A DNA stretch of 30,926 nucleotides, taken from IMG/VR virus record IMGVR_UViG_3300047352_000079, positions 1-30,926 of that record. One strand, 5' to 3'. Shown one piece after another: positions 1-30,926 of this stretch. Source of the stretch: a virus. Within the stretch, counting starts at the first letter, position 1. Each line of letters starts with the position of its first letter. The notes under the pieces are model-generated. The model did not search any database and was not told the origin of the DNA. It was given only the letters and a program-made list of their open reading frames with translations. The position numbers were made by a program, and so were the translations under genes.

Positions 1-1088
1 GCATCGTAACCAGTGCCTCCATTAGTAACTGCATCTACAGTATATCCACCAGCACCATCAGTGGTGATGGTAAATTCTGCATCTACCCCACTGCCACCAC
101 TTACCGTACCTGTTACGCCAGTAAAGGTCGCCGCACCAGTAGATGTGCCTGAGTTTACGATTACTGTAGAAACAGGGTTGTTGTTTTCAAAAGGATTCCA
201 AAATTCTGCGGAAAGTTGTGTGCTTTGCCCTAGAACATGTCTTTCAAAGCTAACACCCGCATTTGTTGTGCCAGTTAAAGAAAAAACCCCGTCTGTAGAC
301 CCATCAAGAGTGTCGCCACCTATAGACGCTACTGTAATCACCAAATCGTTTGCAGGCGTTAAACCACCTAACTGTGTACCTAATATTGTTATGGTGTCGC
401 TTACTGCGTAATCAACTCCAAGATCAGTAACAGTAACTACATAGGTACCCGAAGAGTTTACTACAGTAAATGTAGCCCCTGTTCCCGAACCACTTGTAGA
501 ATCTTGTGTGACCCCTGAATATGTTCCGGCTGTAACAACTGGAGTTCCTGACACTGTGGTTGTGAGTATCCCTGATGTTGTTGCTGTGGCAGAAGTGGTG
601 ATTTCATAGTTGTCTGCATCAATAACACGAGAGATTTGATGTTCTTTGTTTAATACCGCAGAGGTAATATTTCCACCAAGACTTTCGGCATTGGAAAAAG
701 TAACATAGTCAAACTGTGCCGCACCGTGTCCTGCATCTGTGACTGTAACCACAGAACTTTTGTGCGTTGCAGAAAAACTAACGGCTCCGTTTGCACTAGT
801 TGTTCTACGCACAGGTGTGATGTCGTTAAGGTTGCCGCCCTCTTCAATGTAGTATTTTAGATGGGAGCCGATGCCTAGATAGTTCGCGCCATCTAGTGCA
901 ATCCAGTTATGTAAAGCACGAGCCGTGCCTAGATAGGTGCTACTGGTGTACTTCTCCCACCCACCTATCTTTTCAGGAAAGCCAAACCGAAAGCGTATTT
1001 TATCGCAATCACGCCAGCCACCTTCATTAGAATACGAAGTGACTTCTCTGTTTATACCGGGTTTAAATTGTAATTTGGTAAGCGGCAT
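1..1088 (-). CDS. gp10-like short-tail structural protein, 3' end beyond the window
   Basis: The reading frame is open from an ATG at 1088 to the left edge (362 complete codons, no stop), so the C-terminus is missing. The protein begins MPLTKLQFKPGINREVTSYS and continues with GGWRDCDKIRFRFGFPEKIGGW. This opening is typical of podoviral tail proteins related to P22 gp10, which plugs and stabilises the packaged DNA at the head-tail junction; that assignment is from memory of the family. The first 95 residues look conserved. After about residue 175 the protein turns into Thr/Ser/Gly/Val-rich beta repeats: one unit contains GTGATFTVVNSSGTYVVTVT, and a second, similar unit with DAEFTITTDGAGGYTVDAVT lies next to the window edge. 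The start follows the stop of the 339-aa fibre gene by 1 nt. It is the distal gene seen of the late block. Gp10-like identity is fairly likely; exact role is inferred. Confidence 0.72.
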   Translation of the reverse strand, partial: MPLTKLQFKPGINREVTSYSNEGGWRDCDKIRFRFGFPEKIGGWEKYTSSTYLGTARALHNWIALDGANYLGIGSHLKYYIEEGGNLNDITPVRRTTSANGAVSFSATHKSSVVTVTDAGHGAAQFDYVTFSNAESLGGNITSAVLNKEHQISRVIDADNYEITTSATATTSGILTTTVSGTPVVTAGTYSGVTQDSTSGSGTGATFTVVNSSGTYVVTVTDLGVDYAVSDTITILGTQLGGLTPANDLVITVASIGGDTLDGSTDGVFSLTGTTNAGVSFERHVLGQSTQLSAEFWNPFENNNPVSTVIVNSGTSTGAATFTGVTGTVSGGSGVDAEFTITTDGAGGYTVDAVTNGGTGYD

Positions 1089-1089
1089 T

Positions 1090-2109
1090 TTACACCCCTG
1101 TCACTGAGCCATTTGTGGCTCCACCTGTTAAGGTGTCTAAAATACTGCTTCTACGGCTGTTACTTGTAGTCAAGCTAGTTGAAAGCCATCCCGGTTGAGA
1201 ATAAACGGTGGCTCCTGAGTCCATGTCAGTGGCCTTGGCGTTAGAAGCAAACCAAAAGTGACGCTGACCATTAATGACCCTAGAGCCAAAGGCTAAATCT
1301 CTAGCATCTCTGCCAAAATAAGTGTAAATAGTGTTTATAACATATGTTGATGTATCGCTAATGTTTAACGCGCCAGAGCCATCTAAAGGAAAAATGGATG
1401 AAATATTATATGACCCTGAACCTCTATTACTGTAATCAAGTTCGTTGTATGTCCAGCTTGCAGTGAACGTGTTACCAGAGCGCGTAAGTTTACAGTTAAA
1501 GCCAACGCCATAATCACTGTGATAAATGTCAGGGGCTGAAGCGCCGCCAAAACCACCTACAAAATTCATCTGTGCAGAGCCGTTGCCAGAGAAGGTGGAG
1601 TTAAACCCTTCACTGGTTGAACCTGTCACAGACCCATTATTTGTAACAGCGACAGTTTGAGAACTTAAATTGTTTATAGCATATGCGCCTGTGGAAGTAA
1701 TTGTACCGTTATTAGTTATAGTTAGTGTACCCGCCGCACCAGAAGGATATTTAATTGCGTCTGTTCCAACGCTACTAGAAACGGTTATGCTAGCATTTAC
1801 AACAATTCTTTTTGGGTAGTTAACGGTGTAGTCAGAACCAAATATAGTAGACGCATCTTGGTCTGTGTCATTAGAAGAAAATGTTTTTTGAAAAGCTCTC
1901 TCTTGAGAGTGAAAGTTACCCAAGGAAAACGCACCACTTGTCGGCACATTTGCAGATAAATTAACAGCGTTGCTGTTTCCAGCTAACGAGCGTACCAGAC
2001 TACCACCTCTGTAGTAGTCCGCCATAGATATAGCGGTGTTACTACCAGTATTGTACTCCGTTCTGAGGTCGCCAAAACTGATAGGATTTCCAGATGCTGG
2101 TAGAGCCAT
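1090..2109 (-). CDS. Fibre/structural protein, 339 aa
   Basis: The N-terminus MALPASGNPISFGDLRTEYN followed by ISMADYYRGG is a recurrent anchor in phage virion proteins, where a short GDL-type motif precedes a variable beta-rich region. Residues from about 75 onward are rich in Ser, Thr, Asn and Gly, with no enzyme motif. A segment around residues 125-165 (TLTITNNGTITSTGAYAINN) resembles beta-helix or beta-solenoid repeats in which NNG corners recur. The gene overlaps the upstream fibre gene by 1 nt and is followed 1 nt later by the gp10-like gene. I infer an accessory fibre or receptor-binding protein; no specific ligand can be named. Confidence 0.72.
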   Translation of the reverse strand: MALPASGNPISFGDLRTEYNTGSNTAISMADYYRGGSLVRSLAGNSNAVNLSANVPTSGAFSLGNFHSQERAFQKTFSSNDTDQDASTIFGSDYTVNYPKRIVVNASITVSSSVGTDAIKYPSGAAGTLTITNNGTITSTGAYAINNLSSQTVAVTNNGSVTGSTSEGFNSTFSGNGSAQMNFVGGFGGASAPDIYHSDYGVGFNCKLTRSGNTFTASWTYNELDYSNRGSGSYNISSIFPLDGSGALNISDTSTYVINTIYTYFGRDARDLAFGSRVINGQRHFWFASNAKATDMDSGATVYSQPGWLSTSLTTSNSRRSSILDTLTGGATNGSVTGV

Positions 2110-2747
2110 TAAGGTGTTCCATAAGCCGTAATATTATCAGAGGCGACAACCGCGCCTGTGTTAGATAGTTTAAATACCGTAGTCCCATTATACTTGAACC
2201 GAAGATCATTACTCCCTGGAGCAAGTTCAATTTCCCATTTACTAGAACCAAACAAAATTGCGTTTCCGTTTGTATCTAAGTCACCGCCCAACTGCGGAGT
2301 TGTGTCGTTCACAAGGTCAGTGGGGGCAGCAAGAGTGCTAGTGAAATCTGATACCTGTGCACCCGCACCTGCGCCATCCGCATAAATAATAGAGGTGTCG
2401 CCATTGTTTACAGTTGCTATGCCGCCCGTGCCTTGCCTAAATTCAACTTGCTGACCAGAGTTGTTCTGCACAAAATATAGCTTCTCCTGGTCATTGGGGC
2501 TAATGGTAATAAGGGTTGTACCTGTTGGCGCACCGCCTAAAACCAACACTTTATAATGCCCGTCAGAAGGCTGCCCATCGGTGGTGGTCAGGGTGTGGCT
2601 AGTTCCCGCAAGTGTTATTGCACCAACACCGCCAGCAACACGGTCAATAATATCAAAGTTTGTATTTACAGTCGCACCCCAAGCACCCGCCTGTTCACCT
2701 GAACCGGGCTTTTGTATGCCTGAGTTTGAAGTATATGTACTTGCCAT
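2109..2747 (-). CDS. Tail fibre-like protein, 212 aa
   Basis: The opening (SNSGIQKPGSGEQAGAWGAT, then NTNFDIIDR) is a widespread phage fibre anchor of the form S..GI.....GEQ.G.WG...NTNFD. The middle (about residues 40-125) is beta-rich with a PNDQEKLYFVQN motif and the metal- or turn-like IYADGAGAGAQV. The end (about 150-212) resembles the shaft-to-tip region of fibres, with TTPQLGGDLDTNGN. It starts at 2747, immediately after the stop of the preceding fibre gene. Virion role is likely. Whether it is a shaft or an adhesive tip cannot be decided by eye. Confidence 0.75.
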   Translation of the reverse strand: MASTYTSNSGIQKPGSGEQAGAWGATVNTNFDIIDRVAGGVGAITLAGTSHTLTTTDGQPSDGHYKVLVLGGAPTGTTLITISPNDQEKLYFVQNNSGQQVEFRQGTGGIATVNNGDTSIIYADGAGAGAQVSDFTSTLAAPTDLVNDTTPQLGGDLDTNGNAILFGSSKWEIELAPGSNDLRFKYNGTTVFKLSNTGAVVASDNITAYGTP

Positions 2748-3470
2748 TTAGACCACCTTCTCAATCCACTGCTCTATTGTACCACCAGCGTTGATTTGTG
2801 TCCATGTATCACCGCTATGTGTAATAGGCGTCCAGTTTTCTACGCCGCCTGTTGCCGCGTTTATATTTACCCAAAGCAGTTCGCCAAAAGTGCTCTGTAC
2901 GAATAGATGTACCATATCAGATTCTGCTGGAACAATTAAGCCACCAAGACTAGATTGGTCAAACTGCGAAATCTGCGTTGAGTTACCACTAAAGATAACA
3001 CTAAGTATGGTATCCCCCTGCTCGAAGCTGGCATCCATTTCTGCCGCACCACCCGCTAATTTATTAGCTAGTGCAGACTGTATGGTCGTGAAGTCCTGCT
3101 CTGATACACCACCTAGAACCGCTACGCCGTCAGAGACTTGTGTGAAACTGAAGTCCTGGTTTGACGCACCCTTTAGTATGGCTTGCGGTGTTGTTGTCTG
3201 TGTGGTGTTGATTACCTGTGCAGATATCCCCGTAGCAAAGCGGGTAAGGTCAGAGCTTAGTACAAAGTCCGTGGAGCTTTCAACAAGACCCACGAGAATG
3301 CCAACACCAACCGAGGTCTTAGTAGCAATGGCGGACATTTCTGCCCCGCCATCCGCCACCAATGTAGCGGTGTTTACTGCCTGAAAGTTTGCATCAGACG
3401 TAGACGTGCCGAACGCAATGATACCGTGCGCCGCTATAGCTCTTTCAGATAATGCAAACTCACCGAACAT
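2748..3470 (-). CDS. Fibre/structural protein with internal repeats, 240 aa
   Basis: The N-terminus MFGEFALSERAIAAHG matches a short anchor (FG.FA..E) seen in many phage virion proteins. The interior carries degenerate repeats in which GGAEM or GASNQ/GVSEQ-type turns recur: GGAEMSA near residue 42, GASNQDF near 105, GVSEQDF near 121 and GGAAEMDA near 140. The C-terminus (VENWTPITHSGDTWTQINAG) is a Trp-containing tail common at the ends of such proteins. It overlaps the 195-aa fibre gene by 1 nt. Function beyond an external structural protein is not visible. Confidence 0.68.
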   Translation of the reverse strand: MFGEFALSERAIAAHGIIAFGTSTSDANFQAVNTATLVADGGAEMSAIATKTSVGVGILVGLVESSTDFVLSSDLTRFATGISAQVINTTQTTTPQAILKGASNQDFSFTQVSDGVAVLGGVSEQDFTTIQSALANKLAGGAAEMDASFEQGDTILSVIFSGNSTQISQFDQSSLGGLIVPAESDMVHLFVQSTFGELLWVNINAATGGVENWTPITHSGDTWTQINAGGTIEQWIEKVV

Positions 3471-4057
3471 TAGCCAGCAATCTCCATTAAAACAAACGCG
3501 CTTCCTGATGCTATGCTATCGCTCCCTGAATCGTTTTCAGCGCGATTCCATGCCATAAACTCATTATTGCTAGAAGCCAATTTAGGAGTTCCTCTATTCC
3601 CGGAACTAACAGTCCCTTGGATACCCCCACCTTTAATAGAGTAGGTGATTGCAGATGTTGTTGCGGGGTTATCAAGATACTGAAAACTAATTGCATTAGG
3701 GCTGTAAGCATTGTCACTATATTGCCCTGTCCCCAAAAACCCAACAGCATTCATTGTTGTGTCTGTGCTATTTCCAATAACTGTAGAATCTCTTAAAAGC
3801 CAGAAGCAAACGTCATTGTTGTTACCAAAATGAAACATCCCATAAAACATTACTAAGATTTTACTGGACGTTGAAGAAGGGGTTATTGTAGCGGTAGCGG
3901 GGCAAGCAATAGCGTCGCCATTGGCTGAAGTTGTAGTCTTCGACTGAGTATCAGACCAACCTTGGACAACCTGCAACACCGTACCACTAGACAGCTTAGA
4001 AGACGGCACTGTGGTGCTTGTTCCCATTAAGTCAGCAAGTGTTCTAGCATTACTCAT
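3470..4057 (-). CDS. Fibre head protein of the SGTVLQVVQ family, 195 aa
   Basis: This is one of three paralogues in the window, with 4937-5494 and 10121-10666. All share SGTVLQV(V) near the N-terminus, a TITPSSTSSKILV-type strand, RDST, a FxxLDxPATxSxITY segment and a C-terminal MEIAG or MEIGG. The preceding residues, TLADLMGTSTTVPSSKLSSG, look like the trimerising NA-K-L type anchor of fibre proteins. This family is common in marine and enteric phage fibre clusters, and its fold is probably a beta-sandwich head (inference). The gene lies between the chaperone-like gene and a repeat-containing fibre gene, with gaps of a few bases. Confidence 0.75.
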   Translation of the reverse strand: MSNARTLADLMGTSTTVPSSKLSSGTVLQVVQGWSDTQSKTTTSANGDAIACPATATITPSSTSSKILVMFYGMFHFGNNNDVCFWLLRDSTVIGNSTDTTMNAVGFLGTGQYSDNAYSPNAISFQYLDNPATTSAITYSIKGGGIQGTVSSGNRGTPKLASSNNEFMAWNRAENDSGSDSIASGSAFVLMEIAG

Positions 4058-4060
4058 AGC

Positions 4061-4453
4061 TTACTCCGGCTTTACAGGCCACACTACATCGTCCAGTGAG
4101 GTGTATGTGTTAGTGATGTCTCGCAGTGCCTGACGATAGGCAGTACGTTCTGCGGTCATAGTAAGGTCAGACGATGCCCACCAATCTGTGTCTGCAATAC
4201 GCTTGTTGCGCTCCTCGCGCAGTAGCTTCATAGGCTCCGCTGCGTTAAGCTCGGCTAACTTATCTTCAACCGCGTTCCATGTAACGCCCTGCCAATCGTC
4301 ATCTTCGCTAGACTCGATAGCCGTACCGTTGTCATCTACGCCAACAACCACAGAGAACATAGTGTTAAACTCATAGGCATCGGCTGGCTCACCGCGTAGA
4401 ACCCACTGAAGGTCTGGATTTAATGCTGATATTGCGTCTGATACTGTTGCCAT
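4061..4453 (-). CDS. Tail fibre assembly chaperone-like protein, 130 aa
   Basis: The C-terminal third contains LREERNKRIADTDWWASSDL followed by ERTAYRQALRDIT, matching the R-x-x-R-x-x-x-L-x-x-(S/T)DW motif and YRQALRD segment of phage tail-assembly chaperone proteins. In those families the protein helps a fibre fold or oligomerise and is usually encoded beside its client. The N-terminal part (about residues 1-75) is acidic and not distinctive (NPDLQWVLRG, then VVVGVDDNG). It sits inside the fibre array, flanked by a C1q-like fibre and an SGTVLQVVQ-type fibre, either of which could be its client. The family is assigned with fair confidence; the client is unknown. Confidence 0.75.
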   Translation of the reverse strand: MATVSDAISALNPDLQWVLRGEPADAYEFNTMFSVVVGVDDNGTAIESSEDDDWQGVTWNAVEDKLAELNAAEPMKLLREERNKRIADTDWWASSDLTMTAERTAYRQALRDITNTYTSLDDVVWPVKPE

Positions 4454-4457
4454 GATT

Positions 4458-4940
4458 TTAACCTATTTTAACCATTGACCAATGCCCAACGGTAGTATTG
4501 TCAGAGGCACCGTATATTTCCATAGAGCCTTGTGCCTTAAATTCCACTGTATCAGAGGCAGAAAGGCTCCAAGCAAAACAACCCGCCACTGTAGACCAAG
4601 CCTCTCCAGTTCCAGCGGCGGCATAACCCGCCCTAAACTGTTTTGTGCCATTATAAAAAAACTCTATGCCATTAGTTGCAGAAGATATTACAGAAAGAGA
4701 AATCAAATATACACCTGCCACAGAAACTGTGCAAACACCGCTTGATTCAGTGATTCCGTTGGATTCTGCCAACCTCCAGTCCACTATTGTTGCGCCAGCA
4801 GAATAAGTCGCCTGTGCGTTTCTTAACAAAGTTATGTATTGAAGTTGGCTTGTTGAAATAATACCACTGCTATCAATCGTGAGCGCGGCGTTCGAGTTCG
4901 TTGGGTCTTGAATCTCGGAGACTTTTAATATGCTGGTCAT
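4458..4940 (-). CDS. Fibre protein with C1q/TNF-like head, 160 aa
   Basis: Residues 1-30 (MTSILKVSEIQDPTNSNAAL, then TIDSSGII) form the same short anchor seen in the 194-aa neighbour. From about residue 52 the sequence reads like a C1q/TNF-type jelly roll: GVCTVSVAGVYLISLSV at about 68-84, FFYNGTK at 94-100, FAWSLSASDTVEFKA at 122-136 and a terminal HWSMVKIG. C1q-like heads are trimeric binding domains known on several phage fibres. The fold call rests on pattern resemblance and has not been tested. The start overlaps the stop of the 185-aa gene by 4 nt, suggesting translational coupling. Confidence 0.7.
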   Translation of the reverse strand: MTSILKVSEIQDPTNSNAALTIDSSGIISTSQLQYITLLRNAQATYSAGATIVDWRLAESNGITESSGVCTVSVAGVYLISLSVISSATNGIEFFYNGTKQFRAGYAAAGTGEAWSTVAGCFAWSLSASDTVEFKAQGSMEIYGASDNTTVGHWSMVKIG

Positions 4941-5494
4941 CCGCCTATCTCCATTAATGTAAGTGTAGACAAGGGGATAGAATCATACCCAGATGTTCCA
5001 CCATCTTGAAAAGCGGCAGACCTATTTAAATACCAAGTTACAGTGCCGTATGCGGCAATTTGTATTTTATATGTAATCTGACTTGCAGTAGCAGGCTCGT
5101 CTAAAAAAGATATGCCTTGCGGAAGAACGTGGTATTGCCCGTAACTAGAATAAGCATTGTAAGAGTTTGAAACGGCTGAAGCAACTCCTCTAGTGCCTTC
5201 TTGAGTTCCCAATCCTACGGGAGTGGAATCTCTCACGATTCTGGATTTTGTCTGATAACCAGTGGCACTGTTGCCTAAAAAAACTTCATATTTTATCAAA
5301 ATTTTTGAAGAAGAGCTTGAGGGCGTAATGTTTGCTTGTAGTCCACTATCCGCAAAAACATTAGTTCCAGCACCTGTAACCCCTGAAGTGGTTGTGCCAA
5401 TTGTATCCTGAACCACCTGTAACACATGACCCGGAATCTCAATCCCGTTGCCGCTGGTCTTCTCGTTTATTGTATCTACATATAATGTTGACAT
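4937..5494 (-). CDS. Fibre head protein of the SGTVLQVVQ family, 185 aa
   Basis: A paralogue of the proteins at 3470-4057 and 10121-10666. Here the anchor is MSTLYVDTINEKTSGNGIEI, followed by PGHVLQVVQD in place of SGTVLQV. The head carries NITPSSSSSKILIKYE, RDSTPVG, ISFLDEPATASQITYK and a C-terminal LMEIGG, all in the same order as its relatives. The different N-terminus on a conserved head suggests exchange of anchors and heads. It is followed by a 4-nt overlap with the C1q-like fibre gene. Function as a receptor-binding or accessory fibre is inferred. Confidence 0.74.
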   Translation of the reverse strand: MSTLYVDTINEKTSGNGIEIPGHVLQVVQDTIGTTTSGVTGAGTNVFADSGLQANITPSSSSSKILIKYEVFLGNSATGYQTKSRIVRDSTPVGLGTQEGTRGVASAVSNSYNAYSSYGQYHVLPQGISFLDEPATASQITYKIQIAAYGTVTWYLNRSAAFQDGGTSGYDSIPLSTLTLMEIGG

Positions 5495-5502
5495 TATTTA
5501 AC

Positions 5503-6087
5503 CTATGCGTACATAATTCTAATAGTGCCAGAATCGAAAGTTCCAGCAGTAGGAAAGAATCGTATTCTGTCTAACTCGCCAGACAATTCCTTGTACCCCA
5601 TCATAGTTGCAAAATAGCCGTCATAATTAGTTACAAAAATTCTAGCTTCCATTATCCACTTGTTACTTCCAGCGTGAAATAATTCACCCTTGAAGTAAAA
5701 ATCACTACTGGTGTTAGTCCACCCATAGTTTCTCCAAGAATCGCTACTTACAGAACTACCGCCAGTAACAAATGAATTTGTTCCATAATGAGACTGTCTA
5801 GCATAGCCAGTGGTTTCAAATCCCCCGCTATCGCCTATTCGAATGTCAATAGTTGCTGTTGCAGAAAAAGAAAGCCCCCAGCAAGTGAATTTAACTACCT
5901 CTACGCCACTTGGTATTCCTGTAAAATCAACCGTGCTACTGCCACTTGCGGATTGTGCGCTAACAGCAGTAAGAACTCCCGGAGCCGATGGACTTGTGTT
6001 AAAAGACACAACACCAGCACTATCAATCGTCATAGCAGACGTCCCCGCCGCATTTCGTATCTGGTCTACATTTATTATCGAAGCCAT
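5503..6087 (-). CDS. Fibre protein with VDFTGIPSG-type head, 194 aa
   Basis: The anchor MASIINVDQIRNAAGTSAMT, then IDSAGVV, matches the anchor of the C1q-like gene (V.xI......A.TIDS.G). The head begins at about residue 50 with STVDFTGIPSGVEVVKFTCW and continues with DIRIGDSGGFETTGY. This arrangement is frequent in fibre proteins of marine phages, though its ligand is not known to me. The Trp/Tyr/Phe-rich C-terminal half (SWRNYGWTNTSSDFYFKGEL) suggests a compact beta domain. It is separated by 7-8 nt from its neighbours on both sides. Confidence 0.72.
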   Translation of the reverse strand: MASIINVDQIRNAAGTSAMTIDSAGVVSFNTSPSAPGVLTAVSAQSASGSSTVDFTGIPSGVEVVKFTCWGLSFSATATIDIRIGDSGGFETTGYARQSHYGTNSFVTGGSSVSSDSWRNYGWTNTSSDFYFKGELFHAGSNKWIMEARIFVTNYDGYFATMMGYKELSGELDRIRFFPTAGTFDSGTIRIMYA

Positions 6088-6094
6088 GCCTGCC

Positions 6095-6823
6095 TCACAG
6101 TATTGTCAGATTACCGTTTACGGTAATGCTGGTTGAAGTATCAATCGTCAGCGGCCCTATTGCCAATGCATTCTTAGTCGAGCCTATCGTGGTGTTCTGG
6201 TCTACCGTCTGGTCATTCGTGCGGAACACCGCCGTATCTACCGTGGTATTGGTTGTCTGGAATGACGGCGCGGTTATCTCGCCTGCAAACGTACCACCAG
6301 AAGCCTTACTTACTGTATCAGTTACGGTAAATGCACGATAGGCTCTAATGACAAGTTCGTCATTTAGTGCAGCCGCAGAAGCTAAAGTAATCGTATCACC
6401 GTTGCTGGCAGTAAAGTCTGATGTGTCCAGATGCACACCATTCAAATATACATCCACATCGTTGCCAGAGAAAGCTAATATAGTGCCTATGTTATCTGCA
6501 CCTGTAAACGCGGTCTGCCCAGCAGTTGCCACATACTTATATAACTGCATCCCGTAGCTGGTTGGCTGGTCAACGGCGCGGCCAAAAAACCTGACTGTAA
6601 TCACATCAGCATTAGCTGGCGCGGCAGAGAAGGTTAGAGTATTGCCTTGGGCGGTATATGCGGCAGAGACGCCCGGCTCTTGCACCACGTTACCGATAGT
6701 CACAATAAGAGCCTCGCCGCTTACAACAGACTGAGCAAGCGTAAAGGCTGTAGTGCTTCCGTCACCTGTAAAGGTCTGAAAGGTGATATCACCTACATTT
6801 GGGTCTATTCCTAGATACGCCAT
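6095..6823 (-). CDS. Fibre protein with two tandem QEPG-type beta domains, 242 aa
   Basis: Residues about 14-85 contain FTGDGSTTAFTLAQSVVSGE, then VVQEPGVSAAYTAQGNTLTF and SAAPANADVITVRFFG. This small beta domain recurs in phage fibres and is also present in the 133-aa protein at 9720-10121. A second, diverged unit follows at about 86-165 (YKYVATAGQTAFTGADN, DVYLNGVHLDTSDFTASNGD, DELVIRAYRAF). The C-terminal part (GEITAPSFQTTNTTVDTAVF onward) looks like a shaft that ends in TVNGNLTIL. It overlaps the 66-aa gene by 1 nt. A structural shaft or adaptor within the fibre apparatus is the best guess. Confidence 0.74.
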   Translation of the reverse strand: MAYLGIDPNVGDITFQTFTGDGSTTAFTLAQSVVSGEALIVTIGNVVQEPGVSAAYTAQGNTLTFSAAPANADVITVRFFGRAVDQPTSYGMQLYKYVATAGQTAFTGADNIGTILAFSGNDVDVYLNGVHLDTSDFTASNGDTITLASAAALNDELVIRAYRAFTVTDTVSKASGGTFAGEITAPSFQTTNTTVDTAVFRTNDQTVDQNTTIGSTKNALAIGPLTIDTSTSITVNGNLTIL

Positions 6824-7023
6824 TAGTCTGCGTCCTGTATTGTGAAGCTGTCATCAGCATCATCGTGTTTAGCTTTGATAGCGGCATAGTGGCGGTTGCT
6901 TGTGTCAAGGGGGACGAACAATGTTTCACCATCAATGACTGCTTCAATGTGTATATTGCTGTTAAGAACAGTAGTGCCATCAGCGTCATATTCATTTACA
7001 TATTGTGCGCTAGTAATTTTCAT
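6823..7023 (-). CDS. Small fibre-cluster protein, 66 aa
   Basis: A short acidic protein with the motif FVPLDTSNRHYAAIKAK at about residues 36-52. A V-P-x-D-x-x-N-R-H-Y motif recurs in small proteins beside phage tail-fibre genes, where it may be an accessory or chaperone-type protein; no role has been proven to my knowledge. No signal peptide or membrane segment is visible. The start falls directly after the stop of the 334-aa fibre gene, and its own stop overlaps the next start. The conserved motif and tight packing argue that it is a real gene. Confidence 0.68.
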   Translation of the reverse strand: MKITSAQYVNEYDADGTTVLNSNIHIEAVIDGETLFVPLDTSNRHYAAIKAKHDDADDSFTIQDAD

Positions 7024-8028
7024 CTATAACTCCGCATCTGCTGTCCAAGAAAAGAAACAACTTTCAATGTCACTACCGCTAAATGAGTGTATAATGCCAT
7101 CAATATTAGCACCAACATTTCCAACGACTGACCCACTAGAGCCAGCAGTTTTTGTCTGTGTTACCGTAGGGCTAGCCCTCTTTTGAACCATAAAGTGATT
7201 TGTCTGTCTTTGTATTTGTGCGCCAGAACTACCATTCATAAAGTAAACAGAATCTGCGTAAGTCTTTTCATAATACCTCTGACACCTAGCCAACTCATCT
7301 GCATAGCTACGATGCTCAAAATCTGTCGCTGTATCGCCTACTTCAAGTTTTACGCCTGTGATTTGCCATGTCGCACTATTGGTTGCTACAACATCCGTTG
7401 CATTACTTCCCGCAATATCATTGTTAGCCGCCCAAGCATTTGCTGTTGACTTAAAGTCAGCCCCAGCACCTACGCTAAAGGTTGTTGTAATTCCAGCACC
7501 ATTTGTCGTTAAATAAGTGCCAGATGTATCGCCAGCAAATGTTATGGTTTTTCTTTCCCAAGTGTTTGCAGAGTTAATTGTGTACTCAAAAGGATAAGTT
7601 CTGTTGTATCCATTACTGTTTCTAATTGCACCACCAAAAGTCCCTGTTAAAGATGACTTTACATAGAAAGACAAAGTTGCTGTCTTAGCGTTAGCTGTTC
7701 CATAAAGTAAATGTGCGCCTGTATATCCTTCTAGCTGTTGCTGAATAAGAAAGTAATCACTAGAAACAGGGGTGTAAGCAGAAAGGCTAGTAAGTTTTAC
7801 TGAGTTTTGAAAACCAACAGGAGCATCCGTTACTTGTTGGGCAGAAAACTTTGACGCTTGGCTTAAAGAACATTTCCATCTGTCTGCACTAAACTGACCA
7901 TTGGTAGGTGTTATGCTTGAGCCACCATTTCTTTGATCAATAGCAAAGTTACCATTGATGATAAGATTCTTACCCGGTCCCAAAACATCGGTAGTCACAG
8001 AGTTTGTTTGTATCTTGCTTATTGGCAT
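7024..8028 (-). CDS. Tail fibre with carbohydrate-binding-like domain, 334 aa
   Basis: After a short anchor (MPISKIQTNSV), residues from about 19 read GPGKNLIINGNFAIDQRNGG. This NLIINGNF-type opening is followed by DRWK, LSFYVKSSLTGTFGGAIRNS, WERKTITFAGDTSGTY and ITGVKLEVGD, then FEHRSYADELARCQRYYEK at about 237-255. This order is characteristic of phage fibre proteins carrying a beta-sandwich domain similar to carbohydrate-binding modules; its usual role is host-surface recognition. About 80 residues after RYYEK are probably a separate tip. An AGGAGA ribosome-binding site sits upstream of the ATG. It follows the oxygenase-like gene by 9 nt and is the longest fibre in this part of the array, making it a prime candidate for the main receptor-binding protein. 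Confidence 0.8.
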   Translation of the reverse strand: MPISKIQTNSVTTDVLGPGKNLIINGNFAIDQRNGGSSITPTNGQFSADRWKCSLSQASKFSAQQVTDAPVGFQNSVKLTSLSAYTPVSSDYFLIQQQLEGYTGAHLLYGTANAKTATLSFYVKSSLTGTFGGAIRNSNGYNRTYPFEYTINSANTWERKTITFAGDTSGTYLTTNGAGITTTFSVGAGADFKSTANAWAANNDIAGSNATDVVATNSATWQITGVKLEVGDTATDFEHRSYADELARCQRYYEKTYADSVYFMNGSSGAQIQRQTNHFMVQKRASPTVTQTKTAGSSGSVVGNVGANIDGIIHSFSGSDIESCFFSWTADAEL

Positions 8029-8037
8029 TACGTTCTC

Positions 8038-8700
8038 CTACCACTTTCCTAGCGGACAAGATGCCGAACCTATTCTTACTTTGAAAGGCATAAAGCAGTT
8101 ACATTCTTGACACATACTCAATGAAGTAAATCTTTCGCAGTCTTTGCATATGTCAATTCTGCTAATTGCGTTCAAATCTGCCTCTTGTGTTTCATTATAG
8201 ACCAAATCAAAGTTTAAGCTAACCCGTGTATTTTCACCTGCGTTTTGATTTGGTTTATGTTCTGCAAAAAACGGGAATAACAAAAGGTCGCCGCTTGTCA
8301 CTGCTAGTGACTCTTCGTTGCCACCGTCATCTCTAAAAGATATAGAGTCGCCTTCGTTTGTTTGAAGGTAGGCCACAGCACCGCAGCCAGCGGTCATGTG
8401 TGTGTGATATGGATTATCTATAGAGGAGTCATTTGTTTGATATGAAGCCCAGCAGTCAGATATAGAAAAAGAAGAGTCAAATGCTTCTTGTGCCGCAGAT
8501 AGCACGGCTTCAGAAATGCCATTGTTATGCTCAATCAAAAATTCATACCCCGCGCCAGACTCTGATTCTGTTCTAAAATTTCCAGAACCCGGCTCAATAG
8601 AAGAGAACTTTTCTGTGACAAATGAAATCGCCTTGTTGACTTTGCTGTCATCAAGTCGAAACTTCAAAACCCTATAACTTGCTATATTTAATTCTTCCAT
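8038..8700 (-). CDS. 2OG-Fe(II) oxygenase-like protein with C-terminal Cys cluster, 220 aa
   Basis: The central part resembles phage 2-oxoglutarate/Fe(II)-dependent dioxygenases. NPYHTHMTAG (His 99 and 101) leads into a GAVAYLQTNEGDSISFRD strand, then GDLLLFPFFAEHKPNQN (His 148) and TRVSLNFDL (Arg 159, a candidate 2-oxoglutarate ligand). After about residue 180 comes a Cys cluster, C185, C188, C197, C200, C202 and C215, ending ASCPLGKW. This resembles a small Cys-rich domain found as a stand-alone protein in other phages, and probably binds zinc. The ATG at 8700 is preferred over an in-frame GTG at 8712 because it overlaps the upstream stop as TAATG. Its position inside the fibre array suggests a virion protein or a fibre-modifying enzyme; the substrate is unknown. 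Confidence 0.72.
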   Translation of the reverse strand: MEELNIASYRVLKFRLDDSKVNKAISFVTEKFSSIEPGSGNFRTESESGAGYEFLIEHNNGISEAVLSAAQEAFDSSFSISDCWASYQTNDSSIDNPYHTHMTAGCGAVAYLQTNEGDSISFRDDGGNEESLAVTSGDLLLFPFFAEHKPNQNAGENTRVSLNFDLVYNETQEADLNAISRIDICKDCERFTSLSMCQECNCFMPFKVRIGSASCPLGKW

Positions 8701-9365
8701 TACGCCACCCACAAATTATTAATAGCCAGTGTAAAACTTCCCGCACAAGCCGTCCATGTAGTAAAACAGACTGAGGAGGTTATGTCTGCATATGCCTCAT
8801 GGGTAAAATTTCCAGTTGCGGCTCCATAAGTATAGGCACCCGTACAGACCACTATTTGGGTTGTGTTTCCTGTTATTACATTAATGTTGGAAAGTCCCGA
8901 ACCAAGATAGCCACAATAACCATTGTTGCTGGAAACAGTAACATTGTATCTTGTTTTTGTAAGACCCCAAGCAGACTGAAATGATGAGCTTACATTTACC
9001 TTTGATTGATAAGTCGCGCCGGGACAGCCATACACCGCACCTTGGTCTTGAGACTGCCCAGAACATGAATTAGAATTATACCCGATTGCCCCTGTAGAGT
9101 TGCCAGAAAGGCCGTTTCTTCTCCCGCTTGTGGAAAAAGCAGAAGAATATGTCCCTACTGTGGTTTGCGCTCTAGTCCAAGCAAGTCCGTACTCCATCAA
9201 AACGTAATAATCAAAAGTTGAGCCACTAGAATCTACAAAACTGTAAACACCACTTGTCGCGCCTTTATTAGCGTCAAGTATGTCCTTTGGCTTAGAGTAA
9301 AGTTCCCTTTGCCTAAATACAGAGCCAGCTATTGCAGGCGTTTTTAGGGTTTTTGGGTTACGCAC
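8700..9365 (-). CDS. Cys-containing fibre protein, possibly fibrinogen-like, 221 aa
   Basis: Residues about 36-70 (KGATSGVYSFVDSSGSTFDY, then YVLMEYGLAWTRAQ) recall the start of fibrinogen-related domains, in which GVY...G....V.C.M...GGWT is usual. The conserved Cys of that motif is absent here. Several Cys residues occur later (SNSCSGQSQ, VYGCPGATY, NGYCGYLG, VVCTGAY, SSVCFTTW, TACAGSF), unusual for a fibre array that is otherwise almost Cys-free. They could make disulphides or bind metal. The ATG directly follows the stop of the 121-aa gene with 1 nt shared. Adhesin identity is inferred from location and composition; the fibrinogen-like call is tentative. Confidence 0.62.
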   Translation of the reverse strand: MRNPKTLKTPAIAGSVFRQRELYSKPKDILDANKGATSGVYSFVDSSGSTFDYYVLMEYGLAWTRAQTTVGTYSSAFSTSGRRNGLSGNSTGAIGYNSNSCSGQSQDQGAVYGCPGATYQSKVNVSSSFQSAWGLTKTRYNVTVSSNNGYCGYLGSGLSNINVITGNTTQIVVCTGAYTYGAATGNFTHEAYADITSSVCFTTWTACAGSFTLAINNLWVA

Positions 9366-9718
9366 TAGGAAATTTCCTCGTATGAAACAATCGCCTCAAG
9401 GTCACTAGCGGCAGAGGCGGTAAGCCTTAAATCGTCACCTTCTTCTAAATATATAGCTTTTGTAATTACCTCAACTGTATCGTCCGCCAAAACAGTGTAT
9501 CCTTTAGCTATGTGATAAGCAGTGCTTGAACGAAGTATATCAATAGTTATATCCGCATTATTCGTTCCATCAACATTTGATATAATGATGCTGTTTACCT
9601 TAAACACTTTTCCGCTTGAAGCGGCGTTAGACACAATAGCTGTGGCAGATGTGCCTACGGCTTGAACTGCGGTTTTTCCTGTGATTGTTGCTACATTTAC
9701 TATGTTTGGTGCCGCCAT
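9365..9718 (-). CDS. Small beta-rich virion protein, 117 aa
   Basis: The start is placed at the ATG at 9718 because GGAGG lies 6 nt upstream; an in-frame ATG at 9736 would lack such a site and overlap the previous gene. The protein (AAPNIVNVATITGKTAVQAV, KVFKVNSIIISNVDGTNNAD, DDLRLTASAASDLEAIVSYE) is a paralogue of the 109-aa protein at 10666-10995, sharing the V..IIISN, GDDLRLTASAASD and final EEIS/LEIT features. Proteins of this type are common in phage virion clusters and look like single small beta-sandwiches. A decoration or fibre-base role is inferred. Confidence 0.72.
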   Translation of the reverse strand: MAAPNIVNVATITGKTAVQAVGTSATAIVSNAASSGKVFKVNSIIISNVDGTNNADITIDILRSSTAYHIAKGYTVLADDTVEVITKAIYLEEGDDLRLTASAASDLEAIVSYEEIS

Positions 9719-9719
9719 A

Positions 9720-10121
9720 TTATCCTCCGAATACAATAGCCATCGCTATCGCCTTTCCTGTTGTAGCGACTATCGCGCCGTTAGTTGTAACCGCCCCGCT
9801 AAAAGTTCCCGTTGTTGCCGATATTGCGGCATTAGGGTCTAGCTCTAGCCGTGCATTAAACTGTGATAACCCTCTATACACAACATATACGTTGCCAGTT
9901 CCTGATGAGGGCGCGGCATCAAATGTTAAAGTTGTGCCTGTCGCGGTGTAGGACTTGCCTGAACCCGGCTCCTGCTGAACATTGTCAACAAATACCTCTA
10001 GCTCTTCGCTTACGGTTACACTCTTGTTTAGAGTAAACGCAGTTGTAGAGCCATCGCCATTAAAATACTGGCTGGTGGGCATTGTGAGCGTTGTTGCTGG
10101 TTTTTGTCCTACATACGCCAT
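9720..10121 (-). CDS. Small fibre protein with QEPG-type beta domain, 133 aa
   Basis: Residues about 20-90 (YFNGDGSTTAFTLNKSVTVS, VFVDNVQQEPGSGKSYTATG, TTLTFDAAPSSGTGNVYVVY) are the same small beta domain found at the N-terminus of the 242-aa protein at 6095-6823. The C-terminus (about 95-133) is a short Ala/Thr/Gly-rich tail (SATTGTFSGAVTTNGAIVAT) that resembles the shaft entry of longer fibres. The protein may therefore be a truncated or simplified fibre. The start shares 1 nt with the end of the 181-aa gene, and its stop ends 1 nt before the next start codon. Confidence 0.74.
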   Translation of the reverse strand: MAYVGQKPATTLTMPTSQYFNGDGSTTAFTLNKSVTVSEELEVFVDNVQQEPGSGKSYTATGTTLTFDAAPSSGTGNVYVVYRGLSQFNARLELDPNAAISATTGTFSGAVTTNGAIVATTGKAIAMAIVFGG

Positions 10122-10666
10122 TAGCCTGCAATCTCCATGACTGTAAACTGTGAGGTAATATTTGTATCATCAGCGCTATTTCTATGATTAATGCCGCCTG
10201 TTCCGGTGCTAACAAATGCTTGTACTTTGTATGTAATAGAGCTTGCTGTGTCAGGGTCATCTAAAAAGTTTATAGCTAAACTAGCTACAGTCCTATTATC
10301 TAAAGCCGACTCTGAGCTAGGATACCATATTTTGTAAGCATTATAAGTCTTTCCAGAGCCACTACCTATCTCTGTGCTGTCTCTAAAAAGTTTTATACCA
10401 CAATAATTACCACTAGCTCCACTTATACCAATAGACCCTGTAAGTAAAAACTCAGATGTTGCACTTGTCGGAGTTATGGTTATAGATAGTCCAATGTCCT
10501 CTCCAGTTGTGCTAGTTATATCATACTCAGTATTGTCACTAACTGACTTAACCTGCAACACAGTACCACTGGGCAAATCTCCAGCAGTCACCGCCCCACT
10601 AGCTAACTTAGCGTTTGTTACAGCGTTTGAGGCAATTTGATTTGCTCCTATTGTGCTTAATGGCAT
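10121..10666 (-). CDS. Fibre head protein of the SGTVLQV family, 181 aa
   Basis: The third and most upstream paralogue of the family at 3470-4057 and 4937-5494. The anchor MPLSTIGANQIASNAVTNAK, then LASGAV, is the classical N-A-V-T-N-A-K-L heptad anchor of phage fibres. It is followed by LPSGTVLQVKSVSD, ITITPTSATSEFLL, LFRDSTEIGS, AINFLDDPDTASSITYKVQA and a final TVMEIAG. It starts one base before the stop of the 109-aa gene. Retention of three diverged copies in one phage points to alternative or jointly displayed receptor-binding heads; this is inferred. Confidence 0.76.
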   Translation of the reverse strand: MPLSTIGANQIASNAVTNAKLASGAVTAGDLPSGTVLQVKSVSDNTEYDITSTTGEDIGLSITITPTSATSEFLLTGSIGISGASGNYCGIKLFRDSTEIGSGSGKTYNAYKIWYPSSESALDNRTVASLAINFLDDPDTASSITYKVQAFVSTGTGGINHRNSADDTNITSQFTVMEIAG

Positions 10667-10995
10667 TATGTAATCTCCAACACAGATAATGTTACGTCTG
10701 CGGCAGAGGCCTGACTTGCAGTTATTCTCAAGATATCAGAAGCGTTCATAACAATCTTCTGGTCGCCACCGACAGCCACCAAAGACGAGCCAACAGGCAC
10801 AATCGCGTCCTTTACGATATGAACATTGTCTCCGTCATTGTTAATCAACTGAACAGAAACGGTAACTGAAACTGTCAAAATATTGGCAATGTTCAGGCCA
10901 ATGATTGTTGTTTCCGTAGAGGCGGGGCAAGTGTAAACATCGGCATTTGCCGTTCCAACCGCAGTGTCTGTAAATGTCTTAAATGCGTTTGCCAT
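10666..10995 (-). CDS. Small beta-rich virion protein, 109 aa
   Basis: The sequence MANAFKTFTDTAVGTANADV, then YTCPASTETTIIGLNIANI, is typical of small phage virion proteins with a YTxPA.....I.GL...N motif. The C-terminal half (GGDQKIVMNASDILRITASQ, TLSVLEIT) matches the paralogue at 9365-9718. It has no signal peptide or enzyme motif and is likely a single beta-sandwich. It sits 3 nt downstream of the 196-aa fibre gene. Function as a fibre-base or decoration protein is inferred from position. Confidence 0.72.
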   Translation of the reverse strand: MANAFKTFTDTAVGTANADVYTCPASTETTIIGLNIANILTVSVTVSVQLINNDGDNVHIVKDAIVPVGSSLVAVGGDQKIVMNASDILRITASQASAADVTLSVLEIT

Positions 10996-10998
10996 CTC

Positions 10999-11589
10999 TT
11001 ACCCCAATGCAATTGCGAATGCCAAAGCATTCGGGTCTTGCTCTGTTAAGTTTACTGGACTATCGGAAGCGTCATTAAAAATCATCTTCTCAGCAGGCAT
11101 TGTACAGAATATTGTACGAGTACCTGCGGTCCAGTTTATCTTCTCGTCACCAATTGTTAAGGCGGTGTCGTCCGCTAGTGTGACGGCTGTGTCTAACACA
11201 ATACTTGTCTGGCTGTTTACAGTAGCTACTTTAACCACTCCTGTAATTCCAGTGCCTCTGACGCGCTGACCTACTGTCAACGTACCGCCCTGCACATTAT
11301 CCACAGTCACTGAGGTAGAAGCAGATACCGCACCGTTTACATCGGCTGTAATCTTTGTGCTGCTGCTCTCAAAGATAGTGTCTCTGGATAAGGTGGTGCC
11401 AGACAAGGTATATGTGCCTAAACCAACCTCAAAGTCCGTACCGTCAGAACATGCGTAATAGGTGGTGTTGCCATCACCTATTGTTGAAAACGCATCAAAC
11501 GAAGTACCAACAGCACCAGCCAGTGTATATGTGCCAGTGCCCGTGGTAGTGCTTGTTTCTTTAATACGGTCTTTGATAACCAGTGCCAT
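10999..11589 (-). CDS. Fibre protein of the KDRIKETSTTTGTGT family with inserted module, 196 aa
   Basis: The N-terminal 78 residues (KDRIKETSTTTGTGTYTLAG, FSTIGDGNTTYYACSDGTDF, TTLSRDTIFESSST) and the segment from residue 150 (KINWTAGTRTIFCTMPAEKM) together match one conserved phage virion protein. In the usual form, DT.L.SSN...K.NFSAGTKDVFCTYPAEK is continuous. In this protein it is split by about 68 residues (81-148) that are homologous to two modules in the upstream gene. The inserted module starts TADVNGAVSASTSVTVDN and ends in VLDTAVTLADDTALTIGD. It overlaps its upstream neighbour by 1 nt. It is a virion surface or fibre protein with high likelihood; the insert is discussed in the findings. 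Confidence 0.77.
   Translation of the reverse strand: MALVIKDRIKETSTTTGTGTYTLAGAVGTSFDAFSTIGDGNTTYYACSDGTDFEVGLGTYTLSGTTLSRDTIFESSSTKITADVNGAVSASTSVTVDNVQGGTLTVGQRVRGTGITGVVKVATVNSQTSIVLDTAVTLADDTALTIGDEKINWTAGTRTIFCTMPAEKMIFNDASDSPVNLTEQDPNALAFAIALG
11146..11349 (-). repeat. Fibre insertion module, copy 3
   Basis: Residues 81-148 of the 196-aa protein. The copy begins with TADVNGAVSASTSVTV and ends with IVLDTAVTLADD plus a short tail. It interrupts a conserved domain between SSSTK and EKINWTAG. At the DNA level, the end encoding TADVNG shares the run CCGTTTACATCGGC, read on the plus strand, with copy 1. Confidence 0.75.
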
Positions 11590-12638
11590 TACTTCAACTC
11601 AACACTCAAGTTAGTTGCGTTAATACGGAAAATGTCGCCCGTAGCGATTGTCTTGCTTGCGTCCAGCGCACCAATAAACAGGATATTAGACCCGTCAAAG
11701 GTTAGCTTTGTGTCATCTGCAATAGTTACAGCAGTGTCCAGAACAATCGCGTTCTGCGAAGTTACTGTAGCTACACGAACAATCCCTGATGCGCCTGTGT
11801 TAAGAACCACATCACCCACAGCAATAGTTCCAACATTACCGTCAAGAGCTACGCTTGTAGAGGAACTAACCGCACCATTTACATCGGCTGTTGCAATGTT
11901 TGCGTCAGCAATGAAAGCATGTGTCACAGTGTAACTTGCAATGCCGCTTGATGCTGAATACTCGATGTTGTCATCGTTCTTAATCAACTGCTGGTCAGAA
12001 ATCACTGTGTCAGAAATGCTATGTGATGCGGCGGTTGTGCTTGACGCGCCACGAGTACAGCCTGTCAAAGTATTTGTACCATCAAAAGATAGAGCAACGT
12101 CGTCAGCCACCGTAACCGCAGTATCCAATACAATGGCAGTCTGTGATGTCACAGTAGCCACACGAACCGTACCAGAGATGCCTGTGCCTGTTACAACCAT
12201 GCCAACAGTAATTGTGCCGCTGTTACCGTCCACAGTTACGTTGGTAGAGGATGAAACAGAACCGTTTACATCGGCAGTAGCAGAGCCGTCCTTGCCTGTG
12301 AAGGTGATGATTTCGTCATTGATTGTCACTGTGCCTGAAGAAGGGAAAGCTTCCCCGTCTGTCAAAATCAGTTCTGTGTCAGCAGACCCCGCCGCTACAG
12401 CCAGTGTGGTAACAGATTGTTTCCAATTTGCTGCCGTTACTTGCTGACGAGTATAGTTAGCGTCTTCTGAGCTAACAGATACTTCTGTTAAATTACCTTT
12501 TTCAGCATTACCTACAGCGGTAGCCAAACCAACATAAATGCTGTTGCCGGGTGAAGCAAAGGAAAGAGAATCATTCTTGAACAGATAATCCAAGATGCGT
12601 CTTTCCAGATATGTGGTTGCCGCGTTACTTGTTGCCAT
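11589..12638 (-). CDS. Fibre/tail structural protein with two inserted modules, 349 aa
   Basis: Residues 1-75 (MATSNAATTYLERRILDYLF, SIYVGLATA, EDANYTRQQVTAANWKQ) and the pieces at 234-247 (ASYTVTHAFIADAN) and 317-349 (SNILFIGALDASKTIATGDI, FRINATNLSVEL) are the parts of one common phage tail protein, normally near 110-130 aa. Between them lie a ..TINDEIITFTGKDG...TLTGCTRGASSTTAASH unit (about 100-210) and two homologous modules at 120-187 and 249-316. The protein is thus about three times its usual size, by nested in-frame insertions. It follows the adaptor gene by 11 nt and opens the fibre array. A tail-attached surface protein is likely. Confidence 0.76.
   Translation of the reverse strand: MATSNAATTYLERRILDYLFKNDSLSFASPGNSIYVGLATAVGNAEKGNLTEVSVSSEDANYTRQQVTAANWKQSVTTLAVAAGSADTELILTDGEAFPSSGTVTINDEIITFTGKDGSATADVNGSVSSSTNVTVDGNSGTITVGMVVTGTGISGTVRVATVTSQTAIVLDTAVTVADDVALSFDGTNTLTGCTRGASSTTAASHSISDTVISDQQLIKNDDNIEYSASSGIASYTVTHAFIADANIATADVNGAVSSSTSVALDGNVGTIAVGDVVLNTGASGIVRVATVTSQNAIVLDTAVTIADDTKLTFDGSNILFIGALDASKTIATGDIFRINATNLSVELK
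11691..11894 (-). repeat. Fibre insertion module, copy 2
   Basis: Residues 249-316 of the 349-aa protein: IATADVNGAVSSSTSVALDG through IVLDTAVTIADD and KLTFDGSN. It separates the two halves of a conserved C-terminal motif (VTHAFIADA and NILFIGALDASKT). It is clearly homologous to copy 1 over its whole length, but the codons have diverged, so the duplication is not very recent. Confidence 0.75.
12078..12281 (-). repeat. Fibre insertion module, copy 1
   Basis: Residues 120-187 of the 349-aa protein: TADVNGSVSSSTNVTVDGNS, TVGMVVTGTGISGTVRVATV and IVLDTAVTVADDVALSFDG. It is located between ITFTGKDGS and NTLTGCTRGAS, a pair that is normally contiguous in related phage proteins. It is predicted to be a small all-beta module. 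Confidence 0.75.
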
Positions 12639-12649
12639 CTTACAAACTC

Positions 12650-13297
12650 CTAAGTTCTTGGCCTATCTGGTAAGCCCCGTCTGTATGCATCACTGTTCTC
12701 TCTAGCTTCTGCCAAATCCTTCAGTCTTTGAATTTCCTGCGCGAATCTCTGCTCGTACAGTTGCATCATGTCCGCCTCACCTTTCATGTAAGTATACGCT
12801 TCCACAAGTGAGCCGTAAAGAAGAGCGTTCGGGGCATTCTCGCTCAACCATGATGTCCCTGCCCCAACACCAGCAGTGATGCTGGCAGGGCGGTAATAGT
12901 AATGTAGTTCTACAGTATATGCCTGATCTGGGCTAGGTCCTAAAATAAAATTGTCTACGTCAAAAATAGCGTAATACTGCGGCGCAGAAGTTGAGCCGTA
13001 ATCAATGTTATATTGCTGGACGTAGTTAACATCTTTCAACATTAAAAATGCTTCGCTGCCTGACGTGGTTATCTGCAAAGAAAACGGAGCAAGATAATCC
13101 CCCGGTACACTGAGATACGGGTCTGTGGCAGTCAAAGTAGACGTTGCGTTCTTACGAAAAAGCTCAAGGTCAACAAGAGTAAAGATACGATCTTCCGCCG
13201 ACCGTATAAAAATAGGAAGGTTGTTTACGAAAGAAGTCTCTGTGTTTTCCGCAAAATCCTGTATCGCATCTTGTAGCTGTGTGTAAGTAAAAGACAT
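12650..13297 (-). CDS. Head-tail adaptor-like protein, 215 aa
   Basis: The opening FTYTQLQDAIQDFAENTETS followed by FVNNLPIFIRSAEDRIF is characteristic of an adaptor family in podoviruses of the phiEco32/SU10 type. There the protein forms the ring below the portal and contacts tail components. The middle (YYAIFDVDNFILGPSPDQAY, VELHYYYRPASI) and the helical C-terminus (LYGSLVEAYTYMKGEADMMQ, YEQRFAQEIQRLKDLAEARE) fit that fold. It is 10 nt downstream of the 168-aa gene and 11 nt upstream of the fibre array, as expected for a head-tail connector. Family assignment is from memory. Confidence 0.78.
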   Translation of the reverse strand: MSFTYTQLQDAIQDFAENTETSFVNNLPIFIRSAEDRIFTLVDLELFRKNATSTLTATDPYLSVPGDYLAPFSLQITTSGSEAFLMLKDVNYVQQYNIDYGSTSAPQYYAIFDVDNFILGPSPDQAYTVELHYYYRPASITAGVGAGTSWLSENAPNALLYGSLVEAYTYMKGEADMMQLYEQRFAQEIQRLKDLAEARENSDAYRRGLPDRPRT

Positions 13298-13307
13298 AAC
13301 CTATTTC

Positions 13308-13814
13308 CTATGGAGAAAGTGTAACGGGGCCAGAGGTCGCATTTTGACCACCGCCTCGTGTACCTCCGGCTGTTGCTGTTCCGCTGGACGCTGTGAACGT
13401 GTATGTGTTAGCAGTGACAACAGTGATTGTATAACCCGACGCATCTTCCAATACCGCCTTTGTAAAGCCATCAAACCCATTTGTTTTCCGAAATCTTACT
13501 ACATCCCCACTTGTACGTCCATGTCCAGGCTCAGATACAGTAATAACTGCCGAACCCACAGAACCAGAAAGAAACGGGTTTGACCCTAGAAGCACTGCAA
13601 CAGCAGACTCTGTGCGTTGATCTGGACGAGGGTCCTGCAATGCCTGTGGGTCTGCGCCTGTCTTTATGGGTTCCAGTTGAGGATGCTTTTGCTCAAACTC
13701 ATCCGGCCCAACCTTTGAACCATTCCACTCAGTTACCATTTCAGACAAGCGATACCTAAAGCCAGAACGGTCTGAGTACCCCCATGCTTTTTTCCCAGAC
13801 GCATACCTTGCCAT
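13308..13814 (-). CDS. Connector-region structural protein, 168 aa
   Basis: The N-terminal half (ARYASGKKAWGYSDRSGFRY, EMVTEWNGSKVGPDEFEQKH) is conserved-looking and charged: a Gly-Tyr-Ser-Asp-Arg-Ser-Gly-x-x-Tyr motif in front of a K.GPDEFE.KHPQL segment. This pattern recurs in small phage proteins sitting between two adaptor genes. The C-terminal half (VITVSEPGHGRTSGDVVRFR, YTITVVTANTYTFTASSGTA) is a small beta domain of a kind found in many virion proteins. A role in the neck or tail is inferred from position between 13814-14482 and 12650-13297. The start overlaps the previous stop by 1 nt. Confidence 0.7.
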   Translation of the reverse strand: MARYASGKKAWGYSDRSGFRYRLSEMVTEWNGSKVGPDEFEQKHPQLEPIKTGADPQALQDPRPDQRTESAVAVLLGSNPFLSGSVGSAVITVSEPGHGRTSGDVVRFRKTNGFDGFTKAVLEDASGYTITVVTANTYTFTASSGTATAGGTRGGGQNATSGPVTLSP

Positions 13815-14482
13815 TAGTTCACCCGAAGATAAGAAACACTAGGTTGTAACTTCAGTGGTACTCTATCTTCATCCTCATCCGCCGCACGTTGGAACTCTTC
13901 CTCATACACAGACTTTAGCAGTTGTATTCTGTCAGGGGCTTTCTTCATAGAAATGTAGTATGCCAGACCTGCAACCATGCAAGGCAAAAAGCGAAATGGT
14001 GCGTCCGTTGTATTTGCCAAAGTATCCACGTCTTCTATTCTACTAACGTAGTAATACACAAGAGTGTCAGTAGAACTGTCTGGTGTAGACCACAAAGTAA
14101 TTTGAGGCTGCACCTGTCTGTTGAAGTAATACTGACTAGGACGACCTTCTGATGCCTTGTTTGGTAAAGTAAGATACTCACCACGAGACATTCGACTAAG
14201 CTCGTAGTCCACATTATTTCTGCGGACAACAACTTCAAGAAGGTCGGTGTAAGAAGCAGCAAAGGTGTAAGTGGCTGTGCCAGCAGTAAGAGCTTGTGTC
14301 CCTTGCTTAACTGTCCATAAATTCAGGCCACGGTTTGCCCAGTCAGCAAACATCAAGTTCATAGAACGACGCGCTGTCTTAGTGTCATAACCAGTGCGAA
14401 CTTCAAGTCCGCACCGCTCATACGCTTCTTCGATTATCTCAGCTACGTCGAGGTCGAAGTTTGTTGAACCTGATGTTGCCAT
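13814..14482 (-). CDS. gp4-like tail accessory/head completion protein, 222 aa
   Basis: The N-terminal helix region (FDLDVAEIIEEAYERCGLEV) and ARRSMNLMFADWANRGLNLW match the P22 gp4-like accessory factor family, in which AR..LN.ML..W...G..LW is the hallmark. The protein continues with TVKQGTQALTAGTATYTF, a beta region with QITLWSTPDSSTDTLVYYYV, and a helical end (YYISMKKAPDRIQLLKSVYE, EEFQRAADEDEDR). Gp4-type proteins bind under the portal and close the head after packaging. The gene lies 1 nt downstream of a small EF-hand-like protein and just ahead of two other connector proteins. Confidence in a connector role is good. Confidence 0.8.
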   Translation of the reverse strand: MATSGSTNFDLDVAEIIEEAYERCGLEVRTGYDTKTARRSMNLMFADWANRGLNLWTVKQGTQALTAGTATYTFAASYTDLLEVVVRRNNVDYELSRMSRGEYLTLPNKASEGRPSQYYFNRQVQPQITLWSTPDSSTDTLVYYYVSRIEDVDTLANTTDAPFRFLPCMVAGLAYYISMKKAPDRIQLLKSVYEEEFQRAADEDEDRVPLKLQPSVSYLRVN

Positions 14483-14483
14483 G

Positions 14484-14687
14484 CTACTTCATCTTCTTGT
14501 TTGAGCCGCCGTACTTAAATCCTGGTACACCGCGACCTTTTAAAACATCCTTGCGGGTAACTTTTCCGTCACCAGTAAGGTCAGGAAAATTACCACCACC
14601 CATCTTGAAACGTGTGCGGCTAGGTTTACCTGCTCTAGCAGGCATAATCATTGCGCCAGCGGCGGCTTTTCTTGGAGAACAGTTCAT
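14484..14687 (-). CDS. Small basic protein with EF-hand-like loop, 67 aa
   Basis: The sequence contains FPDLTGDGKVTRKDVLKGRG at about residues 34-53. The loop D-x-T-x-D-G-x-V-T-x-x-D is a dockerin/EF-hand-type calcium-binding loop. The flanks are basic and Gly-rich (PRKAAAGAMIMPARAGKPSR, GVPGFKYGGSNKKMK). Similar tiny proteins occur in virion gene clusters of marine phages; their function is unknown. It overlaps the preceding basic gene by 1 nt and is followed 1 nt later by the gp4-like gene, consistent with coupled translation. Confidence 0.68.
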   Translation of the reverse strand: MNCSPRKAAAGAMIMPARAGKPSRTRFKMGGGNFPDLTGDGKVTRKDVLKGRGVPGFKYGGSNKKMK

Positions 14688-14965
14688 TACTTTTTCTTCC
14701 TTCTTAACGATTTAACCCTGCGAGGCTTGCCAGCAGGCTGACCTAACTTTTTCTTCTGTGCTATTCTACTACGTTTTTCCGCAGCCGTCATCTCTTTGGA
14801 AGTTTTTGGGGTCTTGCTGGTAACACGCTTAGAAGGTCTGCAATAAGGCGTACCACGTTTTTCGCCCTTTTTCCTGCCACACGGCTTGCCTGTGCGGACA
14901 TCCTTCCACTCTTCTTTGAACCAACGCTTTAACGCTGCGCCTTTTTTTGTCTTTCTAACTGCCAT
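14687..14965 (-). CDS. Small lysine/arginine-rich protein, 92 aa
   Basis: Very basic throughout, with about 40 percent Lys plus Arg. The motif RWFKEEWKDVRTGKPCGRKK followed by RGTPYCRPSKRVTSKTPKTS (about residues 14-57) is a conserved block that I recognise from small phage proteins of unknown function. It contains two Cys residues that could pair or bind metal. Such charge suggests nucleic acid or capsid-interior binding, but nothing shows which. It overlaps both neighbours (11 nt with the 148-aa gene, 1 nt with the 67-aa gene). Confidence 0.7.
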   Translation of the reverse strand: MAVRKTKKGAALKRWFKEEWKDVRTGKPCGRKKGEKRGTPYCRPSKRVTSKTPKTSKEMTAAEKRSRIAQKKKLGQPAGKPRRVKSLRRKKK

Positions 14966-15401
14966 AAGCCATCCACGCTACCCAAATAATAAACCCAGCA
15001 ATCAAAAAAGTTAGAGAACAAATTGTCCCTATTTCTAGTAACTGTTGTATCTGAGCCTCTTTTCGTTTTTTCTCTTCAAGCCGCTCTTTTCGTAACTGAG
15101 CCTGTATCCTAATAATCTCATTCCAACCATTCAAGCCATAGTTACCAATGATAAAGTTGCGAAGCTCATCTTCCATCTTCTCCGCTTTTTTCTTTATAGC
15201 AAAGGTCTCTAATGCCTCTTCTTCTACGCTGCCTATCCTTCGACCCTTGGCTTTGTTATGCCCTTCCTTTATGTGGTTGATTGCATTCATCCACTTGCCG
15301 ATGTCCCCCGCCATCGACTCAACTTCTTTGCCTATCTGAAATCCTTTACGAATCGCCTGATAAGCAGATGTGGCAATGGCGAATGCGCTTACAGGATCCA
15401 T
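14955..15401 (-). CDS. Membrane-anchored coiled-coil protein, 148 aa
   Basis: Residues 1-25 are weakly hydrophobic (MDPVSAFAIATSAYQAIRKG). Residues 60-122 form a strongly charged helix (EEEALETFAIKKKAEKMEDE, IRIQAQLRKERLEEKKRKEA). One hydrophobic segment, LEIGTICSLTFLIAGFIIWV (about residues 121-140), ends the protein and looks like a transmembrane anchor. The whole therefore resembles a C-tail-anchored coiled coil. Its family is unknown to me. It could be an accessory lysis or ejection protein, but this is only a guess from topology. The start is 1 nt after the preceding gene. Confidence 0.65.
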   Translation of the reverse strand: MDPVSAFAIATSAYQAIRKGFQIGKEVESMAGDIGKWMNAINHIKEGHNKAKGRRIGSVEEEALETFAIKKKAEKMEDELRNFIIGNYGLNGWNEIIRIQAQLRKERLEEKKRKEAQIQQLLEIGTICSLTFLIAGFIIWVAWMAYGS

Positions 15402-15402
15402 G

Positions 15403-15675
15403 CTATGACTGCGTTACACGCCCTTTCGTTCTTTTACGTTTACCATTCATCACAGCACCACATCCACGCGCCACTGCTGTCCCTTTGATGGCGGCTCCTC
15501 TGAATGCACGTTTCGGCTTTTGCTCGTGTATGCCACCCTCGGCTTTCTTTTTTGAGTTGCCCCAATTGGAAGCACCGACTTTTCTGCACTTGGCAAGGGC
15601 ACCGCTTGCGTAAGCCGAAGGCCAGACTTTGTAACGGGACTTAACCTTGTGATAGCAAGCATCTTTCTTACTCAT
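15403..15675 (-). CDS. Small basic protein with CYHKVKSRYKVWPSAYASG motif, 90 aa
   Basis: The start at 15675 is preferred to upstream in-frame ATGs (15711, 15732). It has a G-run a few bases upstream, overlaps the stop of the 74-aa gene by only 8 nt, and gives the family-typical beginning MSKKDACYHKVKSRYKVWPS. The block that follows (AYASGALAKCRKVGASNWGN) is well conserved among small proteins of tailed phages, including large algal and marine ones; its function is not established. The C-terminus is basic and Gly-rich (RAFRGAAIKGTAVARGCGAV). Three Cys residues are present. It belongs to the nest of basic proteins between capsid and connector genes. Confidence 0.7.
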   Translation of the reverse strand: MSKKDACYHKVKSRYKVWPSAYASGALAKCRKVGASNWGNSKKKAEGGIHEQKPKRAFRGAAIKGTAVARGCGAVMNGKRKRTKGRVTQS

Positions 15676-15892
15676 CTTTTTGCCCCCCGGCTTCGAGACT
15701 TGCTGACTCATTGAACCACGCGAGATTGTCATTTCTATTCCTTTGCAAATAATCTTGCCACAACGGTGTTAACATTTTATGGTTTTCAGCCACCTTCACA
15801 GATATCACAGCAGTTTCTGTCTTCAACTCAACAACAGACAAGGCAATCCATGCCAAAAATCCAAGCACACCCGTAAGTAATACGTTTAACAT
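15668..15892 (-). CDS. Small membrane protein, 74 aa
   Basis: The ATG at 15892 is chosen because GGAG stands 6 nt upstream; two earlier in-frame ATGs (15898 and 15916) lack a spaced site. The protein starts MLNVLLTGVLGFLAWIALSV, one transmembrane helix at the very N-terminus, followed by a charged helix (ELKTETAVISVKVAENHKML) and a hydrophilic tail (WQDYLQRNRNDNLAWFNESA). Topology resembles small accessory or spanin-like proteins, yet no lipoprotein box or partner gene is visible. It overlaps the 90-aa basic protein genes on both sides by 7-8 nt. Confidence 0.62.
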   Translation of the reverse strand: MLNVLLTGVLGFLAWIALSVVELKTETAVISVKVAENHKMLTPLWQDYLQRNRNDNLAWFNESASLEAGGQKDE

Positions 15893-16158
15893 TTCCATCT
15901 CCGCCGTGCCGCGCAAATACGCTTCTTTGGTGTTTTCTTACAACTAATGTTGTGCATCTTCATCTGTCCTTTTGAACGAGAACAGTATGACTTCTTGCGC
16001 TTGCCGCCCTGTGGCTGTGGAGCTTTTAACTTAGAACCTGTAGCACGGTTATACTTAGCACGGCCCTTCGCTGTTAGCCCTGCACCCTTGGATGCTGGCA
16101 GCTTCTCACCTTTTTTAACAGAAAGGCTAACTGATTTCTTTTTCTTCTTTGTCGCCAC
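15886..16158 (-). CDS. Small basic protein with LTAKGRAKYNRATGSKLKAP motif, 90 aa
   Basis: The central block GAGLTAKGRAKYNRATGSKL followed by KAPQPQGGKRKKSYCSR (about residues 25-61) is a conserved phage motif, L(T/S)AKGR.KYN..TGS.LK.P......R.SYC.R, known from many marine and soil phages but with no proven role. The C-terminus adds three further Cys residues in a Lys/Arg-rich context (NISCKKTPKKRICAARRRWK then C), giving four potential metal ligands. It overlaps the 248-aa structural gene by 1 nt. Confidence 0.72.
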   Translation of the reverse strand: MATKKKKKSVSLSVKKGEKLPASKGAGLTAKGRAKYNRATGSKLKAPQPQGGKRKKSYCSRSKGQMKMHNISCKKTPKKRICAARRRWKC

Positions 16159-16904
16159 TAGAGCCGCCCTTGTTCTTTAACTAAAATACCCTCACCAAAA
16201 ATACCAATGTCCGCAGTCTGACTGTTCATCTTAACCTGAAACTCAATGCAGGTTTTTTCCGGTACTTTAAAAGGAATTACCCGCTGAATATCCATGCGCT
16301 GCAAGAAGCTTGTCTGAGCTATGTTAAATATACGACCGTCTGAAAAGGTGTTGTGGTTTCTAAAGGTCATAATTTTAGTGTCGTTGTTGGCTGACGCGGT
16401 GAAGGCATCAATACGACCTAAGTAAAAGGAATGTCCCGCAGGAACATGAAAGACTGCCGCTTGATTTCTGCCATATCCAGCATTAATCGCTGCGTATGTT
16501 GTAGCACCAACCTTGGCAGAAATTAGGCCAACAGCGTTACCAACAACGGCTATAAGATCATTTATAAATCGGAACTCTTTTGTTGTTGTGACACCGGTAA
16601 GCCCGTTCAGCGCAACAACTTCAGTAACAACTTCGTAGTTGTCGTCTAGCCCATTTATCAGAACAGACACAGCCGTGTCGCTGGCGCTGCTGCTGGAGAG
16701 CGTCAGTTGAGACTGGGTAGATAAAAAGGGAAGGGCGTTTGTGTTGGCAAGCTCCCACGGCGTTCGGAAAGTTGTTCCGATTGCCGTGGCAGTGCCGAAA
16801 ATATTCCGAGGGGTGTGACCCGGAATTTGCCCACGACTAACCTGTAGCTCAAACGGTTCGCTTGTGCCGCCTTGAGATATCGAACGTAAGTCGTAGACAG
16901 ACAT
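16158..16904 (-). CDS. Virion structural protein, 248 aa
   Basis: The protein contains GQIPGHTPRNIFGTATAIGT at about residues 25-44, LSSSSASDTAVSVLINGLDD (about 70-89), EVVALNGLTGVTTTKEFRFI (about 94-113) and QAAVFHVPAGHSFYLGRIDA (about 148-167). This order of features (G..FG, beta region, NG.T.V.T...F.R.N, ..VPAG....L) recurs in structural proteins of marine podo- and myoviruses, probably in capsid decoration or the tail. The C-terminus (EKTCIEFQVKMNSQTADIGI) completes a second beta domain. It follows the 89-aa gene by 4 nt. Exact position in the virion is unknown. Confidence 0.7.
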   Translation of the reverse strand: MSVYDLRSISQGGTSEPFELQVSRGQIPGHTPRNIFGTATAIGTTFRTPWELANTNALPFLSTQSQLTLSSSSASDTAVSVLINGLDDNYEVVTEVVALNGLTGVTTTKEFRFINDLIAVVGNAVGLISAKVGATTYAAINAGYGRNQAAVFHVPAGHSFYLGRIDAFTASANNDTKIMTFRNHNTFSDGRIFNIAQTSFLQRMDIQRVIPFKVPEKTCIEFQVKMNSQTADIGIFGEGILVKEQGRL

Positions 16905-16908
16905 TGTT

Positions 16909-17178
16909 TTACGCCAAGAAGATTGTTAGTTCTGCGTTGGTGCCAGATATCGCGCTTACATACACCCCATCTTCTGCAATAATACCGTGGTCAGGAATGT
17001 TTAAAACACTCTGCCCTGTTGGAAATTTTTGCGTCAAAAGAGTTGCACCACCATTACCGTTGGTAATAGTGAACGCGCCAGCACCAGTTGCATACATAAC
17101 AACCTGCTTAATACGAGAACGTCCGGGGCCTACGGCTCCTGTTCCCGTGACATTATAGGCTTTTACTGGACTTGCCAT
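16909..17178 (-). CDS. Small structural protein, 89 aa
   Basis: A short beta-rich protein (KAYNVTGTGAVGPGRSRIKQ, VVMYATGAGAFTITNGNGG, VLNIPDHGIIAEDGVYVSAI) of the kind found beside capsid genes in marine phages. A GGAGG site lies a few bases upstream of the ATG at 17178. It starts 13 nt after the 76-aa gene, within the first cluster downstream of the capsid terminator. I know of no experimental function; a head or tail decoration role is inferred. Confidence 0.68.
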   Translation of the reverse strand: MASPVKAYNVTGTGAVGPGRSRIKQVVMYATGAGAFTITNGNGGATLLTQKFPTGQSVLNIPDHGIIAEDGVYVSAISGTNAELTIFLA

Positions 17179-17191
17179 GTCAGCCTCCTAT

Positions 17192-17422
17192 TTAAGCAGC
17201 GGCGGTTGCGCCGTTGTCTACACGAATCCAGTTAGAGCCGTCTGAGAAAACTACGTTGCCTGTACCGTTACCAGCAGTTTCGGAAGCTTTAAGAGCGTCA
17301 GAAACGTAGTACATATAACCTTCGTTAGCCGCAGCGGCGGTTGGAAGATTAGCAAAAGTGATTGGGTTCAACCAGAAAGCAGTGTTTGTCTTCACTGGAC
17401 CTGAGAAAGTAGTACGAGCCAT
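17192..17422 (-). CDS. Small structural protein, 76 aa
   Basis: The opening MARTTFSGPVKTNTAFWLNP and the closing VVFSDGSNWIRVDNGATAAA are typical of small virion proteins in which (K/R)FSGPV starts and AFSDG.NW.R.D ends the domain. This is the first gene downstream of the capsid terminator at 17491-17519. It has its own leader, with a TATAAT box at 17480-17485, a 6-bp hairpin at 17437-17454 and an AGGAGT ribosome-binding site just ahead of the ATG. That suggests expression independent of the capsid gene. Role in the virion is inferred. Confidence 0.72.
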   Translation of the reverse strand: MARTTFSGPVKTNTAFWLNPITFANLPTAAAANEGYMYYVSDALKASETAGNGTGNVVFSDGSNWIRVDNGATAAA

Positions 17423-17436
17423 TTTATACTCCTGTC

Positions 17437-17454
17437 GTGGCTAGTGTCAGCCAC
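17437..17454 (-). promoter_or_regulatory. Leader hairpin ahead of the 76-aa structural gene
   Basis: On the minus strand GTGGCT-GACACT-AGCCAC forms a perfect 6-bp stem with a 6-nt loop. It lies between the TATAAT box and the ribosome-binding site, ending about 14 nt before the start codon. It has no following T-run, so it is not a terminator. It may protect the 5' end of the transcript. Confidence 0.5.
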
Positions 17455-17479
17455 ACCATGCGGCTGTCAGGGATACTTT

Positions 17480-17485
17480 ATTATA
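17480..17485 (-). promoter_or_regulatory. Perfect TATAAT box after the capsid terminator
   Basis: The minus strand reads TATAAT at this site, 6 nt past the end of the terminator stem and 58 nt before the next start codon. No good -35 box is found at 16-18 nt spacing, because that stretch falls inside the terminator stem. If it is a promoter, it may depend on a phage factor or be weak. Confidence 0.4.
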
Positions 17486-17490
17486 CAACA

Positions 17491-17519
17491 AAAAAGGGCG
17501 GGTGAATACCCGCCCTTTT
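17491..17519 (-). terminator. Intrinsic terminator after the major capsid gene
   Basis: An 8-bp GC-rich stem (GGGCGGGT/ACCCGCCC) with a 4-nt loop is flanked by A and T runs. On the minus strand the stem is followed by TTTTTTGTTGT, a good U-tract. It lies 35 nt past the capsid stop codon. The A-run on the other side also gives a 4-nt T-run on the plus strand, so it could work in both directions. Confidence 0.85.
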
Positions 17520-17553
17520 CATATCATTTGTCCGCTTGTAGCTAAAGTAGCTA

Positions 17554-18462
17554 CTATGCGCCCGGTGAACCGAACACTGCGCGTGGGTCTGAGAAGCCGA
17601 AGCTGTAACGCTCACGAGCCTTAAAGCGCATGTTGCCAGTGTCGAAGTCTGGGTCCATTGCTGTGCTCAGAGCCATACGCTCAAAGTGCTTGAAGCCGTT
17701 TGGAGCGTCTGTCTTGATGAAGAACGCATCGGTGTCTGTTAGGTAGTCGTTGACTACATAACCTTCAGGCAGCATGCCTGATGACTTGATTGCGTTTACA
17801 TCGTTGTCGGCTGTACCAACGCGAAGGTTTGATACTAGCAGACGTTCTGCAACGAATTGCAGTTGACGCGGAACGATTAGCTTCATGCCACGAAGGGCAA
17901 TCACAAGACCACGCTCGTCAGTGAACCCAGCAATGTTGATCAGAGCGTCTTCCAAAGAAGTTTCGTTCAGGTCTGCTGCTGTTGATGGTTCGTTGGCGAA
18001 TGTGCCACCGTTTGTTAGCGGGTGATTTGTTGCACAAAGTTCTACACCGTCACCACCTGAGAAAGATGAGTTGAAGGCGTTGTTAAGAACTGAGGCAGCT
18101 TTAACCTGCTTGGTGTGTGCCATTGAACGTGCCAGTGCGCGTGTGTAACGTGCACCAAGACGGTCATAAAGGTTGTCTTCGATTGCTTCTTCAGTGATTG
18201 AGAAGGCCATCGCCACTGTCTCGTGGTTGTAACGAGCAGTGTAAGCTTCGTTGGCATCGTCGTATGAGATACCAGCACCTTCATTTTTCACTGGAGCCGC
18301 ACCGAATCCAGACAACATTACCTCTTCCTCGAATGCCCGGTCAGATGACTCGGTGTCGAAGATTTCAGCATGCTGACCTTCATAGCGGTTGTATTCCATG
18401 CCAAAAAGAGCGTTGAGGCCCGGCTCTAGTTCTTTGGCGAGTTGTGCGCGAGAAATAGCCAT
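17554..18462 (-). CDS. Major capsid protein, 302 aa
   Basis: The protein begins MAISRAQLAKELEPGLNALF. It contains NEGAGISYDDANEAYTARYN and then FSITEEAIEDNLYDRLGARY, TRALARSMAHTKQVKAASVL (about residues 99-140), a block strongly characteristic of the major capsid protein of marine tailed phages. It continues with LCATNHPLTNGGTFANEP and PRQLQFVAERLLVSN, and ends with MRFKARERYSFGFSDPRAVF. An HK97-type fold is expected from the family. The ribosome-binding site GGGAG precedes the ATG. Scaffold and GroES-like genes lie upstream, and a strong terminator lies right after the stop, matching the need for high, separately tuned expression. Confidence 0.88.
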   Translation of the reverse strand: MAISRAQLAKELEPGLNALFGMEYNRYEGQHAEIFDTESSDRAFEEEVMLSGFGAAPVKNEGAGISYDDANEAYTARYNHETVAMAFSITEEAIEDNLYDRLGARYTRALARSMAHTKQVKAASVLNNAFNSSFSGGDGVELCATNHPLTNGGTFANEPSTAADLNETSLEDALINIAGFTDERGLVIALRGMKLIVPRQLQFVAERLLVSNLRVGTADNDVNAIKSSGMLPEGYVVNDYLTDTDAFFIKTDAPNGFKHFERMALSTAMDPDFDTGNMRFKARERYSFGFSDPRAVFGSPGA

Positions 18463-18475
18463 TATCTACACTCCC

Positions 18476-19096
18476 TTATGCAATTGTGGCGTCGGCGTCA
18501 TTGCCGAGCAACACATGGTTGTTGATCTTAACAATCATTGCAATCCCGGCGGCAGCGTAGTCTTGGTTATCTACGTCTTCCTGAATGCCAACAATCATCA
18601 GCGGCAGAGAAGGGTCTGTCGCAGAAGCTGTTGAGATATCTACAACGCCTGTTGACAGCCCGGTAGTTGTGCTACCTGCGTCGCCGTTGTCGAAATCTAC
18701 GGTCTTGAAAATGTTTGCACGAGCAGTTGCCTTGTTTGTCATGGTGCCATCAGCAACACACAAGAACTTCTGCGCTGGGTTATCGTAAACGTAACCGATG
18801 ATGTCGTAGCTCGTATTAGCTGAACCTGAACCAGGCCAGTAATTTGAGAACTTCTTCTCACCAGTTGTTGCGTCTACATACTCACATCCTGCGAAAGCTC
18901 CTAAAAGCTGTTCACCATCGGCAGCAGTGCTAGCAACCAGGATTGTTCCGCCAGTAGTCTCTACTTTGACTGGAGAACCCTGATAGATTGCAGAAGCTGT
19001 GCCGGAGATGTAGTATGCAGTTTGGCCCTGAGTGGCAGGTGCGCCACCGTGGAGACCGATTGGCTTCAAGCCAAAAGCGACATTTGTATTCGCCAT
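18476..19096 (-). CDS. Head-associated structural protein, 206 aa
   Basis: The sequence starts NVAFGLKPIGLHGGAPATQG, followed by YYISGTASAIYQGSPVKVET, QLLGAFAGCEYVDATTGEKK and, later, YVYDNPAQKFLCVADGT. This is a familiar head-cluster protein in marine phages (FGL.P......G........Y.I......I..GD.V) located next to the capsid gene. By position it is probably a decoration or cement protein. An AAGGAG site stands 7 nt upstream of the ATG. Gap to the capsid start is 13 nt. Confidence 0.75.
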   Translation of the reverse strand: MANTNVAFGLKPIGLHGGAPATQGQTAYYISGTASAIYQGSPVKVETTGGTILVASTAADGEQLLGAFAGCEYVDATTGEKKFSNYWPGSGSANTSYDIIGYVYDNPAQKFLCVADGTMTNKATARANIFKTVDFDNGDAGSTTTGLSTGVVDISTASATDPSLPLMIVGIQEDVDNQDYAAAGIAMIVKINNHVLLGNDADATIA

Positions 19097-19122
19097 CTAC
19101 TTACTCCTTAAAGTTAACGGGG

Positions 19123-19587
19123 TCAGTCTTTACTGCCCCCAAACGATACACGACTTTTCCGTTCATTATGAATCGGCATTGAGGGGTGTTGTTCCCTCAT
19201 CAGGTTCTGGTCAACGGCATCCATTTGTGTACGGGTCTGCTCCCGGAAATATTCAGTTCTTTCTTCAACCGTTTCCTCTGGGATACGGGCAAGCATTAAT
19301 CCGCCTACACCGATTGTACCTGCATGCTCACCATCCTCAATTGTAGGGTAGCGACCCTTGAGTTCAGGATATTCGTCAGCACGAACAGGTTCCCAACCTT
19401 CCCGCATTTTTGATGACACATTCATTGTATCATCCTCACCACGAATAGAAGTTCTAATCCAACGGTGAGTGTAGCCTGCGGGGGCTTCTGGTGCCTCCAA
19501 CTTTGAAGGCGGTGCCCAAGGCTTACGCCTTGTGGACTTTGCACGAGTTTCTGAGTCCCGTGAAGCTCTTTTAGTAGAATCAGCCAT
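19123..19587 (-). CDS. Head-cluster protein between scaffold and capsid genes, 154 aa
   Basis: The N-terminus is basic (STKRASRDSETRAKSTRRKP) and leads into WAPPSKLEAPEAPAGYTHRW, then IRTSIRGEDDTMNVSSKMRE and GWEPVRADEYPELKGRYPTI. The pattern W.PP..L..P..P.G...RW.R....G.DD..N...R..EGWE.V is conserved in a protein found at the same place in many marine phage genomes. Its function is not known to me; a small capsid-assembly or head-completion role fits the location. The C-terminus is charged and helical (ERTEYFREQTRTQMDAVDQN). AAGGAG is correctly spaced before the ATG. Confidence 0.72.
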   Translation of the reverse strand: MADSTKRASRDSETRAKSTRRKPWAPPSKLEAPEAPAGYTHRWIRTSIRGEDDTMNVSSKMREGWEPVRADEYPELKGRYPTIEDGEHAGTIGVGGLMLARIPEETVEERTEYFREQTRTQMDAVDQNLMREQHPSMPIHNERKSRVSFGGSKD

Positions 19588-19588
19588 C

Positions 19589-20494
19589 TTAGCTCTCCTT
19601 TACATACTTTGCGTATTCTTCGAGCGGAACATTCAATCGTTTCGCAATCTGAATCTGCGAAGGTGACAGCTTGACTGTTCTGCGCCCCTTTGGTGACTTC
19701 GACCGTGAGGCCGTGGACTCAGCAGAAGCGACTCTGGGTCCATTATCGCCACGAACTTGTTCCTTAAACTTGTGCGGAAACTCAGTACGCATGCGGTTGT
19801 CAAGTTCATTATAGTACTCATCGGACTGTGGGTCAAACCCTTCGTCCTCAATTAATTGCCTGTGCAAGCCAAAAGCAGCATAAGTCATGGTCTGGTCGCT
19901 GCCAAACCACTCATTTTTCTGTGCCCATGATTCAGCCTTCGGGTCTGGTGCCGCAGGCTGCTGTGGCTGTGAAGGCTGTGAAGGCTGTGGCGCAGCAGTT
20001 TGTTGCTCAACTGGCTGAGAGGCTTGCTGCTCCTGACGCCGCTTCGCTTGGTCTAGCTGTGCTTGGTCAAGGGCAAGTTTACTTAAATTCTTTTGCGCCT
20101 CAAACATCGCTTCAGCATCACCTTCATCATAGGCTTTCTGATAAGCTTGTTTTGCGGCATCTATCTGTGACTCAATGCGAGTGCCAAACTCACCAACGTA
20201 TGACTGGTCTAATGCGTTCAGACGTTGCTTTAGCTCTTCGTTTTGCTTTTTAACGGCTTCGGCAAACTCCACCGCAGCTTGACGCTGTGCTTCTTCGTCA
20301 CGATACTTTTTTGTTAATTTACTAATCCGCTGCTGAACACTCTTAGAATAAGATTCTAATTCGTTTTCCTCTTGAGGCTGGTCTTCTGCAACAGCTTCCG
20401 CCGCAGCTTCCTGCTCAACGGAAGTATCTTCTTCCTGCTCAACAATCTCAATTTCTTTTTCTTCAGCTTCTTGCTGTAATGCGTCGGTAGACAT
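19589..20494 (-). CDS. Capsid scaffold-like protein, 301 aa
   Basis: Residues 1-48 are acidic (QEAEEKEIEIVEQEEDTSVE). They are followed by a long coiled coil at about 48-180 (QQRISKLTKKYRDEEAQRQA, VEFAEAVKKQNEELKQRLNA), and a Gln/Pro linker rich in SQPSQPQQPAAP at about 170-185. A globular C-terminal part ends with KLSPSQIQIAKRLNVPLEEY. Acidic N-terminus, coiled coil and short basic helix-turn-helix end are typical of phage scaffolding proteins, which bind the inside of the capsid shell. It sits directly upstream of the capsid cluster and 2 nt after the GroES-like gene. Scaffold is inferred from composition and position. Confidence 0.8.
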   Translation of the reverse strand: MSTDALQQEAEEKEIEIVEQEEDTSVEQEAAAEAVAEDQPQEENELESYSKSVQQRISKLTKKYRDEEAQRQAAVEFAEAVKKQNEELKQRLNALDQSYVGEFGTRIESQIDAAKQAYQKAYDEGDAEAMFEAQKNLSKLALDQAQLDQAKRRQEQQASQPVEQQTAAPQPSQPSQPQQPAAPDPKAESWAQKNEWFGSDQTMTYAAFGLHRQLIEDEGFDPQSDEYYNELDNRMRTEFPHKFKEQVRGDNGPRVASAESTASRSKSPKGRRTVKLSPSQIQIAKRLNVPLEEYAKYVKES

Positions 20495-20496
20495 AT

Positions 20497-20919
20497 CTAT
20501 GCTCCATACGTTTTAATATCGTCAGGATCAACGATGGTTGCAATGACCTCATCGTCATTGATTATTCGCACTTCGCCACCCTCGATCTGAAACCGAGAAC
20601 CTGCGTAGCGTCCGATACACACCCAATCACCTTCTTTACACCACGGCTGTTCACCAAACTTATCGTAGTCACTGTAGGCGAGAGGGCCTACCTTAACAAC
20701 GTAAGCTACGACGGTAGCCCGTGATTCACGTTCTCTTGTTTGATCGGGCACATAAATCCCAGAATCAGTTTTTTCCTTACCCATATAAGGCATGACAAGT
20801 AGTCGCCATCCTGTGGGCTGTGGAATTCGTTCTGTAAGGGATTTTTTCTTGGCTTCTTTTTCGGCTTTTTCTTTCGCCTGCCGTTGGGCGAGTACATAGT
20901 CAGGTACTATCAGTGTCAT
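20497..20919 (-). CDS. GroES-like co-chaperonin, 140 aa
   Basis: After a basic N-terminal extension (residues 1-30, VLAQRQAKEKAEKEAKKKSL) the sequence follows the Cpn10 fold: PTGWRLLVMPYMGKEKTDSG leads into the expected mobile loop (about residues 48-68, GIYVPDQTRERES). Then come ATVVAYVVKVGPLAY, KEGDWVCIGRYAGSRFQIEG and EVRIINDDEVIATIVD. The GDxV and E.(D)E..A.(V/I) elements match GroES strands. Phage versions such as T4 gp31 pair with host GroEL to fold the capsid protein, and its place just ahead of the scaffold and capsid genes supports this. The start overlaps the coiled-coil gene by 20 nt. Confidence 0.85.
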   Translation of the reverse strand: MTLIVPDYVLAQRQAKEKAEKEAKKKSLTERIPQPTGWRLLVMPYMGKEKTDSGIYVPDQTRERESRATVVAYVVKVGPLAYSDYDKFGEQPWCKEGDWVCIGRYAGSRFQIEGGEVRIINDDEVIATIVDPDDIKTYGA

Positions 20920-21109
20920 CGACGTTGCTTACCTTCTGTAGCAGGGCCTTTAATTCGTCGAGAGCATAGGTGACACCCTGTATTTCACCAACCCTCGCGC
21001 GGTAGTCTTCCATATTAGATATACTACCACTGGTTATAGAAACACTAACGTCTTCTATCCTATTATTCAAGCTTTTTTGATATTTACTTAGAAATTGATA
21101 TATGTCCAT
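20900..21109 (-). CDS. Small helical protein, 69 aa
   Basis: Predicted mostly helical with two segments: MDIYQFLSKYQKSLNNRIED and YRARVGEIQGVTYALDELKA, LLQKV. The second carries heptad-like leucines, so a small coiled coil or dimer is plausible. The E-I-x-G-x-x-Y-A-L-D-E-L pattern recurs in small head-cluster proteins of marine phages, but I know of no function. It shares 1 nt with the stop of the Cys-rich gene and overlaps the GroES-like gene by 20 nt. Confidence 0.65.
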   Translation of the reverse strand: MDIYQFLSKYQKSLNNRIEDVSVSITSGSISNMEDYRARVGEIQGVTYALDELKALLQKVSNVDDTDST

Positions 21110-21462
21110 TAGTCATCCATGCCTGTCATCGGTCCGCCGGGAGCGAAGATGGAGCATGAATTAGCCGCTGAACACATAAATTTCAATGACTGGCAATAGC
21201 CCACTTCGCCAGAATCGTCCTTCATACACTGCTGCATCTCAGGACTAATATTAAACGCCGCACATACTCCGCAGCTTTCCTCCGGGTTGATAGCTGGACC
21301 ATACTGATGGTCCTTGATAGCAAACCGTGAGTTCTCCTCATTGGTTTCAACATCCTGTGTAGCCACTGGACAAGCATCTTGCATCTCGTCTACAGGAGTT
21401 CCATCCTGTATTTCTTTTGCTAGGTCCAGACCATCAGGTATTAGTTTGATTTCTATTTTCAT
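21109..21462 (-). CDS. Cysteine-rich protein, 117 aa
   Basis: Seven Cys residues. One lies in the acidic N-terminal half (MQDACPVAT). Six follow in the C-terminal half with spacing C-x2-C-x11-C-x10-C-x6-C-x5-C (ESCGVCAAFN, MQQCMKD, GYCQSLKFMC, NSCSIF). This could hold zinc or an iron-sulphur cluster, or make disulphides. The GYC motif recalls high-potential iron-sulphur proteins, but the spacing does not match their consensus. It overlaps both neighbours by 1 nt (528-aa and 69-aa genes). It is well placed to be a head-associated protein; function unknown. Confidence 0.68.
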   Translation of the reverse strand: MKIEIKLIPDGLDLAKEIQDGTPVDEMQDACPVATQDVETNEENSRFAIKDHQYGPAINPEESCGVCAAFNISPEMQQCMKDDSGEVGYCQSLKFMCSAANSCSIFAPGGPMTGMDD

Positions 21463-23048
21463 TATCCGAGCATCCTAAAAAGATTTCCAATCCCCATGTC
21501 TTTACTTTGAAACGGTCGATTGAACTGAATTTTGCCACCTGTCAGTCCCTGATTTAAGTCACCTTGAGGTTTGAACTCTAGCGTACCACCACCAATTTCT
21601 GTTTGAAAAGGGTTGTCAAGGTTCATTAGGGTGTTTACAACACCAGGAGCAAAACCAGAGGCATCAGAAACTAAGTTATTCATAAACGCAGGACCTTCCT
21701 GAAAGTTGCCCTCTCCTGTAACTCTTTTACCACTTATTCCTTGGTCGGAAAGTGCGTCTTTAACAGACTCCATAAGCTTGTCTATTTCAAAACCCTTGGA
21801 AATATTAAGATCGTCACTTAGGTCGTAGGAAAGACCTCTAGCTGTGCCAGGGTAACTTACCTGAGCTTTTCCTGTAACTGAATCAAGAGTTACTTCACGT
21901 CCTTTATCAAGATGCTTCTGAAGGTCTTCTCGCTTATATGATGGAACACCTAGTTGCTCCAACCCATCCATCACACCAGGGTTACTTAAATCATAAACTT
22001 TTGCACTGGCTGTCGGGTCACTTATGCCTGACAGTTGCGGCGAAGCAGAAGAAGCTCCGTCCATACCACTCAACATCGCCGCCATCATACGGTCTTGCGT
22101 GAGAGGCTGAACTTCACTTAAATTCATTGTCTTCACTTCTTGCGCCGGACTTGGAATTGAAGGAGCCATGTTTTGACTAAGAGCGTCTGCTTGGCGAGGG
22201 TCAAAGCTAGGAATTGGTCCTTGGTTTTGCTGGGCAGCAACTTCAGGAGGGCTGAATTTGCTCGTGATAATATCTTTAGCCTGAATCAGTTGGTCTTTTA
22301 ATGTCTGACCAAGACCACCAACATCTGCACCACCTGTCAGCAAGCCCATTATACCACCGCCTCCGGCGACATCAGGATTTACCTGTGGGTCAAGTTGCGG
22401 GTCATACGCACCACCCATAGGGGCATAACCAACATTACCACCTTCAATCATAGAAACAGGAAGTCCAAGACCCATCACGGAAGACAACAAACGACCAGCA
22501 GTTTCCTGAGTGCTCATAGGTGTTATCTGCTTACGAACCTCACCCTGCGCGGTCATCTCACCTTCAGGCCCACCAAAAAGCTTACCAAAGCCTCTTCTTT
22601 GTGAAAGCTCGTCCTGACCCTCAAAATTACTGAAGCGTTGGAAGCCTGCGTCTAAAATGTTTTGAGCAGTGGTTGGGTCTAGGTTGTAATTAACCTTATC
22701 CGCACCAAAGATGTTGCTAAAGATACCTGTGTTGCCATAAGGATTTTGAAGACTTCTACCTGTCTGATCAAGATAGTCTTTATACTGCTGGCTGTTCCTA
22801 TCATAATCACCGCGACCAATTGTTGTGTCGCTGATTATTCTGCCGCCAGTGATTTTATTACCAGTGATTTGTGTGCCGCCGCCAGGTAATGATCTTCCAC
22901 GAGTAAAGGTTTGACCGCCACCATCGTTGTCACCGCCAGTGTCTCTGCTGCTTTGAAAACTAGACACCTGCTCCGCAGCCGAACGATCTGCCGCTCCAGA
23001 AGTAAAGCTTTCAGAACCACCGAAATCGTCGTAGCCATATTCTGACAT
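21462..23048 (-). CDS. Large virion-cluster protein of unknown function, 528 aa
   Basis: A long Gly-, Ser- and Gln-rich protein with little predicted core: the N-terminal 100 residues are low complexity (DTGGDNDGGGQTFTRG, QITGNKITGGRIISDT). Pro/Gln-rich linkers occur at about 270-300, and regular segments such as YKREDLQKHLDKGREVTLDS and LNISKGFEIDKLMESVKDAL lie in the second half. No enzyme motif stands out. Such flexible proteins are often packaged or ejected virion proteins. Its place between portal/holin and capsid clusters fits, but this is inference. It overlaps the 132-aa gene by 1 nt. Confidence 0.6.
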   Translation of the reverse strand: MSEYGYDDFGGSESFTSGAADRSAAEQVSSFQSSRDTGGDNDGGGQTFTRGRSLPGGGTQITGNKITGGRIISDTTIGRGDYDRNSQQYKDYLDQTGRSLQNPYGNTGIFSNIFGADKVNYNLDPTTAQNILDAGFQRFSNFEGQDELSQRRGFGKLFGGPEGEMTAQGEVRKQITPMSTQETAGRLLSSVMGLGLPVSMIEGGNVGYAPMGGAYDPQLDPQVNPDVAGGGGIMGLLTGGADVGGLGQTLKDQLIQAKDIITSKFSPPEVAAQQNQGPIPSFDPRQADALSQNMAPSIPSPAQEVKTMNLSEVQPLTQDRMMAAMLSGMDGASSASPQLSGISDPTASAKVYDLSNPGVMDGLEQLGVPSYKREDLQKHLDKGREVTLDSVTGKAQVSYPGTARGLSYDLSDDLNISKGFEIDKLMESVKDALSDQGISGKRVTGEGNFQEGPAFMNNLVSDASGFAPGVVNTLMNLDNPFQTEIGGGTLEFKPQGDLNQGLTGGKIQFNRPFQSKDMGIGNLFRMLG

Positions 23049-23446
23049 TATCTAATCTTCACTTCTTTCGCATCACGCATACACGCTTTACCCATACCGC
23101 GAACAAACATCTTACCGTCTTTTGCTGTAACAACCTTCTCGTCATCACCACGACGCTTCAGCCTTGCAGAACGCTTGGGAGCTTTTTCCATGTACTTTTC
23201 TAGCTTCTCTTCCCGCTCTAAAGCTTTCTCATAAGCTTCGCTGTCAAAACCACCCTCTAGCTGAAATCTGTCTTCTGCATTAGGACGTGCTTTCGGGCCA
23301 GTTACTGACTTGCCGTCTCTAGCTTTCATGTATTTGTTCATAACTTGTCTACCTCTTCCGTTGCCCCTACGTCCTTCTTTTACAAGGCGCTCGGCCTCGG
23401 CGTAAGAAATACCTAAATCATCTGCAAATTGTTTAATACGAGCCAT
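23048..23446 (-). CDS. Basic protein with N-terminal HTH-like helix, 132 aa
   Basis: The start MARIKQFADDLGISYAEAER followed by LVKEGRR resembles the short helical element found at the N-terminus of IF2-like and related proteins (K...A.DLGIS..EA..LV). The rest is basic and helical (FDSEAYEKALEREEKLEKYM, KAPKRSARLKRRGDDEK) and ends with KMFVRGMGKACMRDAKEVKI. The RGMGKA...G-like C-terminal motif is shared by several small phage proteins. DNA or RNA binding is possible from charge alone. It lies between the holin-like trio and the 528-aa gene. Confidence 0.65.
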   Translation of the reverse strand: MARIKQFADDLGISYAEAERLVKEGRRGNGRGRQVMNKYMKARDGKSVTGPKARPNAEDRFQLEGGFDSEAYEKALEREEKLEKYMEKAPKRSARLKRRGDDEKVVTAKDGKMFVRGMGKACMRDAKEVKIR

Positions 23447-23460
23447 GAACCTATTCTACA

Positions 23461-23664
23461 CTATTTCTCGTGATTGAGCCATACCGCAAACGCACCTGTC
23501 ATCGCGCCAGACACAACACTAACCAGTGACGCCTGTTGTGTTGTTGGGTCGGGTAATGTCATAAACCACTCCACTACCCGCCAAGCGGATATTGAGAGCA
23601 TAATCATCATCAAGCGAGGAAGTATCTTCCACTTGAGAAACCTCTCCATTGTTAGTTCCGCCAT
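23461..23664 (-). CDS. Small two-helix membrane protein, 67 aa
   Basis: Two hydrophobic segments: about residues 13-30 (KILPRLMMIMLSISAWRVVE) and 45-62 (SLVSVVSGAMTGAFAVWL), joined by a polar turn FMTLPDPTTQQ. It ends with NHEK. Two-helix topology and location directly after the holin-like gene suggest an accessory holin or antiholin; marine phages often carry such a companion. Ribosome-binding site AAGGAC lies before the ATG, and the start is 22 nt after the previous stop. Assignment is from topology only. Confidence 0.65.
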   Translation of the reverse strand: MAELTMERFLKWKILPRLMMIMLSISAWRVVEWFMTLPDPTTQQASLVSVVSGAMTGAFAVWLNHEK

Positions 23665-23685
23665 CGTCCTTGTCCTTATCCTGCA

Positions 23686-24030
23686 TTACTTCTTCCTAAA
23701 CTTATCCAGTCCCTTAATTCCTAGTGCCGCACTACACACAAGGAAAACTAAATACTGATACCAGTCTGGCAGTTCATTCAAGCGGTCAAAGCCGTTCTTA
23801 ACAACCTCTTCCATACCGGGAACGAAAACCATTATAACAGGTATTAGAACAATCACGGTGACGATTTCATCCTTGATTGAGGACTTCGTAGACTCAGCCA
23901 TGATTAGCTCCCACTTGCTATCATGCTGGGCAGCGGTCTTCATAATCTCTGACTTAGCTTTTTCTTTCTCTACTTTGCCTTCAAGAAAGGTAGTAGCAAG
24001 ATTACCTACAACACCTAATAACTGTATCAT
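23686..24030 (-). CDS. Holin of the three-helix gene-transfer-agent type, 114 aa
   Basis: An N-terminal amphipathic or membrane segment (MIQLLGVVGNLATTFLEGKV) is followed by a charged stretch with SKWELIMAESTKSSIKDEIV. A hydrophobic helix (about residues 55-72, TVIVLIPVIMVFVPGMEEVV) is next, then a second (about 90-106, WYQYLVFLVCSAALGIKGLD). The W-E....A...S.KDE, then P.....PG......F..L...P.WYQ...G pattern matches the GTA-type holin family, membrane proteins that permeabilise the inner membrane for lysis. It overlaps the previous gene by 4 nt. No endolysin is visible nearby. Confidence 0.78.
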   Translation of the reverse strand: MIQLLGVVGNLATTFLEGKVEKEKAKSEIMKTAAQHDSKWELIMAESTKSSIKDEIVTVIVLIPVIMVFVPGMEEVVKNGFDRLNELPDWYQYLVFLVCSAALGIKGLDKFRKK

Positions 24031-24224
24031 TTTTCACTCGCATCATTAAGAAGGATAAACTCTAGCCGCTGAATAGCCATCTTCATCTCTTGGATAGCAT
24101 CCTTATCAGCATGGCTGACTTGCATACCATTGACGGCTAGCGACAGGTCGTAGGTGGTTTTCAGATTCCAACCAGCCAGAGCAATAATGAGAGCCATGAG
24201 GCCAGTGATAATCTGTCTTTCCAT
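24027..24224 (-). CDS. Small single-helix membrane protein, 65 aa
   Basis: An N-terminal transmembrane helix (about residues 5-20, IITGLMALIIALAGWNLKTT) is followed by a charged helical region that could be a coiled coil (ADKDAIQEMKMAIQRLEFIL). This is the layout of small lysis accessory proteins, e.g. an i-spanin or antiholin. It is short, and no outer-membrane partner is seen. It starts 6 nt after the portal stop and overlaps the holin gene by 4 nt, so it is probably part of the same functional group. The role is inferred. Confidence 0.62.
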   Translation of the reverse strand: MERQIITGLMALIIALAGWNLKTTYDLSLAVNGMQVSHADKDAIQEMKMAIQRLEFILLNDASEK

Positions 24225-24230
24225 TAGCCG

Positions 24231-26633
24231 CTACTGCCCTCTTTTCAGGTCTGCCTGTGTGTCAATACGATATACGTTAACCAAGTTACGGTCGTCAGCA
24301 ATCTGCTCCTGCAAGTTCTGACGCTGCTGTGCTAGGTCATAAGCCTGCATCAGCTTGGCCTGATCAATCTGGAAGTCCATCGCATCGTTCATAGCCTTGC
24401 GCTGTATTTCCTGAGTATCGTTCTGTAACTCCTGCTGGCGGATAGCTACAAGTGGGTCAGGCTGCTGCGGCGGTGTCAGAAGCGGGGCTAACTGCTCTGT
24501 GGTGTCCGCAATCTGCTGTGCAACCGCTGCTTCCAATGCGGCTGGGTCAATCTGTGGAACAGCCTCACCTTGCATCTGAGCCTGCTGCATAACGCCATTA
24601 AACATCTCCTGCACCAAATCACGAGCATGCATAGCCACATGCTCTTGAACATGGGCCTGTAAAAGCATAAACGCCTGTGGGTTAGAAGCCGTAGCTGGCT
24701 GCTGCAACATAGCAGCGTGAACACGAATATGTGCCATGTGGTCTTGTGGCGGAAACGCCTGTAATGGCTGTCCCATCAAAACCTTTGCATTCTCCGTGCC
24801 GGGGTCCATAGGCTGTGGTGGCTGTGGTGGCGGCAAGATATTGTCAATGTTCTTAATATCCAGAGCGTCATACATACGGCGATACGCCTCATACATATTG
24901 TGCATCTGCGGAGCAGCCTGCGCCAACTGAAGCTGCGTCTGTGCCAAAGACAAACGCTGCGCCATAGAAAAGATTGATGGGTCAGATACAGGAAGTACAT
25001 CCACACGACCATCAAAGTCCTGCGCCATAATATCCGGCGGGACGTTCGCCCCAATCATGTATGGATAAGGAACAGGATTGTTCGAGAAAATCTCCGCAAG
25101 CAACCTAAACTCGTTCTTCTGAGCATAATGCAACCGCTTGTGGATGCTGCTGATTACCTTTGAACCTTGCTCAATAAGCGCAACAGTCGTACCAACTGGA
25201 GCCTGCGCATTAACATCTGCGACCTTTGTGTCTGCCACCTGTGCAAATCTTCTACCAGAATCGACGATAACTCCCAAAAGCTGGGCAAGGGTGCCCGATG
25301 GCTCTTTGTATGGTAAAGGAATAATGGCATTACGAATATCCCCACCAGGAGCGTCAAGATCGCGGAACTCACCAGGATTAACAGGCTCGTCATCATTGCG
25401 AATGCGAACACCCCGTGCCTTGAAACCACCCGGTAAATTCGCCAAAGTACCCGCATCAATAAGCTGACGTAAGATAGAAGTGGCTGCACGAGACAATCCT
25501 CCAATCATATGCAACAAACCAAAGCCATAAAAACCAAAGCCCGGCAGAAACTTGTAGTGAACAAAATACTGACGCTTGCGACGAAGAGGGTCCGTCTCAC
25601 GCCAGTTACGAACTATTGATAAAATCTGTCCCGAAGCTTCGTCCATAGTGACGATGTATGGAAGCCGGATACCTGTCGGCTCACCCATCTCGTCCATATC
25701 CTCAAATCCCTCAAGGTCCAAATCCACATGGATTTCATGTAACGTGTAAACCTCATCAGAATATCCCGGACGTAACCCCTGTATCTCGTCAGCCTTGCCC
25801 CGAATTGTTGAATCAGACTCGTCATCCTCAGAAACAGATAATGATACATCACGATAAATACCTCCAACCTGCATCTTGCGGATTTCATTCTCAGTCATCC
25901 GAACAACATGCGTGTAACGCTCCGCTGTCTGCAAATCCGTCGCGCTGTACGGCACAACTAAATCTTCAGCAGGAACAAACTTCGACACAGCCCTCTGCCG
26001 CATCGGGTCAAAATAAATCTTCTTAAATGTAGAACCAGTAATCGGTAAGTAAAACAACATCTGGTCAGTGTCGAGGTCATACTCCTCCATAACCTCAGTA
26101 ACCTGATAGTTCATAAAGTCCTTAACACGCTGTGCCTGATCCTCAACTTCCTTAGTCTGCTGACCAACTATCTGCGTCTTTACAGGCCCACCAGGAGGTA
26201 ACATCTCCTTGTATGCCTGCGCCTGAAACTGCGTCACAGCCTCCGACAATAACGGATGCGTTACACCAGAAGCACCCATAAATGGCTCATTGCGCTCCTC
26301 GTAATTAATACCAAGTAACGTCAAACCCTTGGCAATGGTCTCCTGCCACTCGTCCCGTGAACCCTGATCCTCATCTACCTTAGATCCAAGGTCCGAGGAC
26401 AAAGCTCCAAGTATCGAGTCATCTAATACCTCAGATAAGTTAGCGTTGTGGTCGTAAACCTCTGCCTCAACCTCTAAACCCTCTTCCTCACCCATCATTA
26501 CAACATTGGGCGGAAGCTCATCTTCCTCGAATAACGGTACTTGGACCTCAGTTTCTAGGTCCGCGAAACTCGGTCCGCCTGCACCCATTGATTCTTCTAC
26601 CATTCCGGCTAAAGGTTTTGGAGGTAACGCCAT
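24231..26633 (-). CDS. Portal protein, 800 aa
   Basis: A large portal of the P22/podovirus kind. An acidic N-terminus (residues 1-75) precedes the core: VEDQAQRVKDFMNYQV, FYLPITGSTFKKIYFDPMRQ, VSKFVPAEDLVVPYSATDLQ and TERYTHVVRMTENEIRKMQ (about residues 160-255). A wing/stem region (VHYKFLPGFGFYGFGLLHMI, LRQLIDAGTLANLPGGFKAR) follows, together with ADTKVADVNAQAPVGTTVAL. The last 150 residues are Gln-rich and helical (QQEQLQNDTQEIQ-like), as expected for the barrel domain. It is the DNA entry and exit ring of the head and partner of TerL. It lies two genes downstream of terL and overlaps the metalloprotease-like gene by 1 nt. Confidence 0.87.
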   Translation of the reverse strand: MALPPKPLAGMVEESMGAGGPSFADLETEVQVPLFEEDELPPNVVMMGEEEGLEVEAEVYDHNANLSEVLDDSILGALSSDLGSKVDEDQGSRDEWQETIAKGLTLLGINYEERNEPFMGASGVTHPLLSEAVTQFQAQAYKEMLPPGGPVKTQIVGQQTKEVEDQAQRVKDFMNYQVTEVMEEYDLDTDQMLFYLPITGSTFKKIYFDPMRQRAVSKFVPAEDLVVPYSATDLQTAERYTHVVRMTENEIRKMQVGGIYRDVSLSVSEDDESDSTIRGKADEIQGLRPGYSDEVYTLHEIHVDLDLEGFEDMDEMGEPTGIRLPYIVTMDEASGQILSIVRNWRETDPLRRKRQYFVHYKFLPGFGFYGFGLLHMIGGLSRAATSILRQLIDAGTLANLPGGFKARGVRIRNDDEPVNPGEFRDLDAPGGDIRNAIIPLPYKEPSGTLAQLLGVIVDSGRRFAQVADTKVADVNAQAPVGTTVALIEQGSKVISSIHKRLHYAQKNEFRLLAEIFSNNPVPYPYMIGANVPPDIMAQDFDGRVDVLPVSDPSIFSMAQRLSLAQTQLQLAQAAPQMHNMYEAYRRMYDALDIKNIDNILPPPQPPQPMDPGTENAKVLMGQPLQAFPPQDHMAHIRVHAAMLQQPATASNPQAFMLLQAHVQEHVAMHARDLVQEMFNGVMQQAQMQGEAVPQIDPAALEAAVAQQIADTTEQLAPLLTPPQQPDPLVAIRQQELQNDTQEIQRKAMNDAMDFQIDQAKLMQAYDLAQQRQNLQEQIADDRNLVNVYRIDTQADLKRGQ

Positions 26634-27466
26634 TATTTAAATATCCCTAATACTCGTTCCATCATTGTAGGTTTTGGTGGTTCGTACTTAAATCTTCCTT
26701 GAGTCGCCTGTGGGGGAACCCCTCGTTGTCGCAACATTGTCAAGGCAGCTTCGTCTACACGTTTCAGTTCTTTTTCTGAAAAATACGGATATTTCTCAGA
26801 AAGGTCTACGTCGGATTGCTGTAAAACAGGAACACCCTGCTCACGAATAGAACGAGCCTCCATTAAATCCATAATGTCTTCTTCATCCATAGCATACTCA
26901 AACTTATAGTCTAAGTCTTGCATTATCTTTGAAGCCCCCAAGTGGCCTAACTCGTGCATTAAAGTTGTGAGTCCTTGTCGTGGCTTAGTGTATTCGTTTT
27001 CGCCACCATATTCTTTTTTGAATTTTAATTTTCCGTCCTCTGTAGCAATTCCTTGCTGAAAAAACACGGCTGCGCCTTCGGAACTCGGTAACAAGGTTTC
27101 GATGCCCTGTTTAGCAAGGTCTTCTCTCCAATCGGAGAGATCGTCAGTATATTCATTTTTGGGGTCAAGACTGTCTGGGGTAACCATTTCTCCATAAAGA
27201 TTGTAGGCAGGAGCAACATCAGCGTCCCCAACAATATAGGAATATATCTCGCCGCCCGGTGTTCCATCCGCTGCTTCTCCTCGTTCTATTATATCAAAAC
27301 CCAAACGAGCCAAAGGGTTGTCGATGAAATACGGCTCTAGCTCCGCTCTCATCTCAAGCATAGCCATCTGGTCACGATGCTTCTTGGTCTTCTCGTCTAG
27401 CTCCGGGACCTTCAGTTTGTTTTCCTTCAGGTCCTTCTTAACTAAATCTTTGGCAGTTTTAGCCAT
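26633..27466 (-). CDS. HELGH metalloprotease-like protein, 277 aa
   Basis: The zinc-binding signature LTTLMHELGHLGASKI (HELGH at residues 171-175) lies in a predicted helix. Acidic residues downstream at about 194-203 (MDEEDIMDLMEARS) include candidates for a third ligand. Upstream there is a charged N-terminal 45 residues (KDLVKKDLKENKLKVPELDE), then a mixed domain with GGEIYSYIVGDADVAPAYNL. The family is not known to me. Being encoded between terL and portal, it may be a virion-associated or head-maturation protease, or a large-domain protein that merely keeps the motif. Only zinc-peptidase-like identity is supported by sequence. It overlaps both neighbours by 1 nt. Confidence 0.68.
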   Translation of the reverse strand: MAKTAKDLVKKDLKENKLKVPELDEKTKKHRDQMAMLEMRAELEPYFIDNPLARLGFDIIERGEAADGTPGGEIYSYIVGDADVAPAYNLYGEMVTPDSLDPKNEYTDDLSDWREDLAKQGIETLLPSSEGAAVFFQQGIATEDGKLKFKKEYGGENEYTKPRQGLTTLMHELGHLGASKIMQDLDYKFEYAMDEEDIMDLMEARSIREQGVPVLQQSDVDLSEKYPYFSEKELKRVDEAALTMLRQRGVPPQATQGRFKYEPPKPTMMERVLGIFK

Positions 27467-27615
27467 TACTTACTACCTTTAGTACCTTTTCCTGTACCTT
27501 TTTTGGTGCCCTTGCCAATCTTCACAGTGGCAGGCTTTGGCTTCATGTAGATGCCCTTGGTGTACTCGTTCAGTAAATGACCACCAAGGTCGTACTTAAA
27601 TGGATCGCTAGACAT
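27466..27615 (-). CDS. Small basic protein between terL and the HELGH gene, 49 aa
   Basis: Too short for a standard ORF cut-off, but its ATG overlaps the terL stop (TAATG) and its own stop overlaps the next ATG in the same way. It begins MSSDPFKYDLGGHLLNEYTK and ends in a repetitive Lys/Gly/Thr stretch (KIGKGTKKGTGKGTKGSK). Tight coupling on both sides is the main evidence that it is translated. The GK-rich tail could bind DNA or be flexible; no function can be assigned. Confidence 0.62.
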   Translation of the reverse strand: MSSDPFKYDLGGHLLNEYTKGIYMKPKPATVKIGKGTKKGTGKGTKGSK

Positions 27616-29105
27616 TAGTAATACTCTCTCTTCCGTGGAACGTAATCGTCTTCAAACTCTTCGCCGTCGAGCCGGATAAAACCACCCTGACGAAAACGCA
27701 TGAGCGCCATAGTCATACTATCACAAAAGTCATCATGGTCGCCATTAGGAAATGAGGCAACCTCCTCGATAACTTCGTCAGCAAACTTTTCCCCCGCAGG
27801 ATACCACACTTTTCCCGATTCAAAAATAGGGGATACAATGTGCATACGCGCTGTCTTGTCTAATCCGCCCCCACCCTTTCGGCGACCGGGGCTAAAAGTA
27901 GCCACAGGGAGGTTCAGTAACCTCATTTCATCCGCCAAAGGCTGACCAGACGCCTTCGCCTCAATCAACATCAACTCTGGGTCCCAATACTCAAACTCTT
28001 CACGCGCTATGGTTTTAAGCTCCGGGAAGTTCCAACGACCCTTCTTGGCATCCAGCAAAATTAAATGCTCCTCACCATTGTCAAAAGGTCTAAAAACACC
28101 CCACGTCGTGATGGCAGAGTAGTCAGCCGTCTCTCTTTTACTGTACGCCGTGTCATACGACTGAATAATATAGTCAAGATCAGGAACATCTTCCTCTTCC
28201 CACTCTCTCCACCACTCCCGCTTGACCATCGCAGTCTCTTCAGAAGTAGGATTTTGCTGCCACTGCGCATTCCATTTGCCCACGGACAACGATGCCTTGA
28301 CCTTTAATAGCTCATCCTTCTTCCAAAATTCAGGCCATAATGGTTCCCCCGAAGGCATAATCGCAGGAAACTCGACTACCTCCCACTGGTCAGACATCAT
28401 GTCCTTACCCATCGCCGTCAGTAACCTGCCAGTAATGTCCTTCTTAGACCACCGGGTCTGAACAATAATAATACTGCCCCCAGGCTGAAGCCTCTGTCTA
28501 GGACCCGAAGTGTACCACTCATACGCATTGTCATAAGCAGTCGTGGACAAAGCATCCTGCTCCGAGTGCGGGTCATCAATAATCAATAAATCCGCACCTC
28601 GGCCCGTCATCGCCGCTCCTACACCCGCAGCAAAGTATTCTCCGCCCGCGTTTGTCTCCCATCGGCCCGCTGCCTGACTGTCAGCCTTTAACTCCGTATC
28701 AGGAAATACTTCCTTATATACAGGGTCAGCAATCAAATCACGAACCTTACGACCAAACCTAACAGCAAGTTCCGTGTTCATTGTGGCCTGAATGATTTTT
28801 AACTTGGGGTTCCTACCAAGAAACCAAGACGGCATGAGATAGGATGCAAATTCTGATTTAGAATGTCGGGGTGGCATGTTGACAATCAGTCTTTTCAGTT
28901 CGCCACTGGCAATCCGCTCTAGCTTTTCCGCTATGATTCTATGATGGGTCCCCTCTATGAAACCATCGTAGACATGATGGACGTAAGCCATGAATTCTTC
29001 TTGGGCACGACCTCGCATCTCAAGACGCTTGGCTTGGTCTTCAAGAAGATAAATCTCTTTTAATACCTCATCGGGTATTAGCTCTAGGGCAGCGTTGTTC
29101 TCCAT
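27615..29105 (-). CDS. terL: Terminase large subunit, 496 aa
   Basis: The ATPase half shows the Walker A variant MPPRHSKS (about residues 77-84), a Walker B LLIIDDPH (about 173-180) and the coupling-type segment SIIIVQTRWSKKDITGRL (about 211-228). The nuclease half carries YDTAYSKRETADYSAI (acidic residue near 318), LMLIEAKASGQPLADE (near 379-394) and GDHDDFCDSMTMAL (near 455-468), three acidic clusters expected for an RNase H-like headful or cos nuclease. An upstream TTG at 29141 is possible, but the ATG at 29105 is favoured. It is the first gene of the late block. No small terminase subunit is seen upstream in this window. Confidence 0.9.
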   Translation of the reverse strand: MENNAALELIPDEVLKEIYLLEDQAKRLEMRGRAQEEFMAYVHHVYDGFIEGTHHRIIAEKLERIASGELKRLIVNMPPRHSKSEFASYLMPSWFLGRNPKLKIIQATMNTELAVRFGRKVRDLIADPVYKEVFPDTELKADSQAAGRWETNAGGEYFAAGVGAAMTGRGADLLIIDDPHSEQDALSTTAYDNAYEWYTSGPRQRLQPGGSIIIVQTRWSKKDITGRLLTAMGKDMMSDQWEVVEFPAIMPSGEPLWPEFWKKDELLKVKASLSVGKWNAQWQQNPTSEETAMVKREWWREWEEEDVPDLDYIIQSYDTAYSKRETADYSAITTWGVFRPFDNGEEHLILLDAKKGRWNFPELKTIAREEFEYWDPELMLIEAKASGQPLADEMRLLNLPVATFSPGRRKGGGGLDKTARMHIVSPIFESGKVWYPAGEKFADEVIEEVASFPNGDHDDFCDSMTMALMRFRQGGFIRLDGEEFEDDYVPRKREYY

Positions 29106-29163
29106 GCCTCGAACGATAATATATCTGAATGAATTTATCAACCCAACGACACGACACGACTGC

Positions 29164-29178
29164 GAATGACTCGCATTC
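29164..29178. repeat. Inverted repeat GAATG-N5-CATTC
   Basis: A perfect 5-bp inverted repeat with a 5-nt centre, itself containing a second pairing option (GCGA/TCGC). It follows directly after three tandem ACGAC repeats and lies 60-70 nt upstream of terL. It might be an operator for leftward late transcription, but such a short repeat can occur by chance. Confidence 0.35.
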
Positions 29179-29316
29179 TCATATAAGGGGGTGGGGGGTA
29201 CGCGACGGGCAAAAACTGATTACCAATTCGCCCCAGTAACCCCAAGCTAGGGGGGCTGATAACCTATAGTTGTATAAAAAAAGTTTTATTCAACCGAATT
29301 AAATGCATTTAGTGTA

Positions 29317-29345
29317 TTGACCAACCATTAGATATGATATCTAAT
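29317..29345 (+). promoter_or_regulatory. Sigma70-type promoter for the rightward early genes
   Basis: The -35 box TTGACC (5 of 6) at 29317-29322 and the -10 box TCTAAT (5 of 6) at 29340-29345 are separated by exactly 17 nt. Predicted transcription start is near 29352, giving a leader of about 54 nt before the ATG at 29406. The boxes overlap nested palindromes, suggesting repression or activation at this site. Confidence 0.62.
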
Positions 29346-29356
29346 ACCTGTATTAG
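29327..29356. promoter_or_regulatory. Nested palindromes overlapping the promoter (candidate operator)
   Basis: A 19-bp palindrome (9-bp arms ATTAGATAT/ATATCTAAT, one central base) at 29327-29345 is followed by a 16-bp one (7-bp arms CTAATAC/GTATTAG, two central bases) at 29341-29356. They share CTAAT, so three alternating half-sites cover the -10 and start region. This is the expected form of a repressor operator. Confidence 0.55.
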
Positions 29357-29405
29357 ACGCGAACCAGAACGGAAGGCGTCAAAAAAATGACACGGGAGAA
29401 ATGTC

Positions 29406-29645
29406 ATGTCTAAGTTAGCAGTAAAGGTTGGGCGTCCTATAACAGCCCTAAAAACAGCGAAGGCTGAATACGCTGATAAAAAAGCAGCGGCGGCTAAAGC
29501 GGCTAAAGAGTTTAAGCAGTTCGAAGAATACTGCATAGATAACGGCCTTATGGATAAAGAAGTGGAGGCTATCGTCCCTATCCTGAACCCAGCGACCGAG
29601 CGCAAAAAATACAAGCGTACATGGTCAGACGGTAAAGCAGTTTAA
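29406..29645 (+). CDS. Small Ala/Lys-rich helical protein, 79 aa
   Basis: The first rightward gene. Residues 14-45 (ALKTAKAEYADKKAAAAKAA, KEFKQFEEYC) form a long charged helix, probably a coiled coil. The N-terminus MSKLAVKVGRPITALKTA has an AT-hook-like GRP preceded by basic residues. The C-terminus ends ERKKYKRTWSDGKAV. Its family is unknown. A GGGAGA element precedes the ATG. It is expressed from the promoter at 29317-29345 and followed by the first G/C hairpin. DNA-binding is possible; nothing more can be said. Confidence 0.68.
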   Translation: MSKLAVKVGRPITALKTAKAEYADKKAAAAKAAKEFKQFEEYCIDNGLMDKEVEAIVPILNPATERKKYKRTWSDGKAV

Positions 29646-29651
29646 CTCAAT

Positions 29652-29684
29652 CTCTAACAGGGGGGCATAGTCCCCCCAGAAAGG
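29652..29684 (+). repeat. Intergenic G/C hairpin repeat, copy 1
   Basis: A 33-nt sequence, identical to copy 2, that contains GGGGGG-CATAGT-CCCCCC (6-bp stem, 6-nt loop, 29660-29677) and then AGAAAGG, the likely ribosome-binding site of the following gene. It sits 7 nt after one stop codon and ends 7 nt before the next ATG. No T-run follows, so it is unlikely to be a complete terminator. Confidence 0.7.
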
Positions 29685-29691
29685 CTAACCA

Positions 29692-29892
29692 ATGTCATAC
29701 GATAACGATTACAAGCCAGTGTTTGATGACTGGTATAAAGAATGCGATAAGATTGTTTCCGGCATTCTAGGACTGGGCGTTGAAGATTTACCTGACGCGC
29801 AATGGATGGATTACTATCACGACGATATGACTCCGTTCGAGGCAGTGGATACTGCGAACATAGATTTTTGGGACGGTCAGCTACCGCTTTAA
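29692..29892 (+). CDS. Small acidic protein with DLPDAQWMDYYHDDMTPFEA motif, 66 aa
   Basis: An acidic protein with many Asp, Tyr and Trp residues (DDWYKECDKI, VEDLPDAQWMDYYHDDMTPF). The DLPDA.W..YY.D.MTP.EAV block is recognisable from small early phage proteins of unknown function. It lies between the two hairpin repeats, each with an AGAAAGG ribosome-binding site. No enzyme motif is present. A host-takeover role is conceivable for a small acidic early protein but is not supported by sequence. Confidence 0.72.
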   Translation: MSYDNDYKPVFDDWYKECDKIVSGILGLGVEDLPDAQWMDYYHDDMTPFEAVDTANIDFWDGQLPL

Positions 29893-29897
29893 TCAAA

Positions 29898-29930
29898 CTC
29901 TAACAGGGGGGCATAGTCCCCCCAGAAAGG
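29898..29930 (+). repeat. Intergenic G/C hairpin repeat, copy 2
   Basis: The same 33-nt sequence as copy 1, with the stem at 29906-29923 and AGAAAGG after it. It stands between the stop of the 66-aa gene and the ATG at 29938, the same place relative to its neighbours as copy 1. Precise conservation in both position and sequence implies function or recent duplication. Confidence 0.7.
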
Positions 29931-29937
29931 GGCTAAC

Positions 29938-30294
29938 ATGCCTTTAAATTGGAACGCACAAGATGTTAAAGACTGGGATAATCTCCCAGAATATAAATTC
30001 TCTGTTATCGACTGGACTATGGTCTTGGGCCTTGGGGAGATTAAAAAAGATAACGTGGATAAATGGTGCGATAGAGCACACTTCTATCGCTTGGTAAATG
30101 GTCCTATGCTGTGGATCTCAGCGGACAGGGCCGAAGATGGTAAGGAATACCATCCGCTCGAAGACAGGGAGTTTATCCGCAAGCTTATCGGGCTTCATAC
30201 CAATGCCAGTAATGTCCCACAAGCCACATGGCTAAAGCGCATGTACGAAGGCAAGGTATCCGACTGGGCATGGCTAAGAAGGAAGAAAGACTAA
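29938..30294 (+). CDS. Small early-region protein, 118 aa
   Basis: A charged, Trp-rich protein (MPLNWNAQDVKDWDNLPEYK, IDWTMVLGLGEIKKDNVDKW, DRAHFYRLVNGPMLWISADR). Conserved-looking W, D and H residues do not form a motif I know. The C-terminal part is helical and basic (ATWLKRMYEGKVSDWAWLRR). It starts after the second hairpin repeat and ends 6 nt before the intrinsic terminator. Family unknown. Translation is well supported by the ribosome-binding site and the surrounding structure. Confidence 0.7.
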   Translation: MPLNWNAQDVKDWDNLPEYKFSVIDWTMVLGLGEIKKDNVDKWCDRAHFYRLVNGPMLWISADRAEDGKEYHPLEDREFIRKLIGLHTNASNVPQATWLKRMYEGKVSDWAWLRRKKD

Positions 30295-30300
30295 GGGACA

Positions 30301-30325
30301 GGGGGCGAAAGCCCCCTTTTCTTTT
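30301..30325 (+). terminator. Intrinsic terminator after the first early operon
   Basis: Perfect stem GGGGGC/GCCCCC closed by a GAAA tetraloop, followed by TTTTCTTTT. It begins 7 nt after the 118-aa gene stop. The stem resembles those in the two upstream hairpin repeats (ACAGGGGG...CCCCC) but here has the U-tract. It should stop rightward transcription. Confidence 0.88.
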
Positions 30326-30327
30326 GC

Positions 30328-30352
30328 CCAAAATTTCCTTCGGAAATTTTGG
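30328..30352. repeat. Perfect 11-bp inverted repeat downstream of the terminator
   Basis: CCAAAATTTCC and its reverse complement are separated by only TTC, giving a 25-nt hairpin or palindromic site with an A/T-rich middle. It directly follows the terminator's T-run. No T-tract follows. It may be a second stability element or a protein-binding site. Confidence 0.6.
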
Positions 30353-30480
30353 TACAAGGCCGCAGGCCGCAGAGCGAGGTCGCAGGATGCAGGATAAATA
30401 AACCCTTTACCCATATCTAATAGTATGATAACGTAGGATAAGCCCAGCTAATGGGTACTAAACCAATAGGAGAAAAAATA

Positions 30481-30711
30481 ATGAGTAAGTTAAATTCTGA
30501 TTTATGGAAGCACGCCCATAAAGCTGGGCAGTTAGCCTCTGAGCTAGAAGAAATGATGGGGATGGCAGAGCATGTATGCCGCGAGGATAGCGATATCCCC
30601 CAAGAATTATGGCAAGAGGTGGAAGATGCCGAAGCCGAAGCGCAAAACGTAAACAATGTCATCAATGAGCTAGTCGAAAAGCTGGCAATATATGGGGGGT
30701 TTGCATCATGA
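30481..30711 (+). CDS. Small acidic helical protein, 76 aa
   Basis: The start at 30481 (MSKLNSDLWKHAHKAGQLAS) is preferred over an in-frame ATG at 30451 because AGGAGA lies about 8 nt upstream. The protein is acidic and mostly helical (ELEEMMGMAEHVCREDSDIP, ELWQEVEDAEAEAQNVNNVI). It has no recognisable domain. Its stop overlaps the next gene's ATG by 4 nt, suggesting coupled expression of a two-gene early unit. Confidence 0.68.
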   Translation: MSKLNSDLWKHAHKAGQLASELEEMMGMAEHVCREDSDIPQELWQEVEDAEAEAQNVNNVINELVEKLAIYGGFAS

Positions 30712-30920
30712 GCGGCATCTATCATCACTATTTAAAGGGTATCGGCCTAGCCGATACCCGTATCGATAGAATCCGCGAGGCAGTGGATAGCCTTCATGCC
30801 GCGGTTGGGTACTTGGATTTAGAAAACAGGCGCAAGCTCCGCGAAGCTTGCCCGTGGATTTTTGACACTGTCCAGCAATATGCGGACATGGAGCGCGGTT
30901 TAAATCGCTATGATGATTAG
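30708..30920 (+). CDS. Small helical protein, 70 aa
   Basis: A complete gene ending 6 nt before the right edge. The sequence (GIYHHYLKGIGLADTRIDRI, REAVDSLHAAVGYLDLENRR, KLREACPWIFDTVQQYADME) is helical, with alternating hydrophobic positions. No family is recognised. It overlaps the preceding gene by 4 nt and is probably translated with it. Early role is inferred from location only. Confidence 0.66.
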   Translation: MSGIYHHYLKGIGLADTRIDRIREAVDSLHAAVGYLDLENRRKLREACPWIFDTVQQYADMERGLNRYDD

Positions 30921-30926
30921 AGAGTT

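Follow-up and report, generated by a model that had tools for sequence, protein, structure and literature searches.

The window analysed here is a 30,926-nucleotide stretch of DNA from a marine bacteriophage (IMG/VR record IMGVR_UViG_3300047352_000079), in which a single minus-strand gene (8038-8700) encodes a 2OG-Fe(II) oxygenase domain of the PF13759/phrog_81 type fused to a six-cysteine domain of the phrog_13558, DUF6171-like type. The open reading frame starts with an ATG at 8700, ends with a TAG at 8040-8038 and specifies 220 amino acids. The oxygenase domain covers residues 1-170 (8191-8700, minus strand), with H99, H101, H148 and R159 as its predicted catalytic residues, and the Cys domain covers residues 180-220 (8041-8163, minus strand), with C185, C188, C197, C200, C202 and C215, an invariant K207 and a terminal CP..KW. 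All residue numbers from H99 to C215 are exactly as described in an earlier note on this DNA, which named no strand. Pfam searches matched the protein to PF13759 (2OG-FeII_Oxy_5; E 1.8e-6, 28.7 bits, above the 27-bit cut-off) and residues 180-220 to PF19668 (DUF6171; E 2e-5, 25.3 bits, slightly below the 27-bit cut-off); PF13640, the prolyl 4-hydroxylase type, gave no match up to E 10. Of two homologues, P0003 scored 35.2 bits with PF13759 and matched PF13640 only below the cut-off, and P0002 scored 24.3 bits with PF13759 and 30.1 bits, above the cut-off, with PF19668. In PHROGs, residues 3-176 matched phrog_81, annotated as '2OG-Fe(II) oxygenase' (E 1.7e-14), and residues 165-220 matched positions 11-68 of the 69 in the phrog_13558 profile (E 1.5e-14), a family of separate 69-aa proteins whose function is unannotated. 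Two independent profile libraries agree on this division, and the phrog_13558 match bears out the proposal that the C-terminal cluster is a domain encoded elsewhere as a phage protein of its own.

The textbook metal motif of 2OG oxygenases is HxD/E...H. The earlier note held that the His and Arg residues fit the catalytic arrangement; the residues were confirmed, with the correction that they form HxH...H, the usual version in PF13759, and not HxD/E...H. When 18 phage 2OG proteins are aligned, H99 and H148 do not vary, position 101 is His in the PF13759 type and Asp, Glu or another residue in the prolyl-hydroxylase type, and R159 corresponds to Arg in all PF13759-type proteins except one. The four residues of the fusion align with those of the PF13759-type phage proteins, giving the motif HxH...H...R. 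A direct search of the PDB with the fusion protein returned a chance match only. A profile of PF13759-type phage proteins, which matches the window family with an hhalign E of 1.9e-11, found the crystal structures 3bvc (E 1.9e-15) and 2rg4 (E 2.7e-14), both carrying HIH...H...R in the same register as that profile; by alignment, the His and Arg residues of the fusion thus appear equivalent to those of the solved structures.

The interpretation in the earlier note stood or fell with a double-stranded beta-helix, or jelly-roll, core, and this core is present in the AF2 model, built on 42 rows including 39 Cys-domain rows (mean pLDDT 83.6; an earlier three-row model was poor, with a pLDDT of 55.6). 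The predicted fold superimposes on 2rg4_A with a Z of 18.0 and an rmsd of 2.3 over 156 aligned residues, and matches 3bvc with a Foldseek E of 3.9e-8. These two structures, of the PF13759/TIGR02466 type, and the phage family phrog_81 share with the fusion the HMM match, the HxH...H...R motif and the double-stranded beta-helix; 3bvc and 2rg4 differ from it in having no C-terminal six-Cys domain (their matches stop at model residue 169), and both were deposited as uncharacterised proteins. Prolyl hydroxylases come next (Z 15-17), followed by AlkB (Z about 15), and the closest characterised folds include the protein hydroxylases PHD2, Pseudomonas putida P4H with EF-Tu and an algal P4H. These enzymes and PBCV-1 vCPH share the fold of the fusion and act on protein residues, but they carry HxD where the fusion has HxH. 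Since AlkB folds also match at a Z of about 15, the fold alone cannot identify the substrate.

At least 120 viral stretches matched a DNA pattern that combined an Arg-Val/Ile-Ser motif with the Cys domain following it, and most of the matches listed encode the Cys domain alone. Small proteins of phrog_13558/PF19668, such as SWUG_00021 of Synechococcus phage S-RIM2, share with the fusion the arrangement C..C-x8-C..C.C-x12-CP..KW and the equivalent of K207; these separate proteins of about 50-110 aa are encoded beside 2OG genes in many phages, whereas in the window the two are fused. Among the matches listed, 14 of 64 clusters of stand-alone Cys-domain genes have a 2OG gene as immediate neighbour on the same strand, as against 24 of the 741 other genes in those loci (odds ratio 8.4, p 2e-7); 2OG genes were detected from simple ORF calls by screening for homology and motif. 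The pattern searched for might have favoured a 2OG gene just upstream, yet most of the 2OG genes found lie downstream. In the cultured S-RIM2, SWUG_00021 overlaps the 2OG gene SWUG_00022, next to the fibre gene SWUG_00023, which resembles the fibre of a contig described below (L027). Separate neighbouring Cys-domain and 2OG genes also occur in the cultured phages S-SSM7 and Sf-FS3, and in S-H35, likewise cultured, a 2OG gene lies just upstream. In another contig (L042:3705-8401), three Gly-rich fibre-tip genes are interspersed with three genes for phrog_4998 companions, each of which ends in the six-Cys domain. The domain is also found away from both fibres and 2OG genes, in Stenotrophomonas phage IME-SM1 and in S-CBS1; it is therefore not specific to fibres, and a docking role can be put forward only as a hypothesis. 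A count of stem-type fibre motifs beside Cys-domain genes yielded two cases only and was set aside.

The search for the fusion in other genomes proposed in the earlier note brought up two further cases, the IMG/VR contigs L062 and L027, the only pattern matches listed that encode the full fusion. Their proteins, of 229 and 236 aa, are 44% and 42% identical to that of the window, and the four catalytic residues and six Cys are invariant in both, the conservation of the Cys being partly imposed by the search pattern. L062 is T4-like (Gp23 capsid, E 3.8e-140). L027 also encodes a tryptophan halogenase, a carbamoyltransferase and further 2OG genes; its region 4092-9122, with fibre-adjacent 2OG oxygenases beside these two enzymes, recalls S-SRM01, where halogenase, adhesin and Cys-domain genes lie side by side. 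Two other loci, L139 and L140, which a second pattern brought up as apparent fusions, were rejected, both containing short stand-alone Cys-domain ORFs. No fused relative was detected among 50,697 phage records or in a single scan of bacterial and archaeal genome contigs. With the window protein as sole query, viral contigs yielded no relative, and relatives emerged only through the Cys-domain DNA pattern. The 80 closest relatives of one of the window's structural genes, many of them short, had no fusion homologue, detected 2OG gene or Cys domain. Fusion-specific exact-pattern scans, which miss variants, matched L027 and L062 only, which indicates that the fusion is rare.

Directly upstream of the fusion lies a fibre-tip gene (8700-9365, minus strand; GTG start, 221 aa), whose TAA stop shares one base with the ATG of the fusion (TAATG). 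A homologous fibre-tip gene occupies this position at all three fused loci (L062:2340-3161 and L027:952-1761 in the other two); stop and start likewise share one base in L027, and in L062 they abut. The three fibre tips have in common a CGYL motif and a TWTAC(S/A)G C-terminus. When viral contigs were searched with the fibre alignment, nothing came back but these three phages and L144, a near-identical counterpart of the window that breaks off after the first 43 residues of the gene; this contig supports the view that the junction of array and fibre in the window is not an assembly artefact. The fibre tips also match the N-terminal part of intelectin/fibrinogen-like lectins weakly (intelectin E 0.0017 with the profile and 1.7e-4 with the protein of L027, antibody chains marking the noise level at E 0.005), so that an animal-lectin-like domain may be present on a phage fibre. 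The fibre array itself is real, as the neighbours at 7024-8028 (minus strand; phrog_4492, E 2.3e-51), 6095-6823, 9720-10121 and 10121-10666 all match tail-fibre PHROGs. Across positions 3-12638 of the window, short fibre genes follow one another in a long series and have N-terminal modules in common, which suggests repeated duplication; 6095-6823 and 9720-10121 both match phrog_18673.

The behaviour of this pair of genes can be followed in L157, a relative of the window with 86% identity in a structural gene. Its flanks are conserved, with homologues of 9365-9727, 7024-8028, 6823-7023 and 6095-6823. The small array gene at 9365-9727 (minus strand; phrog_1276) borders the exchanged segment on the left and is 57% identical to L157:3562-3930, and the downstream tail-fibre gene at 7024-8028 borders it on the right and is 49% identical to L157:5707-6759. 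Between them, L157:3933-5720 replaces window 8038-9365 with a Gly-rich fibre tip, an 84-aa gene and a 283-aa phrog_7084 protein. Fibre tip and oxygenase thus behave as a single fibre cassette that can be exchanged whole, and this speaks against incidental metabolic cargo.

The window phage may be of the HTVC023P pelagiphage type: its TerL protein is 54-61% identical to those of HTVC027P, 023Pt_psg01 and HTVC023P, but also 59% identical to that of the freshwater phage DSL-LC04. Several 2OG oxygenases are encoded amid the fibre and tail genes of HTVC023P, HTVC027P and 023Pt_psg01, in the same region as in the window, and some of them are also of the PF13759 type. These differ from the window protein in having no Cys domain and only remote similarity to it, the nearest being HTVC023P gp71 (E 8.7e-8). 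The 2OG genes gp72-74 of HTVC027P lie on the strand opposite to the neighbouring tail genes, so not every 2OG gene of such arrays is coupled to a fibre gene. Eight non-orthologous 2OG oxygenases in HTVC023P-type phages have been classed as auxiliary metabolic genes (PMC9599517), 24 were found in one cyanophage, their function not being investigated (PMC9602691), and phage 2OG oxygenases have been proposed to affect 2OG/NtcA signalling (Sullivan et al. 2010, PMC3037559). In the fibre regions of pelagiphages and cyanophages, these enzymes are common and published as auxiliary metabolic genes. Two genes, L005:29302-29922 (HTVC023P gp67) and L146:11044-11631, are annotated as 'ferrochelatase', and neither has a Pfam match; the HxD...H pattern of gp67 recalls 2OG oxygenases, and the annotation may be wrong, in which case the published story of a ferrochelatase-oxygenase partnership would change.

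The position of the fusion in the fibre array is beyond chance, given the same upstream fibre gene at all three fused loci; the location as such is not new. Of the earlier interpretation, the oxygenase fold and motif, the Cys domain with separate counterparts and the non-chance fibre position hold; 2OG oxygenases in fibre regions cannot count as new, such enzymes having been published. What is new is the fusion architecture, as distinct from the oxygenase family and the fibre-array location, and the linkage of the fusion gene to the fibre tip is unusually tight. The claim that fibre hydroxylation had not been described is consistent with, and not proven by, a search of the open-access literature, to which most subscription journals do not belong; it turned up nothing on DUF6171 or on phage fibres that are hydroxylated.

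Our preferred explanation, to which we give a little less than an even chance, is that the fusion accompanies its cognate fibre tip, onto which the Cys domain would dock the oxygenase so that the tip can be modified. The rarity of the fusion and its constant position after one kind of fibre gene suggest that it chemically modifies the fibre. The protein is probably translationally coupled to the fibre tip encoded at 8700-9365. From its residues, the oxygenase domain is predicted to be catalytic, binding Fe(II) via H99/H101/H148 and 2-oxoglutarate via R159, and would hydroxylate or otherwise oxidise a side chain of that fibre tip. The C-terminal domain, probably zinc-binding to judge from the pattern of its six Cys, would serve as the dock through which the oxygenase reaches the fibre; elsewhere, both parts are found as separate genes side by side, and a different fibre companion can carry the Cys domain. 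What ties enzyme to fibre is gene adjacency, at the three fused loci only. This linkage puts the fibre tip ahead of any other single candidate as the substrate, with a probability just short of one half, and favours hydroxylation of a fibre protein as a plausible activity, with the tip as putative substrate.

The foremost alternative, which we regard as unlikely, is the published reading of phage 2OG oxygenases (PMC3037559, PMC9599517, PMC9602691), namely that the protein is an auxiliary metabolic enzyme acting on a host metabolite, or consuming 2-oxoglutarate and thereby shifting nitrogen signalling, in an array that accumulates cargo genes. This leaves unexplained why three phages share the upstream fibre tip with touching stop and start, why the gene is swapped as a unit with that tip, and why a Cys domain is fused to it; moreover, NtcA signalling is a cyanobacterial argument, whereas the window phage seems to resemble pelagiphages. 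Rather less probable still is a structural companion of the fibre, a chaperone or adaptor using its jelly-roll and Cys domains for binding, with catalysis dispensable. The different protein (phrog_7084) that follows the fibre at the equivalent place in L157, and the small non-oxygenase companions that carry the Cys domain in L042, would suit such a role, but the retention of H99, H101, H148 and R159 in three homologues at 42-44% identity fits an active enzyme. The earlier note had also offered host surface glycans as a target. A virion-borne enzyme modifying such glycans or receptors during adsorption would be in keeping with the fibre array and with the possible, weakly matched intelectin-like glycan-binding domain of the upstream tip, but is improbable, as it would need Fe(II) and 2-oxoglutarate outside the cell, and sea water hardly supplies either. 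An AlkB-like nucleic-acid oxygenase with a zinc finger is the most improbable reading, for despite the closeness of the AlkB fold and the DNA repair proposed elsewhere for phage 2OG enzymes (PMC9146016), sequence and fold are both matched best by PF13759 proteins, not AlkB, and the gene sits among fibre genes, not DNA genes.

Taken more broadly, a self-docking phage oxygenase may post-translationally modify the tip of its own fibre, with tip and enzyme forming a swappable cassette present in one podovirus-like and one T4-like phage, the Cys domain serving as docking module, and other modifying enzymes (a halogenase, a carbamoyltransferase and further 2OG oxygenases) present in some such arrays. 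This wider picture is tentative, and we consider it somewhat less likely than not. A single marine phage can carry as many as two dozen 2OG oxygenases, and these are classed as auxiliary metabolic genes. In at least one case, the fused domain and the constant fibre-gene partner point to a specific candidate protein substrate, and a vague metabolic label may thus give way to a directly testable idea: that phages enzymatically modify their own receptor-binding proteins.
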